DNA of 64,000 bases, taken from an uncultured Cyclobacteriaceae bacterium. Lineage in GTDB: Bacteria; Bacteroidota; Bacteroidia; Cytophagales; Cyclobacteriaceae. The stretch spans positions 62,001 through 126,000 of the forward strand of contig CALSPM010000006.1 in assembly GCA_943788235.1 (NCBI GenBank). Reading direction: 5' to 3'. The notes under the pieces were generated by a model. It did not search any database and had not been told where the DNA came from. It worked only from the letters and a program-made list of their open reading frames with translations. Positions 1 to 64,000 of this stretch are shown here, piece by piece; position 1 is the stretch's first letter; each line of letters begins with the position of its first letter. The position numbers and the translations under genes are program-made.

Positions 1-673
1 TAGCGGTCACTTGAATCTGATCATCATTCATAATTTTTTTAGTCTCGAGGGTCATTTTCATTTCCTCTTTGGTATAACCATTAGCTTGGAACATATCGAT
101 GTGGGGGAATACATTTTTATCTATGGTATGTGGATATACCATTCTAGGGTTTTTGACACCTGCCCGCTCATCTTCCATTTGATCCACAGCTGCCTTACCT
201 GTACCTGTAATAGATTGATAGGTACTTACGACAATACGTTTGATTCGATAATGTTTATGTAAACACAATAAAGGCAAAACCAATTGAATGGTCGAGCAAT
301 TGGGATTTGCGATAATTTTATCTTTTGCCATCAGGACATTTCCATTGACCTCTGGAACCACTAATTTTTTCGTTGGGTCCATTCTCCAAGCGGAGGAATT
401 GTCAATAACTACCGTACCAATTTCAGCAAATTTTGGCGCCCATTCTAGAGAAGTCCCACCCCCTGCAGAAAAAATAGCTATTTCAGGTTTCAATGCAATC
501 GCATCTTCCATACCGATGATGCGATAGGATTGGCCCTTACACTGAACCATTTTACCAATAGATTTAGGCGAGGCCACAGGAATTAAATATTGAAATGGGA
601 AATTTCTCATTTCGAGTAAGCGCAAAACCTCCTGTCCAACCAATCCAGAAGCACCTATAACTGCAATTTTCAT
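1..673 (-). CDS. asd: Aspartate-semialdehyde dehydrogenase, C-terminus cut by window edge
   Basis: Catalyses NADPH-dependent reduction of aspartyl phosphate to aspartate semialdehyde, the branch step to lysine/diaminopimelate, threonine and methionine. Read on the minus strand from the ATG at 671-673, about 224 codons are open to the window edge, with no stop. The start MKIAVIGASGLVGQEVL is the Rossmann nucleotide-binding loop. NPNCSTIQ carries the catalytic cysteine (about residue 126), and FSAGGGTS and DNSSAWRMDP are typical of the family. The usual length is about 330 residues, so roughly the last third lies outside the window. The reading frame is clean throughout what is visible. Confidence 0.95.
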   Translation of the reverse strand, partial: MKIAVIGASGLVGQEVLRLLEMRNFPFQYLIPVASPKSIGKMVQCKGQSYRIIGMEDAIALKPEIAIFSAGGGTSLEWAPKFAEIGTVVIDNSSAWRMDPTKKLVVPEVNGNVLMAKDKIIANPNCSTIQLVLPLLCLHKHYRIKRIVVSTYQSITGTGKAAVDQMEDERAGVKNPRMVYPHTIDKNVFPHIDMFQANGYTKEEMKMTLETKKIMNDDQIQVTA

Positions 674-1206
674 ATAATTTTATTAATGAATGGGTAACTT
701 ATTTTTAAATTTATCTTACTGTTTCTTTGAATTTGATGGGGTGTAATCTCTTAAGAAAAGATAAAATTAAGAACTCAAATTTAGCTATTTTTTCTTTAGC
801 TGCAATCAAATGTAACTTTTGGGATCACAGAAAGCGGTGTCTAGGCCAAAATTAAAATAGTCATGATAACATTTAATTTTTTTGACCTTTCCGGTAGAAA
901 AAATAGGCAGCCATCTGAACTGTAAACTCATATTGTTTTTATAAAGATCTTTCTAATAGTGAATTCCAATCTAACAGCAGATGCGGGAGTATGGAATTTT
1001 GAGCAGAGGTGTTTGCTTAAAGAGATGCACAAAGGTCGCGAGAGTGGGCTAGAGGAATGTTCTATTGGCTGCCAGGCGGTTTATTCAATTAAACCATCTT
1101 TAGCCCATTTCAAGTTAAAAATAGCTAGGTTCATTCAATTCTTTTTTTAAGCCAAGTAGGCTTTTTCTATCTTAGTAGGTACCAAAAATAATAAAACGAT
1201 CTTTTT
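674..1206. other. Stretch without a convincing gene
   Basis: Lies between asd and a gene relic. A GTG-started open frame of 63 codons exists at 959-1150, but its product resembles no family I know and it lacks a convincing ribosome binding site or partner. The stretch is likely intergenic or contains decayed sequence continuous with the relic that follows. Confidence 0.4.
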
Positions 1207-1566
1207 ATGAAAGATTTGATTGGGATACTCATGATGTTTTGGATCTTCATAATTAAGGCACAAATCATTAATGATTTGAGGATGGGGATTTGTCAGTAGA
1301 TTCCTCATGGATCACTTCCAATGAATTTTGCAGGGACTTATGGAAATCTGATGATCTATGATCATCGTGGAAGATTGATTGAACAGCTACTGTAAAACAG
1401 TTTATTAGACTATGCTGGTGTAGTGATTTGGGATGGAACAGATGCCGCTGGCCGGCCTGTACAGGTGAAGATTTATTTGATTGTTCTGGAAAACTATGGG
1501 TTAAGTAATATTTTCAGACGCATTACCAAACTATCGTCGTGGGTTTTCATCCCTAATAATTATTAA
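1207..1566 (+). pseudogene. Relic of a secreted FlgD-like/gliding-type C-terminal domain protein, internally deleted
   Basis: Seen: an ATG at 1207 opens a hydrophobic signal-like peptide (MKDLIGILMMFWIFIIKAQ). After a one-base shift near 1276, it continues in another frame as NDFEDGDLSVDSSWIT, the usual mature start of large Bacteroidetes surface proteins. From about 1324 the first frame resumes with NLMIYDHRGRLIEQLL, a stop (TAA at 1393), then VVIWDGTDAAGRPVQ and IFRRITKL. This second part is the FlgD-Ig-like end module common in lamin-tail and gliding-associated proteins. Known family members are many hundreds of residues long, so the middle is missing. Inference: a dead copy that lost its interior and then gained a frameshift and stops. 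The parent family is inferred from motifs only. Confidence 0.65.
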
Positions 1567-1652
1567 TTTTCAGAAAAATTAATTCCATATTTTCAATAAT
1601 TTCTCCCGAAAGAGTTTAAACTTTATGCATTGACTGTAACCAATCCAATATA

Positions 1653-3179
1653 ATGAGACACCTTTTTTATAAATTCGCAATAGTTAGCAGCCTTTTGGTA
1701 GGTGCTTCGGCCTTCTTTTTAGACAATTCTAATATTCTTTGGGTATTTGCTGCTTTAGGGCCACTCATTCTTGTGGGTTTGATGAATTCGATGCAAGAAA
1801 AGCATGCTATTTTGAAAAATTTCCCAATTTTGGGATATTTCAGGTACTTGTTTGAATTGATTGCACCAGAAATTCAACAGTATTTCATTGAGCGAAATAC
1901 CGACGGTAAACCGTTCAGTCGTAATCACCGAGCATTGGTTTATAAAAGAGCTAAAGGGGTCAATGACACCTATCCTTTTGGAACTCAGGCAGAAATTTTA
2001 GATGATCACTACGAGGGATTAAGGCATTCTATCTATGCCAAGGAGCCTGTGGAGGAATTCCCAAGGGTAACCGTGGGAAGCAGTCTTTGTAAGCAACCTT
2101 ACAGTGCTTCTGTTTTAAATATTTCTGCAATGAGCTTTGGTTCGCTAAGTAAAAATGCGATCATAGCCCTTAATAAAGGGGCAAAAAAAGGTAAATTTTA
2201 TCATAATACAGGCGAAGGAGGGTTGTCGGATTATCATATTGAAACCGGTGGCGATTTAGTTTGGCAATTGGGGACGGGCTATTTTGGATGCCGTACGCAA
2301 GAAGGTAAATTTGAGCCAAAAAAGTTCAGAGAAAAGGCCGCAATTCCCAATGTTAAAATGATTGAGATCAAATTGTCTCAAGGAGCCAAACCCGGCCACG
2401 GTGGGGTCTTACCTGGAATAAAAAATACACTTGAAATCGCCAGAATGCGAGATATTGAGCCACATAAAACGGTGATTTCTCCCCCTAGTCACAATCATTT
2501 TAACGATGCCAAAGGATTGATCCATTTTGTGAAAGAATTGAGAGACTTGTCAGAGGGTAAGCCTATTGGTTTTAAGTTGTGTATCGGTAGAACTGAGGAA
2601 TTTATAGAGTTATGTGAGGTAATGAAATCAGAAGGAATTTGGCCAGACTTTATCACTGTAGATGGCGCTGAAGGCGGTACCGGTGCAGCCCCACTAGAAT
2701 TTGCAGATTCGGTTGGTGTTCCTTTAGAGCCGGCATTGATTTTTGTGCAAAGTACCCTTAAAAAATATGGATTGAGGGATGAGATTAAGGTGATCGCCAG
2801 CGGTAAAGTACTTACTGCTTTTTCTATATTGAGAATGAAAGCACTTGGGGCAGACATTTGTAATTCTGCACGAGCTTTTATGTTTAGCTTGGGTTGTATT
2901 CAAGCGTTAAAGTGTAACAGCAATGATTGTCCTACCGGCGTTGCGACGCAAGACGCACAGTTGGCCAAAGGATTGGCTGTGACGGATAAGTCAGAGCGGG
3001 TCTATCGATTCCATCACAATACCGTCGTGGCTGTTTTGGAGTTATTGGGCACCTGTGGGCTCAAGCACACTGAAGAGATCAGTATTGATATGTTCGTTAA
3101 AGGAGATGAGATGGTCACCTTATCCAATCGCTATTTCCCAGATTCTCTCCTCAATAGAGTAGATGACATTAAAGATTGA
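1653..3179 (+). CDS. FMN-binding glutamate synthase-like protein, membrane-anchored
   Basis: 508 residues. Two hydrophobic segments lie in the first 45 residues (about 6-25 and 28-44), then a GltB-type TIM-barrel synthase domain. Motifs seen: SAMSFGSLSKNAI, NTGEGGLSDYH, QGAKPGHGG, ISPPSHNHF, TVDGAEGGTGAAP (FMN phosphate region) and a cluster CIQALKCNSNDCPTGVATQ whose three cysteines match the 3Fe-4S site of glutamate synthase. It has no glutaminase domain and no GltD partner nearby, so classical ammonia transfer from glutamine is not shown. Such stand-alone proteins are common in Bacteroidetes and their physiological substrate is uncertain. It stands alone, followed by a terminator-like hairpin. 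Confidence 0.85.
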   Translation: MRHLFYKFAIVSSLLVGASAFFLDNSNILWVFAALGPLILVGLMNSMQEKHAILKNFPILGYFRYLFELIAPEIQQYFIERNTDGKPFSRNHRALVYKRAKGVNDTYPFGTQAEILDDHYEGLRHSIYAKEPVEEFPRVTVGSSLCKQPYSASVLNISAMSFGSLSKNAIIALNKGAKKGKFYHNTGEGGLSDYHIETGGDLVWQLGTGYFGCRTQEGKFEPKKFREKAAIPNVKMIEIKLSQGAKPGHGGVLPGIKNTLEIARMRDIEPHKTVISPPSHNHFNDAKGLIHFVKELRDLSEGKPIGFKLCIGRTEEFIELCEVMKSEGIWPDFITVDGAEGGTGAAPLEFADSVGVPLEPALIFVQSTLKKYGLRDEIKVIASGKVLTAFSILRMKALGADICNSARAFMFSLGCIQALKCNSNDCPTGVATQDAQLAKGLAVTDKSERVYRFHHNTVVAVLELLGTCGLKHTEEISIDMFVKGDEMVTLSNRYFPDSLLNRVDDIKD

Positions 3180-3195
3180 TCGCCCGAAGTAGCAG

Positions 3196-3231
3196 AAGGT
3201 TCTTTTAATTTAGTTGAAAAGAGCCTTTTTT
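3196..3231 (+). terminator. Rho-independent terminator after the glutamate synthase-like gene
   Basis: An inverted repeat (AAGGTTCTTTT pairing with GAAAAGAGCCTT, one G-T pair) is followed by a short T run. It begins 17 bases after the stop codon at 3179. Confidence 0.65.
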
Positions 3232-3249
3232 AGGTCTGAAAATAATGTT

Positions 3250-3279
3250 TTTAATTATTCTTGATTTAGTTTAAATTTG
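3250..3279 (+). promoter_or_regulatory. Candidate Bacteroidetes promoter of the DksA-like gene
   Basis: TAAATTTG at 3272-3279 matches the Bacteroidetes -7 consensus TAnnTTTG. A T-rich stretch near 3250 could serve as the -33 element but is not a clean TTTG. It lies 29 bases before the ATG at 3309. Confidence 0.4.
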
Positions 3280-3308
3280 TTTTATTTTTTCAGTTTAAAT
3301 GGAATCAG

Positions 3309-3686
3309 ATGTCAGATAAAAGCAAATATTCCCAGCAGGAACTCAAGGAGTTTGAGGATTTGATACTTCAAAAATTGAAGTTAGCCAAAGAAGAGCTGAA
3401 CACCTTAATGGGATCGATCAATCACAGTACCGATGAGACGACCGATGGTTCTTATGGAGGCGTTAAGACTCTCGAAGATGGTGCCGAAACAGCTGAAAAA
3501 GAGCAGATGAATCAATTGGCCGCTCGCCAGCAAAAGTTCATTAATAATTTAGATAATGCCCTGATCAGGATTAAAAATGGGACTTATGGTATTTGTGTAG
3601 ATACGGGAAATTTGATTCAAAAAGAAAGATTGATGTCGGTACCTCATACGATGCATTCAATAGCCGCCAAGCTCAAAAAGAGCTAA
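3309..3686 (+). CDS. TraR/DksA-family regulator without the full zinc-finger cysteines
   Basis: 125 residues. An N-terminal helical hairpin (SQQELKEFEDLILQKLKLAK) is followed by the C-terminal DksA/TraR signature NGTYGICVDTGNLIQKERL. Known DksA proteins bind RNA polymerase through the secondary channel and modulate initiation together with ppGpp. Only one cysteine is present, so the four-cysteine zinc site of E. coli DksA is absent; this is typical of the short Bacteroidetes branch. Its stop codon overlaps the ATG of scpB (TAATG), so the two are probably cotranscribed. Confidence 0.88.
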   Translation: MSDKSKYSQQELKEFEDLILQKLKLAKEELNTLMGSINHSTDETTDGSYGGVKTLEDGAETAEKEQMNQLAARQQKFINNLDNALIRIKNGTYGICVDTGNLIQKERLMSVPHTMHSIAAKLKKS

Positions 3687-4250
3687 TGGATTTTTTGGCG
3701 CAGCACATCGAAGCGCTTATTTTTTGTGCACCAAAACCAATTACGGAGCTCGATATACAGGATTGCCTCAAAGAGATGTTTGATTCCCAAGTTCCCATGG
3801 AAGAGGTACATCAGGGGATCTAATAATATAGATCAAAGGTATAAAAGCGAGCAGCATTCCTTTGAATTAGTTGAAAGTGGGGGTGGTTATCAATTCTTAA
3901 CCAAGCCGGCTTATGAATCGAGTATTGGTATTTTGCTCAAAAGACAGTCTAAAAAAAGGTTGTCGAATTCAGCGCTAGAAACGCTTGCAATTATCGCATA
4001 CAAACAACCGGTCACACGTTCCGAAATGGAAAATATTAGGGGAGTCAATTGTGATTACAGTGTTACCAGATTGTTGGAAAAAGAATTGATTTTGGTCAAA
4101 GGAAAGGCGGAAACGGTCGGTCGTCCCCTTTTGTATGTAACCAGTCCAAAATTCATGGATTATTTTGGTATTAATGATTTGAAAGAATTACCCACCCCAA
4201 AGGATTTCTCTATGGATGAGAACACCATAGGCGAAAATCAACAAGGATGA
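3686..4250 (+). pseudogene. scpB: Segregation and condensation protein B, one frameshift as sequenced
   Basis: ScpB binds ScpA in the SMC-ScpAB condensin complex. The N-terminal part runs from the ATG at 3686 (MDFLAQHIEALIFCAPKPI) to a TAA at 3821-3823. The rest continues in the +1 frame with GGGYQFLTKPAYESSIGI, LSNSALETLAIIAYKQPVT, GVNCDYSVTRLLEKELI and GRPLLYVTSPKF, all diagnostic of ScpB winged helices. Removing one G from the GGGG run at 3814-3817 gives a continuous protein of about 187 residues, the normal length. Both halves are well conserved, so a sequencing insertion is the simplest explanation; real inactivation or +1 recoding are alternatives. Overlaps the pseudouridine synthase gene downstream by ATGA. 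Confidence 0.85.
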
Positions 4251-4993
4251 AAAAAAAAATAATTCAAGCTACTGAACTAGTAGAAATTAGACTTAATAAG
4301 TTCATTGCAAATGCGGGGATTTGTTCGAGGCGTGATGCTGATCAATTGATCTTAAGTGGTAAAATAACTGTCAATGACCAGGTAGTTCAGGTCTTAGGCA
4401 CCAAGATAATGCCGACCGATAAGATTGCCTATCTAAAAAAAATCATTCAATCAGAAAAGCTTCAATATGTGTTGTTGAACAAGCCCAAAGATTTTATCAC
4501 AACCACGCAAGATCCACAAAATAGAAGAACGGTCATGACCCTCATAGAAAAGGCTTGTGTGGAGAGAATTTATCCAGTAGGCCGTTTAGACCGGCATACT
4601 ACGGGATTGTTGTTGTTTACCAATGATGGTGATTTAGCCAAGAGACTGACCCACCCCAAATATAAAATAAAAAAAATCTATCAACTCGAGTTAGATAAGC
4701 CCATTATTGAGGCGCATTACAATGAAATTACGGCGGGTGTTCATCTAGAAGATGGTTTGGCATCCGTAGACCATTTGGCTATTTTGACGGATGATCGTAA
4801 AAGGTTAGGCATTGAAATTCATATTGGGAAAAATAGAATTGTCAGAAGAATTTTTGAAAAATATGGATATGAAGTGCTGAAATTAGATCGAGTTATGTTT
4901 GGAAACCTGACCAAGCAAAATTTATCGAGAGGTAAATGGCGGCACCTACATCCCAAAGAGATAGGAAATTTAAAGGGTAAGTTCTCCATGTGA
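4247..4993 (+). CDS. rluB: rRNA pseudouridine synthase, RluB/RsuA family
   Basis: 248 residues. An S4 RNA-binding domain (RLNKFIANAGICSRRDADQLI, about residues 14-60) precedes the catalytic domain. The conserved motif PVGRLDRHTTGLLLFTNDG holds the catalytic aspartate, and ITAGVHLEDG and KNRIVRRIFEKYGYEV are typical of the RluB/RsuA group. It isomerises uridine in 23S (or 16S) rRNA. The start overlaps the end of scpB by ATGA; scpB-rluB adjacency is widespread in bacteria, which supports both calls. RluB against RsuA or RluF cannot be separated by eye with certainty. Confidence 0.9.
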   Translation: MKKKIIQATELVEIRLNKFIANAGICSRRDADQLILSGKITVNDQVVQVLGTKIMPTDKIAYLKKIIQSEKLQYVLLNKPKDFITTTQDPQNRRTVMTLIEKACVERIYPVGRLDRHTTGLLLFTNDGDLAKRLTHPKYKIKKIYQLELDKPIIEAHYNEITAGVHLEDGLASVDHLAILTDDRKRLGIEIHIGKNRIVRRIFEKYGYEVLKLDRVMFGNLTKQNLSRGKWRHLHPKEIGNLKGKFSM

Positions 4994-5165
4994 ACGGATT
5001 AATCCGTCATTAGGAGGTGCTCATATGTGGTGTTTCTCATTCCATGCCCACTGAAAACCAGCGCTATGAGGCCTTCTTAGTTCAAAAAGTATATGTTTAA
5101 ATGTCTTGAAATAAAATTTATGTATGCATGCATAACAAATTAATCAATTATACATAACTTAGTAA

Positions 5166-5194
5166 CAAAAAAACCCACTCATTTGAGTGGGTTT
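5166..5194 (-). terminator. Terminator of the tRNA-Phe gene
   Basis: On the minus strand AAACCCACTCAAATGAGTGGGTTT forms a hairpin followed by a T run. It lies directly after the 3' end of the tRNA-Phe gene. Confidence 0.75.
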
Positions 5195-5198
5195 AAGT

Positions 5199-5270
5199 GG
5201 TGCTAGGTGGATTCGAACCACCGACTCACGGATTTTCAGTCCGATGCTCTACCAACTGAGCTATAGCACC
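5199..5270 (-). tRNA. tRNA-Phe (anticodon GAA)
   Basis: The minus strand folds as a 72-base cloverleaf. The acceptor GGTGCTA pairs with TAGCACC, the D arm holds GCTCAGTTGGTAGAGC, the anticodon stem CGGAC/GTCCG has loop TGAAAAT with GAA at 34-36, and the T arm is GGTGGTTCGAATCCACC. CCA is not encoded. Confidence 0.97.
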
Positions 5271-5349
5271 TTAAAAAGTGGTTGCAAAAGTAGAAGAATA
5301 TATGAACGTTGCAAGTAAATTGAATGATTAATCTTATCAAAAAAATATT

Positions 5350-6673
5350 ATGAGCATAATTTCACAAGTTATTTTCACAGTGATCTTAGGAATATTCGTT
5401 TTTTTTATTGCAAAGAGGGTCAATTTCATCAGATTAAACATCGCCTTAGGGCGACCACAAAAAGTAGTTGGGAATAAGAGGCAACGATGGAAAAATGTAT
5501 TATTGATTGCCTTAGGACAAAAGAAGATGTTTAAAAAACCTGTCCCAGCGGTATTGCATTTATTAATATATGTTGGGTTTGTATTGATTAATATTGAAGT
5601 ATTAGAGATTATTTTAGATGGGTTTTTAGGGAGTCATAGGATCTTTGCGTCGTTATTGTCAGATTTTTATGCCCCCTTGATTTCATTTTTTGAAATTTTA
5701 GCAATAGGGGTAATCTTTTCTTGCGTCTTATTCTTGCTCCGTAGAAATGTAATGCAGGTATCACGCTTTCAAAAGCCTGAAATGGAAGGATGGGCTTCTT
5801 TAGATGGTAATCTTATCCTGGTCATTGAAATTATCCTTATGGGCGCTATACTTTCCATGAATGCTGCAGACCAGCTTCTGCAAGAGATGGGCAATGTTGC
5901 GTATCCTATGACGGGATCATTTTTAGTGAGTTCATGGCTCATGCCGATCTTTGATGGATACGCTCCTAGTACGCTGCTTATCATTGAGAGAATGGCCTGG
6001 TGGTTTCATATTGTGGGTATTTTTAGTTTTGCCTTGTATGTAACCTATTCAAAGCATTTGCACATCTTCATGGCCTTCCCCAACACCTACTTTTCTAAGC
6101 TGACACCCAAAGGGGCCATGGAACCGATGACTGAAATCACCTCTGAGGTTAAAATGATGTTAGGGATACCTCTTGAAGGGGAGATGCCGCCGCCTGCGGA
6201 AGGACTTCAAATTTGGGGCACGTGATGTCAGGGATCTCAGTCGAAAAAATTTAATGGATGCGTATACTTGTACTGAATGCGGGCGTTGTACTGCTGAATG
6301 TCCAGCGAATCTTACCGGGAAAAAGTTGAGCCCCAGAAAAATAATGATGGATACTAGAGATCGCATGGAAGAAATTGGAAAGAGTAGGTCGGATGCCAAG
6401 GGTCATGATCAAAAGTTCTTATTGGGAGGCTTTATAAGCAAAGAGGAGATCAATGCCTGTACTAGCTGCAATGCGTGCGTAGAGGCTTGTCCAGTCTTGA
6501 TCAATCCTCTAGATATCATTCTTCAGCTCAGGAGATATGAGGCAATGGAAGCCTCTGGATCACCGGCTTCGTGGAATGCCATGTTTCAGAACGTAGAAAC
6601 GAATGCTGCCCCATGGAAATTTTCTCCGCAAGATCGTTTCAATTGGGCAGAAGAGTTAAAAAATGATAGATAA
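5350..6673 (+). pseudogene. Membrane (Fe-S) heterodisulfide-reductase-like protein, one frameshift as sequenced
   Basis: The first part (5350-6225) encodes about five transmembrane segments, roughly at residues 4-22, 70-92, 107-130, 155-175 and 215-235. The second part (frame reaching 6673) encodes a di-cluster ferredoxin region with CTECGRCTAECP and CTSCNACVEACP, each a 4Fe-4S motif, and SPRKIMMDTRDRMEE. In Bacteroidetes these are one protein of about 440 residues. The frames join by a net +1 shift in CAAATTTGGGG at 6208-6218; dropping one A restores EGLQFGARDVRDLS. It is probably a quinone-linked electron-transfer subunit that works with the CCG-domain protein encoded 12 bases downstream. 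The electron donor and acceptor are unknown. Confidence 0.82.
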
Positions 6674-6685
6674 TTAAAGTTCAAG

Positions 6686-7477
6686 ATGGATATAAAGATA
6701 CCAACAGTTGCAGCATTGGCTGCCGAAGGAAAGGTTCCTGAAATTTTATTTTGGGTGGGTTGTGCGGGATCATTTGATGAGCGTTATAAAAATGTCACTA
6801 AGGCATTTGTCAAAATATTAAATAATGTAGGGGTTAACTTTGCCGTTTTAGGGCCTGAGGAGACTTGTACAGGAGACCCAGCCCGTAGGGCGGGAAATGA
6901 CTTTCTCTTTCAAATGCAGGCGATGGCCAATATTCAAGTTTTGAATGGTTATGGTATCAAAACAATAGTAACCGCTTGTCCGCATTGTTTCAATACCTTA
7001 AAGAATGAATACCCTGAATTGGGGGGAAATTATCAAGTAGTCCATCATTCTACCTATTTGCAACAGCTTATAGATGAAGGGAAAGTTATTCAAAAGGGAG
7101 CGCAAGCCGCTTTCAAAGGGAGAAGAATAACTTTTCATGATTCTTGTTATTTGGGGAGAGCCAATAATATTTATGAGGCGCCGCGCCGGGTATTGGAAGC
7201 CCTCGATGCGGAATTAGTTGAAATGAAAAGATGTAAAACCAAAGGGCTTTGCTGTGGAGCAGGAGGTGCACAGATGTTTAAAGATGCAGAAAAAGGGAAT
7301 AAAGAAGTCAATATTGAACGTACCGAAGAAGCATTAGAGACCCAGGCAGACACCATAGCTGTGGCCTGCCCATTTTGTATGACCATGATGAGTGATGGGA
7401 TAAAAAATAAAGAAAAAAAAGGGTCTGTACAGGTGCAAGATTTGGCAGAACTGATTGCCGAATCTGAGGGCCTCTAA
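6686..7477 (+). CDS. (Fe-S)-binding protein with two cysteine-rich CCG domains (HdrB/GlpC-like)
   Basis: 263 residues. Two cysteine-rich domains are visible: the first around VGCAGSF and ACPHCFNTLKNEYP, the second around HDSCYLGR, LCCGAGGAQMF and ACPFCMTMM. This pattern is that of heterodisulfide reductase subunit B/D, GlpC and LutA, which hold unusual Fe-S clusters. It lies 12 bases after the membrane Fe-S gene and probably forms a complex with it, together equalling an HdrDE-like module. No flavin or lactate-use gene is adjacent, so the substrate stays open. Confidence 0.88.
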   Translation: MDIKIPTVAALAAEGKVPEILFWVGCAGSFDERYKNVTKAFVKILNNVGVNFAVLGPEETCTGDPARRAGNDFLFQMQAMANIQVLNGYGIKTIVTACPHCFNTLKNEYPELGGNYQVVHHSTYLQQLIDEGKVIQKGAQAAFKGRRITFHDSCYLGRANNIYEAPRRVLEALDAELVEMKRCKTKGLCCGAGGAQMFKDAEKGNKEVNIERTEEALETQADTIAVACPFCMTMMSDGIKNKEKKGSVQVQDLAELIAESEGL

Positions 7478-7496
7478 TTTATTCAAACTTAAGGCC

Positions 7497-7504
7497 TAAC
7501 TTTG
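7497..7504 (+). promoter_or_regulatory. Candidate -7 promoter box
   Basis: TAACTTTG fits TAnnTTTG and lies 17 bases before the ATG at 7522. No clear -33 element was identified. Confidence 0.35.
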
Positions 7505-7521
7505 TGCTTTGATTTAGCCTT

Positions 7522-8007
7522 ATGAACAATTCCTTTGATCAAATGCCTGATGACGCCCGATTGTGGGTATATCAGTGCAATCGAAAATTTATACCGTCAG
7601 AATTAGAAGCTATCAATTCCTTGATACAAGAATTTTTAGCGTCTTGGGTGGCGCATGGAACGGAATTAAAACCTGCTTATGCCCTGTATTATGATCAGAT
7701 TATTGTCCTTTCGGTGGACGAGTCATCTCATGGTGCAAGTGGTTGTAGTATCGATACGTCTGTTGCTTTTATGAAATCATTAGAACAAACTTATGGCGTT
7801 TCTTTGTTGGATCGGACTCAGATCGGATTCATGATTGATCAGGAGATAAGGATAATTAATTTAAGTAAAATAAAAAAAGCCATAGCTTCTGATAAAATTA
7901 AGGCAAAAGATATCATCTTAAATAATGCTGTTTCCAGTGTAGCAGAGTTTAAAAAATCATGGCATCAAAGTGTTGATCAGTCTTGGTGCAAAAAATATTT
8001 TTTGTAA
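7522..8007 (+). CDS. Conserved Bacteroidetes protein of unknown function
   Basis: 161 residues, soluble, no signal peptide. Recognisable features are an N-terminal DARLWVYQCNRKF, a middle DQIIVLSVDESSHGASGCSIDTSV and a C-terminal LDRTQIGFMIDQEI. Homologues of this size beside Fe-S proteins in Bacteroidetes are sometimes labelled ABC transporter ATPase, but no Walker A, Walker B or signature motif is present, so that label is not supported. Position directly after the Fe-S pair suggests a linked but unknown role. Confidence 0.75.
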   Translation: MNNSFDQMPDDARLWVYQCNRKFIPSELEAINSLIQEFLASWVAHGTELKPAYALYYDQIIVLSVDESSHGASGCSIDTSVAFMKSLEQTYGVSLLDRTQIGFMIDQEIRIINLSKIKKAIASDKIKAKDIILNNAVSSVAEFKKSWHQSVDQSWCKKYFL

Positions 8008-8068
8008 ATTTCCAAAAAACAATTTATCTAAAAAAGGGATCATTTTTTATTTTTTATATTCTGTCAAA

Positions 8069-10039
8069 ATGAGATTTTTTTATAAGTTTTTAATTTTGTT
8101 TTTAATGAGTGGTTGTACTTCTCCTGCTACTCAATTAATTAAAGGGGATTATGACGGTATGATCGCCAAATACGGGAAGTATATGAAAACTAATGATGGT
8201 GTAACTAACTATCAGATCGCTGAAGCTTATCGACTTTCCAATAGAATCAAAAATGCCGAACCGTTCTACGCTTCAGCTCTAAAGTCAGGGATTGATCAAG
8301 ATGGTGCTTATTATTACTATGCTCGTTCCTTAAAAGCCAATCAAAAGTATGATGAGGCTCGTGAAGTTTTAAGTGATGCTTTGCCCAAAGTCAAGGACGA
8401 GTTGATTTTTCAATTAATCACCTACGAAATAGATGGGCTGGCCTCCTTGGATGACATGTATGGAGCTGAAACTTTTTTTAGAACCAAGAATTTGGAGGAA
8501 ATTAATACCCCAGGAGCAGAATATGGGCCCATTTTTCAAAACGGGAGGCTTTATTTCACTTCTAATCGGGATGGGGGTAAAATTTATAAAAGCACAGGAA
8601 CTCCCTTTACCGATATCTATAGTGTGGAGACGAAGGGTGCTAAAGTAGCTGTAAGAACCCTGACCCCACTGGATCCTATCATCAATGACCCCTTGGTCAA
8701 CGAGGGATCGCTTGCTTTAGCTGCCAATGGGAAGTACTTATTATTCGCAAGAGGCAATTCCGGAAAGGCCAGTGGGACACTTGAGGTCAATATTTTTGCT
8801 TCCCGATACCGCAATGGTAAGTGGGGAACCCCTCAGGCTCTGAACCTTAATGACCCCAATGCCTATGATGGTACTCCGGCACTAAACAAGGAAGGAAATA
8901 CTTTGTATTTTGCCTCTAATAGAACAGGGGGCTTTGGAGGGGCAGATCTTTACTCTGCACAATTAGATCGAAGAGGAAGATGGGTAGATGTGCGAAACTT
9001 AGGATCTGAAATCAATACGCCAGGCAATGAGATGTTTCCCTTTATTTCCGAATCAGGGGTCTTGTATTTTTCTTCGGATGGTCATCCTGGCTTTGGTAAC
9101 CTTGATGTCTTTAAGGCGACGAGGATGGGAGGCTCTATGATTATAGAAAACTTAAGAACCCCGATGAATTCTTCTGCTGATGATTTTGGATTTTATGAAT
9201 ACAATCTTACCCGAGGCTTCTTTTCTTCAAATAGACCGGGCGGGAAAGGGGATGATGACATTTATACTTTTGTTAACGATGATCCTGATTTGAAGATCAT
9301 CAATTATTTTTTAACGGGGAATACCCTGTCCAAGGATGATGGTGGAGCGGCTATTAAAGTATCAAATACGAAGGTTTCTTTAATTTCAGAAGAGGGTCAA
9401 ATATTGGATGAATTTTTTACTAGAGAAGATGGTGCGTATAAGTTCCGAGTTTATGCAAAGGAAAATTATAATATTAGGGTTGAAAAGCCTTCTTATTTTA
9501 CTGCTAGAAAAGCATTTTCTACTGTTGGTAGAAGTATTCGAAGAGATACGCTTACCCAATTTCAGACCGATATTATCTTTGAGTTGGATGTTGAATTAGA
9601 TCAAATCGTGATTGAGAAAACAATTGTGCTCAATAATATTTATTACGATTTAGATAAAGCCGAAATACGTACAGATGCATCCTTTATGCTCGACAGTTTG
9701 GTACTGATTTTGGAGGATAATCCTGAGATTTATATTGAATTAGGCTCTCATACCGATGACAGGAATACGGATGTTTATAATTTAGATTTATCGCAGCGGC
9801 GAGCCAAATCAGCAGTTGACTACTTGATTGGTCGTGGCATTCAGTCGAAAAGAGTTTTGGCCAAAGGTTACGGGGAGTCAAAATTAATTATTGAAAATGC
9901 GCAAACAGAAGCAGATCATCAGATTAATCGGCGTACCGAATTTAAAGTATTGAAATATGATTTTCAGGAGATTGAAACAGAAGAGGAATCTGTGGATGAA
10001 TATGAGCGATTCTTTGATAATGATCAGGATAATGAATAG
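8069..10039 (+). CDS. PorE-like OmpA-family lipoprotein with TPR, propeller and regulatory domains
   Basis: 656 residues from the ATG at 8069. An upstream frame opens at 7970, but MRFFYKFLILFLMSGC is a clear lipoprotein signal with cysteine at residue 16, so 8069 is preferred. Order of domains: TPR-like repeats (about 30-140), a PD40/WD40-like propeller with repeated YFTSNRDGG, YFASNRTGG and YFSSDGHPG blades (about 160-420), a carboxypeptidase-regulatory-like fold (about 440-510), and a C-terminal OmpA domain (NNIYYDLDKAEI, ELGSHTDDRNT, LSQRRAKSAVDYL, KGYGESKL) that binds peptidoglycan. This is the architecture of PorE, an accessory protein of type IX secretion in Porphyromonas gingivalis. 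Cytophagales carry several paralogues, so a T9SS role is an inference. Confidence 0.85.
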   Translation: MRFFYKFLILFLMSGCTSPATQLIKGDYDGMIAKYGKYMKTNDGVTNYQIAEAYRLSNRIKNAEPFYASALKSGIDQDGAYYYYARSLKANQKYDEAREVLSDALPKVKDELIFQLITYEIDGLASLDDMYGAETFFRTKNLEEINTPGAEYGPIFQNGRLYFTSNRDGGKIYKSTGTPFTDIYSVETKGAKVAVRTLTPLDPIINDPLVNEGSLALAANGKYLLFARGNSGKASGTLEVNIFASRYRNGKWGTPQALNLNDPNAYDGTPALNKEGNTLYFASNRTGGFGGADLYSAQLDRRGRWVDVRNLGSEINTPGNEMFPFISESGVLYFSSDGHPGFGNLDVFKATRMGGSMIIENLRTPMNSSADDFGFYEYNLTRGFFSSNRPGGKGDDDIYTFVNDDPDLKIINYFLTGNTLSKDDGGAAIKVSNTKVSLISEEGQILDEFFTREDGAYKFRVYAKENYNIRVEKPSYFTARKAFSTVGRSIRRDTLTQFQTDIIFELDVELDQIVIEKTIVLNNIYYDLDKAEIRTDASFMLDSLVLILEDNPEIYIELGSHTDDRNTDVYNLDLSQRRAKSAVDYLIGRGIQSKRVLAKGYGESKLIIENAQTEADHQINRRTEFKVLKYDFQEIETEEESVDEYERFFDNDQDNE

Positions 10040-10081
10040 CGATGATCCGGCGGTTCGTTGCTCGGGTCTTATTTTATTTAT

Positions 10082-11245
10082 ATGACCTTATTCTTCGCTC
10101 ATTTTAAATTTTATTTTTCTAATACCTACAGTCGCGTTCTGGGATTGCTTTTTGTTGCCAACAGTTTTGTGTTTGGAAATTGGGTCGCAAGAATACCGGA
10201 TATAAAAGAAAGTCTAGGGCTGACAGATGCGGCTTTGGGTATGGGACTCCTAGGAGCACCCTTGGGGTCTATCTTGGTCATGCCTTTTACTGGTTGGCTT
10301 GTTTCCTTGATAGGTCTTGGACGTTCCTTGTATCTTTTTTCTGCTCTTTTGCTTCTTTCTCCAATTATGTTGGCCAGCATAACTTCATTTAATAGCCTCT
10401 TGGCTTGCTTAATATATCTTGGGATTACTGAGGGCTTAATGGGGGTGGTTATCAATGCCGCTGCTAATGGAGTTGAAAGAAAATTAGAAAGGCCTATTAT
10501 GTCTACCTGTCATGGGATGTGGAGTTTGGGTGCGATGATTGGTGCAGTATTGGGAAGTATCATCGTAGGCCTAAAAATAGCTTTGGCACCTCATTTAATA
10601 ATAATTTCCATAGGGGTACTGATTCCTCTATTATTGAGCCCTAAGATGATCAAGATATTTGACGCGTTGCCGGTTCCTGAGCTAAAGAAAAGGTTCCAAA
10701 TGCCTAATATGGCACTTTTAGCCATTTCATTTGCTGCTTTTAGTATTTTTTTAAACGAGGGAGCCATCGCAGACTGGAGTGCGGTTTACCTGCGTGAGAC
10801 ACTGAAAAGTAACCCTTATCTGGTAGGGATGGCTTATGCAGGTTACGCCATGTTAATGGCAGCAGGCAGGTTTACGGGGGATATGCTTATTCCAAAGTTT
10901 GGTAAGAAAAAGCTGGTCATAGGTGGGGGACTATTATCAGCCCTCAGTATGTCAGCCCTTTTGATCTTACACGATCCGTGGGCAGCCATTGTGGGATTTT
11001 CTCTAGTGGGTTTAGGGTTTTCATGTATTGTTCCCATTTTGTATTCTTCTGCAGCCAATGAACCAGGATACACGGCAGAATCGGCCATTGCGGTAGTATC
11101 AACCATAAGCTTTACAGGATTTTTTATAGGGCCTCCGATCATTGGTTTTATCTCAGAGCAGTATGGATTATCTTTAGCTTTGGTATTGGTTGTTGGACTG
11201 TCAATAATGATTAGCGCAATAGGGGCCATGATTCAATTTAAGTAG
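10082..11245 (+). CDS. MFS transporter, YbjJ/FucP-like
   Basis: 387 residues with about twelve hydrophobic segments. The start at ATG 10082 (MTLFFAHFKFYF) is preferred over an in-frame TTG at 10058. The motif NSFVFGNWVARIPDIKESLGL before a long hydrophobic repeat is typical of the YbjJ-like branch, and GYAMLMAAGRFTGDMLIPKFG in the second half corresponds to the MFS loop motif. Substrate unknown. It follows the PorE-like gene by 42 bases and precedes purM by 27. Confidence 0.82.
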   Translation: MTLFFAHFKFYFSNTYSRVLGLLFVANSFVFGNWVARIPDIKESLGLTDAALGMGLLGAPLGSILVMPFTGWLVSLIGLGRSLYLFSALLLLSPIMLASITSFNSLLACLIYLGITEGLMGVVINAAANGVERKLERPIMSTCHGMWSLGAMIGAVLGSIIVGLKIALAPHLIIISIGVLIPLLLSPKMIKIFDALPVPELKKRFQMPNMALLAISFAAFSIFLNEGAIADWSAVYLRETLKSNPYLVGMAYAGYAMLMAAGRFTGDMLIPKFGKKKLVIGGGLLSALSMSALLILHDPWAAIVGFSLVGLGFSCIVPILYSSAANEPGYTAESAIAVVSTISFTGFFIGPPIIGFISEQYGLSLALVLVVGLSIMISAIGAMIQFK

Positions 11246-11272
11246 CCATATTTGTAATTTATAAAATATATC

Positions 11273-12439
11273 ATGACTAATAGGTACGCACAACGAGGAG
11301 TTTCAGCCGTCAAAGAAGATGTTCACAGGGCGATTGAACATATAGATAAGGGCCTTTTCCCTAAAGCTTTTTGCAAAATAGTCCCTGATGTGCTAACAAG
11401 GAATAAGGATTACTGTGCCATTATGCACGCAGATGGGGCAGGAACCAAGTCTTCTCTTGCTTATATGTACTGGAAAGAAACAGGGGATATGTCTGTTTGG
11501 AAAGGAATTGCTCAGGATGCGGTGGTCATGAATACGGATGATCTGCTGTGCGTGGGCTGTACTGAAAATATTTTGTTATCAAGCACTATCGGTAGAAACA
11601 AAAATAAAATACCCGGAGAGGTAATTGCTGCAATAATCGAGGGGACAGAAGAAGTGCTAGAAATGTTGAGAAATCAAGGGGTTGATATCATTTCAACAGG
11701 TGGTGAAACGGCCGATGTCGGAGACTTGGTTCGAACCCTTATTGTGGACAGTACCGTGACGGCAAGAATGGCCAGGAGTAAAGTTATTGATAACGATCAC
11801 ATTGTACCGGGCGATGTTATCGTAGGCCTTTCTTCTTTTGGACAGGCGAGCTATGAGTCAGCCTATAATGGAGGCATGGGAAGCAATGGCCTTACCTCAG
11901 CGCGACATGATGTGTTTTCAAAGGTTTACCAATCAAAATATCCTGAAGCTTTTGATCCATCGGTACCGATGGATCTAATTTTCAGTGGATCCAAACGCCT
12001 CATAGATCCGGTAAAAAACACGAGTTTGGATGCAGGAAAACTGGTATTGTCTCCAACCCGTACGTATGCTCCCATCATTAAGGCCATTTTAACTGAGCAC
12101 CATGATCAAATTCATGGAATGATCCATTGTAGTGGAGGTGGCCAAACCAAGATTATGCATTTTGTTGATCAATTAAAAATTATTAAAAATAATCTTTTTG
12201 AAGTACCTCCTCTATTTTCTTTAATTCAAAACGAGAGTACTACGAGTTGGCGTGAAATGTATCAGGTGTTTAATATGGGTCATAGATTTGAGCTTTATGT
12301 TCCCGAAGAAGTAGTTGATGACCTTATTGAAATTTCAGAATCTTTCAATGTTCAGGCACAAGTGGTGGGACATGTAGAGGCAGCGCCTACCAAGGAGCTG
12401 CTTATACAAACGGCTATGGGCTCCTTCGAATACCATTAG
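11273..12439 (+). CDS. purM: Phosphoribosylformylglycinamidine cyclo-ligase (AIR synthase)
   Basis: 388 residues. It converts FGAM and ATP to aminoimidazole ribonucleotide in purine synthesis. Seen: MHADGAGTKSSLAYMYWK near residue 50, WKGIAQDAVVMNTDDLLCVG and ISTGGETADVGDLV (the PurM ATP-grasp-unrelated fold), and GMIHCSGGGQTKIMHF in the C-terminal half. It is longer than E. coli PurM (about 345) as is usual for the Bacteroidetes branch. No other purine gene is adjacent. Confidence 0.88.
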   Translation: MTNRYAQRGVSAVKEDVHRAIEHIDKGLFPKAFCKIVPDVLTRNKDYCAIMHADGAGTKSSLAYMYWKETGDMSVWKGIAQDAVVMNTDDLLCVGCTENILLSSTIGRNKNKIPGEVIAAIIEGTEEVLEMLRNQGVDIISTGGETADVGDLVRTLIVDSTVTARMARSKVIDNDHIVPGDVIVGLSSFGQASYESAYNGGMGSNGLTSARHDVFSKVYQSKYPEAFDPSVPMDLIFSGSKRLIDPVKNTSLDAGKLVLSPTRTYAPIIKAILTEHHDQIHGMIHCSGGGQTKIMHFVDQLKIIKNNLFEVPPLFSLIQNESTTSWREMYQVFNMGHRFELYVPEEVVDDLIEISESFNVQAQVVGHVEAAPTKELLIQTAMGSFEYH

Positions 12440-12443
12440 CGGA

Positions 12444-12790
12444 TTAATAAAAAGCATCTTCAAGATGGATAATCGTTTCATCTGAGACCAAAATACTGAT
12501 GATATTAAAGTGGATGTCCTTTTTCTAATGGATTTAGTGAATATAAGCATCGGCAGTTTGGATAATATTTTTCTTTTGTCTTTTAGAAACAAAATCTTCA
12601 GGATTTCCGTAACTATCATTTTTCCGATACTTCACTTCAATAAAAACTAATAATTGGTTGGATGAGATACCAATTAAATCTGTTTCACCCCGCTTATAAC
12701 GATAGTTTTCTTCTATAATCTTTATGCCTACAGTTCTAGATGTTTTTTGGCTAAGGCTTCCCCTAATTTTCCTTTAACTTTGTTTTCCAA
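12444..12790 (-). pseudogene. Decayed YraN-family endonuclease-like protein (UPF0102)
   Basis: On the minus strand, from a possible TTG at 12790, NKVKGKLGEALAKKHLE is followed by a shift and then GIKIIEENYRYKRGETDLIG, LLVFIEVKYRKNDSYGNPED and FVSKRQKKNIIQTADAYIH. These are the diagnostic YraN motifs (restriction-endonuclease-like fold, E-x-D...E-V-K). Two stops (TAA and TAG) lie in the next five codons, then KKDIHFNIISIL and HLEDAFY end at the TAA at 12444-12446. One frameshift, two stops and the lack of an ATG indicate a pseudogene and not a single read error. It fills the gap between purM and manA. Confidence 0.75.
12775..12782 (+). promoter_or_regulatory. Candidate -7 promoter box of manA
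   Basis: TAACTTTG matches TAnnTTTG and lies 22 bases before the manA ATG at 12805. It sits inside the 5' end of the yraN relic, on the opposite strand. Confidence 0.4.
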
Positions 12791-12804
12791 AATGAAGATT
12801 CTTT

Positions 12805-13779
12805 ATGGCGTATCCATTAAAATTTAAAACCATATATAAAGATAAGATTTGGGGTGGAAATAAGATTAAAAATCTCCTAAATAAAGATTACGGCGACTTG
12901 CCTAACTGCGGGGAGACTTGGGAGCTTTCTGCAGTACCTGGAGACATCTCTGTGGTTAGTAATGGTCTTTGGAGAGGCCAGGATCTTAAATCGCTATTAG
13001 TACAACACGGGGCTGCCATTATGGGGGTAAAATTATATGAGGAATTTGGTACAGACTTCCCTTTGTTGTTTAAATTTATTGATGCAAATCAGGATCTTTC
13101 AATTCAAGTGCATCCAGATGATTCATTGGCCAAAAAACGGCATCAAGGCTTGGGTAAAACTGAAATGTGGTATGTGTTGCAAGCGGATTCAAAAGCCTCA
13201 CTGATTACCGGTTTTAATCGACCAATGTCTCAAGGGGAGTATTTAAAAAAGTTTGAATCAGGAAATTTAATGGAAATTCTGAATCAAGAGCAAGTAGCCA
13301 AAGGGGATGTTTTTTTCTTACCTGCAGGTCGGATACATACCATTGGCAAAGGGTTGTTAATTGCTGAAATACAGCAAACCTCAGATATCACCTATCGAAT
13401 TCATGATTTCGGCCGTACAGATGATCAAGGAAATGAGCGGGACTTACACATTGAAGAATCATTGGAAGCCATCGATTACACCTATCAATCAAATTATAAA
13501 ACCAGCTATGATGAGGAATCCAATAAACGGGTCTCATTGGTTACATGTCCTTACTTTGTGACGAACAAACTGAGCTTAACCGATAAAAAAACATTAAAGG
13601 CACCTCAAATAGCAGGATTCAAAATATATATGTGTATTGGGGGCTCAGCTAAAATAGTTAATGGTGATGAAGAGACTCTTTTAGTAAAAGGGGAAACGGT
13701 TTTGATACCTGCTATGTTATCAACTTATGAAATTAAAGCGGATGCTGAAGTTATACTTTTGGAAACCTATATCGCATAA
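12805..13779 (+). CDS. manA: Mannose-6-phosphate isomerase, class I
   Basis: 324 residues. Interconverts fructose 6-phosphate and mannose 6-phosphate. Cupin metal-site motifs seen: IQVHPDDSLAKKRH and LGKTEMWYVL (about residues 100-125) and FFLPAGRIHTIGKG (about 172-185), with the family start FKTIYKDKIWGG and ETWELSAVPG. This is the short form typical of Firmicutes and Bacteroidetes. Its stop overlaps the lipB ATG (TAATG), so the two are likely cotranscribed. Confidence 0.93.
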   Translation: MAYPLKFKTIYKDKIWGGNKIKNLLNKDYGDLPNCGETWELSAVPGDISVVSNGLWRGQDLKSLLVQHGAAIMGVKLYEEFGTDFPLLFKFIDANQDLSIQVHPDDSLAKKRHQGLGKTEMWYVLQADSKASLITGFNRPMSQGEYLKKFESGNLMEILNQEQVAKGDVFFLPAGRIHTIGKGLLIAEIQQTSDITYRIHDFGRTDDQGNERDLHIEESLEAIDYTYQSNYKTSYDEESNKRVSLVTCPYFVTNKLSLTDKKTLKAPQIAGFKIYMCIGGSAKIVNGDEETLLVKGETVLIPAMLSTYEIKADAEVILLETYIA

Positions 13780-14507
13780 TGCAAAACAAAGTTGTAGAAT
13801 TTCGGCATTTGGGATTACTTGATTATCAAAAGGCGCTTGATTATCAAGAAAAGCTATTCAAGAAGACCATAGATTTAAAAATTAAAAACAGAAATCAGCC
13901 TCCAGATGCCCAAGAAGTTACGCCCAACTATTTGCTTTTCTTGTATCATCCTCACGTTTATACATTAGGTAAAAGTGGGAAAGAGGATCATTTGCTATTA
14001 GATAAAGAGGGACTGCTTGAAAAGAAAGCGACCTATCACCGCATCAGCCGAGGAGGGGACATCACTTATCATGGGCCCGGTCAAATTTTAGGATATCCAA
14101 TCCTAGATTTGGATAATTTTTTTACTGATATTCATAAATATCTTAGGTTTTTGGAGGAGGCGGTGATTAGAACTTTGGCCTCTTATAATATGATAGCTGG
14201 GCGAATTGAAGGATTGACGGGAGTTTGGCTGGATGTAAATGACCCTCATAAAGCACGAAAAATATGTGCCTTTGGCGTCAAGTCGAGTAGATGGGTAACC
14301 ATGCATGGACTGGCTTTAAATGTAAATGTAGATCTTGAGTATTTCAAAAATATTATTCCTTGTGGTATTGATGATAAAGCGGTTACCTCAATGCATCAAG
14401 AACTAGGGAGACTTGTACCACTGAATGAAGTCGAAGATAGATTGCGTCAACATATTTCAGAACTTTTTCAAATGCGATGGAAAGAGGATTCTCCTGCAAT
14501 GGAATAG
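13779..14507 (+). CDS. lipB: Octanoyl-[acyl-carrier-protein]-protein N-octanoyltransferase
   Basis: 242 residues. Transfers octanoate from acyl carrier protein to lipoyl domains, the first step of protein lipoylation. Seen: RISRGGDITYHGPGQILGYPI (about 89-108), the lysine region KICAFGVKSSRWVTMHGLAL and the catalytic cysteine in NIIPCGI. An added segment near residue 40 (RNQPPDAQEVTPNYLLF) is usual in Bacteroidetes. It starts within the manA stop codon. Confidence 0.94.
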   Translation: MQNKVVEFRHLGLLDYQKALDYQEKLFKKTIDLKIKNRNQPPDAQEVTPNYLLFLYHPHVYTLGKSGKEDHLLLDKEGLLEKKATYHRISRGGDITYHGPGQILGYPILDLDNFFTDIHKYLRFLEEAVIRTLASYNMIAGRIEGLTGVWLDVNDPHKARKICAFGVKSSRWVTMHGLALNVNVDLEYFKNIIPCGIDDKAVTSMHQELGRLVPLNEVEDRLRQHISELFQMRWKEDSPAME

Positions 14508-14615
14508 TTCATTAGGAGTCAATCAAGAAGGATAGTTGATGATCTGATAGCATTATGTTTATCGAATCATTAATTTGACAAACTACACTCTTGTTTACTT
14601 CGAAACTCTTTTGAC

Positions 14616-14623
14616 TAATTTTG
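14616..14623 (+). promoter_or_regulatory. Candidate -7 promoter box, almost at the start codon
   Basis: TAATTTTG fits TAnnTTTG and ends only seven bases before the ATG at 14631. If used, transcription would begin at or next to the start codon, giving a leaderless or near-leaderless mRNA. Confidence 0.4.
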
Positions 14624-14630
14624 TATCTGG

Positions 14631-15014
14631 ATGAAAAAAGATATTCTTTATTTACCCGTAGAGCAAGTCGCTATGGCCATTGTTCCATCAGAGGGAACTG
14701 ACTTATGGCAAGTCTATTTAATCAACAGGAATAAAAACAATTTAGAAACGATTTTAGTTAGTTCTAAAGGGTACAATGGAGATCAACAAACTTCATTATT
14801 GCGCCATGCCATTCCCCATTTAGAAATGGGATCTTTGGCCTTAATTGAATCCATAAGTCCTGAGGTTTTTCATTTTACCAATGAATTTTGGATTAGTTTC
14901 TACATTGGGACACAAATTTATGATAAGAAATATATCTATTTACCTTCGTCGATCAATGCTTCCAACCTAAGCTACATTGAAGAGCTCAAACTAAAAGGAG
15001 TATTGCATTTATGA
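14631..15014 (+). CDS. Conserved Bacteroidetes protein of unknown function
   Basis: 127 residues, soluble, no signal peptide. MKKDILYLPVEQVAMAIVP and LWQVYLINRNK open the protein, and YLPSSINASNLSYIEELKLKG closes it. I do not recognise a characterised domain. It overlaps the exonuclease gene by ATGA, which suggests that the two act together or are translationally coupled. Confidence 0.7.
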   Translation: MKKDILYLPVEQVAMAIVPSEGTDLWQVYLINRNKNNLETILVSSKGYNGDQQTSLLRHAIPHLEMGSLALIESISPEVFHFTNEFWISFYIGTQIYDKKYIYLPSSINASNLSYIEELKLKGVLHL

Positions 15015-15736
15015 ATTTGGAATTAAAAAACTTATTGATCATTGATATTGAAACGGTGAGTGCAACCTCAACTTTTGAGACACTACCTGAACATTTGCGA
15101 CATCATTGGGAAAGAAAAGTCCTTCAGTTGCGCAATGATGATGAAAAATCAGCGAGCGATTTGTATTTTGAAAAAGCAGGAATCTTTGCCGAATTTGGAA
15201 AAATTATTGTCATCGCCGTGGGGATATTTCATGAAGTTGAGGGGGAGGCTGCCCTACGGGTTACTTCCTTTCAAGATCATGATGAGGCAAAATTGCTATA
15301 TGCGTTTAAAGTATTTTTAGAGACAAAGTTCAATCAAAAATATTTAAAATTATGTGGCCATAATGGGAAAGAATTTGATTTTCCTTTTCTGTGTCGACGT
15401 ATGATTGTCAACGAAGTACCCATTCCTCATGCCTTAAATTTATCGGGAAAAAAGCCATGGGAAGTACAGCACATCGATACCATGGACCTCTGGAAGTTTG
15501 GGGACAAAAAAAATCATACCTCTTTAGATTTATTGACGTCCTTATTTAATATCGATTCGAGTAGATCAAATATTGATGGTTCTCAAGTCAATAAGGTATA
15601 TTACAGTGATAATCAGGGTCTCATGGAGATTGTGAATTATTGTCAAGGAGATGTGATTGCCACAGCTCAAGTTTATTTAAAATTGAAAGGTTTGCCCGCG
15701 GTCAAGAAAGAGAATATTACGCGTATTGATCAATAA
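15011..15736 (+). CDS. Predicted 3'-5' exonuclease, PolB-like (DEDDy)
   Basis: 241 residues. An RNase H-like exonuclease fold: IIDIETVSAT gives the DxE motif (Exo I), LCGHNGKEFDFPFLCRR the Exo II region, HIDTMDLWKFG a conserved aspartate, and YCQGDVIATAQVY the DEDDy Exo III. It matches the family annotated as the exonuclease domain related to DNA polymerase B elongation subunit. Its target nucleic acid is unknown. It lies between a short conserved gene and rnr, three bases upstream of the latter, probably as one operon. Confidence 0.85.
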   Translation: MNLELKNLLIIDIETVSATSTFETLPEHLRHHWERKVLQLRNDDEKSASDLYFEKAGIFAEFGKIIVIAVGIFHEVEGEAALRVTSFQDHDEAKLLYAFKVFLETKFNQKYLKLCGHNGKEFDFPFLCRRMIVNEVPIPHALNLSGKKPWEVQHIDTMDLWKFGDKKNHTSLDLLTSLFNIDSSRSNIDGSQVNKVYYSDNQGLMEIVNYCQGDVIATAQVYLKLKGLPAVKKENITRIDQ

Positions 15737-15739
15737 CAT

Positions 15740-17902
15740 ATGTCTAGAAAAAAGAAATCATCAAGTATTCATGGAAAAATTTCACGAGTCAAAATCAATA
15801 TCAAGGAAGAGGTCAAATTACATTTTCAAAATAGGGCCAATGAGTCGTTTAGTTTCAGTCAGGTAGTTAAACACTTGAGAATACGGGATGGTAAATCCAA
15901 AGAGTTTATAAAGAAATTGCTCTTTAAAATGGAATCCGAAAGGCAATTACGTCGTGGACCTGATGGGCGATGGATTACCGCTATAGAGCCTACCTATTAT
16001 GAGGGAACGGTTGATCATGTCAATCCTAAGTTTGCCTATATCATGGTGGCATCCCTTCCAGATGACGTTTGGGTAAAATCCAAAGACTTGAATTTTTCCA
16101 TGCACGGGGATACCGTTACTATTCAGATTATGAGTGCAGCAAAGGCCAGTCAACGACCCGAGGGGCGTGTGATTTCCATAGTTAAGCGGGCCAAATATGA
16201 ATTTGTAGGGCGACTCGAAGTATCTCAGAAATTTGGGTTTGTGGTATTAGACAGTAGAAATATTTTTTTCGACGTGATGGTATACCCACAAAAATATAAA
16301 GAGGCTATTCATAACGATAAGGTTTTAGTAAAGATTGAAAAATGGCCCAATAAGGAAAATAAAAGTCCCCTTGGAAGTATAACCCATGTCTTGGGTCAAG
16401 CAGGAGAAAACAATACTGAGATTTATGCGATTATGGCAGAATATGGTCTGCCTTTTGAATTTTCAAAAAAAGTAGAAGCAGCGGCAGCGCTTATTCCTGG
16501 AGCTATCTCAAAAGAGGAAATAAACAAGCGAAGAGATTTTAGAAAGGAGGTCACGTTCACTATTGACCCCCACGATGCGAAAGATTTTGACGATGCGTTA
16601 TCTGTAAAAAAAATGGAGAATGGTCATGTTGAAGTAGGTATTCATATAGCGGATGTTTCGCATTATGTTACACCCGATTCCTTACTTGAAAAAGAAGCTT
16701 TTGAACGGGCGACTTCTGTTTATTTAGTGGATAGAACCATACCTATGTTGCCAGAACAATTGTCCAATGGCTTGTGCTCATTGCGACCGAAAGAAGAAAA
16801 GTTAACCTTCTCGGCGGTGTTTGAAATCAATGATCAAGGGAAAGTATTTGGTAAATGGTTTGGAAGAACGGTCATCTATTCGGATAGAAGATTTGCTTAT
16901 GAAGATGCCCAAGAAATTATTGAAGGAAATGCTGGAGATTATCAAGATGAAATATTACTCCTCAATGACCTCGCTGAAAAAATCCGGGAGCAGCGTTTCG
17001 TAAACGGTGCAGTAAACTTTGAATCAGTAGAAGTAAATTTCAGATTGGATGAGAAAGGGAAGCCTTTGGAAGTGATACCCAAAGAGCGAAAAGAAGCTCA
17101 CAAGATGATCGAAGAGTTCATGCTCTTGGCCAATAGGGAGGTGGCTACTTTCATTTTTGATAAGAAAAAAGGAAAAAAACCAGAGGATAGTCTTCCTTTT
17201 GTATACCGAGTTCATAATGACCCGGACTCAGAAAAGTTAGATAATTTTTCAAAGTTTGCCAGTAGGTTTGGGCATCAACTTTTGACCCAAGGAAGGATCT
17301 CTAAAAATCTAAATAAATTATTGGCAGACATACAAGGCAAGCCAGAACAGCATGTATTGGAGTCCATAGCCATCAGATCCATGGCCAAAGCACGGTACAC
17401 CACAGATCTTAAGGGTCATTTTGGCTTGGCTTTTGAGCATTACACCCATTTTACTTCCCCCATTCGCAGGTATCCAGATGTAATGGTTCATAGGTTGCTT
17501 TGGGATTATTTGGAGGGGAAAAATCCTCCCGATAAAGAGGCCATCGAACAAAAATGCAGGCACTCATCAGAACGAGAAAAAAGGGCTGCTGAGGCTGAAA
17601 GGGCATCCATAAAATTCAAGCAGGTTGAATTTATGTCTGGAATGTTGGGAGAAACTTTTGATGGAATTGTATCAGGGGTGACTGAATGGGGCTTATTTGT
17701 AGAAATCAGTGCTACCAAATGTGAGGGAATGATTAGAATTGCAGATATAGACCATGATCAGTTTCAATACGATGAAAAGCAATATCGGATCGTCGGCAGA
17801 CGGACGGGGGAAAGAATATCCTTGGGTGATGAAATCCATGTTAAGGTGGTAAAAACAGACATAGACCGAAGAACGATAGATTTGCTTTGGGTTGAAAAAT
17901 AA
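15740..17902 (+). CDS. rnr: Ribonuclease R
   Basis: 720 residues. A 3'-5' hydrolytic exoribonuclease acting on structured RNA. Domains in order: N-terminal helix-turn-helix-like (about 20-75), two cold-shock OB domains (about 80-225), the RNB catalytic domain with DPHDAKDFDDALSV (metal-binding aspartates, about residue 275) and HFGLAFEHYTHFTSPIRRYPD (about 563), and a C-terminal S1 domain (TFDGIVSGVTEWGLFVEI, about 638-715). The length is normal for Bacteroidetes. Preceded by the exonuclease gene with a three-base gap. Confidence 0.95.
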   Translation: MSRKKKSSSIHGKISRVKINIKEEVKLHFQNRANESFSFSQVVKHLRIRDGKSKEFIKKLLFKMESERQLRRGPDGRWITAIEPTYYEGTVDHVNPKFAYIMVASLPDDVWVKSKDLNFSMHGDTVTIQIMSAAKASQRPEGRVISIVKRAKYEFVGRLEVSQKFGFVVLDSRNIFFDVMVYPQKYKEAIHNDKVLVKIEKWPNKENKSPLGSITHVLGQAGENNTEIYAIMAEYGLPFEFSKKVEAAAALIPGAISKEEINKRRDFRKEVTFTIDPHDAKDFDDALSVKKMENGHVEVGIHIADVSHYVTPDSLLEKEAFERATSVYLVDRTIPMLPEQLSNGLCSLRPKEEKLTFSAVFEINDQGKVFGKWFGRTVIYSDRRFAYEDAQEIIEGNAGDYQDEILLLNDLAEKIREQRFVNGAVNFESVEVNFRLDEKGKPLEVIPKERKEAHKMIEEFMLLANREVATFIFDKKKGKKPEDSLPFVYRVHNDPDSEKLDNFSKFASRFGHQLLTQGRISKNLNKLLADIQGKPEQHVLESIAIRSMAKARYTTDLKGHFGLAFEHYTHFTSPIRRYPDVMVHRLLWDYLEGKNPPDKEAIEQKCRHSSEREKRAAEAERASIKFKQVEFMSGMLGETFDGIVSGVTEWGLFVEISATKCEGMIRIADIDHDQFQYDEKQYRIVGRRTGERISLGDEIHVKVVKTDIDRRTIDLLWVEK

Positions 17903-18020
17903 CCTATTTTGATAGATTTTATTTATCTTTTTAAGATAGGGCTAATTTAGAACCGTGACGGTTGGGAGCAATAAATTTTTCAGCGCCCTTTTTAATCACA
18001 GATTTAGTACACATAAATAA

Positions 18021-18995
18021 ATGGAATCAATAATCACCTTACGAAAATCAATTGATACGCGCTTGGTTCAATTAGAGGTAAAGGCACAGCCTCGGAACCT
18101 TTATGAACCGATTGACTACTTATTGGCTTTGGGTGGAAAAAGGTTTAGACCTTTGCTGGTTTTGTTGACTGCACAGCTGCGAGGGACACAGAACCCAAAA
18201 GCATTAGATCCAGCCTTAGCGGTCGAAGTGTTTCATAATTTCACCTTGATGCATGATGATATTATGGATGCAGCACCGCTCCGGAGAGGTCAGCCCTCAG
18301 TTCATGAAAAGTGGAATCAAAATACCGCCATCTTAAGTGGCGATGCGATGTTCGTAAAAGCCTATCAACTCATCACTAAGATAGATCCCAGTTACTTATT
18401 ATTGGCCATTGATCGATTTAATGAAACGGCTTTGGAAGTCTGTGAAGGTCAGCAATTGGATATGGATTTTGAGCAGATGGTCGATGTTTCTCAAGCGGAT
18501 TATTTGGAGATGATTAGGTTGAAAACCGCGGTATTATTGGGATTTAGTATGGAATTAGGAGGATTAATGGGCGGCTTTGGCCGTGAGGATCAAGAGCGAC
18601 TTTATGAGGTGGGAGAAAACCTAGGGCTCGGCTTCCAGTTGATGGATGATTTGTTAGATATTTATGGAGATCAACAAAAGGTAGGCAAGCAAGTGGGGGG
18701 TGACATTATCGCCAATAAAAAAACATTTTTAATGATCAATGCTTTAGATCTTGCAGGAACCGATGCGCGTAGCCAATTGAATGGCTGGATCAGTATGAGA
18801 GATGCAGATCCTACGGAGAAAGTAGCGGGTGTCAAAAATATCTTTGATGACTTGGGAATCGCCCAGCTCGTAAAAATCAAAATGGACGCTTATTTTGATG
18901 AGGCCTTTAGATTACTTACAACCATTGATTGTGATAAAGAAGGCCTTGATATTTTCAATAATTTTGCTAAAAGCTTGATTAAAAGAGAAGGTTAA
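18021..18995 (+). CDS. Polyprenyl diphosphate synthase (trans-isoprenyl)
   Basis: 324 residues. Condenses isopentenyl diphosphate with allylic diphosphates. The first aspartate-rich motif is in TLMHDDIMDAAPLRRG, the second in LMDDLLDIYGD; LALGGKRFRPLLVLL is the conserved lysine-arginine region. The size and motifs fit farnesyl or geranylgeranyl to octaprenyl synthases; the chain length cannot be fixed by eye. Followed 23 bases later by a rhomboid gene. Confidence 0.92.
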   Translation: MESIITLRKSIDTRLVQLEVKAQPRNLYEPIDYLLALGGKRFRPLLVLLTAQLRGTQNPKALDPALAVEVFHNFTLMHDDIMDAAPLRRGQPSVHEKWNQNTAILSGDAMFVKAYQLITKIDPSYLLLAIDRFNETALEVCEGQQLDMDFEQMVDVSQADYLEMIRLKTAVLLGFSMELGGLMGGFGREDQERLYEVGENLGLGFQLMDDLLDIYGDQQKVGKQVGGDIIANKKTFLMINALDLAGTDARSQLNGWISMRDADPTEKVAGVKNIFDDLGIAQLVKIKMDAYFDEAFRLLTTIDCDKEGLDIFNNFAKSLIKREG

Positions 18996-19018
18996 TAAAC
19001 ATAAAAGCAAATAATTAA

Positions 19019-19642
19019 ATGATGAGTTTAAATTTAATCATTATTGTATTGACGGTATTAGTCAGTATTTATGCCCAGAACAATGCGAATCTTTATGGTC
19101 AACTTATGATGAATCCACATGAAGTCATGAAGAGACGCCAATATTGGAGACTGATTACTTCGGGTTTCGTCCACGACGGCTATTCACATTTGGGGTTTAA
19201 TATGTTTACGCTGTACTTTTTTGGTGGTGCTGTGGAGCAATATTTCGGTTATATATTGGGATCAAATGCGACTGTTGTATTTGTTTTCTTCTATCTGTCT
19301 GCCCTTGTTGTTTCGGATCTATCAGGATTTTTTAAAAATAAAAATAGGTCTGGATATAATACCTTAGGAGCCTCTGGAGCAGTTTCAGCTATGGTATTTG
19401 CGAGTATCATCTATGCCCCCTTGAACAAAATATGTCTTTTCGCAGTACTTTGTTTTCCTGGATTTATCTGGGGAGTTATTTTTCTCATTTATTCTTTTAC
19501 CCAAGGGAAAAGCCTATCTCAAAATATCAACCACGAAGCTCATTTGTATGGTGCCCTGTATGGAATTGCTTTCAGTATTTGGATTTATCCTGAGTCAGCC
19601 GCCATATTCCTAGAAAAAATTTTAAGCTATAGCCTTTTTTGA
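19019..19642 (+). CDS. Rhomboid family intramembrane serine protease
   Basis: 207 residues, about six transmembrane segments. The first half holds GFVHDGYSHLGFNMFTLYFFG (the L1/oxyanion region), then the catalytic serine in LGASGAVSAM (about residue 120) and the catalytic histidine in NHEAHLYGALYGI (about 175). All catalytic parts are present. Substrate unknown. Three rhomboid genes are in this window; this one stands alone after the prenyl synthase. Confidence 0.88.
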   Translation: MMSLNLIIIVLTVLVSIYAQNNANLYGQLMMNPHEVMKRRQYWRLITSGFVHDGYSHLGFNMFTLYFFGGAVEQYFGYILGSNATVVFVFFYLSALVVSDLSGFFKNKNRSGYNTLGASGAVSAMVFASIIYAPLNKICLFAVLCFPGFIWGVIFLIYSFTQGKSLSQNINHEAHLYGALYGIAFSIWIYPESAAIFLEKILSYSLF

Positions 19643-19646
19643 GCAT

Positions 19647-19683
19647 AAAAAAACCCTGCCCAAAATGAATGAGCAGGGTCTTT
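19647..19683. terminator. Bidirectional terminator between rhomboid and FKBP genes
   Basis: ACCCTGC (19653-19659) pairs with GCAGGGT (19673-19679). It is flanked by an A run on one side and a T-rich stretch on the other, between two converging genes. Confidence 0.75.
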
Positions 19684-19697
19684 AAATGAGTTTATTT

Positions 19698-20369
19698 TTA
19701 GGCTTCGATAGAAATCAGTTCGACTTCAAATATTAATACAGATCTAGGAGGAATGGGCCCTGACCCTCTTTCTCCATAACCCAATTCGTAAGGAATGGTA
19801 AGTTCAATTTTACCTCCTACATTGATGAGTTGTACTCCTTCTGTCCAGCCGGGGATGACACCACTTAAAGGGAAAGAAATAGGCTCACCGCGCTCGACAG
19901 AAGAGTCAAAAACAGTTCCATCTATCAATGTACCAGTATAATGTACCGTAACAGTACTTTCAGCGGTGGGAAACTCTCCTGTACCGACCTGTAAAATTTT
20001 GTATTGAAGGCCACTGGCTGTAGTTTGGACACCTTCTTTAGTGGCATTTTCTTGAAGAAAAGATACTCCTTCTTCTGCTAGGCTTTCTGTTTTTCTCTCA
20101 TTGAAGGCCATATATACTTGTTGACATTGCTCCATAGTCAGTTGGCTGGTATCGCTTAGGGCTTCTCTAAATGCCACGGTAACCATGGCTATGTCGATAT
20201 CTTCTAGCTGTGGCTTAATTTGTTCTGCCAATAAGGCACCAAAGCTGTAGCTTAAGCTATCTTTAAACGTTGTAAGTTGGACTTGCGCAGATGCTGATTT
20301 ATCCGAACAGTTTGAAAATAGTACTACTATAGCTACTAAAATCGAGATTTTAATTTTTTGCATGATCAT
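19698..20369 (-). CDS. FKBP-type peptidyl-prolyl isomerase lipoprotein
   Basis: 223 residues. A lipoprotein-like signal (KISILVAIVVLFSNC) places it at the envelope. An N-terminal FKBP dimerisation-like region with LSYSFGALLAEQIKPQL (about 38-110) precedes the isomerase domain (about 115-220) with VTVHYTGTLIDGTVFDSS, PISFPLSGVIPGWTEG and IPYELGYGERGSGPIPP. It resembles FkpA/Mip. An ATG six bases further in (MQKIKIS) is an equally good start. Converges with the upstream rhomboid gene. Confidence 0.92.
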   Translation of the reverse strand: MIMQKIKISILVAIVVLFSNCSDKSASAQVQLTTFKDSLSYSFGALLAEQIKPQLEDIDIAMVTVAFREALSDTSQLTMEQCQQVYMAFNERKTESLAEEGVSFLQENATKEGVQTTASGLQYKILQVGTGEFPTAESTVTVHYTGTLIDGTVFDSSVERGEPISFPLSGVIPGWTEGVQLINVGGKIELTIPYELGYGERGSGPIPPRSVLIFEVELISIEA

Positions 20370-20563
20370 AAAATGAAATGCGAATATAATGGGTTTTATT
20401 GAATTATTAAAAATGAGGTAAAAATGGATCCTTTAAAAGGCTCAAAATTTATCTAAGCACCTCTTTTTAAAAAAATTAATTGAGCATTAATATGGATTTG
20501 ATTTAAGATTAAAAATGGTCAATCTAAAAATCTGATTTAATTTGCATCTCAAACGGAGCATTC

Positions 20564-22237
20564 ATGGACCAAAATAAAAAAGAATCATTAAATTTTATTG
20601 AGCAGCTCATAGAGGCGGATTTGAAGGAAGGCAATGTTCAAAAGATCTATACGCGTTTTCCTCCTGAGCCCAATGGGTATTTACATATTGGTCATGCCAA
20701 ATCGATATGTTTAAATTTTGGATTGGCTAAAAAATATGGAGGTCAGTGCAATCTTAGATTTGATGATACCAATCCTGAAAAAGAAGAAACTGAATATGTG
20801 GATGCTATCAAAGCAGACATTAAATGGCTAGGTTTTGATTGGGGATCATTTGCCCATCATACTTCAGATTATTTTGAACAGCTATATCAGTTCGCCGTTC
20901 GCTTGATTGAAAAAGGGGCTGCTTATGTTGACGAGCTGAGTGCTGTTCAATTCAATGAGCTGAAAGGATCGCCCACTGAACCTGGTAAAGAAAGCCCATT
21001 TAGAAATCGACCGATTGAAGAAAGCCTTGAGATTTTTGAAGCCATGAAATCAGGAGGTTTTAAAGATGGGGAAAGGGTACTTCGGGCCAAAATTGATATG
21101 AGGAGCCCAAATATGCACATGAGAGATCCTATTTTGTATCGGATTAAGCACATGGAGCACCATCGTACAGGATCAAAATGGTGTATTTATCCTACTTATG
21201 ATTTTGCACATGGACAGTCGGATAGCATGGAGAAAATTACCCATTCTCTTTGTACCCTCGAGTTTGAGGTACATAGACCTTTATATGATTGGCTCATTAA
21301 GCAATTAGAAATTCATCCTTCAAAGCAGACAGAGTTTGCTCGATTAAATTTGAGTTATACAATTGTAAGCAAAAGAAGTCTTCGTGAATTGGTTGAAGGA
21401 CGGTATGTTGCAGGTTGGGACGACCCTAGGATGCCTACGATTTCGGGTATTCGAAGAAGGGGTTTTACTGCCAAATCGATCAGAAAATTCACAGATACTA
21501 TTGGAGTGGCGAGGAGAGATGGCATTACCGATGTGGCCTTATTGGAACATGCGGTACGTGAAGATTTAAATAAAACAGCCCATCGCATCTTTGGAATAAT
21601 AGATCCCGTTAAGTTGACTATTACCAATTGGCCAGAGGGTCATCAGGAGATCATGACGGCTGAAAACAATCCGGAGGACGAAAACTCAGGTACTCGTGAG
21701 ATGCCATTCACTCGTGAACTCTTCATTGACCGGTCAGACTTTATGGAAAATCCTCCAAGTCCCCGAAAATGGTTCAGATTGGGTCCTGACCGTGAAGTCC
21801 GCCTTAAAAAGGGCTACATCATTAAATGTACAGGATTTAAAAATTCTGAAAAAGGGGAAGTCATTGAAATCTATGCTGAATACGATCCCAATACCAAGAG
21901 TGGCCAAGATACCAGTGGAAAAAAAGTAAAAGGAACCCTTGGTTGGGTATCAGCTCCACATGCGGTTTCGGCCGAAATACGAATGTATGATCGCTTATTT
22001 CTTACTGAAAATCTCGATAAGATAGATGATGACTTTAAAAATCATTTGAATCCAGATTCTTTGACAATCAATACGCAGGCGGTTTTGGAACCTTCTGTTC
22101 GGGATGCCCAAGTGGGCGATCAGTTTCAATTTGAACGGATAGGATATTTCAGGGTAGATGAAGACAGCCACTCAGAAAAGCTCATTTTCAATAGGACCCT
22201 CACCCTAAGAGACGGTTGGATCAAGAAAAACGATTAA
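20564..22237 (+). CDS. glnS: Glutaminyl-tRNA synthetase
   Basis: 557 residues. Charges tRNA-Gln. Class I HIGH motif in RFPPEPNGYLHIGHAKSIC (about residue 35), the KMSKS-equivalent in TIVSKRSLREL (about 268), and LRFDDTNPEKEETEYVD and WCIYPTYDFAHGQSD typical of GlnS instead of GltX. The C-terminal anticodon-binding beta barrels follow. Full length. Confidence 0.96.
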   Translation: MDQNKKESLNFIEQLIEADLKEGNVQKIYTRFPPEPNGYLHIGHAKSICLNFGLAKKYGGQCNLRFDDTNPEKEETEYVDAIKADIKWLGFDWGSFAHHTSDYFEQLYQFAVRLIEKGAAYVDELSAVQFNELKGSPTEPGKESPFRNRPIEESLEIFEAMKSGGFKDGERVLRAKIDMRSPNMHMRDPILYRIKHMEHHRTGSKWCIYPTYDFAHGQSDSMEKITHSLCTLEFEVHRPLYDWLIKQLEIHPSKQTEFARLNLSYTIVSKRSLRELVEGRYVAGWDDPRMPTISGIRRRGFTAKSIRKFTDTIGVARRDGITDVALLEHAVREDLNKTAHRIFGIIDPVKLTITNWPEGHQEIMTAENNPEDENSGTREMPFTRELFIDRSDFMENPPSPRKWFRLGPDREVRLKKGYIIKCTGFKNSEKGEVIEIYAEYDPNTKSGQDTSGKKVKGTLGWVSAPHAVSAEIRMYDRLFLTENLDKIDDDFKNHLNPDSLTINTQAVLEPSVRDAQVGDQFQFERIGYFRVDEDSHSEKLIFNRTLTLRDGWIKKND

Positions 22238-22312
22238 AAAAGAGGGTTTTTATTTGAACGGTTCGTCAATGGTCCGAAGATGGATTAATTTCATTCTCTA
22301 AACGTAAATACT

Positions 22313-24502
22313 ATGAAAATAAAAATAGTTCTTTCGGTTATGCTGGTGTTGCAAAGTGTTTTGACCTTTGCTCAATCTTCCATTATTGGTTTTGAAACCG
22401 ATCAAGTGGGTCAACAAAAAGCTCTTGAAGCTGAATTTGATACAATGCTTTCAGCAGATAACCTAGATCAATGGATGAAATTCATGTCCGCAGAGCCCCA
22501 TTATCTAGGTACGGAGTATGGACGAAAAAATGCCGAGTGGATGGTTAAGCACTTTAAATCATGGGGCTATGATGCGAAAATTGAGACCTATCAGGTATTA
22601 TTTCCTTATCCAAAAGTACGTTTGCTTGAGTTGATAGCTCCTGAAAAATACAAGGCGAAGTTGACTGCTGTTCCCGTAGCAGGCGATGCCTACACCGATC
22701 AAGGGGATGCCTTGTTGCCAAGTTATAATGCCTTTTCTACTGATGGCGATGTGACGGCGGAGCTCGTATTTGTTAATTACGGCATTCCGGCGGATTATGA
22801 GGAGTTAGAGAAAAGGGGGATAGATGTAAAAGGGAAAATTGTCATTGCCAAATATTATGGTTCATGGAGAGGGATCAAGCCCAAATTAGCGGCAGAGAAA
22901 GGAGCCATTGGATGCATTATTTATTCAGACCCTAAGGATGATGGGTTTTATGCTGGGGATGTATACCCCAAGGGAGCTTTTAAAAATGCTACAGGCGTAC
23001 AAAGGGGATCCGTAATGGATATGCCACTGTATCCTGGTGATGTCCTGACCCCTGGTTATGGAGCCACTAAGAATGCCAAAAGACTCGATCGAAAGGATGC
23101 CCCTACCATTACAAAAATTCCGGTATTACCCATTTCATATGAAGATGCCCTGCCGTTGTTGGCCGCCCTTGAGGGGCAAGTGCCCCCCCCCTCATGGCGA
23201 GGTGCGTTACCTATTACCTATCATATTGGACCTGGACCGGCTAAGGTTCATTTAAAGTTAACTTTTGATTGGCAGTTAAAGCCTGCTCATAATGTGATCG
23301 CGACTCTTACGGGTACAGATTTTCCTGATCAATGGATCATCAGAGGAAATCATCACGATGCTTGGGTTCATGGTGCTGCTGATCCTGTGAGTGGTATGGT
23401 CGCATTGTTGGAGGAGGCTAGGGCAGTAGGAATGCTGGCAAAAGCAGGAAAAAAACCAAAAAGAACCCTTATCTATTGTGCATGGGATGCTGAAGAGCCC
23501 GGTTTGATTGGCTCTACCGAATGGGTGGAGGATCATCTCGAAGAGCTACAACAAAAAACGGTAGCCTACATTAACACCGATGGTAATGGCCGTGGATTTT
23601 TGGGTGCAGGGGGATCTCATTCCCTTGAGGCGATGGTACAGGAGGTGGCGAAAGATGTGATAGATCCCCAAAAAGGTGTATCCGTGGCGGAACGACTTGG
23701 GGCCAGAGATTTATTGAATGGAGGCGATGGTAATCCTGGATTGTATGCTTTAGGGTCAGGTTCTGATTATACGCCTTTTATCCAGCATGCAGGTATCGCA
23801 GCTCTTAATATTGGATTTGGAGGAGAAAATTCAGGAGGAGAATATCATACCATTTACGATACTTATGAGCATTACAAACGATTCAAAGATCCTGACTTGG
23901 CCTATGGAATTGCGTTGGCGAAAACAGCGGGACGCATAGTTTTGAGATTGGCTAATGCTGAAGTATTGCCTTTTGAGTTTGGTGCATGGCATACCACCGT
24001 ACAGGGTTATCTAACAGAAATTAATGCATTGACAACCAACATGCGCGAGGCAGTTGAGCAACACAATGCCTTCATCGATAAAAAAGTATTTTCTTTAACT
24101 GCAGATCCGACCCAACCCTTTAAGCATCCCATCAAGAAAGCCATCGTGCCCTACTTAGATTTTTCACCTTTGCACAATGCCTTGGCCCATCTTAAGGTTA
24201 CTGTAGAGGCCCTCGGAGAAAAGTCACTCGTTTCCTTGACCTCCAAAGGTGCCCTTAATGACAAACTCATGCATGCTGAACAGGTTTTGACTTTTGCCTC
24301 AGGTTTACCTAGAAGGGTATGGTACCGGCACCAGATTTATGCACCGGGCTTTTACACGGGATATGGCGTCAAAACGCTTCCAGGCGTAAGAGAGGCGATT
24401 GAACAAGAAAATTGGGAGGAATGCCAGTCCCAGGTGACTATTTTGGCAACGACACTTCAAAATTTCGATGCCCACTTGCAGAGCATATTGGTTCTGAATT
24501 AA
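22313..24502 (+). CDS. M28 metallopeptidase, glutamate carboxypeptidase II (PSMA)-like
   Basis: 729 residues with an N-terminal signal peptide (MKIKIVLSVMLVLQSVLTFAQ), so exported. A protease-associated domain (about 130-300) is followed by the zinc peptidase core: GNHHDAWVHGAADPVSG, AWDAEEPGLIGSTEW with the catalytic glutamate, INTDGNGRG, and GGEYHTIYDTYEHY hold the two-zinc ligands. A C-terminal transferrin-receptor-like dimerisation domain (about 600-725) completes the PSMA layout. It probably cleaves peptides with C-terminal acidic residues, but the substrate is inferred. The stop TAA overlaps the ATG of the arginase-family gene. Confidence 0.9.
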   Translation: MKIKIVLSVMLVLQSVLTFAQSSIIGFETDQVGQQKALEAEFDTMLSADNLDQWMKFMSAEPHYLGTEYGRKNAEWMVKHFKSWGYDAKIETYQVLFPYPKVRLLELIAPEKYKAKLTAVPVAGDAYTDQGDALLPSYNAFSTDGDVTAELVFVNYGIPADYEELEKRGIDVKGKIVIAKYYGSWRGIKPKLAAEKGAIGCIIYSDPKDDGFYAGDVYPKGAFKNATGVQRGSVMDMPLYPGDVLTPGYGATKNAKRLDRKDAPTITKIPVLPISYEDALPLLAALEGQVPPPSWRGALPITYHIGPGPAKVHLKLTFDWQLKPAHNVIATLTGTDFPDQWIIRGNHHDAWVHGAADPVSGMVALLEEARAVGMLAKAGKKPKRTLIYCAWDAEEPGLIGSTEWVEDHLEELQQKTVAYINTDGNGRGFLGAGGSHSLEAMVQEVAKDVIDPQKGVSVAERLGARDLLNGGDGNPGLYALGSGSDYTPFIQHAGIAALNIGFGGENSGGEYHTIYDTYEHYKRFKDPDLAYGIALAKTAGRIVLRLANAEVLPFEFGAWHTTVQGYLTEINALTTNMREAVEQHNAFIDKKVFSLTADPTQPFKHPIKKAIVPYLDFSPLHNALAHLKVTVEALGEKSLVSLTSKGALNDKLMHAEQVLTFASGLPRRVWYRHQIYAPGFYTGYGVKTLPGVREAIEQENWEECQSQVTILATTLQNFDAHLQSILVLN
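23183..23191 (+). repeat. Run of nine C inside the M28 peptidase gene
   Basis: A C9 homopolymer encodes part of VPPPSW. The reading frame is intact as sequenced. Such a tract is prone to slippage and to sequencing error. Confidence 0.9.
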
Positions 24503-25329
24503 TGCCTATACGTCGCGCCAAAACATTTACCCTCAAGCCTGGGGATATTGCCTTAATAGGTATGCCCTTTGACGATCATTCTTCTTTTCTTAAAGGGCCA
24601 GCAAAGGCTCCTCCATTGATCATCGAGGCCATCGAGAGTGATTCGGCCAATTATTTTACTGAGGATATGATGGATTTAGCGGATCATTCGGATGTTTGTT
24701 GGTTGGGTAATGCCCCGCTCCAGGATTATTTTGATATTGAGTCCATCATTGCTGGGATTTTGAAGCGGGGGGCCATTCCTTTTTCGATGGGAGGCGATCA
24801 TTCGATTACCTATCCGATTCTGCGGGCAATGGCTGCTTCTTACCCTAGTTTAAGTATTCTACATTTTGATGCCCATGGAGATTTATATGATTCATTGGGA
24901 GGGAATAGGCATTCACATGCCAGCTCCTTTGCCCGAATTATGGAAGAGGGTTTGGCGCAAGCATTGACACAGGTAGGAATTCGGACCTTGAATGATCATC
25001 AACAAACGCAAGTCAGTAAGTTTGGTGTAAAGGTCATAGACATGAGAAATTGGTCACTGGACATAGATTTAAATTTATTAGGACCCGTTTATTTAAGTTT
25101 TGATATGGATGTACTCGATCCTGCCTTTGCGCCTGGAGTTTCTCATCATGAGCCCGGAGGCTTCACTACCCGAGAGGTATTGCTGATGATACAAAAACTT
25201 GATTTAAATATTGTGGGCCTTGACCTAGTTGAGTACAATCCTAATCGTGACCTGAATGGGGTTACTGCTATGACGGCGGCAAAAATCATTAAGGAGTTAC
25301 TGGCAAAGCTGCTTTCATTTCAAAAGTAA
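24502..25329 (+). CDS. Arginase/agmatinase/formiminoglutamase-family ureohydrolase
   Basis: 275 residues from the ATG at 24502, which overlaps the stop of the M28 gene; a longer in-frame start would overlap that gene by 90 bases and adds nothing conserved. Binuclear manganese motifs: SMGGDHSITYP, LHFDAHGDLYD and SFDMDVLDPAFAPG, plus SHHEPGGFT. The reaction is hydrolysis of a guanidino or formimino group; arginine, agmatine or formiminoglutamate cannot be distinguished by eye. Converges with the ABC permease gene, 10 bases apart. Confidence 0.88.
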   Translation: MPIRRAKTFTLKPGDIALIGMPFDDHSSFLKGPAKAPPLIIEAIESDSANYFTEDMMDLADHSDVCWLGNAPLQDYFDIESIIAGILKRGAIPFSMGGDHSITYPILRAMAASYPSLSILHFDAHGDLYDSLGGNRHSHASSFARIMEEGLAQALTQVGIRTLNDHQQTQVSKFGVKVIDMRNWSLDIDLNLLGPVYLSFDMDVLDPAFAPGVSHHEPGGFTTREVLLMIQKLDLNIVGLDLVEYNPNRDLNGVTAMTAAKIIKELLAKLLSFQK

Positions 25330-25339
25330 TTTTCATCTA

Positions 25340-27901
25340 TTAATTTTCATTTCGCAAAACAGTTAAAGGCGATTGCCGGACGATGGTGCGACTGTTGAGC
25401 AGGCCAATACATACGGTGAGGACAGTGATACCAAAAAAGAATCCCATAATTTCTAAGAAGTCGGGTACATAGGTAAATTCAAAAATAAAATAACCCAATA
25501 GACTGGTAAAAACGACGGCTAAAAAGAGGCCTGCCAATGCTCCTAAGCCCCCCAAAAAGAAATATTCAGCCGCGATAATCTTCCATAATTGAGCTTTGGA
25601 GGCCCCCATAGTCCGAAGCAAAATATTTTCGCGCATGCGCTGAAATTTACTCAAGACAATGGCGCTGATCATCACAATGAATCCCGTCCCGATACTAAAT
25701 AGGGCCATGAATTGAATGACAAAAGCTACTTTTGATAGGAGATCTTCAAGGGTCTTCAAGATGAGTTCTAAGTCAATGATGGATACACTGGGATGTTGTC
25801 GTACAATGGCTTGCTGGTAGCGGGCAGAAACATCATTTTGATTAATTCGTGTGATGAGTACATGGAACTGGGGCGCTTGTTCTAAAACTCCAGTGGGAAA
25901 CAAGACTAAAAAATTGGTTTGCACTCGACGCCAATCTACTTCACGAAAACTGCCTATATAGGTTTTTATCAATGCTCCTTGTACATTAAAAAGCAATTGA
26001 TCACCAATGTTAAGGCCTAAGTTTTCAGCATATCCATCGGATATGGAAACAAATATAGAATCATTTGGATTTTTTAATTTTCCCTGCCATGTTCCTTGAG
26101 AGATCGTTTCTGAACTGATCAATGTATCTCGATAGGTTACGCGATATTCTCGATTAAATGCCCATTTTGGCAGATCGACAGTGGAGTCGGCGTCGGCTTG
26201 ATCACGCGTCTGATTATTGATTTCTAATAACCGCATGGTGACGACAGGAACTTCTTGCAAGACAGGAAGGTCATATTCTTCAGTCAAGGTCCGAATAGCT
26301 TCTTTTTGGTCGGTTTGAATGTCAAAAAGTATAGTATTGGGTCGTTCATTCTTACCACTGATAGATACACGATCTACAAGTAATCCTTGCATGAAATATA
26401 GCATCGCTAAAAACGCCGTACTCAAACCCAAAGTCGTCACCAAAATCACCGTTTGATTATTGGGTCGATAGAGGTTTGAAATGCCTTGACGCCATACAAA
26501 CCCCACCTGCTTGGGCAGGAGTTTTTTAAGTAACGCATTCAGGCCATGGGCAAGGGCGTACAACAAGGCCAATGCTGTCAAAAGAATGGATATATTAATC
26601 AAAGCATCCAACGCATCTTTAAGTTGCCAAAACATGATCAGATACATGAAGATTAAAATACTTCCAATGATGGTGAAAAAGGGCCGATCTAATTTGAGTT
26701 TTAAAGATTCATATCCAAAACGAATGGCGGAGAGGGGGCTTACTTTTCTCAATCCAATAAGTGACAGTAATCCAAAGAGAATAGAGGTAACCACACCAAT
26801 AACCAACCCTGCGATAATGCAAGGCCAATAAATGGTTGGCTGAATATCAAAGGGAATAAATGATTTTGCGATTTCTGGCAAGTAAAGATGAATGACGACT
26901 CCCAAAAGGCAGCCAATTGATGCACCGATGAGGCCAAAAAAACCCACTTGAATTAAATAAATATTAATGGCTTCTTTGGCTTGCATACCCATACAGCGTA
27001 AGACAGCTACAATTTGTACTTTACTTTTTATGTATACATAAATTGAGCTCGAAACACCCAAACACCCCAATAACAAGGCAGCAAATGCGATCAGTTCCAA
27101 AAATGAAGAAAGATCTCTAAAAGCCCTGCCCGTTTGTGCTTTTCTGTCTTCCACATTATCTACGTCATAACCCGCCTGCTCAAGAATATCTCTTGATTCT
27201 TCAAAAACATTGGTCGTATCTATATCAGGATGGAATTGAAAATAAGTGATGTAGTTGATTATACTTCCCTTCTGAATTAGACCCGTCTCATCTAAATACT
27301 TTAGGGGGATATACACTACTGGTGCAACCGATGAACCGACGTCACTTTGTCCAGGAATTTTCTGTATTTTTCCGACAATTTTAAAGCTGATATTCCCGAC
27401 TTTAACGGAATCACCCAATTGAACGCCAAATTGAAGCATCAATTTTTCATCTACTAAGGCTTTTTGTGCGATCCGAAAATCTTGTGCGGCCCTGGGGGGC
27501 TTTGTTTCTATATCTCCATAATAAGGGTAGTTACCCTCTAAAGCGCGGATTTGTACCAAACGGGTGCCATCTGTACTGGGAAACCGAACCATTGAAGCAA
27601 AATAAACTTCATTAGATTCATCTTTACTCAGTCGGGACATTTGGAAAAATAACGAATCAGGTAACTCAGCTTTACCACGAACAGAAACGTCTGCACCCAG
27701 CAAGTTTTTTGCTTGGCCGTCGATCTCATCCATGAGATTTTCTCTAAAAGAAGTGATGCCCACCAGCGCAGCAATACCCAATGAGATAGAAGCGATAAAT
27801 AGTAATAATTTACCACGACTTTTTCTACTATCTCTCCAGGCCATTTTCCACGGCCAAGAGCGATCGTATCTGATTTTTTTTAATGGAGAATTTTTATACA
27901 C
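25340..27901 (-). CDS. ABC transporter permease, FtsX/YbbP-like
   Basis: 853 residues. The frame opens at a GTG (27899-27901); an ATG at 27844 (MAWRDSRKSRGKLLLFI) is another likely start. One N-terminal transmembrane helix, a periplasmic MacB-type core domain, three FtsX helices with a central block (about 270-400), two more helices near 410-460, a second periplasmic domain, and a final FtsX unit (about 730-850). This duplicated layout is that of YbbP. It lies 15 bases after the ATPase gene, and a TesA-like hydrolase gene is divergent beyond that, matching the E. coli ybbA-ybbP-tesA neighbourhood. Confidence 0.87.
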   Translation of the reverse strand: MYKNSPLKKIRYDRSWPWKMAWRDSRKSRGKLLLFIASISLGIAALVGITSFRENLMDEIDGQAKNLLGADVSVRGKAELPDSLFFQMSRLSKDESNEVYFASMVRFPSTDGTRLVQIRALEGNYPYYGDIETKPPRAAQDFRIAQKALVDEKLMLQFGVQLGDSVKVGNISFKIVGKIQKIPGQSDVGSSVAPVVYIPLKYLDETGLIQKGSIINYITYFQFHPDIDTTNVFEESRDILEQAGYDVDNVEDRKAQTGRAFRDLSSFLELIAFAALLLGCLGVSSSIYVYIKSKVQIVAVLRCMGMQAKEAINIYLIQVGFFGLIGASIGCLLGVVIHLYLPEIAKSFIPFDIQPTIYWPCIIAGLVIGVVTSILFGLLSLIGLRKVSPLSAIRFGYESLKLKLDRPFFTIIGSILIFMYLIMFWQLKDALDALINISILLTALALLYALAHGLNALLKKLLPKQVGFVWRQGISNLYRPNNQTVILVTTLGLSTAFLAMLYFMQGLLVDRVSISGKNERPNTILFDIQTDQKEAIRTLTEEYDLPVLQEVPVVTMRLLEINNQTRDQADADSTVDLPKWAFNREYRVTYRDTLISSETISQGTWQGKLKNPNDSIFVSISDGYAENLGLNIGDQLLFNVQGALIKTYIGSFREVDWRRVQTNFLVLFPTGVLEQAPQFHVLITRINQNDVSARYQQAIVRQHPSVSIIDLELILKTLEDLLSKVAFVIQFMALFSIGTGFIVMISAIVLSKFQRMRENILLRTMGASKAQLWKIIAAEYFFLGGLGALAGLFLAVVFTSLLGYFIFEFTYVPDFLEIMGFFFGITVLTVCIGLLNSRTIVRQSPLTVLRNEN

Positions 27902-27916
27902 GGTTTAAAGCCTGTC

Positions 27917-28585
27917 TTAATGAATGATGGTTCCCCCTTTGATTTTTATAATTTGATGGGTCTTTTGAGCAAGCTCTAAGTCATGGGTGACGATGATTAA
28001 TGTCGTTCCTTTTTCTTTGTTAATTTCAAAAAGTAAGGCCTCAATAGATTTTCCTGTCTCTTCATCTAGGTTTCCTGTGGGCTCATCGGCAAAAAGGATT
28101 TCAGGATTGTTTGAAAAGGCTCTGGCAATGGCGACGCGTTGCTGCTCACCTCCAGATAGTTGCGAGGGGTAATGATTTTTACGGGTACCTAAACCGACTC
28201 TTTCGAGCAAGGCAATAGATGGTTCCATGGTGTTTTTTACACCTCGAAGCTCTAAGGGAACCTGGACATTTTCAAGGGCCGTTAAGGTAGGAATCAATTG
28301 AAAATTTTGGAAAACAAAACCAATATTTTGATTGCGAACTTGGGCCAACTCATCTTCATTAAGCTCATTTAGTGAGATATGGTTCAAGATAATTTCTCCT
28401 TCTGTGACACGATCTAACCCGGCACAAAGACCAAGTAATGTCGTTTTCCCGCTACCAGAGGGGCCAATAATTGCTACAGACTCACCTTTGAGGACAGAAA
28501 AATTAATATCCTTGAGTACTGTGAGAGCATTGGTTTTAGAGCCATATACTTTAGATAAGCTCTTAACTTTTAGAATTTCAGACAT
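27917..28585 (-). CDS. ABC transporter ATP-binding protein, YbbA/LolD-like
   Basis: 222 residues, one nucleotide-binding domain. Walker A GPSGSGKTTLLG, Q-loop in FVFQNFQLIPTLTALENV, signature LSGGEQQRVAIARAF, Walker B EILFADEPTGNLDEETG and switch histidine VTHDLEL. The family includes LolD, MacB and YbbA. With the permease gene it forms one two-gene transcription unit, probably working on lipophilic or envelope substrates. Confidence 0.93.
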   Translation of the reverse strand: MSEILKVKSLSKVYGSKTNALTVLKDINFSVLKGESVAIIGPSGSGKTTLLGLCAGLDRVTEGEIILNHISLNELNEDELAQVRNQNIGFVFQNFQLIPTLTALENVQVPLELRGVKNTMEPSIALLERVGLGTRKNHYPSQLSGGEQQRVAIARAFSNNPEILFADEPTGNLDEETGKSIEALLFEINKEKGTTLIIVTHDLELAQKTHQIIKIKGGTIIH

Positions 28586-28748
28586 GTCCTACAATAATAA
28601 ATTAGCGAGGCTTATATAAGAGGTTAAAAAAGGTTAAAGTTCCTTTTTTATTTTAAAAGATCCTTTAGCAGATTCAGATCTTTAAATGCCCCCTTTTGAA
28701 TATTAATGCTTTGACTTGTCTAATTTACAACTTAATCAAGACGAAATC

Positions 28749-29426
28749 ATGAGATTTTTAATGGGTTTCCTAGTATTTTTATGGGTAGGTTGTCAGGGGC
28801 CAAAAAAAGAAAAATCGGGCCTTACTTTGCCCGAAAAAGGGGTTGCAGAATCCTTGCCCCCCTCTCAAAAAAAGGTCATTTTATTTTTTGGGAATAGCAT
28901 TACTGCGGGTTATCAATTAGATATGAATCAGGCATTTCCGGCCATAATTAAGCAAAAAATAGATTCTTTGGGCTTAAGCTATCAGGTAATTAATGCCGGA
29001 TTAAGTGGAGAGACCACTGCCAGTGGTAAGAATAGAATAGATTGGGTGCTGCGAACCGTACCCGATATTTTTATTTTGGAATTAGGGGCGAATGATGGTC
29101 TTAGGGGGCTCCCATTAAAAGAGACTTCCAAAAATTTACAAATCATCATTAATAAAGTGAAATTAATTAACCCTGAGGTGAAAATCGTCATTACTGGAAT
29201 GGAAGTTCCTCCAAATTTAGGTGAAGCCTATACCCACCAGTTTCGTAATATTTTCCCAATACTTGCCGAAAATAATGCGGCAGTGCTGATCCCTTTTTTA
29301 CTTATGGATGTTGCAGGTCGGCCTAGTTTGAACTTACCTGACGGCATTCACCCTACTCCAGAAGGCCACCTTTTAATAGCTGAATTGGTCTGGGAAACGT
29401 TGTTGCCACTTTTAGAATTGAATTGA
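28749..29426 (+). CDS. TesA-like SGNH/GDSL hydrolase lipoprotein
   Basis: 225 residues from the ATG at 28749, which opens the lipoprotein signal MRFLMGFLVFLWVGC; an upstream TTG at 28716 is not needed. SGNH block I is FFGNSITAGYQL (catalytic serine), block III ELGANDGLRG and block V LPDGIHPTPEGH (Asp and His). The family holds thioesterase I/lysophospholipase/arylesterases. Block I has Asn where E. coli TesA has Asp (GNS in place of GDS). It is divergent from the ABC pair and overlaps the downstream symporter gene by TGATG. Confidence 0.9.
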   Translation: MRFLMGFLVFLWVGCQGPKKEKSGLTLPEKGVAESLPPSQKKVILFFGNSITAGYQLDMNQAFPAIIKQKIDSLGLSYQVINAGLSGETTASGKNRIDWVLRTVPDIFILELGANDGLRGLPLKETSKNLQIIINKVKLINPEVKIVITGMEVPPNLGEAYTHQFRNIFPILAENNAAVLIPFLLMDVAGRPSLNLPDGIHPTPEGHLLIAELVWETLLPLLELN

Positions 29427-30787
29427 TGATCATAGAACAGATCGAATATTTTTTTATTCAAGGCGCTAATTTTGTGTGGGGTTTGCCGCTGCTCATCCTT
29501 TTGTTGGGAGGAGGATTTTTCTTCATGATGTATTCAAGGTTGCTCCCTTTTAAATACCTAAGACATGCTTTGGAGGTGTTGACGGGAAAATATGATCAGG
29601 ACCATGATGTGGGAGAGATCAGTCATTTTCAGGCTTTGGCAAGTCATTTGGCGGCGACCATTGGTATGGGAAATATCAGTGGTGTAGCTGTGGCCATAGC
29701 GACAGGCGGCCCAGGGGCCATTTTTTGGATGTGGATCAGTGCTATTTTTGGTATGTCTACTAAATTTTTCACGTGTACTCTGGCGGTTATGTATCGGGGA
29801 AAAGACTCCAATGGAGATTTACAGGGGGGTCCCATGTACGTCATTAGCGAGGGAATGGGTGAAAAATGGCGTCCATTAGCCATATTTTTCTGTGTGGTAG
29901 GCTTTTTCGGTGCCACACCCATTTTCCAAGCAAATCAAATCATAGCTGCAGCCAATGAGATTGTATTTCAACCCGCTGGAATAGAGGCTTCTTTATCTGG
30001 AGACTTGGTTATGGGACTGGTTCTGACTCTTTTAACAGGCATCGTTATTTTTGGTGGGATACAGCGGATCGCTTTTTGGACAGCACGTTTAGTGCCAGCG
30101 ATGGTCGTACTCTATTTAATCAGTGTAGGCTGCATCCTTTTTTTAAATGCATCAAATATTATTTCTTCCTTATTATTAATCATAGAGGATGCCTTTTCAG
30201 CAAATGCTGTATTGGGGGGTGCGGTTGGGGCTATTATTTTGGCTGGGGCACGCCGAGCGGCATTTTCTAATGAGGCAGGTATCGGTACGGCTCCGATGAT
30301 GCACGGTGCTACCAAAACCGAAGAACCGATCAGGGAGGGACTTGTGGCCATGCTGGGTCCTGCCATCGATACTTTATTGGTTTGCACCTTAACGGGTTTA
30401 TGTATCCTAACGACCGGAGTTTGGAAATCTAGTGAATTGAGTGGGATTGCCTTGACGGTAGAAGCTTTTCGGACAAGTCTTCCTTTGGTGGGCTCCTATA
30501 TTTTGGCACTTTGCGTGTTAGTATTTGGATTTACGACCATTGTAGGATTGTCTTATTATGGTCGTAAATGCTTGTCTTTCATCATAGGGGCTAAATACGG
30601 ATGGTATTTTAATTATTGGTATGTAGGAATCATTATTGTGGGTTCAGTAGCTACATTGGGTGCGGTCGTGAGTTTGGTTGATATGGCTTATGGCTTGATG
30701 GCCTTTCCCACTATGATTTCTGCGGTGATATTGGCACCTAAAGTGATGAAAGCGGCTAATATTTATTTTAAAAAGATTGAAAATTAG
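29426..30787 (+). CDS. Sodium:alanine symporter family protein (AGCS)
   Basis: 453 residues from the ATG at 29426 (a TTG one codon before is not needed). About eleven transmembrane segments. Family motifs: ATIGMGNISGVAVAIATGGPGAIFWMW, LQGGPMYVISEG and FSNEAGIGTAPMMHGATK. Members cotransport alanine or glycine with sodium (or proton). Overlaps the stop of the TesA-like gene. Confidence 0.92.
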   Translation: MIIEQIEYFFIQGANFVWGLPLLILLLGGGFFFMMYSRLLPFKYLRHALEVLTGKYDQDHDVGEISHFQALASHLAATIGMGNISGVAVAIATGGPGAIFWMWISAIFGMSTKFFTCTLAVMYRGKDSNGDLQGGPMYVISEGMGEKWRPLAIFFCVVGFFGATPIFQANQIIAAANEIVFQPAGIEASLSGDLVMGLVLTLLTGIVIFGGIQRIAFWTARLVPAMVVLYLISVGCILFLNASNIISSLLLIIEDAFSANAVLGGAVGAIILAGARRAAFSNEAGIGTAPMMHGATKTEEPIREGLVAMLGPAIDTLLVCTLTGLCILTTGVWKSSELSGIALTVEAFRTSLPLVGSYILALCVLVFGFTTIVGLSYYGRKCLSFIIGAKYGWYFNYWYVGIIIVGSVATLGAVVSLVDMAYGLMAFPTMISAVILAPKVMKAANIYFKKIEN

Positions 30788-30872
30788 GTGCTATTTATGT
30801 TTTATTCTGTTTTTCGGATCTCAATCACAGGGATTGACTTGAGCATAGTTATTTAAAAAAGGGATAACTCTA

Positions 30873-30880
30873 TATATTTG
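30873..30880 (+). promoter_or_regulatory. Candidate -7 promoter box of trkA
   Basis: TATATTTG fits TAnnTTTG, 25 bases before the trkA ATG. A -33 element is not clear. Confidence 0.4.
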
Positions 30881-30905
30881 CAGGGGCCATGAGGTTAAAA
30901 AATAC

Positions 30906-32246
30906 ATGAGAATAGTTATTGCAGGTGCTGGTGAACTTGGTTTTCACTTAGCCAAATTACTCGCAATAGAAGAGCAAGACATTACACTCATTGATGAGGA
31001 TGATAGTGTTTTGGATCAAGCAAGAAACCAATTTGATGTGGTCACTGTCGTGGGTAGTGCGACGTCCATTAGTGTCCTCACTGAAGCCAATATTTCTAAA
31101 ACAGATTTATTGATTTCCGTTACTTCTAATCAAGAAACTAATATCACTGCCGCCATCATTTGTAAAAGATTGGGTGCTAAGAGGACTATTGCTCGAATTT
31201 CCAATATTGAATTTTTAAAGAAAAAAGAGCTACTCAACTTGAAAGATGTGGGTATTGATGAGCTCATTTCTCCAGAGTTATTGGCGGCGCGGGAGATCAA
31301 GAGATTGTTAAAAAAGACGGCATTAACAGATACTTTCGAATTTGATAAAGGCATTTTGTCGTTAGTGGGGATTACCATTGATGAGGAGTCTCAATTCCTC
31401 AATAAAACCCTTACGGAAACGGCCTATATGGCATCAAATCATGATTTTACAACGGTGGCTTTGCTCAGAGATAACGAGACGATTATTCCGCATGGTGAAA
31501 ATAAATTCAAGAAAGATGACCATGCTTACTTTATTGCTGAGCCGACAGGGCTTGATCAAATTTTACAACTTTCCGGTAAAGTTAAATCTGATGTCAAGCA
31601 TTTAATGATTTTGGGTGGAAGTAAGATTGGTATCAATGCGGCACGGGAGCTGAAGAAAAAGTACAAAATTAAGCTCATTGAGAAAGACAAAGAAAAATGT
31701 TTTCGATTGGCAGCAGGGCTCCCCGATACCATGATCATTAATGGTGATGGACGGGATTTAAAATTACTCAAAGAGGAAGGTATTGATAGCATGGATGCGT
31801 TTATTGCGGTAACGGGTAATTCCGAAACCAATATCATTTCATCATTGGTGGCTAAAGATGCCGGTGTTAAGAAAACCATAGCCTTGGTTGAAAACATTGA
31901 TTATATCCATTTATCTCAAAGTATCGGCGTAGATACGATGATCAACAAAAAACTTATTGCTGCTAATTTTATTTTTAGGCACATACGAAAGGGGGAGGTA
32001 GTCAATATTACAAGCGTACACGGAGTAGATGCAGAAGTGCTCGAATTCGAGGTGAAAGAAGGGGCAAAGATTTTGCTTGATGAATTACGCCATTTAGATT
32101 TTCCGCGGACAGCGGTAATCGGAGGGGTTATTAGAAAAAATAAGGGTTATACGGTAAGAGGGAACTTTACTTTTGAGGCAGAAGATCGTGTCGTCGTACT
32201 ATCTAAACCAGAGTGTATCCATGCGGTGGAACATTATTTTAAATAA
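30906..32246 (+). CDS. trkA: Trk potassium transporter NAD-binding subunit TrkA
   Basis: 446 residues with two tandem RCK units. Each has a Rossmann domain: MRIVIAGAGELGFHLAKLL (start) and MILGGSKIGINAARELKKKY (about 234), followed by TrkA_C domains (about 140-215 and 365-445). It gates the TrkH channel in response to nucleotides at the inner face of the membrane. trkH follows after six bases. Confidence 0.95.
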   Translation: MRIVIAGAGELGFHLAKLLAIEEQDITLIDEDDSVLDQARNQFDVVTVVGSATSISVLTEANISKTDLLISVTSNQETNITAAIICKRLGAKRTIARISNIEFLKKKELLNLKDVGIDELISPELLAAREIKRLLKKTALTDTFEFDKGILSLVGITIDEESQFLNKTLTETAYMASNHDFTTVALLRDNETIIPHGENKFKKDDHAYFIAEPTGLDQILQLSGKVKSDVKHLMILGGSKIGINAARELKKKYKIKLIEKDKEKCFRLAAGLPDTMIINGDGRDLKLLKEEGIDSMDAFIAVTGNSETNIISSLVAKDAGVKKTIALVENIDYIHLSQSIGVDTMINKKLIAANFIFRHIRKGEVVNITSVHGVDAEVLEFEVKEGAKILLDELRHLDFPRTAVIGGVIRKNKGYTVRGNFTFEAEDRVVVLSKPECIHAVEHYFK

Positions 32247-32252
32247 ATTTTG

Positions 32253-33707
32253 ATGTTTAATTATAAATTAATCATTAAAATCATGAGTATTCTTATGGTG
32301 CTAAATGGTATTTTCATGTCGATTTGCCTGCCTTTTAGCTGGTATTTTGGAGGGGAAGATTTTATAGCTCTATTAGGATCTGCATTGATTGCCATATCTT
32401 TAGGTACGGTTATGTGGCTATTGACACGTCATTCGATTAATAAAGAATTACGTAAACGTGAAGGGTATTTGGTGGTCACTATTGGCTGGTTGGTGATGTC
32501 TTTAATTGGAACATTGCCGTATATGCTGAGTGGGGAGATCACAAATTTTACAGATGCATTTTTTGAAACGTTATCCGGATTTTCTACAACCGGAGCGACC
32601 ATTTTAGAGGATATTGAATCGGTCAGTAAAGGGATCTTGTTATGGAGAAGCATGAGTCAATGGATAGGAGGTATGGGAATCATTGTGCTTACTGTAGCGA
32701 TATTGCCTATTTTGGGAATAGGGGGTATGCAGCTTTTTGTGGCAGAAGCCCCTGGGATTTCACCGGATAAATTTCAGCCTCGAATCAAAGAAACCGCTAA
32801 GAGATTATGGATTATTTATATAGGTTTCACAGGATTAGAAATGATTTTCCTGATGGTAGGAGATATGACTTTTTTTGATGCCTTAAATCACAGTTTAACG
32901 ACAATGGCTAGTGGAGGGTTTTCAACGAAAAATAGCAGTATTGCCTATTATGATTCGGCGTACATAGATTTTATTATTGTGACGTTCATGTTTTTAGCGG
33001 GCACTAATTTTACCATTATATACTTTGGTTTGCATGGTAGGATAAAAAAAGTCTTTCAGAATCAAGAATTCAGGACCTATGGTATTTTTTGTTTGGTTAT
33101 TACGATATTTTGTACTCTAGGGATCTGGATAAATGGAAATGAAAATTTAATAGATTCTTTTAGATATAGTATTTTTCAGGTCGTTTCGGTCATTACGACT
33201 ACTGGATTTATCACACAGGATTATACGGCTTGGACACCTTTGTTGACCATGTTTTTTTTCTTTCTTATGTTTGTGGGTGCTTCTGCAGGGTCAACGGCTG
33301 GAGGTATCAAAATAATTCGACATTTAACTTTAGTAAAGAATAGTTTTTTGGAATTTAATAGGCAAATTCATCCCTCAGCCGTATTGCCTTTGCGACTCAA
33401 TGGGAAGAGTGTAAATGGTGAAATTACCTTACAAATTCTTGCTTTTGTCATGTTATATCTGACCATTTTTGCTCTAGGGTCTTTAGGAATGGCTTTATTG
33501 GGAGTAGATTTGGTGACCGCCATGGGTGCTGCTGCAACCTGCTTAGGAAACGTTGGACCCGGAATTGGATCCGTAGGGCCTGTTGCCAATTTTGCGCATA
33601 TGCCTACCGCTGGAAAATGGGTACTTTCTTTGTTGATGTTATTGGGGAGATTAGAGCTTTTTACCGTATTAATACTATTTACCCCATTTTTTTGGAGAAA
33701 AACATAG
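32253..33707 (+). CDS. trkH: Trk/Ktr potassium channel subunit TrkH
   Basis: 484 residues from the ATG at 32253. Four pore-loop repeats are visible: SGFSTTGATILEDI, MASGGFSTKNSSIAYY, VITTTGFITQDYTAW and GNVGPGIGSVGPVANF, each with a filter glycine. Around ten transmembrane helices. Works with TrkA just upstream in potassium uptake. Two bases separate it from lgt. Confidence 0.95.
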   Translation: MFNYKLIIKIMSILMVLNGIFMSICLPFSWYFGGEDFIALLGSALIAISLGTVMWLLTRHSINKELRKREGYLVVTIGWLVMSLIGTLPYMLSGEITNFTDAFFETLSGFSTTGATILEDIESVSKGILLWRSMSQWIGGMGIIVLTVAILPILGIGGMQLFVAEAPGISPDKFQPRIKETAKRLWIIYIGFTGLEMIFLMVGDMTFFDALNHSLTTMASGGFSTKNSSIAYYDSAYIDFIIVTFMFLAGTNFTIIYFGLHGRIKKVFQNQEFRTYGIFCLVITIFCTLGIWINGNENLIDSFRYSIFQVVSVITTTGFITQDYTAWTPLLTMFFFFLMFVGASAGSTAGGIKIIRHLTLVKNSFLEFNRQIHPSAVLPLRLNGKSVNGEITLQILAFVMLYLTIFALGSLGMALLGVDLVTAMGAAATCLGNVGPGIGSVGPVANFAHMPTAGKWVLSLLMLLGRLELFTVLILFTPFFWRKT

Positions 33708-33709
33708 AT

Positions 33710-34876
33710 ATGATTTTGTTGGAATATATAATTTGGAGTCCTGATCCCGTCATTTTTAAAATTCCCTTATCCTTTTTGGGTTTACCAGATCGTCCGGTCG
33801 TGTGGTATGGGTTATTGTTTGCGATGGGGTTTATTATCGGTCAACAAATTTCTTATAGAATTTTCAAGGCGGAGGGTCATTCTGAGAAGGATGTCGACAC
33901 TTTGACTACTTTTATGGTTATTGCCACTATATTGGGTGCTAGACTGGGACATTGCCTATTTTATAATCCCAGTTATTATTTGTCAGATCCTATTGAGATT
34001 TTGAAAATTTGGGAGGGAGGTTTGGCCAGCCATGGGGGTGCGATTGGAATATTTGTGGCCCTTTGGTTATATGCTAATTATGACATCAAGGCGAAATGGA
34101 TTTTGATTGTTCCCATAAGTTTTTCTGTAAAAAAGCGAAAAAAAGAAGGTCAAAGTTATTTATGGGTTTTGGATAGGGTGGCTATTGTAGTGGCCATTAC
34201 CGGAGCACTTATCCGAACTGGGAATTTCATGAATTCAGAAATGGAGGGAGTAAAAACAAAAAGTGACTTCGGTGTTGTTTATGCCAGAGGTACTGAGGGG
34301 GTATTGAATTTTGATGAAAAAGTAATTGAAGAAGTAGTCTTTGAGGAGGGGATCTATGATCCCGGAAAACCTGGATATTTACCTTTGAAAGCGGTTCTCA
34401 AATTGAAATCAGGTGTTCAAACGGATGAAGCAATGAAACGCTTTATAAATGGCCAACTGGCCTATAGTCTCAACAATTATCAAGAAGTGGTGGAACATGT
34501 TGATTTTACTTCGTCAAGAAGAGGCCTCGATTATCAAATCATTGATGAGGCGGGAGTTGAGCAGATAGAAATTAAGGCGATAGGTATCCTTCGGCATACA
34601 CCACAGTTATATGAAGCCCTGGCTTGTCTCATCATTGCCTTTATTTTATTGGCTCTATGGAATTACAAAAGAGCTACGTTAAATGACGGTTTAATTTTTA
34701 GTGTCTTTATGGTACTCCTATGGGGGGACCGGTTCTTCAATGAATTTTTTAAAATGAATCAGGAAGCTTTTGAGGCGAGTTTGCCTATCAATATGGGTCA
34801 AATTCTTAGTATACCTTTGATCTTAATAGGTCTGGCGGTATTTCTAAAGACCGTACAAAAGAGAGAAGAGGTTTAA
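33710..34876 (+). CDS. lgt: Prolipoprotein diacylglyceryl transferase, with extra periplasmic insert
   Basis: 388 residues from the ATG at 33710; the longer frame runs into trkH. Transfers diacylglycerol to the cysteine of prolipoproteins. Seen: ILGARLGHCLFYNPSYY, IWEGGLASHGGAIGIFVALW (the HGG motif), ALIRTGNFMNSEMEG (Lgt signature) and RHTPQLYEAL. Between the last two motifs lies an extra block of about 110 residues, found in Bacteroidetes Lgt and absent from the 291-residue E. coli enzyme. Its many lipoprotein substrates are evident in this window. Confidence 0.94.
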   Translation: MILLEYIIWSPDPVIFKIPLSFLGLPDRPVVWYGLLFAMGFIIGQQISYRIFKAEGHSEKDVDTLTTFMVIATILGARLGHCLFYNPSYYLSDPIEILKIWEGGLASHGGAIGIFVALWLYANYDIKAKWILIVPISFSVKKRKKEGQSYLWVLDRVAIVVAITGALIRTGNFMNSEMEGVKTKSDFGVVYARGTEGVLNFDEKVIEEVVFEEGIYDPGKPGYLPLKAVLKLKSGVQTDEAMKRFINGQLAYSLNNYQEVVEHVDFTSSRRGLDYQIIDEAGVEQIEIKAIGILRHTPQLYEALACLIIAFILLALWNYKRATLNDGLIFSVFMVLLWGDRFFNEFFKMNQEAFEASLPINMGQILSIPLILIGLAVFLKTVQKREEV

Positions 34877-34878
34877 GA

Positions 34879-35712
34879 TTAATTATTTGGGAGAAGAGTT
34901 ATGTCGGAGTTAATAATACGGGAGCGCTCTATCAATGCTTCTTTTTCAAACTGAGCTATCAAGTTGAATAAGGGCATTTTTTTATCTACCGGTGCATAGT
35001 TAATATAATCTTGAACCAGTAAGCCATCCACCCTTCGCTTATTAATGGCAGATCTAAATCGAACGCCGCCGCCATCGGTAATATAATTATAGGCTAAATA
35101 ATCAACTTCAAAAGTGTTTACATCAATCCAATAGAGATATTCATCTTCAAAATCGTCACCCCCATTTTCTATTTGAAAAGAGACCTTAATTTGATGATAG
35201 CTCTTACCTTTGATCTGTTTTATTCCCTGATCTGTTTTTTTAACCGCGAGATCGTTCAATAGATAGGGTAGCTGAAAAAAATAAAGAACTGAATTTATGG
35301 ATTTACTGTATTTATCTGCCCATTCTTTTGAAACTTCTATGGAGACCCCATTTTTTTTTCGGGAAAAATAGGTACTATTGATCAACATATCTTCTATCAG
35401 TGCGGAGCCATCTTTAAAGGATCTTGTATAAGCATAGGAGGTATCCGATCGCCTTGCACTGTATTGCTTATCTCTAAACGAAAAAGATAGGGTGGCATTC
35501 TCAAAAAGATGTTGCCCATGTGCTATGATCGCTTGATCAATTACTTCTTGGCCTTTGTGGGGAAGTATTTTTTTTTGAGATGAGGGGGCCTTATTTTCGC
35601 AAGACCAAACGAAGAACAATAAAATACCCAAAAGGGCCCAATTTTTTATGATTTGAGTAAGGCTTGGATTTAAGTTTGAAATGCGATTAAGAGAAATCGG
35701 TTGATATTTCAT
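34879..35712 (-). CDS. DUF6503 family lipoprotein
   Basis: 277 residues from the ATG at 35712 (MKYQPISLNRIS); a longer frame opens at 35742. A hydrophobic stretch ending in ILLFFVWSC gives a lipoprotein cysteine near residue 38. DUF6503 motifs: FSFRDKQYSARR, INSVLYFFQLPYLLNDLAV, YWIDVNTFEVDYLAYNY and GGGVRFRSAINKRRVDG. Function unknown, probably envelope-located and lipid-binding-like beta fold (inference). Converges with lgt with a two-base gap. Two A9 runs occur in its coding strand. Confidence 0.8.
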   Translation of the reverse strand: MKYQPISLNRISNLNPSLTQIIKNWALLGILLFFVWSCENKAPSSQKKILPHKGQEVIDQAIIAHGQHLFENATLSFSFRDKQYSARRSDTSYAYTRSFKDGSALIEDMLINSTYFSRKKNGVSIEVSKEWADKYSKSINSVLYFFQLPYLLNDLAVKKTDQGIKQIKGKSYHQIKVSFQIENGGDDFEDEYLYWIDVNTFEVDYLAYNYITDGGGVRFRSAINKRRVDGLLVQDYINYAPVDKKMPLFNLIAQFEKEALIERSRIINSDITLLPNN

Positions 35713-35777
35713 AGGAATGGAAAGCAGATGAATAAGCGTCACCTCAATAAATATAGATCACATTATATTTTAAAAAG

Positions 35778-37176
35778 ATGATAAAGTTAGGCTTATACTT
35801 TCGCTTATCGACAATAACTACCCTGATATTTTTGATAAGTTGTCAAGGCAATGATGATAGAATAGGGGCGATCATACCGGTGCCATCCTCTTTTACCAAT
35901 GTCCTCATTAAGTTACCGATCTCTGAGCTAGAAGAAGGGATTAATAAAATTTTGGATCAACAATTATTCGATGGAGGGTTTGCTTTAAATAAAAAAAAGG
36001 ATAGTTTATTTTTAAAAATTAATCGCAAGAAACGCATTGATATTGAATATTACCAAGGGCGTCTTCATTTGGCTTTACCCTTAAATATCTCGGCGATTAT
36101 CAAATCTCGTCTCTTGGGCGTTTCGATCAGTAATGCAGCAAAGCCTATCAAATTTCAAGCTAAAGCTGAACTGTCTTTGGGGTTAAATATTGATGAACGA
36201 TGGGATCTAGAATTTGATTCAAGATGGGAGACGATTACATGGAATGAACCGCCTAATTTTAAAGTTTTGGGCTTGAAAATCGATTTGGCAGAACTGATCG
36301 AAAAAGAGATTCAAACACATAAAAGGCCCTTAGAAAAAACCATCAATGAGATGCTCAGGGACCAAATTGATTTAAGAACAGCAGTAGAAAGGCTGTATCG
36401 ATCGATCCAAAAGCCATTGAAGGTATCAGCAACGGCACTACCTTTTTATTTTACCAATGAGGCCATCAGTTTAAGGGGTGATTTTGTTAAGCTCGAAATT
36501 AACGACACCTTATTTTTCCAACTTGAGCATCAATCGATATTACGCATAAACGATGTGCAACTCAGCCATCAGCCGCTGGAAGTTTTACCTCTGAGGACCA
36601 ATCCTTTGTCTGACCATACCCAGATCAGTTCTTTTGTTGAATTCAGATTGTCCTTTCTGAAAATGGAGCAGGCGATGGATTCGCTTCTTGGTAGGGAAGG
36701 AGTTAAATCTGGAAGGGATTGCTGCAAAAGTAAATAGGGTGGAGATCAGCCCCCATGAGGGATTTTTGAAATGGAATTTAACGGTGGAGGGGGATATCAA
36801 TGGAATTATTTCTTTGTTTGTAGTGCCGAGTATTGATGAAGATTTGGTGATGCAATTTTCAGCTTTTGACTATGAATTACCCAAAATGGAAGGATGGGCA
36901 GAGATTACAGACTGGGCAATGCATCGGGCCATTGAAAAATATGTAGTGAGTCAGTCAAGCTATGATATGAGTCCTTTTCTCTATTCGCTAGATGATCGCA
37001 TTGCTCGGGGATTGAATAAATCAGTCTTATCGAAAAAAATAGCTCTGGATTTAGATTTGAATACATTCACCCCTTATTCGAAGGGGATGAATGAAGACGA
37101 GATCCAATTTATATTCCAGATCGAAGGAAGGGCCAGCCTCTCAATAAAGGATAAAGTATTTGTCCAGAGGGAGTAA
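35778..37176 (+). pseudogene. DUF4403 family lipoprotein, one frameshift as sequenced
   Basis: The first frame (35778-36737) has a lipoprotein signal ending in FLISC (about residue 22) and the DUF4403 body (IPVPSSFTNVLIKLPISEL, INEMLRDQIDLRTAVERLY, QKPLKVSATALPFYF). The second frame (to 37176) continues with GKELNLEGIAAKVNRVEI and ends with GRASLSIKDKVFVQRE. Reading shifts by net +1 at 36690-36694; skipping one base gives a protein of about 465 residues, the normal size. The protein family has a tubular-lipid-binding-like fold and unknown role. A sequencing insertion is likely, since both halves look intact. Confidence 0.78.
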
Positions 37177-37260
37177 GGATAAATCATTAGATTTTAAAGG
37201 TTAGTCCTTTTTATAGTCCCCTTATTGAAATAAGTTTGTGGCTATTATTATTATGTTTTT

Positions 37261-37335
37261 CGGGATGTGGCGCAGTCCGGTTAGCGCACCACTTTAGGGT
37301 AGTGGGGGCCGCTGGTTCGAATCCAGTCATCCCGA
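37261..37335 (+). tRNA. tRNA-Pro (anticodon AGG)
   Basis: A 75-base cloverleaf. Acceptor CGGGATG pairs with CATCCCG; the C1-G72 pair with A73 is the hallmark of bacterial tRNA-Pro. The anticodon stem CCACT/AGTGG closes loop TTAGGGT, placing A34 G35 G36 and G37. T arm GCTGGTTCGAATCCAGT. Anticodon AGG is unusual for this phylum, where GGG and TGG are expected. Confidence 0.93.
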
Positions 37336-37348
37336 CAAAGAACAGGAG

Positions 37349-37384
37349 AAGCGGATAATACCTAAGGGTGATATCCGCTTTTTT
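37349..37384 (+). terminator. Terminator of the tRNA-Pro gene
   Basis: AAGCGGATA (37349-37357) pairs with TATCCGCTT (37372-37380), followed by a T run. Confidence 0.8.
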
Positions 37385-37575
37385 ATTAACCCATAGAGTA
37401 CCTTCATTCCGAGATGATTATTTAAAATACCAGAATCATTAGGCCCTATAATTGAATCAATAGCTGGGTCACCAATGAAGATGGTATCTGGAACCTAAGT
37501 CCTTTTTCGAAAAATTAAAATCTTATTTGTAAAAGCCAATGTTACCTATCTCAATCAGGATACCTTGCATCTTTC

Positions 37576-38877
37576 TTAAAAGATTTTTAATAATTGTGGG
37601 AAAAGAATCAAGAGGCCTAGAAAGATAATTTGAATCACTACAAATGGTAGGATCCCTATGTAGAGTTGTTTGGTTTTTATTTCTGGGGGGGCGACGCCTT
37701 TGAGATAGAAGAGGGCAAACCCAAAGGGAGGAGTTAAAAAAGAGGTTTGAAGGTTGATGGCCAATAATATACCTACCCACACCAAATCCACACCCATGCT
37801 GGAAAATATGGGGGCGACGATGGGAACGACAATGAATATGATCTCAATGAAATCGATAAAAAATCCTGCAATAAAAACCATGATCATGACTAAAATCAAA
37901 AAACCATTAGGCCCCAAATTAGATTTAGAGATCATCTCTAAGAAAAGTTTGTCCCCCTCAAGCCCTCTAAAGACCAAAGAAAAGGCCGTGGCCCCAATCA
38001 GAATCATGAAAACCATAGAGGTGAGCATGAGCGTTTCTTTGGTAACTGCCCCAAGGATTTTTTTATTCAGTTTTCCTTTATAGGCTGTGAGAATTAAAGC
38101 ACCCATCGCCCCAATTCCAGCTGCTTCTGTGGGAGAAGCTATACCTCCAATAATCGTTCCCAACACCAGAATGATCAATAGTAAGGGCAATAAAAAAGAC
38201 TGAATAATCTCTTTTGAAAATCTTTTATTTCGAAAATGAGTAACTTCTTCTTGGGGCATGGCTGGTGCCTGATTTGGGTGTAACTGGGCATAGATGATCA
38301 CATAAATCATATACATACCAATCAGGCAAAAACCAGGTACGATGGCGGCAAGAAATAAAGCGCCTACCGAAACATTCAATACGCTGGCCAGCAAGACCAA
38401 CACTACAGAGGGCGGGATGATTTGTCCCAAAGTACCCGAAGCTGCTATCGTTCCCATGGCAAGGGCGGGTGCGTAGCCGCGTTTGAGCATGGTAGGAAGG
38501 CTGATCAAGCCCATGGTGACGACCGTGGCACCTACGATTCCTGTAGACGCTGCAAGCAAAGCTCCTACGACGATCACAGATAAAGCCAAACCTCCTTTAA
38601 ATCTACCAAACAATAAGGCCATCGTCTCTAATAGTTTTTCAGCAATGCCCGATTTTTCCAACATCATACCCATGAAAACGAAGAGGGGAACCCCTAAGAG
38701 GACAAAATTCTGCATGGTGCCAAAAATTCTTAAAGAGAGGAGGTAAAAAAAATCAACATCAAATATCCAAACGCCTACAATAACGGCTACACCTCCTAAA
38801 GTAAAGGCGACAGGGTAGCCTATAAGAATCAATATAAAAGCAACTATAAAAAAAATAATAGGCAGGTATTCGTACAT
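37576..38877 (-). CDS. dctM: TRAP transporter large permease (DctM)
   Basis: 433 residues, about twelve transmembrane helices. DctM motifs: LLGVPLFVFMGMMLEKSGIAEKLLE, ASTGIVGATVVTMGLISLP, AASGTLGQIIPPSVVLVLL and ASPTEAAGIGAMGALIL. Sodium-driven uptake of organic acids or related solutes. Its ATG overlaps the stop of dctQ. No periplasmic binding protein (DctP) gene is found on either side, so the substrate and partner are unknown. Confidence 0.92.
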   Translation of the reverse strand: MYEYLPIIFFIVAFILILIGYPVAFTLGGVAVIVGVWIFDVDFFYLLSLRIFGTMQNFVLLGVPLFVFMGMMLEKSGIAEKLLETMALLFGRFKGGLALSVIVVGALLAASTGIVGATVVTMGLISLPTMLKRGYAPALAMGTIAASGTLGQIIPPSVVLVLLASVLNVSVGALFLAAIVPGFCLIGMYMIYVIIYAQLHPNQAPAMPQEEVTHFRNKRFSKEIIQSFLLPLLLIILVLGTIIGGIASPTEAAGIGAMGALILTAYKGKLNKKILGAVTKETLMLTSMVFMILIGATAFSLVFRGLEGDKLFLEMISKSNLGPNGFLILVMIMVFIAGFFIDFIEIIFIVVPIVAPIFSSMGVDLVWVGILLAINLQTSFLTPPFGFALFYLKGVAPPEIKTKQLYIGILPFVVIQIIFLGLLILFPQLLKIF

Positions 38878-39371
38878 TATTTCAACAATGTTTTTATCGA
38901 ATTGAGCATGAGTACGACGCCTTGAAGCATCAATAAACCAAAACCTAGGGGAATGGCTGATTTAATTAAATATCGCGCGGGTAATCCGCCCGGATCTGGA
39001 CTGGTTTCATTGAGTAAAAATGAACTTTGGACAAAACCGATACTTGTGATCAGAGTGATCCAACAAAAAGGGATCAAGAATATTAATGTGCCAATGAGAT
39101 TGATCAGAGCCTTTTTTTTGGAGCCAAAGCGTTGATAAAAAAGGTCCACACGAACATGTCTATCTTGATCCAGTGTCCAGGCAGCACCCAACAGAAACAT
39201 GAGGCCAAATAGATGCCATTCTATTTCAAAAGTTGCTGCAGAGGTGATACTAAAAACATAGCGAAAGAATACATCTGTAACGATGATAAACGTTAAAATG
39301 ATGGAGCTCCAAGAAATAGTTTTTCCAAGAAAATGAGTTAAATATTGGATCCCACCTATGATTGAATTCAT
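38877..39371 (-). CDS. dctQ: TRAP transporter small permease (DctQ)
   Basis: 164 residues with four transmembrane helices and the DctQ signature FRYVFSITSAATFEIEWHLFGLMFLLGAAWTL with DRHVRVDLFYQRF. It pairs with DctM as the membrane part of a TRAP transporter. The stop overlaps the dctM start (TAATG), so they are translationally coupled. Confidence 0.9.
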   Translation of the reverse strand: MNSIIGGIQYLTHFLGKTISWSSIILTFIIVTDVFFRYVFSITSAATFEIEWHLFGLMFLLGAAWTLDQDRHVRVDLFYQRFGSKKKALINLIGTLIFLIPFCWITLITSIGFVQSSFLLNETSPDPGGLPARYLIKSAIPLGFGLLMLQGVVLMLNSIKTLLK

Positions 39372-39504
39372 ACAGGCTAATCTATCGAAAACTACAGCAA
39401 TAAAAAATTATTTCATCTCTCCGTTTTCGACATAAAAAATCTTTTATTGTTTATAAAAGTTAATTAAGCCACAGCAAATGATAAAATTGAATTTCATTCA
39501 CAAG

Positions 39505-39567
39505 TGATGCGCGCACAATTGGCTAAAGATTTTGATATTTATCCGATATCAGTGCACAGCGATCGAA
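39505..39567 (+). pseudogene. Relic fragment of rlmN
   Basis: Gap-free alignment by eye to 47231-47293 inside the intact rlmN gene, 56 of 63 bases identical (first 19 identical: TGATGCGCGCACAATTGGC). No ORF remains. It is directly followed by a rhomboid-gene fragment in the same relative order and orientation as at the intact locus. Confidence 0.85.
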
Positions 39568-39599
39568 CATTAGAAGAGGTCAAACACCGAAATCTAAGA

Positions 39600-39700
39600 C
39601 TTTTTTTTAAATGCTTGATAGAGATTAACCCACAGTAACTCCAGCCATAGGTGCCCATTCTCTTCCTGTATTGGCACCTATGGCTTGTTAAAAAGATAAT
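39600..39700 (-). pseudogene. Relic fragment of a rhomboid protease gene
   Basis: 39626-39700 aligns without gaps to 48409-48483 in the intact rhomboid gene (about three quarters identical by eye). Upstream similarity extends to about 39600 with one small gap. On the minus strand the residue pattern around ISIKHLKK parallels YIKQIQKG of the intact protein. Similarity may continue weakly to about 39790. Together with the rlmN fragment it represents a copied rlmN/rhomboid junction that lost about 1 kb of interior. Confidence 0.75.
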
Positions 39701-40146
39701 CTGTGATTTGTGGTTCTTTTTTGAAAGAATCAACTCCCATTATTATAAAAAATAGCCTCTTTTAATTGTGGATTTTACCTTTGGAAGATGGGAATGAGAT
39801 TTAATTAATATCACGGACCACTTAAATTTATAAATCTGAGAAATTCTTGAAGAGCCTCATAATTTGATACTATTATTTGGATATTATATGTGAAGAAATA
39901 AGTAGTTGATTTCAGCGTATTTGAATGAGAAACATTCATACACTAAATTGCTCAAATTGTAAACAAATTTCTTTTAAAGCGTCGTTCTTTAAAATCTTGG
40001 TTGGAACAGTATCGGATGTTGATCGTTTGTTAAAGGATTGTACAATGACATTATGAATACTAAAACCGCAATAATTTATTGTTTTTTGTGGCAGCGTATG
40101 TCATAATGAGAAAATAAAAGGGGGATTTTTAATCAGTTTAATATCG
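39701..40146. other. Stretch without a convincing gene
   Basis: AT-rich, between the relic and the TonB locus. A 43-codon frame from an ATG at 39927 (MRNIHTLNCSNCKQISF) has a CxxC pair but no recognisable family, and is not annotated as a gene. Confidence 0.35.
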
Positions 40147-40891
40147 ATGAGCCGTATTGCGCTTTTAACACTTTTTTTTATATCCTATTTGCTTACTTAT
40201 GGGCAGTCTCAAGCCCAATATAAGATAGGAAATTTGGATCTCGATGGAAAGCTTAACGTTTGGTATGATAGTATAGTTGGCTTGGAGCGTACCTCTTTAA
40301 TTGATGGTTCCTTTTATCCTTTCCGGACCAAAGCGCTAAAAACGCATGAATATTTTATTAAAAATAAATGGGATTTAGGAACGATAATCTACAAAGGCCA
40401 AGTTTTTGAGGTTAATATGCTCTATAATGTTTTTCAAGATCTTTTGATTATTCAAAACACAACCAATGCAGAGACCATGGTCGAACCACTTAAATTATCC
40501 CAAAACCTGGTGTCGAGATTTGAAATTAATTCAGCATTATTTGTTCGATTAGAGGGAGATGAAGCGCCTGAAAAAACGGGTTTTTATCAATTATTATCAG
40601 ATTATCCTCAGCTCAAAGTTTTTGTGAAAAGAATGAAAAGTCAAACTTTTGAAAACGGGGACGAAGGGTTTCCCTCAGTAGCATTCTATGAGCTAGATTA
40701 CTATTATTTAATGAGGGCCAACAGAAGTATCAGAATAAAAAATAAAAAAGCATTTTTTCAAATGTTTGACCTCACATAAGGTAGAAATTAAAGAATACAT
40801 AAGGGCAAATAATTTATTGATTAAGCCAGGTAATGATGTTGATATCATGATTTTAACTAAGTTTTGTTCGGAGAAAAATTGGGGATTGTGA
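40147..40891 (+). pseudogene. Secreted protein of unknown function, one frameshift as sequenced
   Basis: A signal peptide (MSRIALLTLFFISYLL) begins a protein of about 247 residues. The first frame stops at 40779 after KKAFFQMFDLT; the +1 frame continues KCLTSHKVEIKEYIRANN and ends at TGA 40889-40891. Removing one T from the T6 run at 40752-40757 joins them. I do not recognise the family; it resembles small hypotheticals found next to TonB receptors in Cytophagales. GTGA at its end overlaps the start of the TonB receptor gene, so the two are probably coupled. Confidence 0.6.
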
Positions 40892-43661
40892 GTGGGCGTT
40901 TATTCATTTGGATTATGTTGACTTCCTCCTACTGTTTTGCTCAAACAAGTGCAGTAGTTAACGGCAGTTACAACGGCACACCATTGATATGAAGTTCTAG
41001 TTGAACTAGAACATGAGCTAGACATAAAATTTTGATTATGATCAAAATTGGATTGATACGGTGTTGATCACTGGAGAGTTCAAGGAACTTTCTTTGGAAT
41101 CAGCCTTAGATCTCCTTTTTTTAAATCATGATTTTAGTTATCTCATAAATGGCAAAGAAATTATCCTTTCCTATAAAAAACCCATCCTTTCAACTTTTGC
41201 GATAAGCGGATTCTTTAATGATAAAATAGTATATGATCCGGTTGATAAGGGCTTGATTTTTGAAAAGGAAATAGGCAATGAGATCAATCAAGCAAATAAA
41301 GAAAGCGAAATCTTTGAAATTGGATCAAGAAATAAATTTGAAACTAGCAAAACAGTAACGATTGCGGGATACATCACTCGGAGTGATAATAAAAATCCTG
41401 TAGAAGGTGCTTTTGTATACCTACAAGAGCCATTCACAGGTACAACTACAGATAGTTCAGGTTTTTATGCGTTGAATGTGCCTTCAGGAGAGCATGTTTT
41501 ATTAATCCAATCCATTGAGATGAAAAATACCTATCGTAATATTGTTGCCTTTTCTGAAGGGACAATGAATATTGAGATGGATGTGGACATCATAGCTTTA
41601 AATGAGGTGATGGTTATGTCAGATCGAGATAATAATATCCAACAGACCCAAATGGGGGTCACAAGGTTAGGGATTGAAGAAACTAAAAATTTGCCTACCC
41701 TTTTGGGGGAAAGGGACATCGTTAAGGCAGCGATAACAACTTCAGGAGTCCAAGCAGTTGGAGAGGGTGCCGCAGGGGTTAATATAAGAGGGGGCAAAGC
41801 AGATCAAAATCTTTTTATAATCGATGGGGCTACCGTATATAACACATCACATTTTTTTGGATTTTTTTCTATATTTAATTCAGAGGTTTTAGAAGGCATG
41901 GAACTTTTTAAGGGAGGGATTCCAGCTAAATATGGGGGGCGTCTTTCTTCTGTATTTGACATTACGACTAAAGAACCGAATAAAGAAAAGTATTCAGTCA
42001 AAGCCGGTCTAGGACCCATCACTTCGAGTCTTTTATTTGAAGGGCCTATTATAAAAGATAAAACATCGCTCATGTTGGGGGGAAGAGCAACTTATTCTGA
42101 TTTTGTACTCAAACAAATAAGAAACTCTCCGCTGGGCAATCAAAATGCTGTTTTCCATGATTTGATGATTAAATTGGATCATAAAATAGATGAAAAAAAT
42201 ACACTTTCGGCTTCAAGTTATTACAGCTTTGATAGTTTTCAATTGAGTTCTGACTCCTTACTTGGCTATTCTGATTTCAATTATACAAATGCAAACTTTT
42301 CGGTAAAATGGATGCGAAAATTCAACGATGACTTTAACGGATCCCTACGGCTTACGGGTAGTCAATATCGCTATGATATTGGTTATGACCAGTTGTCATC
42401 GCAGGCATTTGAAATTAATTATGATATCGCCGAATGGGCAGGAACTGTGGATTTCAATTATTATTTAAATGATAAAAATCATTTCAACTTTGGGGGTAGT
42501 ACAAAAAGATATCAGATCAATCCGGGGATTCGAGAACCCTTGGGAGGACTATCTGATATTGGTTATGATAAGATTAACCCCGAACAAGCCCTCGAGTCAG
42601 CAATTTATTTTTCTAATCAATATGATCCTACGAAAAATATTTCACTTTACGCAGGGTTAAGATATTCTTTGTATACTCGGTTAGGTCCTTCAGAATCATA
42701 TCAATATGCCCTTAATAAGCCCTTAAACAAAGATTTTATTACTGATACGCTTTCATATGAAAACGGAACGTCAATGGCTACCTATCATGGTCCTGAATTG
42801 CGATTATCGGGCAGATTTTCTCTTTCAAATCTAAGTTCATTGAAAATGAGCTATAATAGGTCTCGACAATATATTCACATGCTCATTAATTCTGCGTCAT
42901 TAGCACCTACTGACATTTGGAGATTGTCAGGTAAATATTTGGCGCCCCAAATAGCGGATCAATTTTCAATTGGGTATTACAAAAACATCCTTGGAAATGA
43001 TGTTCTAGAGTTTTCAGTTGAGGGCTATTATAAATTAATTGAGAATTTAGTTGATTTCAAAGTAGGTGCAGATTTGCAATTCAATAAAAATATTGAGATT
43101 GATTTGCTTCAAGGAGAGGGCAAATCTTATGGATTGGAGCTATCCGCAAAAAAGTCTGATGGATGGTTTACAGGCTGGTTTAATTATACATGGTCACGAA
43201 GTTTTATCCGTTTAAATGGGAATTTTTCTGAGGAAAGGGTCAATGGAGGGGCTTTTTTCGAGACTAATTATGATAAGCCACATTATTTAAATTTGGTAAC
43301 TAATTATAAATTTACAAGAAGGTACAGTTTATCCTTAAACTTGATTTACTCAAGTGGAAGGCCGGTTACTTATCCCATTGGGAAGTGGAAATTTAATAAT
43401 GCTGAAAGTCTGCTCTATTCGAATAGAAATGCTTTTCGTATTCCTGATTATTTCAGAGTTGACATAGGATTTGATGTAGAAGGGACGCACAAAATAAAAA
43501 AATTGGGCCACTCGTTCTGGACCTTTTCGATTTATAATGTTTTTGGTAGGGATAACGTGTATTCGATTTTTTTTAAGACCGTTGATGGAGATGTTGAGGG
43601 CTACAAAATGACAGTATTTTCAAATCCAATCCCTACAATTACCTTCAATTTCAAAATATGA
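40888..43661 (+). pseudogene. TonB-dependent receptor with STN domain, two 5' frameshifts as sequenced
   Basis: The gene seems to start at GTG 40888 (or ATG 40915) with a signal LFIWIMLTSSYCFAQ. A +1 shift at 40989-40990 leads to EVLVELEHELDIKF, and a second +1 shift in the TTTT at 41030-41033 leads to DYDQNWIDTVLITGEF, from where the long clean frame (41061-43661) runs. Domains: STN (about residues 35-95), CarboxypepD-regulatory-like (TVTIAGYITRSD, then AFVYLQEPFTGTTTDSSGFY), plug (GVNIRGGKADQNLFIIDG, GIPAKYGGRLSSVFD) and a C-terminal beta barrel. The STN domain usually senses via a FecR anti-sigma factor, but none is adjacent. Overlaps the DUF4249 gene by ATGA. Confidence 0.85.
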
Positions 43662-44854
43662 GGTTAGAGATTAAAAATAAAATTCATTTATTCATTTTAG
43701 TTATTACCTTTTCTTGCATAGAACCCTATGAATATGAACTGATTGATGAAGTGGGGCCACCTTTGATCGTGGTAGATGGGTTATTAACCAATGAAGAAAA
43801 AACCCACAGTGTGAGGTTATCCTATACCTCTGGATTAGGAATCACAAATCTAACAACCATTAATGAGGCCACTGTAACCATCGAGAACAGTGACGGTGAT
43901 GTGGTCACATTAACGGAAGGGCAGCCTGGAAATTATGTAACGTCGTCCACCTATCAAGGCATCGTGGGTCAAAGCTATCGATTGAGAATCAAGATAAAAA
44001 ATGGCCATGAATACCTATCTTCTGAAGAAATATTGAATGAAGCGCCTCCCATTGATACTTTATATGGAAGATATGTGCAATTACCCTCAGAGAAGAGTGC
44101 GGAATTATTAAATGGAGTCCAACTATTTATAGAAAGTGATTGGAATGATTATGAAGTAAGTACTTTCAGATATATATGGGAAGAGACCTATGAATGGAGA
44201 GTTCCTAATCCTTCAGAATACGTTTATGTACCTAAGACAAGGGAAGCAATATTAAGAGAAGAGACAGATTTAAAAAGTGTGGAGGTATGCTTTAGAGGAG
44301 ATACTAGTACTGCTTTATTATTAGGATCTGCCTTTTCTTTAAATAACTCCAAACTCACGGAATTCCCTGTTCATTTCATTAATGAGAATGATCAGAATTT
44401 ATCTTTTAAGACAGCAGTGAAGGTTAAGCAATATGCGTTGTCTAATGCTACTTATCAATATTATAAACGACTCAAGGAAAACAATGAATCTGGAGGCTCA
44501 CTATTTGACAAACAAAAAGGTAATATTTCTGGAAATATAAAATCGTTAACAGATCCAAAAGAATTGGTGATGGGAAACTTTGACGTTTCAGGAGTATCCT
44601 CTAAAATGTCATTTTTTGAACCTAAAACTTTTGTCTCTGATGGATTCAATGTTAATTATTGGCCTAAGAATTGTGGTATGGATATAGATTCTATTTCAGC
44701 ATTTGCCTTAGAAGGTTATGTTGCTGATGATATAAATGCAAAAAGAGTAATATGGACTTATGATTCGGACTTGCGACTATATTTTATGACATCGGAAAAC
44801 TGTTCTGACTGTAGAATATTAGGCAATATTGAGGTGCCAGATTTTTGGGAATGA
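43658..44854 (+). CDS. DUF4249 domain-containing lipoprotein
   Basis: 398 residues. A signal with lipoprotein cysteine (LFILVITFSC, residue 20) is followed by the DUF4249 core: PPLIVVDGLLTNEEKTHSVRL, TVTIENSDGDVV and GQSYRLRIKIKNGHEYLS. DUF4249 proteins accompany TonB receptors in Bacteroidetes and are thought to be surface-exposed partners; ligand unknown. Overlaps genes on both sides by ATGA, forming one compact operon. Confidence 0.85.
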   Translation: MRLEIKNKIHLFILVITFSCIEPYEYELIDEVGPPLIVVDGLLTNEEKTHSVRLSYTSGLGITNLTTINEATVTIENSDGDVVTLTEGQPGNYVTSSTYQGIVGQSYRLRIKIKNGHEYLSSEEILNEAPPIDTLYGRYVQLPSEKSAELLNGVQLFIESDWNDYEVSTFRYIWEETYEWRVPNPSEYVYVPKTREAILREETDLKSVEVCFRGDTSTALLLGSAFSLNNSKLTEFPVHFINENDQNLSFKTAVKVKQYALSNATYQYYKRLKENNESGGSLFDKQKGNISGNIKSLTDPKELVMGNFDVSGVSSKMSFFEPKTFVSDGFNVNYWPKNCGMDIDSISAFALEGYVADDINAKRVIWTYDSDLRLYFMTSENCSDCRILGNIEVPDFWE

Positions 44855-47053
44855 GATCTTTTAGAAACTATATAGCCCTTTCATTACTTTTTTTTCAATT
44901 ATCTGCTTTTGGTCAAGGTAATATTCAAGAAGAAGTATTGCTTGTAACGAACAAAAATCAATTTTTGACTGGGGAGAATATATATTTTCAAGGGTTTGTT
45001 ACCAGTTCTAAAACAGGAAAGCTATCAGGTTTGAGTTCTCTACTTTATATTGAACTATTGGATGAGAATCAAAATCCTATATACCAAACCAAGCTGACCT
45101 TGGAGCAGGGATTGATAGTAGGAGATTTATTTATTTCTACTTTAATTAAGTCTGGAAATTATGATTTAATTGCGTATACCCGATGGATGAAAAATAGGAA
45201 AGACTTTTGTCGAGTTCCGATTAGCATTTATAACCCTTTTGAAATTTATACTCCGCCAATTATTACAAATTTGCAAATGAGATTTTATGCTGAGGGAGGG
45301 AAATTAGTTATGGGAGTGAGTAATAAAGTAGTTGTTCGTTATTCAGACCATCAGGAACAAGGAGTCTCGTTTAAAGGGAAATTAGTGGATGACCTAGGTG
45401 AGAAACAAGCCGATATCAATTCACTAGATGGGCTGGCTCAATTTTCTTTTACTCCTGAGAAGGGTAGAAGTTATCAAATGATTTATACTGAAGGGGCTGT
45501 CTTTAAATTTTTAGACCTCCCCGAGGCTTGTGAAAATTGCAGTACGATTACGATGCAAGAAATGCCGAACTCATATACTTTTAAACTCATAGATAACCAT
45601 GCCAAGAGTCAATTAGATATAACATTGTTCAGAATACGTGATCGCCACAATATATATATTGAAAAGAGTAATGAGCCCCGAGAGCCAAGTCAATATAAGA
45701 AAAGTCAGTTTACCAAACAAATTATTGAGGGCTGAGATCTTAGATAACCAAGGGGCGATAATGGCTGAAAGATTATTTTATAACGGGGGACTTTCTGACC
45801 TTTCTGAGCAACAGCTCGTATCTGTGCCTAGAGGCCATATTGAATTTTCTGTTTTAGATTCAAATTTGAGTGTCAGTACGATGATGGTGAATAAAAAATC
45901 AGAGCAACCAAGGTCATTACGACTCAATCAAATTAATAGTAAGCTAATATCTCCACCCCTTCAGGCCAAGTGGACAAAATATACCGATATTAATACATGG
46001 TTATTGTTTTCAAAGGTCGATTGGCCTAAAACTTCCTCATTAAAATCTTTTGATTACCTACCTGAATATAGAAATGACTTACTGCAGGGGTTTATTAAAG
46101 CGAATGGAGATCAGTCAGTTGAAAATCAAATTATTACATTCTCAGTGCCAGGGAAAGAAGAAAGCTTAAGTTTAGCTAAGTCAGACAGTGCAGGGGGATT
46201 CTTATTGAATATCGAATATATTGATGGGGACCGAGAGGCTTATATAAGCGTACTTAATGATGATGCTAATCTATTTGAGATCAAAATAGAGGATGAGTTT
46301 TATAAGGAATATCCGAAATTAAAGAGTTGGCCTTTGTCTTATGATTCGCTCTTGGTTAAGGAAATTGTGGCCAATAGCATACACTTACAAGTTGAAAATG
46401 CTTATCATCATTTAAAAAAAGACCGGGTATTAACTTCGAAAAAAAAAGAAAAGAAAGAAATTAATTTTCGGATCTTTAATGTTGATGATTATACACGATT
46501 CCCAACCGTCAGAGATTCTTTTATTGAATATATTCCCGAGATTGGAATCAGTAAATCCGATAATGATTATGATTTTGAAATTCGCTGGCCAGAATCATTA
46601 AAAGGCTACAGACCTACAGGGATCTATTTGGTACTCTTTGATGGGGTGGTGGCAAGTCCTCAAGAAGTATTGTCCTACTCCCCGTATAATATAAAAACGA
46701 TAAAAATTCTTGCAGAACGCTATTATATAGGTCCAGTCAAGCTTGATGGGTTGATTTTTTTTACGACCATGGATGAGGATTTATATGGATTTGAGCCTCA
46801 TGGATTGAATTATATTTACAAAGGGATGGAAAGTGAAAAACAATATTATACTCCTAATCATAATGATCCTCGAGAGATAAGGATACCCGATCGGAGAACC
46901 ATGCTTTTATTTGAGACAAAAAGTCATCCAGATTCGAATACTAAATACGAATTATTTACTTCAGATATACCTGGTGAATATGATGTAATGTTAATGGGCC
47001 TCTCAGCTTCCGGGGAATTGACTCAGGAGATCCGCACCTTAGTGGTAGAATAA
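44851..47053 (+). pseudogene. Secreted MG2-like domain protein of the TonB locus, one frameshift as sequenced
   Basis: The ATG at 44851 opens a signal peptide (MRSFRNYIALSLLFFQLSAFGQG). A macroglobulin-like region (LLVTNKNQFLTGENIYFQGFV, YDLIAYTRWMKN) covers about residues 25-120. The first frame stops at 45735 after QIIEG; the +1 frame carries RAEILDNQGAIMAERLFYNGG and continues to 47053. One skipped base at 45727 gives a protein of about 733 residues. The long C-terminal half has no domain I know. Position as last gene of the TonB/DUF4249 operon suggests an envelope role with them. Confidence 0.72.
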
Positions 47054-47067
47054 TGGGCAATTGCCCC

Positions 47068-47075
47068 TAAATTTG
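47068..47075 (+). promoter_or_regulatory. Candidate -7 promoter box of rlmN, next to its start codon
   Basis: TAAATTTG fits TAnnTTTG and ends four bases before the rlmN ATG at 47080. Use of this box would give a leaderless transcript. Confidence 0.4.
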
Positions 47076-47079
47076 CATT

Positions 47080-48111
47080 ATGAAGCAAGACGTTCGTAAG
47101 TTGACATTCGATAAATTGAAAGATTACATATCGGAAACAGGATTACCGGCGTTTCGTGCAAAACAAATTTGGGAATGGATATGGGTTAAGTCGGCACATA
47201 CTTTTGAGGAAATGTCCAATCTCTCCCTATTGATGCGCGCACAATTGGCCAAAGATTTTGATATTTTACCGATCTCAGTGCAGACCGATCAAAAATCGAA
47301 TGATGGAACTATAAAATTGGCTTTTTCACTTCATGATAAAGCTCTAGTGGAGGGAGTTTTGATTCCAGTAGATGATCGAATGACGGCCTGCGTTTCCTCT
47401 CAAGTAGGGTGTTCGTTGAGTTGTAAGTTTTGTGCCACGGGTTATATGGACCGTAAGCGAAATTTAGATCCAGCAGAGATTTATGATCAAGTGGTTGAAA
47501 TAGACAAGCAAGCCAAAAGGCATTTTGATACGCCTCTAAGTAATATTGTTTTTATGGGGATGGGAGAGCCTTTACTTAATTACAAGAACGTATTACGGAG
47601 CATTGAGCGGATTACTGCCACAGATGGACTAAATATGTCGCCTAAGCGAATCACGGTATCCACTGCAGGTATTTCCAAGATGATCATCAAGCTGGCTGAC
47701 GATCAAGTCAAATTCAACTTGGCCTTGTCTCTGCACGCTGCCAATGACGTAAAAAGGAATCAAATCATGCCTATCAATGAAACCAATACATTGAAGGTGT
47801 TGAAGGAATCATTGCTTTATTTTTATCAAAAAACAGGAAATCAAATTACTTTTGAATACATCGTTTTTGATAATTTTAACGACGGTCTCGAGGATGCAGA
47901 GGAGTTATGGCATTTTGTTAAATCAATACCTTCCAAAATCAACATTATTGAATACAATCCGATCGCTGAGGCCAAATATCAAAATACAACTGCTGACAAG
48001 TTGGAGCAATTTGCAGATTTTTTGAAATCCAAGAAGCTCATCGTCAATATACGAAGGAGTCGAGGTAAAGATATTGATGCTGCCTGCGGACAGCTGGCAA
48101 ATAAAAAGTAA
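47080..48111 (+). CDS. rlmN: 23S rRNA (adenine2503-C2)-methyltransferase RlmN
   Basis: 343 residues, a radical SAM enzyme that methylates A2503 of 23S rRNA and A37 of some tRNAs. The radical-SAM cluster is CSLSCKFC (about 114-121), FMGMGEPLLNY and the conserved cysteine in AACGQLANK near the end (methyl-transfer cysteine) and CVSSQVGC are present. Full length. Converges with the rhomboid gene with a two-base gap; a degenerate copy of this junction is at 39505-39700. Confidence 0.96.
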   Translation: MKQDVRKLTFDKLKDYISETGLPAFRAKQIWEWIWVKSAHTFEEMSNLSLLMRAQLAKDFDILPISVQTDQKSNDGTIKLAFSLHDKALVEGVLIPVDDRMTACVSSQVGCSLSCKFCATGYMDRKRNLDPAEIYDQVVEIDKQAKRHFDTPLSNIVFMGMGEPLLNYKNVLRSIERITATDGLNMSPKRITVSTAGISKMIIKLADDQVKFNLALSLHAANDVKRNQIMPINETNTLKVLKESLLYFYQKTGNQITFEYIVFDNFNDGLEDAEELWHFVKSIPSKINIIEYNPIAEAKYQNTTADKLEQFADFLKSKKLIVNIRRSRGKDIDAACGQLANKK

Positions 48112-48113
48112 GT

Positions 48114-49040
48114 TTATTTTTTACTGGCGTTAAAAAGTTTCTGTTTTTCCTCTTTGGTCAGACTCTCATATCCTTTTTGTGAAATCTTATCCAAAATGGC
48201 ATCTATTTCATCTTGTTCGGAAGTGTGAGTGGACAGGGGCGATGTATCGTGATTTGCTTCAGCAGCTGCTTTCGCTTTTTTTCTGGGCTTGCTTCTGTGG
48301 GTGACTTTAATTTTTGAGGATTGTCTGAAAAAGCTTTTGAAAAAATCAATAATTTGAAGAATCCAACCACCGAGATCCTGGCCTTTTTGTATTTGCTTGA
48401 TGTACACATAACCCATAGCAGCCCCTGCTAAATGTGCCCATTCGCCTCCTGCATTCGCACCTACGGTTTGTGAAAAAGAAAGAATGATATAAAAAAAGGC
48501 AATATATTTAATCTTTACGGGTCCAATCAAAAGTAAATGGAATGTATAATTAGGCAGTAAAGTGGCTGCCGCCGTAATGATGGCATACACCCCAGCTGAA
48601 GCGCCAAGCATTCTGGAAATTTGCTGACTTTCATAAAAGGGGAGAGTGTTGTAAATGATCAAATAAAGCAGTCCACCAGCAAGACCACCAAGCACATAAA
48701 GTGAAATTACTTTGTCACTGCCTAAATATTCTACGATAAGTTTCCCAAACCAATAGAGGACCAACATATTGAATAAAATATGGAATAAGTCAGCATGTAA
48801 AAAAAAGTAGGTAATGATAGACCACGGCTGAAATAAAAATGAATTGAGATCGGAGGGAAGCATCAATAACTCCTCTAGAGACCTATAGATTTCTGCTCCA
48901 CCACTCACTTTAAGAAAGATGCTCAAGGTCAGCATTACTAAGAAAACAATAACATTTATGATTATGATCTGCGCAATGGCATTGTTGGGCTTGTTCCAAG
49001 CATTTTTGAATTCATCAAGCAGATTTTCACTTGTATTCAT
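48114..49040 (-). CDS. Rhomboid family intramembrane serine protease
   Basis: 308 residues, about six transmembrane segments and a polar C-terminal tail. FLHADLFHILFNMLVLYWFG is the L1 region, MLGASAGVYAIITA the catalytic serine (about residue 148) and GEWAHLAGAAMGYVYI the catalytic histidine (about 205). Last gene of an operon after mutL and another rhomboid gene. Confidence 0.9.
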   Translation of the reverse strand: MNTSENLLDEFKNAWNKPNNAIAQIIIINVIVFLVMLTLSIFLKVSGGAEIYRSLEELLMLPSDLNSFLFQPWSIITYFFLHADLFHILFNMLVLYWFGKLIVEYLGSDKVISLYVLGGLAGGLLYLIIYNTLPFYESQQISRMLGASAGVYAIITAAATLLPNYTFHLLLIGPVKIKYIAFFYIILSFSQTVGANAGGEWAHLAGAAMGYVYIKQIQKGQDLGGWILQIIDFFKSFFRQSSKIKVTHRSKPRKKAKAAAEANHDTSPLSTHTSEQDEIDAILDKISQKGYESLTKEEKQKLFNASKK

Positions 49041-49042
49041 AA

Positions 49043-49843
49043 TTAGTAAGGTTTAATCGTTTTGTTATTGATCCAAATTCGAATAAGGATGAAGGCGATC
49101 AGCATGCCGCTTAAATGCGCCAGGTGCGCCACATTATCACCTTCTGAACGATTTAATTCGGAATAAAGTTCTATGGCTCCGTAAATAAAAACCAAATATT
49201 TGGCTCGAATGGGAATAGGTGGAAATAAAAGCATGAGCTGCAAGTTAGGAAATAGCATCGCAAAAGCCATCAATATGCCATAAACTGCCCCTGAGGCACC
49301 AACCATTGGAATATTCGTTTTGAGATCAAATATCTGTGAGACGGCACTCATCGTTTGTTTTATGTAATCTGGATCTTGTGGATTATCATAAAAGCCATCT
49401 GAGAGCTCGGCCAATCCTTGCAAATTGAATCGACGCGACTTGTGTTCAGAAATGAATAAGCTAAAGTCATCGGGATTTGGATTATCGAGATAGGTCTCCG
49501 TATCTGCTTTCAATTGATATTGCTCTATAAAATTAGCACCGCCAAAAAGCAAGCCTGCTCCAATACCACAGGCCAGATAGAAGATGAGGAATTTTTTTTC
49601 CCCGAAGGTTTGCTCTAATAACGGCCCAAAAACAAAAACGGCAAACATATTTCCCAATAGATGGCTGAAGTTGGCATGAATCCACATATAGGTGATGAAC
49701 TGATGTAGCGCGAATTGATCAGAAAAAACTACACGCAATCCCAACCAAGAGGATAATGGCAAATTCAATAAAGATTGCAAAACAAAGATCCCCACATTCG
49801 CAATTAAAATGTACTTGACCGTAGGGGTTAATCTTCCAAACAT
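49043..49843 (-). CDS. Rhomboid family intramembrane serine protease
   Basis: 266 residues. MWIHANFSHLLGNMFAVFVFG is the L1 region, MVGASGAVYGILMAF the catalytic serine and VAHLAHLSGMLIAFILI the histidine helix. A polar loop of about 60 residues (about 110-175) sits between the second and third helices. Two bases separate it from the next rhomboid gene and five from mutL. The pair mutL-rhomboid-rhomboid is a recurring Bacteroidetes arrangement. Confidence 0.9.
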   Translation of the reverse strand: MFGRLTPTVKYILIANVGIFVLQSLLNLPLSSWLGLRVVFSDQFALHQFITYMWIHANFSHLLGNMFAVFVFGPLLEQTFGEKKFLIFYLACGIGAGLLFGGANFIEQYQLKADTETYLDNPNPDDFSLFISEHKSRRFNLQGLAELSDGFYDNPQDPDYIKQTMSAVSQIFDLKTNIPMVGASGAVYGILMAFAMLFPNLQLMLLFPPIPIRAKYLVFIYGAIELYSELNRSEGDNVAHLAHLSGMLIAFILIRIWINNKTIKPY

Positions 49844-49848
49844 ATTTG

Positions 49849-51672
49849 TTAATTGAAAAGTGAAATCATTTTATCTATACTCAAAACTACAAAAGTTGCC
49901 TGACCATCCGGCGTATAATTGGGTTGTTTGCAGGCAAATAATAAGTCAAATATTTTTGAAATTTCTTCATCAGCCAATTTTTCGCTGATTTTTATGGCCG
50001 TACGTTTTGCCATAGAACGTGCTAAATTTTCGGTTTTATTGAGCGAAATTTCCGATTGATTCATCTTAAATTGTTCGATCAAATCTTCAAAAAGGTCTTT
50101 TTCAGACAGTTTACCAATTTCTGGAGGTGTGCCATTGATGACGATACAGTTTTTACCAAATGGTTCAAATTCAAAACCAAGCATTTGAATTTCATCCTTT
50201 AGCGATAGGACCAAATCAAAATCTGCAAGATTGAGAGAAAGTTGACTAGGAAATAAGCAGGACTGTGAAACACCTTGATTTTGACGATAATGTTCAAGAT
50301 ATCGTTCATAAAGAATCCTCTCATGTGCCGCTCTTTGATCAATAAGTACCATACCGCTCTTTACTTGACGCAAGAGGAAGCGGTTATGTATACACAGGGT
50401 TTGAGGATTGGGCGAACTATTTTGATGATCCGAATGAGGATCACTGTTTAGCAGCATCCGATCTTGCTGTTGAAGTTCATGTTTCGCTTGTTCCCTACTG
50501 ATCAGTTCTTCATTATGTGCATTCTCGTACAATAATTGCCAATTTTTTGATGAACTATTGAAGTTTGGGATATTTTTGAATTGGGTATATTTTTTATCTG
50601 ATTCAGATACCTGATCAGCCCCATTTGGTGGAGAAAATAAGGCAAAATTAACGTCTGTATCGAAGTCTATAGAGGGCGCTACATTTGAAGTGGCCAAAGC
50701 TTGGCGTACGGCGGCCACAATTACGCCATACAGTAAACGGTCATCGGTGAATTTGACCTCTGTTTTGGTAGGGTGAACATTTACATCGACGTCTTTGGGA
50801 TCAATTTCGATAAACAATATATAAAAGGGATGAGCCTCTGGTTTTAAAAGCCCCTCAAAAGCTTTTAAAACGGCATGATTGAGATAATGATTTTTGATGA
50901 AACGACGGTTTACAAAAAAGAATTGTTCCCCTCTGGTTTTTTTTGCAAATGTGGGCTTACCTACATAGCCTGAGATCCTAACTGTAGGCGTTTCTTCTTG
51001 GCAAGGGATGAGTTGCTGCTGATAATTATTTCCGAAAATTTGGACAATACGTTTGCTGAGTTTGCTGGGCTCTAAGTTGTAAACTTCCTCATTATTGTGG
51101 TGTAATGAGAATTTTATATCTGCATGAGCGATTGAAATCCTTTGAAATTCATCATGAATGTGTCGGAATTCTACTGGATTACTTTTTAAAAAGTTTCTAC
51201 GTGCAGGAAGGTTGAAGAAAAGATTTTTAATGGACAAGCTCGTGCCATTTTGCATGGCTATGGGTTCTTGTTTGCCGAGGTCACTGGCTTCAACCTTGAC
51301 CAACAGGCCTAACTCAAGATCATCTGTTTTTGTTTTTAATTCGACTTGTGCGACCGCTGCAATAGAGGCGAGTGCCTCGCCTCTAAAACCCATTGATTTT
51401 AGTCTAAATAAATCTTTGGCATCTTTTAATTTGGAAGTCGCATGTCTCATAAAGCACATGATGGCATCTTTTTCAGACATTCCCCTGCCGTCGTCCACCA
51501 CTTGAATAAGGGTTTTTCCAGCTTCCTGTATGTATACCTTAATTTCGTTAGCACCAGCATCTATACTGTTTTCGAGCAGTTCTTTTACGGCCGAGGCAGG
51601 CCTTTGAACGACTTCTCCAGCAGCAATTTGATTGGCAATATGATCAGGCAGTACATGGACGATGTCTGGCAT
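49849..51672 (-). CDS. mutL: DNA mismatch repair endonuclease MutL
   Basis: 607 residues. The GHKL ATPase N-terminus shows ELLENSIDAGANEI, VDDGRGM and GFRGEALASIAAV (motifs I-III), then NVHPTKTEVKF (about 295). The C-terminal dimerisation/endonuclease domain has DQRAAHERILYE, where the canonical motif is DQHAAxERIxYE (His replaced by Arg, as is common in the phylum), and CKQPNYTPDGQ. Nuclease activity is therefore likely but not proven. Overlaps the small upstream gene by TAATG. Confidence 0.95.
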   Translation of the reverse strand: MPDIVHVLPDHIANQIAAGEVVQRPASAVKELLENSIDAGANEIKVYIQEAGKTLIQVVDDGRGMSEKDAIMCFMRHATSKLKDAKDLFRLKSMGFRGEALASIAAVAQVELKTKTDDLELGLLVKVEASDLGKQEPIAMQNGTSLSIKNLFFNLPARRNFLKSNPVEFRHIHDEFQRISIAHADIKFSLHHNNEEVYNLEPSKLSKRIVQIFGNNYQQQLIPCQEETPTVRISGYVGKPTFAKKTRGEQFFFVNRRFIKNHYLNHAVLKAFEGLLKPEAHPFYILFIEIDPKDVDVNVHPTKTEVKFTDDRLLYGVIVAAVRQALATSNVAPSIDFDTDVNFALFSPPNGADQVSESDKKYTQFKNIPNFNSSSKNWQLLYENAHNEELISREQAKHELQQQDRMLLNSDPHSDHQNSSPNPQTLCIHNRFLLRQVKSGMVLIDQRAAHERILYERYLEHYRQNQGVSQSCLFPSQLSLNLADFDLVLSLKDEIQMLGFEFEPFGKNCIVINGTPPEIGKLSEKDLFEDLIEQFKMNQSEISLNKTENLARSMAKRTAIKISEKLADEEISKIFDLLFACKQPNYTPDGQATFVVLSIDKMISLFN

Positions 51673-52013
51673 TAGTGCTTAGTTGCTTTTTTTTTGAATT
51701 TCAAAAATAGGTAGATGGGAATAATAAGCCAAAGGAAGTGTAAAACAGGGTTTCCAAAATAAAGCCAACTCAAAAAAGCCAATCCCAAACCAGCGGCAAT
51801 GATGATTTGTAGTCCAGAAGTATTCGGCCCAGGACTGGACCGTCTATCGAAGGTGATCTTATGAGCCCTTACCCCAAAATTTTCTTCTCCAGACATCTCT
51901 CTTTTAATCATTTCGGTGCGCTCCAGTATTTCCTCTTTGATGGGATCATAGTATCTCGGAGTAATGGTAAACTTTTTATGACCAGGCAATTTAACGAAAG
52001 AGGGTAACTTCAT
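51672..52013 (-). CDS. Small conserved membrane protein
   Basis: 113 residues. A polar N-terminus (MKLPSFVKLPGHKKFTITPRYYDPIKEEI) precedes two transmembrane helices (about 65-82 and 86-105). Such genes before mutL in Bacteroidetes have been labelled riboflavin synthase beta subunit, a label with no visible support here. First gene of the operon with mutL and two rhomboids. Confidence 0.78.
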   Translation of the reverse strand: MKLPSFVKLPGHKKFTITPRYYDPIKEEILERTEMIKREMSGEENFGVRAHKITFDRRSSPGPNTSGLQIIIAAGLGLAFLSWLYFGNPVLHFLWLIIPIYLFLKFKKKATKH

Positions 52014-52420
52014 TTTGAGTTAACTATTTATGGTTGTTCTTTAACTGGGCCTCTACTTGGGTAGGAGACAAAAATGACATTACAAAGCCACTTTACTTTC
52101 GTAAGTAGGAAGATAAAATAATCCTCCAAGCACCTACCCATCAACCTTTTATTTCTATAAATTTATTGAAATGTTTGGAAGTTCGTTTTGAAAAACTTTA
52201 AGTTACTGCAAAATTGAAATATTTAGATGAAATAATGAGACAAAATATAGATTTTTGAAATTGTTTATGTTTAGATGCTATCTTGCTTCGTCGATTGACG
52301 TATCCATCCTTCAAACCCAAAAATAATTTAGGTAATTTTAGTTAATCTCTATCTCCTAAGTAGGGAAATGAGGACAAAACAAATAAAATCTTGAGCTTTA
52401 CTAAAGATAAATTTACAGAA
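52014..52420. other. Divergent intergenic stretch, no gene seen
   Basis: Separates the mutL operon (minus) from bshA (plus). AT-rich with stops in all frames. A TAnnTTTG-like box on the minus strand near 52316-52323 is far from the mutL-operon start, so promoter placement is uncertain. Confidence 0.4.
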
Positions 52421-53545
52421 ATGAAAATTGGAATTGTTTGCTACCCCACTTACGGCGGGAGTGGGGTGATGGCTACGGAGTTAGGAATGGGACTTGCCAA
52501 AAAAGGCCATCAGATTCATTTCATCACCTATGCACAGCCCACGAGATTGGATTTTTTGAGTGAAAATCTTTTCTATCATGAGGTATCTGTCAAAGATTAT
52601 CCTCTATTTGACTATCCCCCTTATGAGATCGCCTTGGCAGCAAGAATGGTGGATGTGGTTGAATATGAAAAATTAGACTTACTACATGTCCATTATGCCA
52701 TCCCTCATGCATCAGCGGCAATTTTAGCAAGGCAAATATTGGCGTCCAAAGGGGTTACTATTCCCATAGTAACCACCTTACATGGGACAGATATCACCTT
52801 GGTGGGTAAAGAGTCAACCTATGCTTCAGTGGTGACTTATGCCATTAATCAATCAGATGTGGTGACGGCAGTTTCAAATTCTCTTAAAAGCGATACTCAT
52901 GCTCTTTTTGATATTCAAAAAGAGATCAAGGTGATTCCTAATTTTGTGGATATTGATAAGTTTAAAAAGCAGCATAAAGATCATTTTAAAAAGGCGATAT
53001 GTCCCAATGGAGAAAAACTTATGGTACATGTTTCTAACTTTAGAAAAGTGAAGCGGGTGCAAGACGTGATCACTGTCTTTTGTAAGGTAAGTCAACAGAT
53101 ACCAGTGAAGTTGTTGTTGGTGGGTGACGGTCCCGAGAGATCTACAATGGAACAAATGACCCGTGAGACGTGTAGTATTCAGGACGTACGTTTTCTCGGT
53201 AAAATGTCCAACGTTGAAGAAATTTTATCTGTTTGCGATGTATTTATCATGACTTCTGAAAAAGAAAGTTTTGGTTTGGCTGCACTCGAAGCGATGGCCT
53301 GCCAAGTACCCTTGATCAGCACGAATGTTGGAGGACTGACCGAATTGAACGAAGATGGAGTTACCGGGTACACGTGCGATGTGGGGGATATTGAGGAGAT
53401 GGTGGAAAAAGCCCTACATGTGCTGCATGAGGAAAACCTACCAAAATTCAAAGCAGAGGCTTATAAAAAAGCATTATCATTTGAATTATCTCAGATCATG
53501 CCCAAGTACGAGGAAGCCTATGAAGCCGCTTGCATCACGAAATAA
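52421..53545 (+). CDS. bshA: N-acetyl-alpha-D-glucosaminyl L-malate synthase BshA
   Basis: 374 residues from the ATG at 52421; a TTG-started extension adds ten unconserved residues. Joins UDP-GlcNAc and L-malate in the first step of bacillithiol synthesis. GT4 features: MKIGIVCYPTYGGSGVMATELG, LDLLHVHYAIPHASAAILAR, TTLHGTDITLVGK, PNFVDIDKFK and SEKESFGLAALEAMACQVP with the E-x7-E motif. Other bacillithiol genes are not in the window. Confidence 0.93.
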   Translation: MKIGIVCYPTYGGSGVMATELGMGLAKKGHQIHFITYAQPTRLDFLSENLFYHEVSVKDYPLFDYPPYEIALAARMVDVVEYEKLDLLHVHYAIPHASAAILARQILASKGVTIPIVTTLHGTDITLVGKESTYASVVTYAINQSDVVTAVSNSLKSDTHALFDIQKEIKVIPNFVDIDKFKKQHKDHFKKAICPNGEKLMVHVSNFRKVKRVQDVITVFCKVSQQIPVKLLLVGDGPERSTMEQMTRETCSIQDVRFLGKMSNVEEILSVCDVFIMTSEKESFGLAALEAMACQVPLISTNVGGLTELNEDGVTGYTCDVGDIEEMVEKALHVLHEENLPKFKAEAYKKALSFELSQIMPKYEEAYEAACITK

Positions 53546-53615
53546 ATTTTAATCTTTCATGCAAAATGAAATTTTTTTAGATAAAAGGATGTTTTTTAAA
53601 TAAAAAAAGACAATC

Positions 53616-54713
53616 ATGGTTGGATACCGATTCACCGAATATATCCCCGAAAAAGTAGCTAAAAAAGGCTCATTTGAAAGCTTGCGGGATATTTTTTTGC
53701 AATTGATGGTCATTACTGGAGGTGATGTCTCAGAAACGATCCATTGGTTGACTAATTTGGACCAAGAACATAATTTAATGCCTGAAGATTATGGTATGGG
53801 AAATTTTGTGGAAGATTTAAAAGATCAAGGCTACATTAAAGAGGGTAATGAGGAGGGAACGTTTGAGGCTACCGCCAAATCAGAACAAAAAATTAGAAAA
53901 AATGCGCTAGAAGAAATTTTCGGGAAACTCAAAAAAGGATCTAAGGGAGATCATAAAACGCCTTATTTCGGTCAAGGAGATGAGACTACTACAGATTTTA
54001 GGGAATTCCAGTTTGGAGATTCGTTGGATCAAATTGCTTTGACCGAAAGTTTGAAAAACGCACAGATCAACAACGGTACCGAAGACTTCAGATTGACCGA
54101 AAGAGATCTAGAGATTCAAGATAAGGATTTCAAAGCACAGACGTCAACGGTCTTAATGATTGATATCAGTCATTCCATGATTTTATATGGAGAGGATCGG
54201 ATCACACCAGCAAAAAAGGTAGCTATGGCTCTGGCGGAGTTAATTACTCAAAAATACCCTAAAGATACCCTTGACATTATTGTATTTGGTAACGATGCGT
54301 GGCAAATTGAGATTAAAGATTTACCCTTTTTACAAGTAGGCCCCTATCATACCAATACCATTGCGGGACTGGAATTAGCTATAGATATTCTAAAACGCAA
54401 AAAAAATAAAAATAAGCAAATCTTCATGATTACGGATGGCAAACCAACCTGTATGAAGGTAGGCATCAAATACTATAAAAACAGCTTTGGCTTAGATCCC
54501 AAAATAATGAATAAAACCTTTAATTTAGCCGCGCAATGCAGAAGAAGCCACTTACCTATTACAACCTTTATGATTGCCTCAGACCCCTATTTGAAGCAGT
54601 TTGTACAAGAGTTTACCCAAATCAATAACGGTAATGCCTACTATAGCAGTCTGCAAGGCTTGGGCCATCTTATTTTTGAAGATTATAAAAATAACCGAAG
54701 AAAAAATTTCTAA
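53616..54713 (+). CDS. von Willebrand factor A domain protein
   Basis: 365 residues. A VWA domain spans about 170-340 with an intact MIDAS-like motif MIDISHSMI, the second site in THTNTIAG-type position (HTNTIAGLELAI) and ITDGKPTCM. The N-terminal half is charged and of unknown fold. Five bases upstream of the AAA ATPase gene, forming a MoxR-VWA-type pair, which usually acts as chaperone or metal-insertion machinery. The client is unknown. Confidence 0.85.
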   Translation: MVGYRFTEYIPEKVAKKGSFESLRDIFLQLMVITGGDVSETIHWLTNLDQEHNLMPEDYGMGNFVEDLKDQGYIKEGNEEGTFEATAKSEQKIRKNALEEIFGKLKKGSKGDHKTPYFGQGDETTTDFREFQFGDSLDQIALTESLKNAQINNGTEDFRLTERDLEIQDKDFKAQTSTVLMIDISHSMILYGEDRITPAKKVAMALAELITQKYPKDTLDIIVFGNDAWQIEIKDLPFLQVGPYHTNTIAGLELAIDILKRKKNKNKQIFMITDGKPTCMKVGIKYYKNSFGLDPKIMNKTFNLAAQCRRSHLPITTFMIASDPYLKQFVQEFTQINNGNAYYSSLQGLGHLIFEDYKNNRRKNF

Positions 54714-54718
54714 TTCAT

Positions 54719-56230
54719 ATGACATATTACAATTTACCAGAAAAAAATTTATTAGCCATTAAAACACTGAAAGAACTGAAGGCATCAGGTTACGCACCGA
54801 TTGGTATTAAAGATGAATTAAGAAAAAATTTATTACGTTCTTTCCAGGAAGGTAAATCAGTTTTTGAGGGCATTTGGGGCTATGAGCATACGGTAATTCC
54901 AGATATTGAAAGGGCTATTTTAGCCAGGCATAATATCAATTTTCTTGGACTGCGAGGACAGGCCAAAACCCGAATTGCACGGATGATGGTACTTTTACTT
55001 GATGAATGGATTCCTGTGGTACAAGGCTCGGAACTCAATGATGATCCGCTCAGACCGATTTCTCATTACGCCTTGGCTAAGTTAAAAGATGAAGGCGATC
55101 AGATGGCCATCTCTTGGCTACACAGAAATGAGCGATACACAGAGAAATTAGCGACCCCTGACGTTTCTATTGCCGATCTCATTGGCGATGTCGATCCCAT
55201 CAAGGCCGCGAGCTTGAAGCTCTCTTATGCAGATCAAAGGGTCATTCATTACGGTCTCATTCCTAGATCCAATAGATCGATTTTTGTGATCAATGAGCTT
55301 CCGGATTTACAAGCCCGTATTCAAGTCGCCCTTTTTAATATCCTTCAGGAAGGAGATATTCAAATAAGAGGTTTTAAGTTGCGATTGACTCTAGATGTTC
55401 AATTTGTGTTTACGGCAAATCCAGAGGATTATACCAACAGGGGCAGTATTGTCACACCCTTGAAAGATCGGATTGATAGTCAGATCATCACGCATTATCC
55501 AAAAAGTATAAAGATAGGAAAGAAAATAACCCAACAAGAAGCGCAATTGGAGCCAGAGCAGCAGCGTCTGGTGCATTCTTTTGAGTTGGCTAAGGATTTG
55601 GTTGAGCAGATTGCTTTTGAAGCTCGGGAGAGTGAGTATGTCGATGCCAAGAGTGGTGTTTCAGCAAGACTGACTATTTCCGCTTATGAAAATTTAATCA
55701 GTGCAGCCGAACGAAGAATGTTTAAGAATAGAGCGGAAAAAACAACAGTCCGAGTGGCTGATTTTGTTGGGGTCATTCCAGCCATAACTGGGAAAGTAGA
55801 ACTGGTCTATGAAGGAGAACAAGAAGGTCCAGGCATCGTAGCAGCTAACTTGATCAGTAAGGCCATAAGAACTCAATTTGTGAATTTCTTTCCGGATCCT
55901 GAAGAGATCAGAAAAAGTAAAAAAAGGGATAACCCTTATCAAGTCATTTCGGAATGGTTTGGGAAAGGGAATATGGTTGACTTAATGTTAGATGCTAGTA
56001 ATGCCGATTACAGCTCTTGCTTGAATAGCGTACCGGGATTGGCCGATTTGGTTAACAAAAAATACAAAAAGGAATCAGAGGCTTATCGATTATTTTTGAT
56101 GGAGTTGGCACTGCATGGTTTAGCAGAATACAGTGTGCTGAGTAAGCATAACCTTGATGAAGGATTGCAATTCAAAGATTTGATCAGTAGTATGTTTAAC
56201 ATAGAAGATCATACTGCAGAAGATATATAA
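54719..56230 (+). CDS. MoxR/magnesium-chelatase-like AAA+ ATPase
   Basis: 503 residues. The glycine-rich loop is atypical: FLGLRGQAKTRIARMMV (about 84) in place of GxxGxGKS. SIFVINELPDLQARIQVALFNILQEGDIQIRG gives a Walker B-like stretch with E for the DE pair, FVFTANPEDYTNRGSIVTPLKDRIDSQI the sensor 1 and arginine-finger region. It matches the Bacteroidetes family annotated as magnesium chelatase or sigma-54-interacting AAA protein. Works with the VWA protein just upstream. Confidence 0.85.
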   Translation: MTYYNLPEKNLLAIKTLKELKASGYAPIGIKDELRKNLLRSFQEGKSVFEGIWGYEHTVIPDIERAILARHNINFLGLRGQAKTRIARMMVLLLDEWIPVVQGSELNDDPLRPISHYALAKLKDEGDQMAISWLHRNERYTEKLATPDVSIADLIGDVDPIKAASLKLSYADQRVIHYGLIPRSNRSIFVINELPDLQARIQVALFNILQEGDIQIRGFKLRLTLDVQFVFTANPEDYTNRGSIVTPLKDRIDSQIITHYPKSIKIGKKITQQEAQLEPEQQRLVHSFELAKDLVEQIAFEARESEYVDAKSGVSARLTISAYENLISAAERRMFKNRAEKTTVRVADFVGVIPAITGKVELVYEGEQEGPGIVAANLISKAIRTQFVNFFPDPEEIRKSKKRDNPYQVISEWFGKGNMVDLMLDASNADYSSCLNSVPGLADLVNKKYKKESEAYRLFLMELALHGLAEYSVLSKHNLDEGLQFKDLISSMFNIEDHTAEDI

Positions 56231-56242
56231 AATAAAGTAGAT

Positions 56243-56887
56243 ATGACATTGAAAGAGGCCCAGCAGCTGATTGCACAGGGTGAGGGCCATCAAATTGAAT
56301 TTAAGCTAAAGGCGAAACATCCCGATAGAATTATCAGAGAAATTGTTGCTTTTTCAAATTCAAAAGGAGGGCATTTATTTATAGGTGTTGATGACGATGG
56401 CAGTATTATTGGACTCAAAGATGCTGAAGAAGCCCTTTATGTCATGGAAAAAGCGATGCAGGAGTTATGTAGGCCTCAAATTGAATATGAATACCAGATC
56501 ATACCCATAGACGGTAAACGCGCGATCATTCATTATCAATTTGAGTCTGGAAAAAAGAAACCCTATTTTGCCTTTTTAAAACCTTTTCATAAACGAGGTC
56601 GTTCCTTTGTACGGCTTGAAGACAGGTCTATTCAAGCCAGTAGAGAATTGAGGCAAATCTTAAAATTTTCCTTAAAGGGTACTGCGACACCTTTTGAGTA
56701 TGGTGAAAAGGAAAAGATACTCTTAAATTATTTAGGGAACCATGAGGAAATCACTGTCAATACTTTATGTACCGTTGGTAATATTGATAAGCAATTGGCC
56801 TCTCAAACCCTGATCAAACTCACGGTAAATAATGTATTGAAGGTCATCCCAGATGAAAAAGAAGATAGATTTATTTTTGTAGCCTAG
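56243..56887 (+). CDS. AlbA_2 (Schlafen AAA-like) domain protein
   Basis: 214 residues. The N-terminal AlbA_2 domain shows EGHQIEFKLKAKHPDRIIREIVAFSNSKGGHLFIGVDDDG (E-F-K and G-G-x-L-x-I-G-V motifs). The C-terminal part (about 140-214) looks like a winged helix (LLNYLGNHEEITVNTLCTV). Such proteins bind nucleic acid; the role is unknown. Twelve bases after the AAA ATPase gene, so likely the third gene of that operon. Confidence 0.82.
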   Translation: MTLKEAQQLIAQGEGHQIEFKLKAKHPDRIIREIVAFSNSKGGHLFIGVDDDGSIIGLKDAEEALYVMEKAMQELCRPQIEYEYQIIPIDGKRAIIHYQFESGKKKPYFAFLKPFHKRGRSFVRLEDRSIQASRELRQILKFSLKGTATPFEYGEKEKILLNYLGNHEEITVNTLCTVGNIDKQLASQTLIKLTVNNVLKVIPDEKEDRFIFVA

Positions 56888-57353
56888 ACTTTGGCAAACA
56901 AATTTTCTTATAAGTGAAAATTTATTTTGGTGTTCAGTGGACGTCTAGTTTAGTTCCAGAAAATCATATCGAGGTTCCTTTTTTAGCGCTAAGGCCTATT
57001 TCTTTTTTGAAGCTTTAAAAAAAGATTTTAGGAGCGCTTTCTTTGCATCAGCCTAATACAATTAGCCTCTTTTTTTAAATAATTACTTATCTCGTGATTT
57101 TAAAATTAGTTAAGTGGTTAGAATTGATTTTTGTGCTCATGATGCCCAAGACAAAAAGGCTAAGATAAAATTTAAACCCTTGTCGGTGAAAGACCAATCA
57201 TATTATTTTAATAATTTACAAAGCGGGCGCAATCGATTTCGTAAAAATTCTTTTTAATTTTAGTATAAATTATTCTTCTACTAATTATTTTCTATTTAAC
57301 TTATATTATGATAATTTAAAATTGATATAAACAGCATTCAATCAAATCTCATC
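56888..57353. other. Stretch without a gene before the sigma factor
   Basis: AT-rich. An orphan run of codons near 57150-57260 (KAKIKFKPLSVKDQSYYFNN in one frame) looks coding-like but lacks a start and has no known match, so it may be a relic. No clear promoter or RNA element was found. Confidence 0.35.
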
Positions 57354-57914
57354 ATGACTAATAAATTTCTTTTGCGCAGAATGAGCGAGGATGATGATGA
57401 ACGTGCATTAGAGGAATTATTCAATGCGCATTCGAAATGGCTATACACCGCTGCCTTTAGTATCGTGAAAGATCAAGGTCTTACAGAGGAAATTGTTGAG
57501 GACGTTTTTTTTAAACTTTGGCAAAATAGGTACAAATATGCCTCAATAGAAAATTTAGAATCTTTTTTGTTTGTGTGCACCAAAAATCTATCCTACGATC
57601 ACATTAGAAAGCGAGGAAACAGGCATTTCATTTCACTGGACGAGCAGATGTTGAATCAACATGAAATGGGGCCAGATCAAATTTATGAGCTCAATGAGCT
57701 CAATGAGCTCATTGCATTATCTGTTAAAAAATTGCCCCCTAGGTGTAAATCTATTTTTGAATTGGTCAGGAATAGCGGTCATTCATATAAAGAAGCAGCT
57801 CAAATTCTTAATTTGACTCCTAAGACCGTAGAAAACCAACTAAGAATAGCGACTAAGAAAATATATCATGATCTCGATAAGTACTTTCAAAGTAGTACAA
57901 TACAAGTAAGTTAG
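57354..57914 (+). CDS. RNA polymerase sigma factor, ECF family (Bacteroidetes expansion)
   Basis: 186 residues. Region 2: LEELFNAHSKWLYTAAFSIVKD and EEIVEDVFFKLWQNR (about 18-65); region 4: LPPRCKSIFELVRNSGHSYKEAAQILNLTPKTVENQLRIATKK (about 128-172). No FecR anti-sigma gene is adjacent; the following genes encode a lipoprotein and a T9SS cargo protein, which might be targets or merely neighbours. An in-frame 9-base repeat expands the linker. Confidence 0.92.
   Translation: MTNKFLLRRMSEDDDERALEELFNAHSKWLYTAAFSIVKDQGLTEEIVEDVFFKLWQNRYKYASIENLESFLFVCTKNLSYDHIRKRGNRHFISLDEQMLNQHEMGPDQIYELNELNELIALSVKKLPPRCKSIFELVRNSGHSYKEAAQILNLTPKTVENQLRIATKKIYHDLDKYFQSSTIQVS
57687..57713 (+). repeat. Three direct 9-base repeats in the sigma gene
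   Basis: GAGCTCAAT occurs twice, followed by GAGCTCATT. It encodes ELNELNELI in the linker between sigma regions 2 and 4, so copy-number change would keep the frame. Confidence 0.9.
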
Positions 57915-58089
57915 AACAAGAGATTTAGAAAGAAAAGAGAATCCACTGTGCGAAGTATTTTTTCAACGTTCTGACGTCTTTGGGGGATTGGAATCTTTTT
58001 TTCGTTCATTGCGGAGAGGAATCTTTTTTAAGATCCTTTGTATTAGGGTAAAGACCCTTCTGTTTTATTTATGCTTAAACAAAAGATGT

Positions 58090-58539
58090 ATGAAATACTT
58101 TAGAAGTTTGATTTTTTTTACTTTTTCGCTCGGCGCTCTGATGTTGATCAGTTGTGGCGATGACGATGATGCTTCAGTCGCTGACGATCCTGTTGAACAA
58201 ACAGAAGAAGAGAAGCAACTTGAAAGTTTGTCCGCTTCTGCTTGGACAATGTCTAGCATTACATTAGACGGCGCTGATGTGACCACCAATTTCAGTGGCC
58301 TAGTACTCACTATCAAATCGGATAAAACGTATTCAACAAATGGAAGTTATGATCCAGTATGGCCCTCTTCGGGTTCATTTACTTTTGGATCAGACTTAAA
58401 TACTCTGACAAGAGATGACGGAGTGAGTATGACAATTGCCGTAAGTGAAACAAGTTTAACGGTTACCTTCACTTATGCTGACTCGGGTGGACGAATTGAT
58501 GCGCTCCCGGGTGACTATGTGTTCAAATTTACACCATAA
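58090..58539 (+). CDS. Small lipoprotein, lipocalin-like (unknown function)
   Basis: 149 residues from the ATG at 58090, which opens the lipoprotein signal MKYFRSLIFFTFSLGALMLISC; a longer frame starts at 57988. After an acidic DDDDAS stretch and a low-complexity linker, a beta-rich fold (SASAWTMSSITLDGADVT, LVLTIKSDKTYST, DYVFKFTP) resembles lipocalin-like proteins of Bacteroidetes. Function unknown. It is followed 26 bases later by the VCBS protein gene. Confidence 0.72.
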   Translation: MKYFRSLIFFTFSLGALMLISCGDDDDASVADDPVEQTEEEKQLESLSASAWTMSSITLDGADVTTNFSGLVLTIKSDKTYSTNGSYDPVWPSSGSFTFGSDLNTLTRDDGVSMTIAVSETSLTVTFTYADSGGRIDALPGDYVFKFTP

Positions 58540-58565
58540 AAATTAAAAAAATTAAAGAAGAAAAT

Positions 58566-61115
58566 ATGAAAAGACATATACTTTATTACAATAAACTTGT
58601 CAAGCGATACAATAAGTATCGACGAAAAATTGATAATGCCAATAGCATATCCTTTCACAAAAGAAGGATTGATGTTTTTACAAAAAGAATGCGTCAATTG
58701 TATGATCGCATAAATGATTTAGGGAGAGCTTTGAAAATCGCAGCTGCCGGTAGCTTTGCTTCACTGGCGTTGGTATTAGCTCCAATGGATTCCAACGCCC
58801 AGACGAGCTTTGCACTTGAAACTGACAGGCCTCTGGGTACAGCACACGCCGAAAATTACGCTAAACCCGCCTTTGGTGATATTGACGGTGATGGAGATCT
58901 TGACCTAGTCATTGGTGAAAGATATCCTGGATTAGGAGCTTTTGTATATGAAAACGAGGATGGTAAATTCAAAAGGAACAAGGATCACCCAATAGTGGGA
59001 TTAGTAAAAAACCTTTATGATACTGCTGCTCATGGGACAGATGCCAACGAGGGAAGTGACGGTATGTATTCTGCTCCAGTTTTTGCCGATTTTGATGGTG
59101 ATGGTGATCATGATCTTTTTGTGGGTGAACAGAAAGGAATTATTCATTATTTTCAAAATGATGGAGGCACCTTCGCTTTAGATACCGCCAATAATCCATT
59201 AAAGAATTGGAATAAGGGAGATACTGGAGAAAAATCAAAACCTACTTTTGTAGATTTGGATGACGATGGAGATTTAGACGTGGTCATCGGTAAAGGCAAT
59301 GGGGAATTAAGATATTTGAAGAATGATGACGGTGTCTTGTCCGAGCAATATTCCTGGCAAGGAAGTAGCCCTTTTAGCTATCAAAAGACAGACAGTGTTG
59401 GAAATTTAGTTGAAGATTGGGGTTATCTAGATGTAGGTGATGAAGCAGCCCCTGCTTTTGCTGACCTTGACGGAGATGGCGATTTAGATGCTTATGTTGG
59501 GAACAAAGATGGGGCAATAGTGATGTACGTAAACACGGGATCAGCAACTGAACCTTCATTTGCCCAGGATACCACCGTAAATAATCCATTTTCAGATTTA
59601 TCGAGCTATCACTCCGAAGGTTTTGATAGTCCAACACCAATATTCGTGGATTTGGATGCAGACGGTGACTTGGATATGCCTATGGGATTTTTAAATGGAC
59701 CATTAACGTATTTTGATAATAATGGAGATGGTACTTTTAAATGGATTCCGGCCAATGAGTTAGGGATAGCAGATATTACCAATTCAAATATAGGTACAGC
59801 TATTGCAGATGTAGATGAAGATGGTGATTTAGATGTTGTCATGTCAAAGGGAGATGCTTTGACATACTTTGAAAATGATGGTGCTGGAAAGTTCTCGGAA
59901 AAGAATGGCGATGCCAATCCTTTAGATGCTGTAAGTTCAAGTATTGGTGGAGTGGACATTATTGATGGTGCAGACACAGCCAAAGCATCAGCTTTTTCAC
60001 CTACATGGGTTGATTGGAATGGTGATATGTATGGAGATCTGTTTGTGGGAACTGAAAATGATACCATCATTCATTATTATGAAAATGCTCAAGATGGGAC
60101 ATGGAAAGATGAAACATTTACTTCTAAGAATCCTTTCCTATCTTATAAAACAGTTGACAATGAAACCATCACCTTTATCGATTTAGATGGTGATGGGGAT
60201 CTTGACAGTTTTGTGGGTAATAAGGACGGAAAGCTCAAATATTTTGAAAACGATGGAGCGGGTGTTCTAGCAGAAGTTGCTGGTCCTTTTGAAAATGAGA
60301 ATCTCGGTGGAGATAAGATATGGCACGATGCATATGATCTTGATCAAGATGGTGACCTTGATATGTTCATTGGTAAAGATGATAGAGTCGAATATTATAT
60401 GAATAATGGAGATCAAACTTTTACCAATAGAGGAGATCTAAATCCTTTTGCAGGAATTACAGTGGTTGCAAACCCTTCTCCTGTCTTTGGTGATTTAAAT
60501 GGAGATGGTGTTCAAGATATGCTCTTGGGTGATCGCTCCGGTAGCTCATGGTTCTTCAAAGGATCAGGTACGGTTAAAGCACCTACAGCAGCTAGTGTTG
60601 ATGCTCAAACTGCAAATGTTGGGACTGAGTATAGTTTTGATGCGAGTAGTCTATTCACTGATGCCAATGATGACATCATTCAATATAGAGCAAAACAAGC
60701 TGATGGATCAGCATTACCCGCATGGTTGATTTTTACGCGTACGACGCAACAACTGACAGGAACGCCGTCAGCCGCCAATATCGGTTCTATAGATGTAGTG
60801 ATTGAGGCAGTAGACGTAGATAATAATATTGCGGAGGCCAGCTTTACATTAACAATCACTTCTTTAACGGCGATGGACCAAAAGGTAAGTATTTCATTTT
60901 ATCCAAATCCTACGGCGGACAAAGTCAATGTTAAATCAGAAATAACAGCGTTGAAAAATGTGAGTGTTTATTCACTATCAGGAGTTAATATTAAATCTTT
61001 TGAGATGACCTCTAAAGATTTTAGTGTAGATATGACTGATATGCCGAAAGGAGTTTATTTAATTAAAATAAATTCAGTTCAAGGTGAAATAATTCATCCA
61101 GTTATTAAAAAGTAG
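58566..61115 (+). CDS. Secreted VCBS/FG-GAP repeat protein with type IX sorting domain
   Basis: 849 residues. An unusually long N-terminus (about 58 basic residues, MKRHILYYNKLVKRYNKYRRK) precedes a hydrophobic signal (KIAAAGSFASLALVLAP) and NAQ cleavage site. About ten integrin-like VCBS/FG-GAP repeats follow, each with calcium-loop motifs such as DIDGDGDLDLVIGE, DLDGDGDLDAYVG and DLNGDGVQDMLLG. Then a putative Ig/cadherin-like domain (ANVGTEYSFDASSLFTDAND) and a C-terminal Por sorting domain (ISFYPNPTADKVNVKS, MPKGVYLIKIN). It should be secreted by T9SS and surface-attached, probably as an adhesin or lectin-like protein; ligand unknown. Confidence 0.92.
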   Translation: MKRHILYYNKLVKRYNKYRRKIDNANSISFHKRRIDVFTKRMRQLYDRINDLGRALKIAAAGSFASLALVLAPMDSNAQTSFALETDRPLGTAHAENYAKPAFGDIDGDGDLDLVIGERYPGLGAFVYENEDGKFKRNKDHPIVGLVKNLYDTAAHGTDANEGSDGMYSAPVFADFDGDGDHDLFVGEQKGIIHYFQNDGGTFALDTANNPLKNWNKGDTGEKSKPTFVDLDDDGDLDVVIGKGNGELRYLKNDDGVLSEQYSWQGSSPFSYQKTDSVGNLVEDWGYLDVGDEAAPAFADLDGDGDLDAYVGNKDGAIVMYVNTGSATEPSFAQDTTVNNPFSDLSSYHSEGFDSPTPIFVDLDADGDLDMPMGFLNGPLTYFDNNGDGTFKWIPANELGIADITNSNIGTAIADVDEDGDLDVVMSKGDALTYFENDGAGKFSEKNGDANPLDAVSSSIGGVDIIDGADTAKASAFSPTWVDWNGDMYGDLFVGTENDTIIHYYENAQDGTWKDETFTSKNPFLSYKTVDNETITFIDLDGDGDLDSFVGNKDGKLKYFENDGAGVLAEVAGPFENENLGGDKIWHDAYDLDQDGDLDMFIGKDDRVEYYMNNGDQTFTNRGDLNPFAGITVVANPSPVFGDLNGDGVQDMLLGDRSGSSWFFKGSGTVKAPTAASVDAQTANVGTEYSFDASSLFTDANDDIIQYRAKQADGSALPAWLIFTRTTQQLTGTPSAANIGSIDVVIEAVDVDNNIAEASFTLTITSLTAMDQKVSISFYPNPTADKVNVKSEITALKNVSVYSLSGVNIKSFEMTSKDFSVDMTDMPKGVYLIKINSVQGEIIHPVIKK

Positions 61116-61140
61116 TTTTCTTCTATTTATTTTATTGCTA

Positions 61141-61172
61141 AAAAGAGATACTCGTGAGTATCTCTTTTTTTT
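61141..61172 (+). terminator. Terminator after the VCBS protein gene
   Basis: AAAAGAGATACTC pairs with GAGTATCTCTTTT, followed by T residues. 26 bases after the stop codon. Confidence 0.85.
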
Positions 61173-61278
61173 AGTTTTCTAATTTTTTATTCGATAAAAA
61201 ATTATATTGTTTTAGCATTTAATATATGGACAAAGCGTTTGATCCAAATGGAGTTTTCAATTAAAGAATTACTAAAAA

Positions 61279-62175
61279 ATGATGGACTATAAATTTCAGT
61301 ACAGTGCTGCTATATCTTTGAAATGGATAAAGGACAATATGATGGAATTGGTATTTCCTGATATCACGAAGCAGGGAGACCGTATCCAGAAGAATTTTAA
61401 AGGCGTTGTAGTTTCTAAAAATAATGTGCCGGTAGGCATGATTTTGGGTCTATCTGATATGAATTTAAAAGACTTTAGAATCATGTCATTCAGAGTGAAA
61501 CCTGACCATGCAAATAATAAATTGGGCTTCAGACTCTTAATAGGACTAGAAGAGAATTTAAAAAAAGAAGGATTTGAGTGCCTAGAATTACAGTTTAGGT
61601 CACATTGGAAATCATTGTTTGTACTCGAGAAGTTGTTACAAAAAACGGAATGGAAGCAACCCGAATTTAATATGAGAATATGTCAATCTTTGGTTGAACA
61701 GGCATTTCCTGTTTTTCATAGAGGGCATCAGCTACCTAATGATTATACTTTTACCAGTTGGAAATTGGTTTCAGATCAAGAAAAAGAAGACATAAAAGAG
61801 CAACATGATCAGAACAGGTGGTATCCAGAGGAAGTGTCTCCATTCATTCTTACAGATATCATCGAACCAGAAGTTAGTCTCGCACTGCGCTTTAAGGGTC
61901 AAATTGTGGGTTGGCTGATCATTCATCAAATTAGTACAGAAACATTAGAGTATACGTCTCTTTTTATTGATGAAGCGCACAGAAGTTTTAAGATGGGACA
62001 TTTACTGATGGGTGAGGGAATTCTTAGCCAGTCAAACCAAAACAAATTTCCTAAATTTTTATTTACTGTGAAGGCAACGAATCGTTTGATGTTAAAATTC
62101 ATTGATCGTAATGGCCCGTCAAATGGGATGGTTGTTACCGACATATTTAAGGCAGAAAAAAAGTTACTACCTTAA
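61279..62175 (+). CDS. GNAT-like acetyltransferase, probably two tandem domains
   Basis: 298 residues. No clean acetyl-CoA loop is evident, but the pattern in the first half (KNNVPVGMILGLSDM, IMSFRVKPDHANNKLGFRLLIGLEENLKKEGF) and again in the second (GQIVGWLIIHQIS, YTSLFIDEAHRSFKMGHLLMGEGI) has the GNAT beta4-alpha3 layout. The call is by fold pattern, not by catalytic residues. It lies just upstream of the sulfatase gene. Substrate unknown. Confidence 0.55.
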   Translation: MMDYKFQYSAAISLKWIKDNMMELVFPDITKQGDRIQKNFKGVVVSKNNVPVGMILGLSDMNLKDFRIMSFRVKPDHANNKLGFRLLIGLEENLKKEGFECLELQFRSHWKSLFVLEKLLQKTEWKQPEFNMRICQSLVEQAFPVFHRGHQLPNDYTFTSWKLVSDQEKEDIKEQHDQNRWYPEEVSPFILTDIIEPEVSLALRFKGQIVGWLIIHQISTETLEYTSLFIDEAHRSFKMGHLLMGEGILSQSNQNKFPKFLFTVKATNRLMLKFIDRNGPSNGMVVTDIFKAEKKLLP

Positions 62176-62261
62176 CTCAAGTTTACAAATGTTGATCATT
62201 TGAGGGATGAACCTTTTATTCTCGTCATATAGACCTAGGATGTTTGGTTTTAATTAGGGTC

Positions 62262-63701
62262 ATGGCGATAAAAAATAATTTTACCTATTTCATTTTTTGT
62301 ATTATTTTGCTGGCGTGCCAAGATACGCAGAAGAAAAAAATGAGGAGACCCAATATCCTTTTTCTGTTGGCTGATGATTTGGGATATAATGAAATAGGAG
62401 CCTATGGGCAAAAAATCATCAAGACACCAGAGCTAGATAAGCTGGCAGAGAGCAGTATGAAGTTTACGAATTTCTATGCTGGAAATGCTGCTTGTTCTCC
62501 CTCTAGAGCAGTTTTGTTAACAGGAAAAAACCCAACTAAAGTGGCCATAAGAGGGAATTCAGGCTATTATGGAAATGACAAATGGGAGGGTGTAGCTCTG
62601 AATCAAGATGTTTTTACACTAGGAGAAATGCTCAAGGGGCAGGGATACCAAACTGCATTTATCGGTAAATGGCATTTAGACCATCCGGACGATGTAAAGA
62701 CTTGGGCTTTTGGACATGGATTTGATTATGCAGCTCAAGAACAATGGCCTGCCCGATTCAATCCCATTCGCCCGTTTCTTTCAAATAGGCTTTGGGTGAA
62801 TGGTGATCAAGAATATATTACTTATGATTATAAAAAATACTCATGTAAAGATGAGTTACGTACGGATTTAGCTTTCGATTTTCTTGAAAATAGGGAAAAA
62901 GAAAACCCTTTTTTCCTTTTCATGTCTTACCGTTCGCCGCATAGTTTTGAAGGCCCGATTAGAGATACTTTATTTTATGCTGATCAAGATTGGCCTGATA
63001 TAGAAAAGGCACATGCCGCTAAAATCACTTTGTTAGATAGACAAATTGGGAGGCTCTTGAGGCAGTTAAAGAAGATCGGAGTATTGGAAAGTACACTGGT
63101 TGTATTCACGAGTGATAACGGACCTCATTTTTCGCCTGGGGGTCACGACCATGAGTTTTTTGATAGTAATGGTCCTTTGCGAGGAGGGAAGCGTGATTTA
63201 TATGACGGGGGTATCCGCGTGCCTATGTTGGTATCGTGGAAGGGTAACGTAAGCCCTGCTACAACGACCGAACATATCTTAGGTTTTCAAGACGTAATGC
63301 CCACTTTTGCTGAAATTGTAGGGGCTCCCATTCCTGAGCAAACGGATGGTCTGTCATTTCTACCTCTTTTAGTAGGAGTGCCACAAAAAAAGCATGAATT
63401 TTTAAATTGGGAATACCAGATGAGTGGATGGTTTCAGACTCTACCAAAGGGTGGATTTAGACAATCTATTCGCCGTGAAAATTGGAAAGTAGTCCGTTAC
63501 GGAGTCAATACTGAAACAGAATTGTATAATCTAGATCATGATATTTCAGAGGCTCAAAACTTAGCTAAATCGTATCCTCAAATTGTGGAAGAGATGAATA
63601 AAATTTTTGAATCTGAACGAACGGAAACAGCAGGATTTCCTTTCGGGGGGGTCACACAAGATCATAAATCAATGGATATACAAATTAAAAAAAATGAGTA
63701 A
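62262..63701 (+). CDS. Sulfatase lipoprotein, formylglycine-dependent
   Basis: 479 residues from the ATG at 62262; the longer TTG-started frame is not needed. A lipoprotein signal ends in FCIILLAC (about residue 18). Sulfatase core: NILFLLADDLGYNEIGAYG (metal aspartates), ACSPSRAVLLTGK with Cys-x-Pro-x-Arg that matures to formylglycine, FIGKWHLDHPDD and FTSDNGPH. It is probably an arylsulfatase-type glycan or ester sulfatase. Overlaps the start of the GH97 gene, so they are likely one polysaccharide-use operon. No sulfatase-maturing enzyme is in the window. Confidence 0.9.
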   Translation: MAIKNNFTYFIFCIILLACQDTQKKKMRRPNILFLLADDLGYNEIGAYGQKIIKTPELDKLAESSMKFTNFYAGNAACSPSRAVLLTGKNPTKVAIRGNSGYYGNDKWEGVALNQDVFTLGEMLKGQGYQTAFIGKWHLDHPDDVKTWAFGHGFDYAAQEQWPARFNPIRPFLSNRLWVNGDQEYITYDYKKYSCKDELRTDLAFDFLENREKENPFFLFMSYRSPHSFEGPIRDTLFYADQDWPDIEKAHAAKITLLDRQIGRLLRQLKKIGVLESTLVVFTSDNGPHFSPGGHDHEFFDSNGPLRGGKRDLYDGGIRVPMLVSWKGNVSPATTTEHILGFQDVMPTFAEIVGAPIPEQTDGLSFLPLLVGVPQKKHEFLNWEYQMSGWFQTLPKGGFRQSIRRENWKVVRYGVNTETELYNLDHDISEAQNLAKSYPQIVEEMNKIFESERTETAGFPFGGVTQDHKSMDIQIKKNE

Positions 63702-64000
63702 ACCTCCTACTTATAACCATCGAATGATTACTGGGCAGTCAATTTTCTTGTTGCTGTTTGTTTTAATGAGTGCCTGTCATTCCAATCTGAATGAAGTCGT
63801 TATTAACTCACCTAATAATATAAATACAGTGAGTATTTTGATTGATGAGGGTAAGTTGCTTTATAAGGTAAATCATGAAAACAAACTGATTATTCTTCCC
63901 TCGAGACTGGGGTTTATTTTTAAAGATGGTTTATCCTTTTCAGATGGATTCAAGATCAAAGATGTCCAATTCTCACAAGTGGACGAAACCTGGCAGCAAC
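63694..64000 (+). CDS. Glycoside hydrolase family 97, N-terminal part, cut by window edge
   Basis: Open from the ATG at 63694 (overlapping the sulfatase end) to the window edge, about 102 codons. A lipoprotein signal (IFLLLFVLMSAC, cysteine near residue 28) is followed by the GH97 N-terminal domain pattern NSPNNINTVSILIDEGKLLYKVNHENKLII, PSRLGFIFKDG and a DETWQQ motif. GH97 enzymes (SusB-type) cleave alpha-glucosides or alpha-galactosides; the catalytic domain lies outside the window, so specificity is unknown. A second start candidate is the ATG at 63724. Confidence 0.8.
   Translation, partial: MSKPPTYNHRMITGQSIFLLLFVLMSACHSNLNEVVINSPNNINTVSILIDEGKLLYKVNHENKLIILPSRLGFIFKDGLSFSDGFKIKDVQFSQVDETWQQ

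What the first reader, a model, noticed from the sequence alone, without database searches (positions are those of the whole stretch)
39505..39700. Degenerate second copy of the rlmN/rhomboid junction found 8 kb away
Seen: 39505-39567 aligns gap-free with 47231-47293 in rlmN (56 of 63 bases identical), and 39626-39700 aligns with 48409-48483 in the rhomboid gene (about three quarters identical). Order and orientation match the intact locus, where the two segments are 1.1 kb apart; here they are 58 bases apart. Inference: an rlmN-rhomboid duplicate lost about 1 kb and is decaying. The remaining identity suggests either a recent event or horizontally gained DNA. rlmN and rhomboid genes are rarely duplicated, so the history (tandem duplication or integration) is of interest.
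Basis: seen in the sequence. Interest (0 to 1): 0.65.

Follow-up and report, generated by a model that had tools for sequence, protein, structure and literature searches.

The report
Scar beside a swapped gene cassette
A decaying scrap of two neighbouring genes (rlmN and a rhomboid protease gene) marks the edge of a 7 kb gene cassette that a marine bacterium appears to have exchanged for a relative's version, so it is most likely a footprint of gene exchange rather than a working gene.

Summary
39505-39570 copies rlmN 47231-47296 (58 of 66) and 39569-39697 copies rhomboid 48352-48480 (about 75%). The pieces abut; 1,055 bp between them are missing. It is a decaying pseudogene: in the rhomboid part, differences spread evenly over codon positions. 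A relative about 95.7% identical (G003) carries it, so it is not an assembly error and not very recent.

The fragment lies at the left edge of a gene cassette (~39.7-47.03 kb: small protein, TonB receptor, DUF4249, two unknowns) that groups with relative G001, while both flanks group with G007/G008; AU tests reject the opposite grouping in all three segments. Other relatives carry an allelic cassette without the fragment, or only cassette stubs. Another contig of the same assembly (C9) joins a broken allelic first gene to the fragment's tail.

Best reading: imported DNA inserted beside the resident cassette duplicated rlmN-rhomboid, and deletions left this scar. The route is inferred. Oddity: the fragment has a perfect 13-bp stem where intact copies pair 6-7 of 13, unlikely by chance: template switching, or selection. 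A known kind of event, unusually well resolved.

The parts
39505..39570 (+). relic of rlmN (copy of 47231-47296)
   Evidence: 58 of 66 identical, BLAST E 9e-20; 0 of 500 shuffles
39569..39697 (-). relic of the rhomboid gene's 3' half, catalytic-His helix region (copy of 48352-48480; the gene is on the - strand)
   Evidence: about 74-76%, BLAST E 2e-16; differences with G000 at codon positions 1/2/3 = 13/9/11; the helix assignment is from recall
39643..39685 (.). perfect 13-bp inverted repeat (39643-39655 / 39673-39685, 17-base spacer) formed inside the rhomboid relic
   Evidence: 13 of 13 pairs in both fragments, 6-7 of 13 in 8 of 8 intact rhomboid genes; RNA fold of 39560-39700 + strand z -4.7, 0 of 200 shuffles as good
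39698..40146 (.). DNA between the fragment and the first cassette gene; 39896 onward is alignable with G001, 39698-39895 of unknown origin
40147..47053 (+). exchanged cassette: 210-aa unknown (40147-40779), TonB receptor with CarbopepD_reg_2 and Plug (41061-43661), DUF4249 (43658-44854), unknown (44845-45735), unknown (45638-47053)
   Evidence: Pfam; tree conflict with the flanks and identity profile; right boundary near 47025
38877..39371 (-). dctQ, TRAP transporter small subunit; left flank, of recipient ancestry
   Evidence: Pfam DctQ 9.1e-23; flank tree
47080..48111 (+). intact rlmN, source gene of the first piece
   Evidence: Pfam RlmN_N and Radical_SAM; single full-length copy in the own genome
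48114..49040 (-). intact rhomboid gene, source of the second piece
   Evidence: Pfam Rhomboid 7.9e-24 and DUF6576

Best explanation
The fragment is the scar of a cassette exchange. Between dctQ and rlmN the genus carries a five-gene TonB-receptor/DUF4249 cassette. In the ancestor of G000 and G003, a divergent version with G001 affinity (about 39.7-47.03 kb) entered next to the resident one. Most likely one end joined by homology near rlmN and the other by illegitimate joining inside the rhomboid gene, so that a copy of rlmN and a truncated rhomboid gene came to lie in front of the new cassette: dctQ - resident cassette - rlmN - rhomboid' - new cassette - rlmN - rhomboid. Deletions then removed the redundant DNA. 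In the window/G003 line one deletion ran from the dctQ upstream region to rlmN codon ~51 and another from rlmN to rhomboid (1,055 bp); in C9 one ran from the old first gene to the tail of rhomboid'. What remains in the window is 193 bp of pseudogene that drifts neutrally. Shown: the homology, the decay, sharing with G003, the foreign affinity of the cassette, the position of the fragment at its left edge, the C9 joint. Inferred: the composite intermediate, the order of events, the joining mechanism.
For: Fragment and decay. Collinear G003 copy. Cassette exchange: identity to G007/G008 mostly 90-98% in the flanks and about 62-84% in the cassette, to G001 mostly 84-94% in the cassette; cassette tree puts G000+G003+G001 together 100/100 and rejects G000+G003+G007+G008 (p-AU 9e-126), right and left flanks reject G000+G003+G001 (p-AU 5.6e-6 and 4.8e-4). 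Right boundary at about 47025 by 75-base steps. Fragment nearest the recipient clade: rlmN part 83-89% to G000/G003/G007/G008 against 68-76% to G001/G004/G009. C9: allelic first gene (88-89% to G007/G008/G002) with no ORF of 80 aa or more, joined to window 39677 onward at a short shared stretch; C9 shares the last 20 bases of the fragment (19 of 20). G001 has the G001-type cassette with no room for the fragment (24 bases).
Against: No genome with the composite was found; only 10 genomes of the genus are held. C9 could be another strain or a later recombinant rather than a sister deletion. The tree of the 193 columns is mostly unresolved: fragment plus recipient clade 64/94; grouping the fragment with G001 is not rejected at 5% (p-AU 0.067), nor with G004 (0.073); at 8 of 13 informative columns printed the fragment shares a state with outgroups rather than with the clade. 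The recipient clade itself is not strongly supported in the flank trees (66/93 and 86/96). The right boundary lies upstream of rlmN, not inside it, so homology-anchored joining there is not demonstrated. 39698-39895 has no convincing source.
Confidence: 0.7

Rival explanations
1. The fragment arrived inside the imported DNA: the donor already had a truncated rlmN-rhomboid copy in front of its cassette.
For: The fragment and 39698-40146 are contiguous with the cassette and, apart from G003, found in no other genome; at 8 of 13 printed columns it has states of the outgroups; grouping with G001 not rejected (p-AU 0.067).
Against: G001 lacks it; overall identity is highest to the recipient clade; the likelihood is 8.9 units lower when it is grouped with G001; the DNA left of 39471 is of the resident type.
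Confidence: 0.2
2. An ordinary in-chromosome duplication of rlmN-rhomboid that decayed and has nothing to do with the cassette exchange.
For: Both source genes lie 8 kb away in the same order and orientation.
Against: The fragment is at the edge of the exchanged segment, occurs only in the two genomes with the exchange on this flank background, and C9 joins the old cassette to the fragment's tail.
Confidence: 0.1
3. The relic has been put to use: the perfect hairpin between the divergently read dctQ and the first cassette gene is a regulatory RNA or DNA element kept by selection.
For: 13 of 13 pairs against 6-7 of 13 in 8 of 8 intact genes; fold z -4.7 on the + strand; random substitution gives 13 of 13 in 0-1 of 2,000,000 trials from three real ancestors and 34-74 of 2,000,000 from a best-case ancestor; 80 bases around it identical in G003, chance about 0.01 at the local rate.
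Against: A longer identical run of 115 bases (39838-39952) exists in the same spacer, so the identity is not special to the hairpin. The - strand fold is only z -2.0. No terminator-like site was found in 39300-40300 and promoter-like sites are at the shuffle level, 6 against 5.2; no Rfam match but the tRNA in 36000-50000. C9 has lost the left arm and most of the fragment. Template switching makes perfect stems without selection (PMC8794818, abstract). The test was chosen after seeing the stem.
Confidence: 0.1
4. Assembly artefact (chimeric join).
For: The window lies in a 14-contig assembly with a variant contig of the same region.
Against: The same fragment with the same joint is in G003, an assembly about 95.7% identical here.
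Confidence: 0.02

Closest known systems
Homology-facilitated illegitimate recombination (HFIR) and single-crossover duplication
   Same: Insertion of divergent DNA at one side of a homologous anchor, with truncated duplicated DNA at the other; PMC3240628 (passages read) reports 3-10 bp micro-homology at most HFIR joints and, in E. coli conjugation, mostly duplications (56 of 60 clones) of the homologous segment.
   Different: Here inferred from relics in uncultured genomes; the homologous anchor is not shown (boundary at about 47025, upstream of rlmN) and two or more later deletions are needed.
Sequential module displacement in Vibrio cholerae T6SS clusters
   Same: A horizontally exchanged module leaves remnants of the former module next to the new one; PMC5361080 (passages read) proposes an HFIR-like event.
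   Different: The cassette codes for a TonB receptor and DUF4249, not effector-immunity genes; the remnant here is of flanking housekeeping genes and is non-coding, with no retained function shown.
Template-switch mutation of quasi-palindromes
   Same: An imperfect inverted repeat has become a perfect one; PMC8794818 (abstract and start of text read) describes template switching making or mending perfect stems.
   Different: At least two steps seem needed here (changes in both arms); no direct proof of a single event.

Membership tests
Decayed gene duplicate (pseudogene fragment) | Significant homology to an intact paralogue, incomplete | tested here: met
Decayed gene duplicate (pseudogene fragment) | No coding constraint | tested here: met
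   rhomboid part: differences 13/9/11 over codon positions 1/2/3 against 4/2/22 and 2/4/16 for intact G001 and G004. The rlmN part is too short to tell (0/4/4). No ORF of 100 aa or more in 39372-40146
Horizontal cassette exchange at a shared locus | Segment whose tree conflicts with both flanks | tested here: met
Horizontal cassette exchange at a shared locus | Identified donor | tested here: not met
   G001 is the nearest held genome but only 84-94% identical over most of the cassette
HFIR-type insertion | Homologous joint at one end | tested here: inconclusive
   boundary at about 47025, at the start of high homology to G007/G008
HFIR-type insertion | Illegitimate joint with micro-homology at the other end | tested here: inconclusive
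   short shared stretch at the C9 joint read by eye; the joint at about 39697 cannot be read because 39698-39895 has no known source
Mobile element (insertion sequence, integron, CRISPR-like repeat) | Repeat family elsewhere in the genome | tested here: not met
   rlmN-rhomboid DNA matches only itself and this fragment; stem arm exact at three places in G000, two of them this stem (the list was cut)

The most novel reading that the evidence does not exclude
A dead piece of a protease gene has turned into a new structured element: template switching built a perfect 13-bp stem inside the relic, in the spacer between the divergently read dctQ operon and the swapped cassette, and the hairpin now acts in regulation or as a fragile site that directs further deletions (the C9 joint lies in its right arm).
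Probability: 0.1. Interest if true: 0.5.

Novelty: new member of a known kind. Interest (0 to 1): 0.33.

Why it matters
It gives a readable record of how an outer-membrane receptor cassette is exchanged between wild, uncultured marine Bacteroidota: old allele, new allele, deleted allele, and two different scars within ten genomes of one genus. Such scars show that exchange can pass through an additive intermediate that is then trimmed by deletions. The perfect stem born in a pseudogene is a small natural case for testing how hairpins arise.

Tried and rejected
Source of 39698-39895: compared with rhomboid, rlmN, dctQ upstream DNA and the same spacer of G001, G004, G007, G008, G009 and the C9 insert. 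Only G004's spacer stood out, and with dinucleotide shuffles 1 of 500 reached its score (G009 71 of 500, G008 119 of 500), with many gaps: left open.

Ancestral empty site: G004 and G009 look empty between dctQ and rlmN, but the ~0.4 kb there holds stubs of the last cassette gene (scores 179 and 171 against shuffle maxima 49 and 54) and of the first (51 and 56 against 41 and 50), so they are deletions, not the ancestral state.

Terminator, promoter, known RNA: and a search for the Bacteroidota-type promoter (motif from recall) gave nothing above background, beyond one -7-like site at 39776.

Special conservation of the hairpin: weakened by a longer identical run in the same spacer.

A paper on an rlmN-rhomboid duplicate: one search with four terms (rlmN, rhomboid, pseudogene, duplication) gave 0 papers. 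This covers only that open library and those terms. 'UBA4465' gave two papers, seen as listing only.

Full report
What was checked. The two alignments exist as described: 56 of 63 and 57 of 75 identical bases, and 0 of 500 dinucleotide shuffles of either piece reach the observed score (BLAST E 9e-20 and 2e-16). The rhomboid part starts at about 39569, so the pieces abut and 47297-48351 is missing between them. The own genome holds no other match to the rlmN-rhomboid stretch at E <= 0.01, and one full-length rlmN.

Where it lies. The fragment is in the spacer between dctQ (38877-39371, - strand) and a 210-aa unknown gene (40147-40779, + strand), so both neighbours are read away from it. Then come a TonB receptor with CarbopepD_reg_2 and Plug domains, a DUF4249 protein and two proteins without Pfam match, then rlmN, rhomboid and a second rhomboid gene. 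The nearest named records hit by dctQ carry titles such as Flammeovirgaceae bacterium UBA4465 and uncultured Cyclobacteriaceae, all MAGs in their titles.

Decay and age. G003 is collinear with the window over 18.4 kb at 95.7% and has the fragment with the same joints. The two fragments differ by 1 of 66 bases in the rlmN part and 5 of 126 plus 2 gap columns in the rest, like the spacers on either side (94.7% and 94.4%). Against the intact genes of G000 and G003 the fragments are 88-89% (rlmN part) and 73-76% (rhomboid part) identical. In the rhomboid part the differences with G000 fall 13/9/11 on codon positions 1/2/3, while intact G001 and G004 differ 4/2/22 and 2/4/16. That is what a sequence without coding constraint gives. 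The rlmN part has 8 differences, 0/4/4, too few to judge. So the duplication is older than the G000/G003 split and not recent.

The slot is variable. G001 has the window's cassette type (alignable from 39896 on, 87% over 11.8 kb) and only 24 bases between this and the dctQ upstream match, so no fragment. G007, G008, G006 and, as far as its contig goes, G002 have an allelic cassette of the same gene order, about 76% identical in its best part (79% in the 900 bases of G002, 72% in G006), and no fragment. G004 and G009 have about 0.4 kb between dctQ and the rlmN region, with significant stubs of the last and first cassette genes. G005 could not be read. A direct search of the fragment against ten fetched loci agrees.

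The cassette was exchanged. In 300-base steps the window is mostly 90-98% identical to G007/G008 on both flanks and about 62-84% in the cassette, where G001 is mostly 84-94%. Trees: for 41400-44650, G000, G003 and G001 form one group at 100/100 and G000+G003+G007+G008 is rejected (p-AU 9e-126). For 47400-50900 and 37600-39300, G000+G003+G001 is rejected (p-AU 5.6e-6 and 4.8e-4); there G000+G003+G007+G008 is in the best tree with 66/93 and 86/96, not starred. The right boundary is near 47025, just before rlmN, in 75-base steps. The left boundary is at the fragment.

The second haplotype. Contig C9 (14,622 bases) of the same assembly parallels the window from 35397 to 41213. From dctQ it runs into a first gene of the allelic type (88.0-89.4% to G007, G008, G002 over 424 columns) that has no ORF of 80 aa or more, and at 13101 passes into window 39677 onward, sharing the last 20 bases of the fragment (19 of 20). 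Its dctM region is nearest G003 and G000 (96.3% and 95.2% against 92.5% or less for the others), while dctQ alone is nearest G007 (95.7%). So C9 is of the same lineage at dctM and still holds a piece of the resident cassette. The first 400 bases of C9 are identical to the window, as for a strain variant in an assembly graph; whether C9 is from another cell cannot be told.

Reading. An additive insertion of the new cassette behind the resident cassette, rlmN and a truncated rhomboid gene, followed by different deletions in the window/G003 line and in C9, accounts for the fragment, for its place, for the two joints and for the resident relic in C9. It is close to what has been proposed for module displacement in Vibrio T6SS clusters (PMC5361080, passages) and to the duplications and HFIR events seen in E. 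coli conjugation (PMC3240628, passages). The intermediate itself has not been seen. The fragment's own tree is weak: fragment plus recipient clade 64/94, not rejected when held with G000+G003 (p 0.487) and barely not rejected with G001 (0.067) or G004 (0.073). Of 13 informative columns printed, 5 support recipient-clade states and 8 have states also found in outgroups, so the source may have been a sister of the sampled clade.

The stem. 39643-39655 and 39673-39685 are perfect reverse complements (13 of 13 in both fragments), where the same columns pair 6 or 7 of 13 in 8 of 8 intact genes. The arms differ from G000, G007, G004 by 7, 7, 6 of 26 bases. Simulated random substitution reached 13 of 13 in 1, 0 and 1 of 2,000,000 trials from these, and in 34-74 of 2,000,000 from a best-case ancestor put together from all alleles. 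Chance is therefore unlikely even in the best case, though the test was chosen after seeing the stem. Template switching is known to perfect such repeats (PMC8794818, abstract and start) and is my preferred cause; at least two steps seem needed. For function there is the + strand fold (z -4.7) and 80 bases identical in G003, but a 115-base identical run occurs elsewhere in the same spacer, the - strand fold is weak, and no promoter, terminator or known RNA stands out.

Verdict. Real, ordinary in kind (pseudogene scar of a cassette exchange), with an unusually complete set of relatives to read it from.

Noticed in passing
L016 (G000 contig C9) 1941-10211; window 37261-37340: C9 holds about 8.3 kb absent from the window directly behind tRNA-Pro(agg) (window 37261-37336), with ORFs that look by eye like a dehydrogenase, an SDR and a sugar ABC transporter: a possible genomic island at a tRNA. 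The 14-base overlap 37326-37339 is exact at one end only.
   Followed up: partly
39643-39685: Perfect 13-bp inverted repeat formed inside the rhomboid relic; imperfect in 8 of 8 intact genes.
   Followed up: yes
40765-41030: The window has single-base length differences from C9 and from G003 at the end of the 210-aa gene and before the TonB receptor ORF; C9 has a 267-aa version of the first gene. Assembly errors or real frameshifts.
   Followed up: partly
L021 about 7.8-8.6 kb and L022 about 7.0-7.5 kb: G004 and G009 keep only stubs of the first and last cassette genes between dctQ and rlmN.
   Followed up: yes
G004:C96:1888-2910 (L034): A second rlmN-like gene, 52% identical, on another contig of G004; not examined further, may be foreign to that genome.
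   Followed up: no
42400-42700 and 43900-45100: Within the cassette, identity to G003 falls to 89-93% against 95-99% around, perhaps further recombination patches.
   Followed up: no
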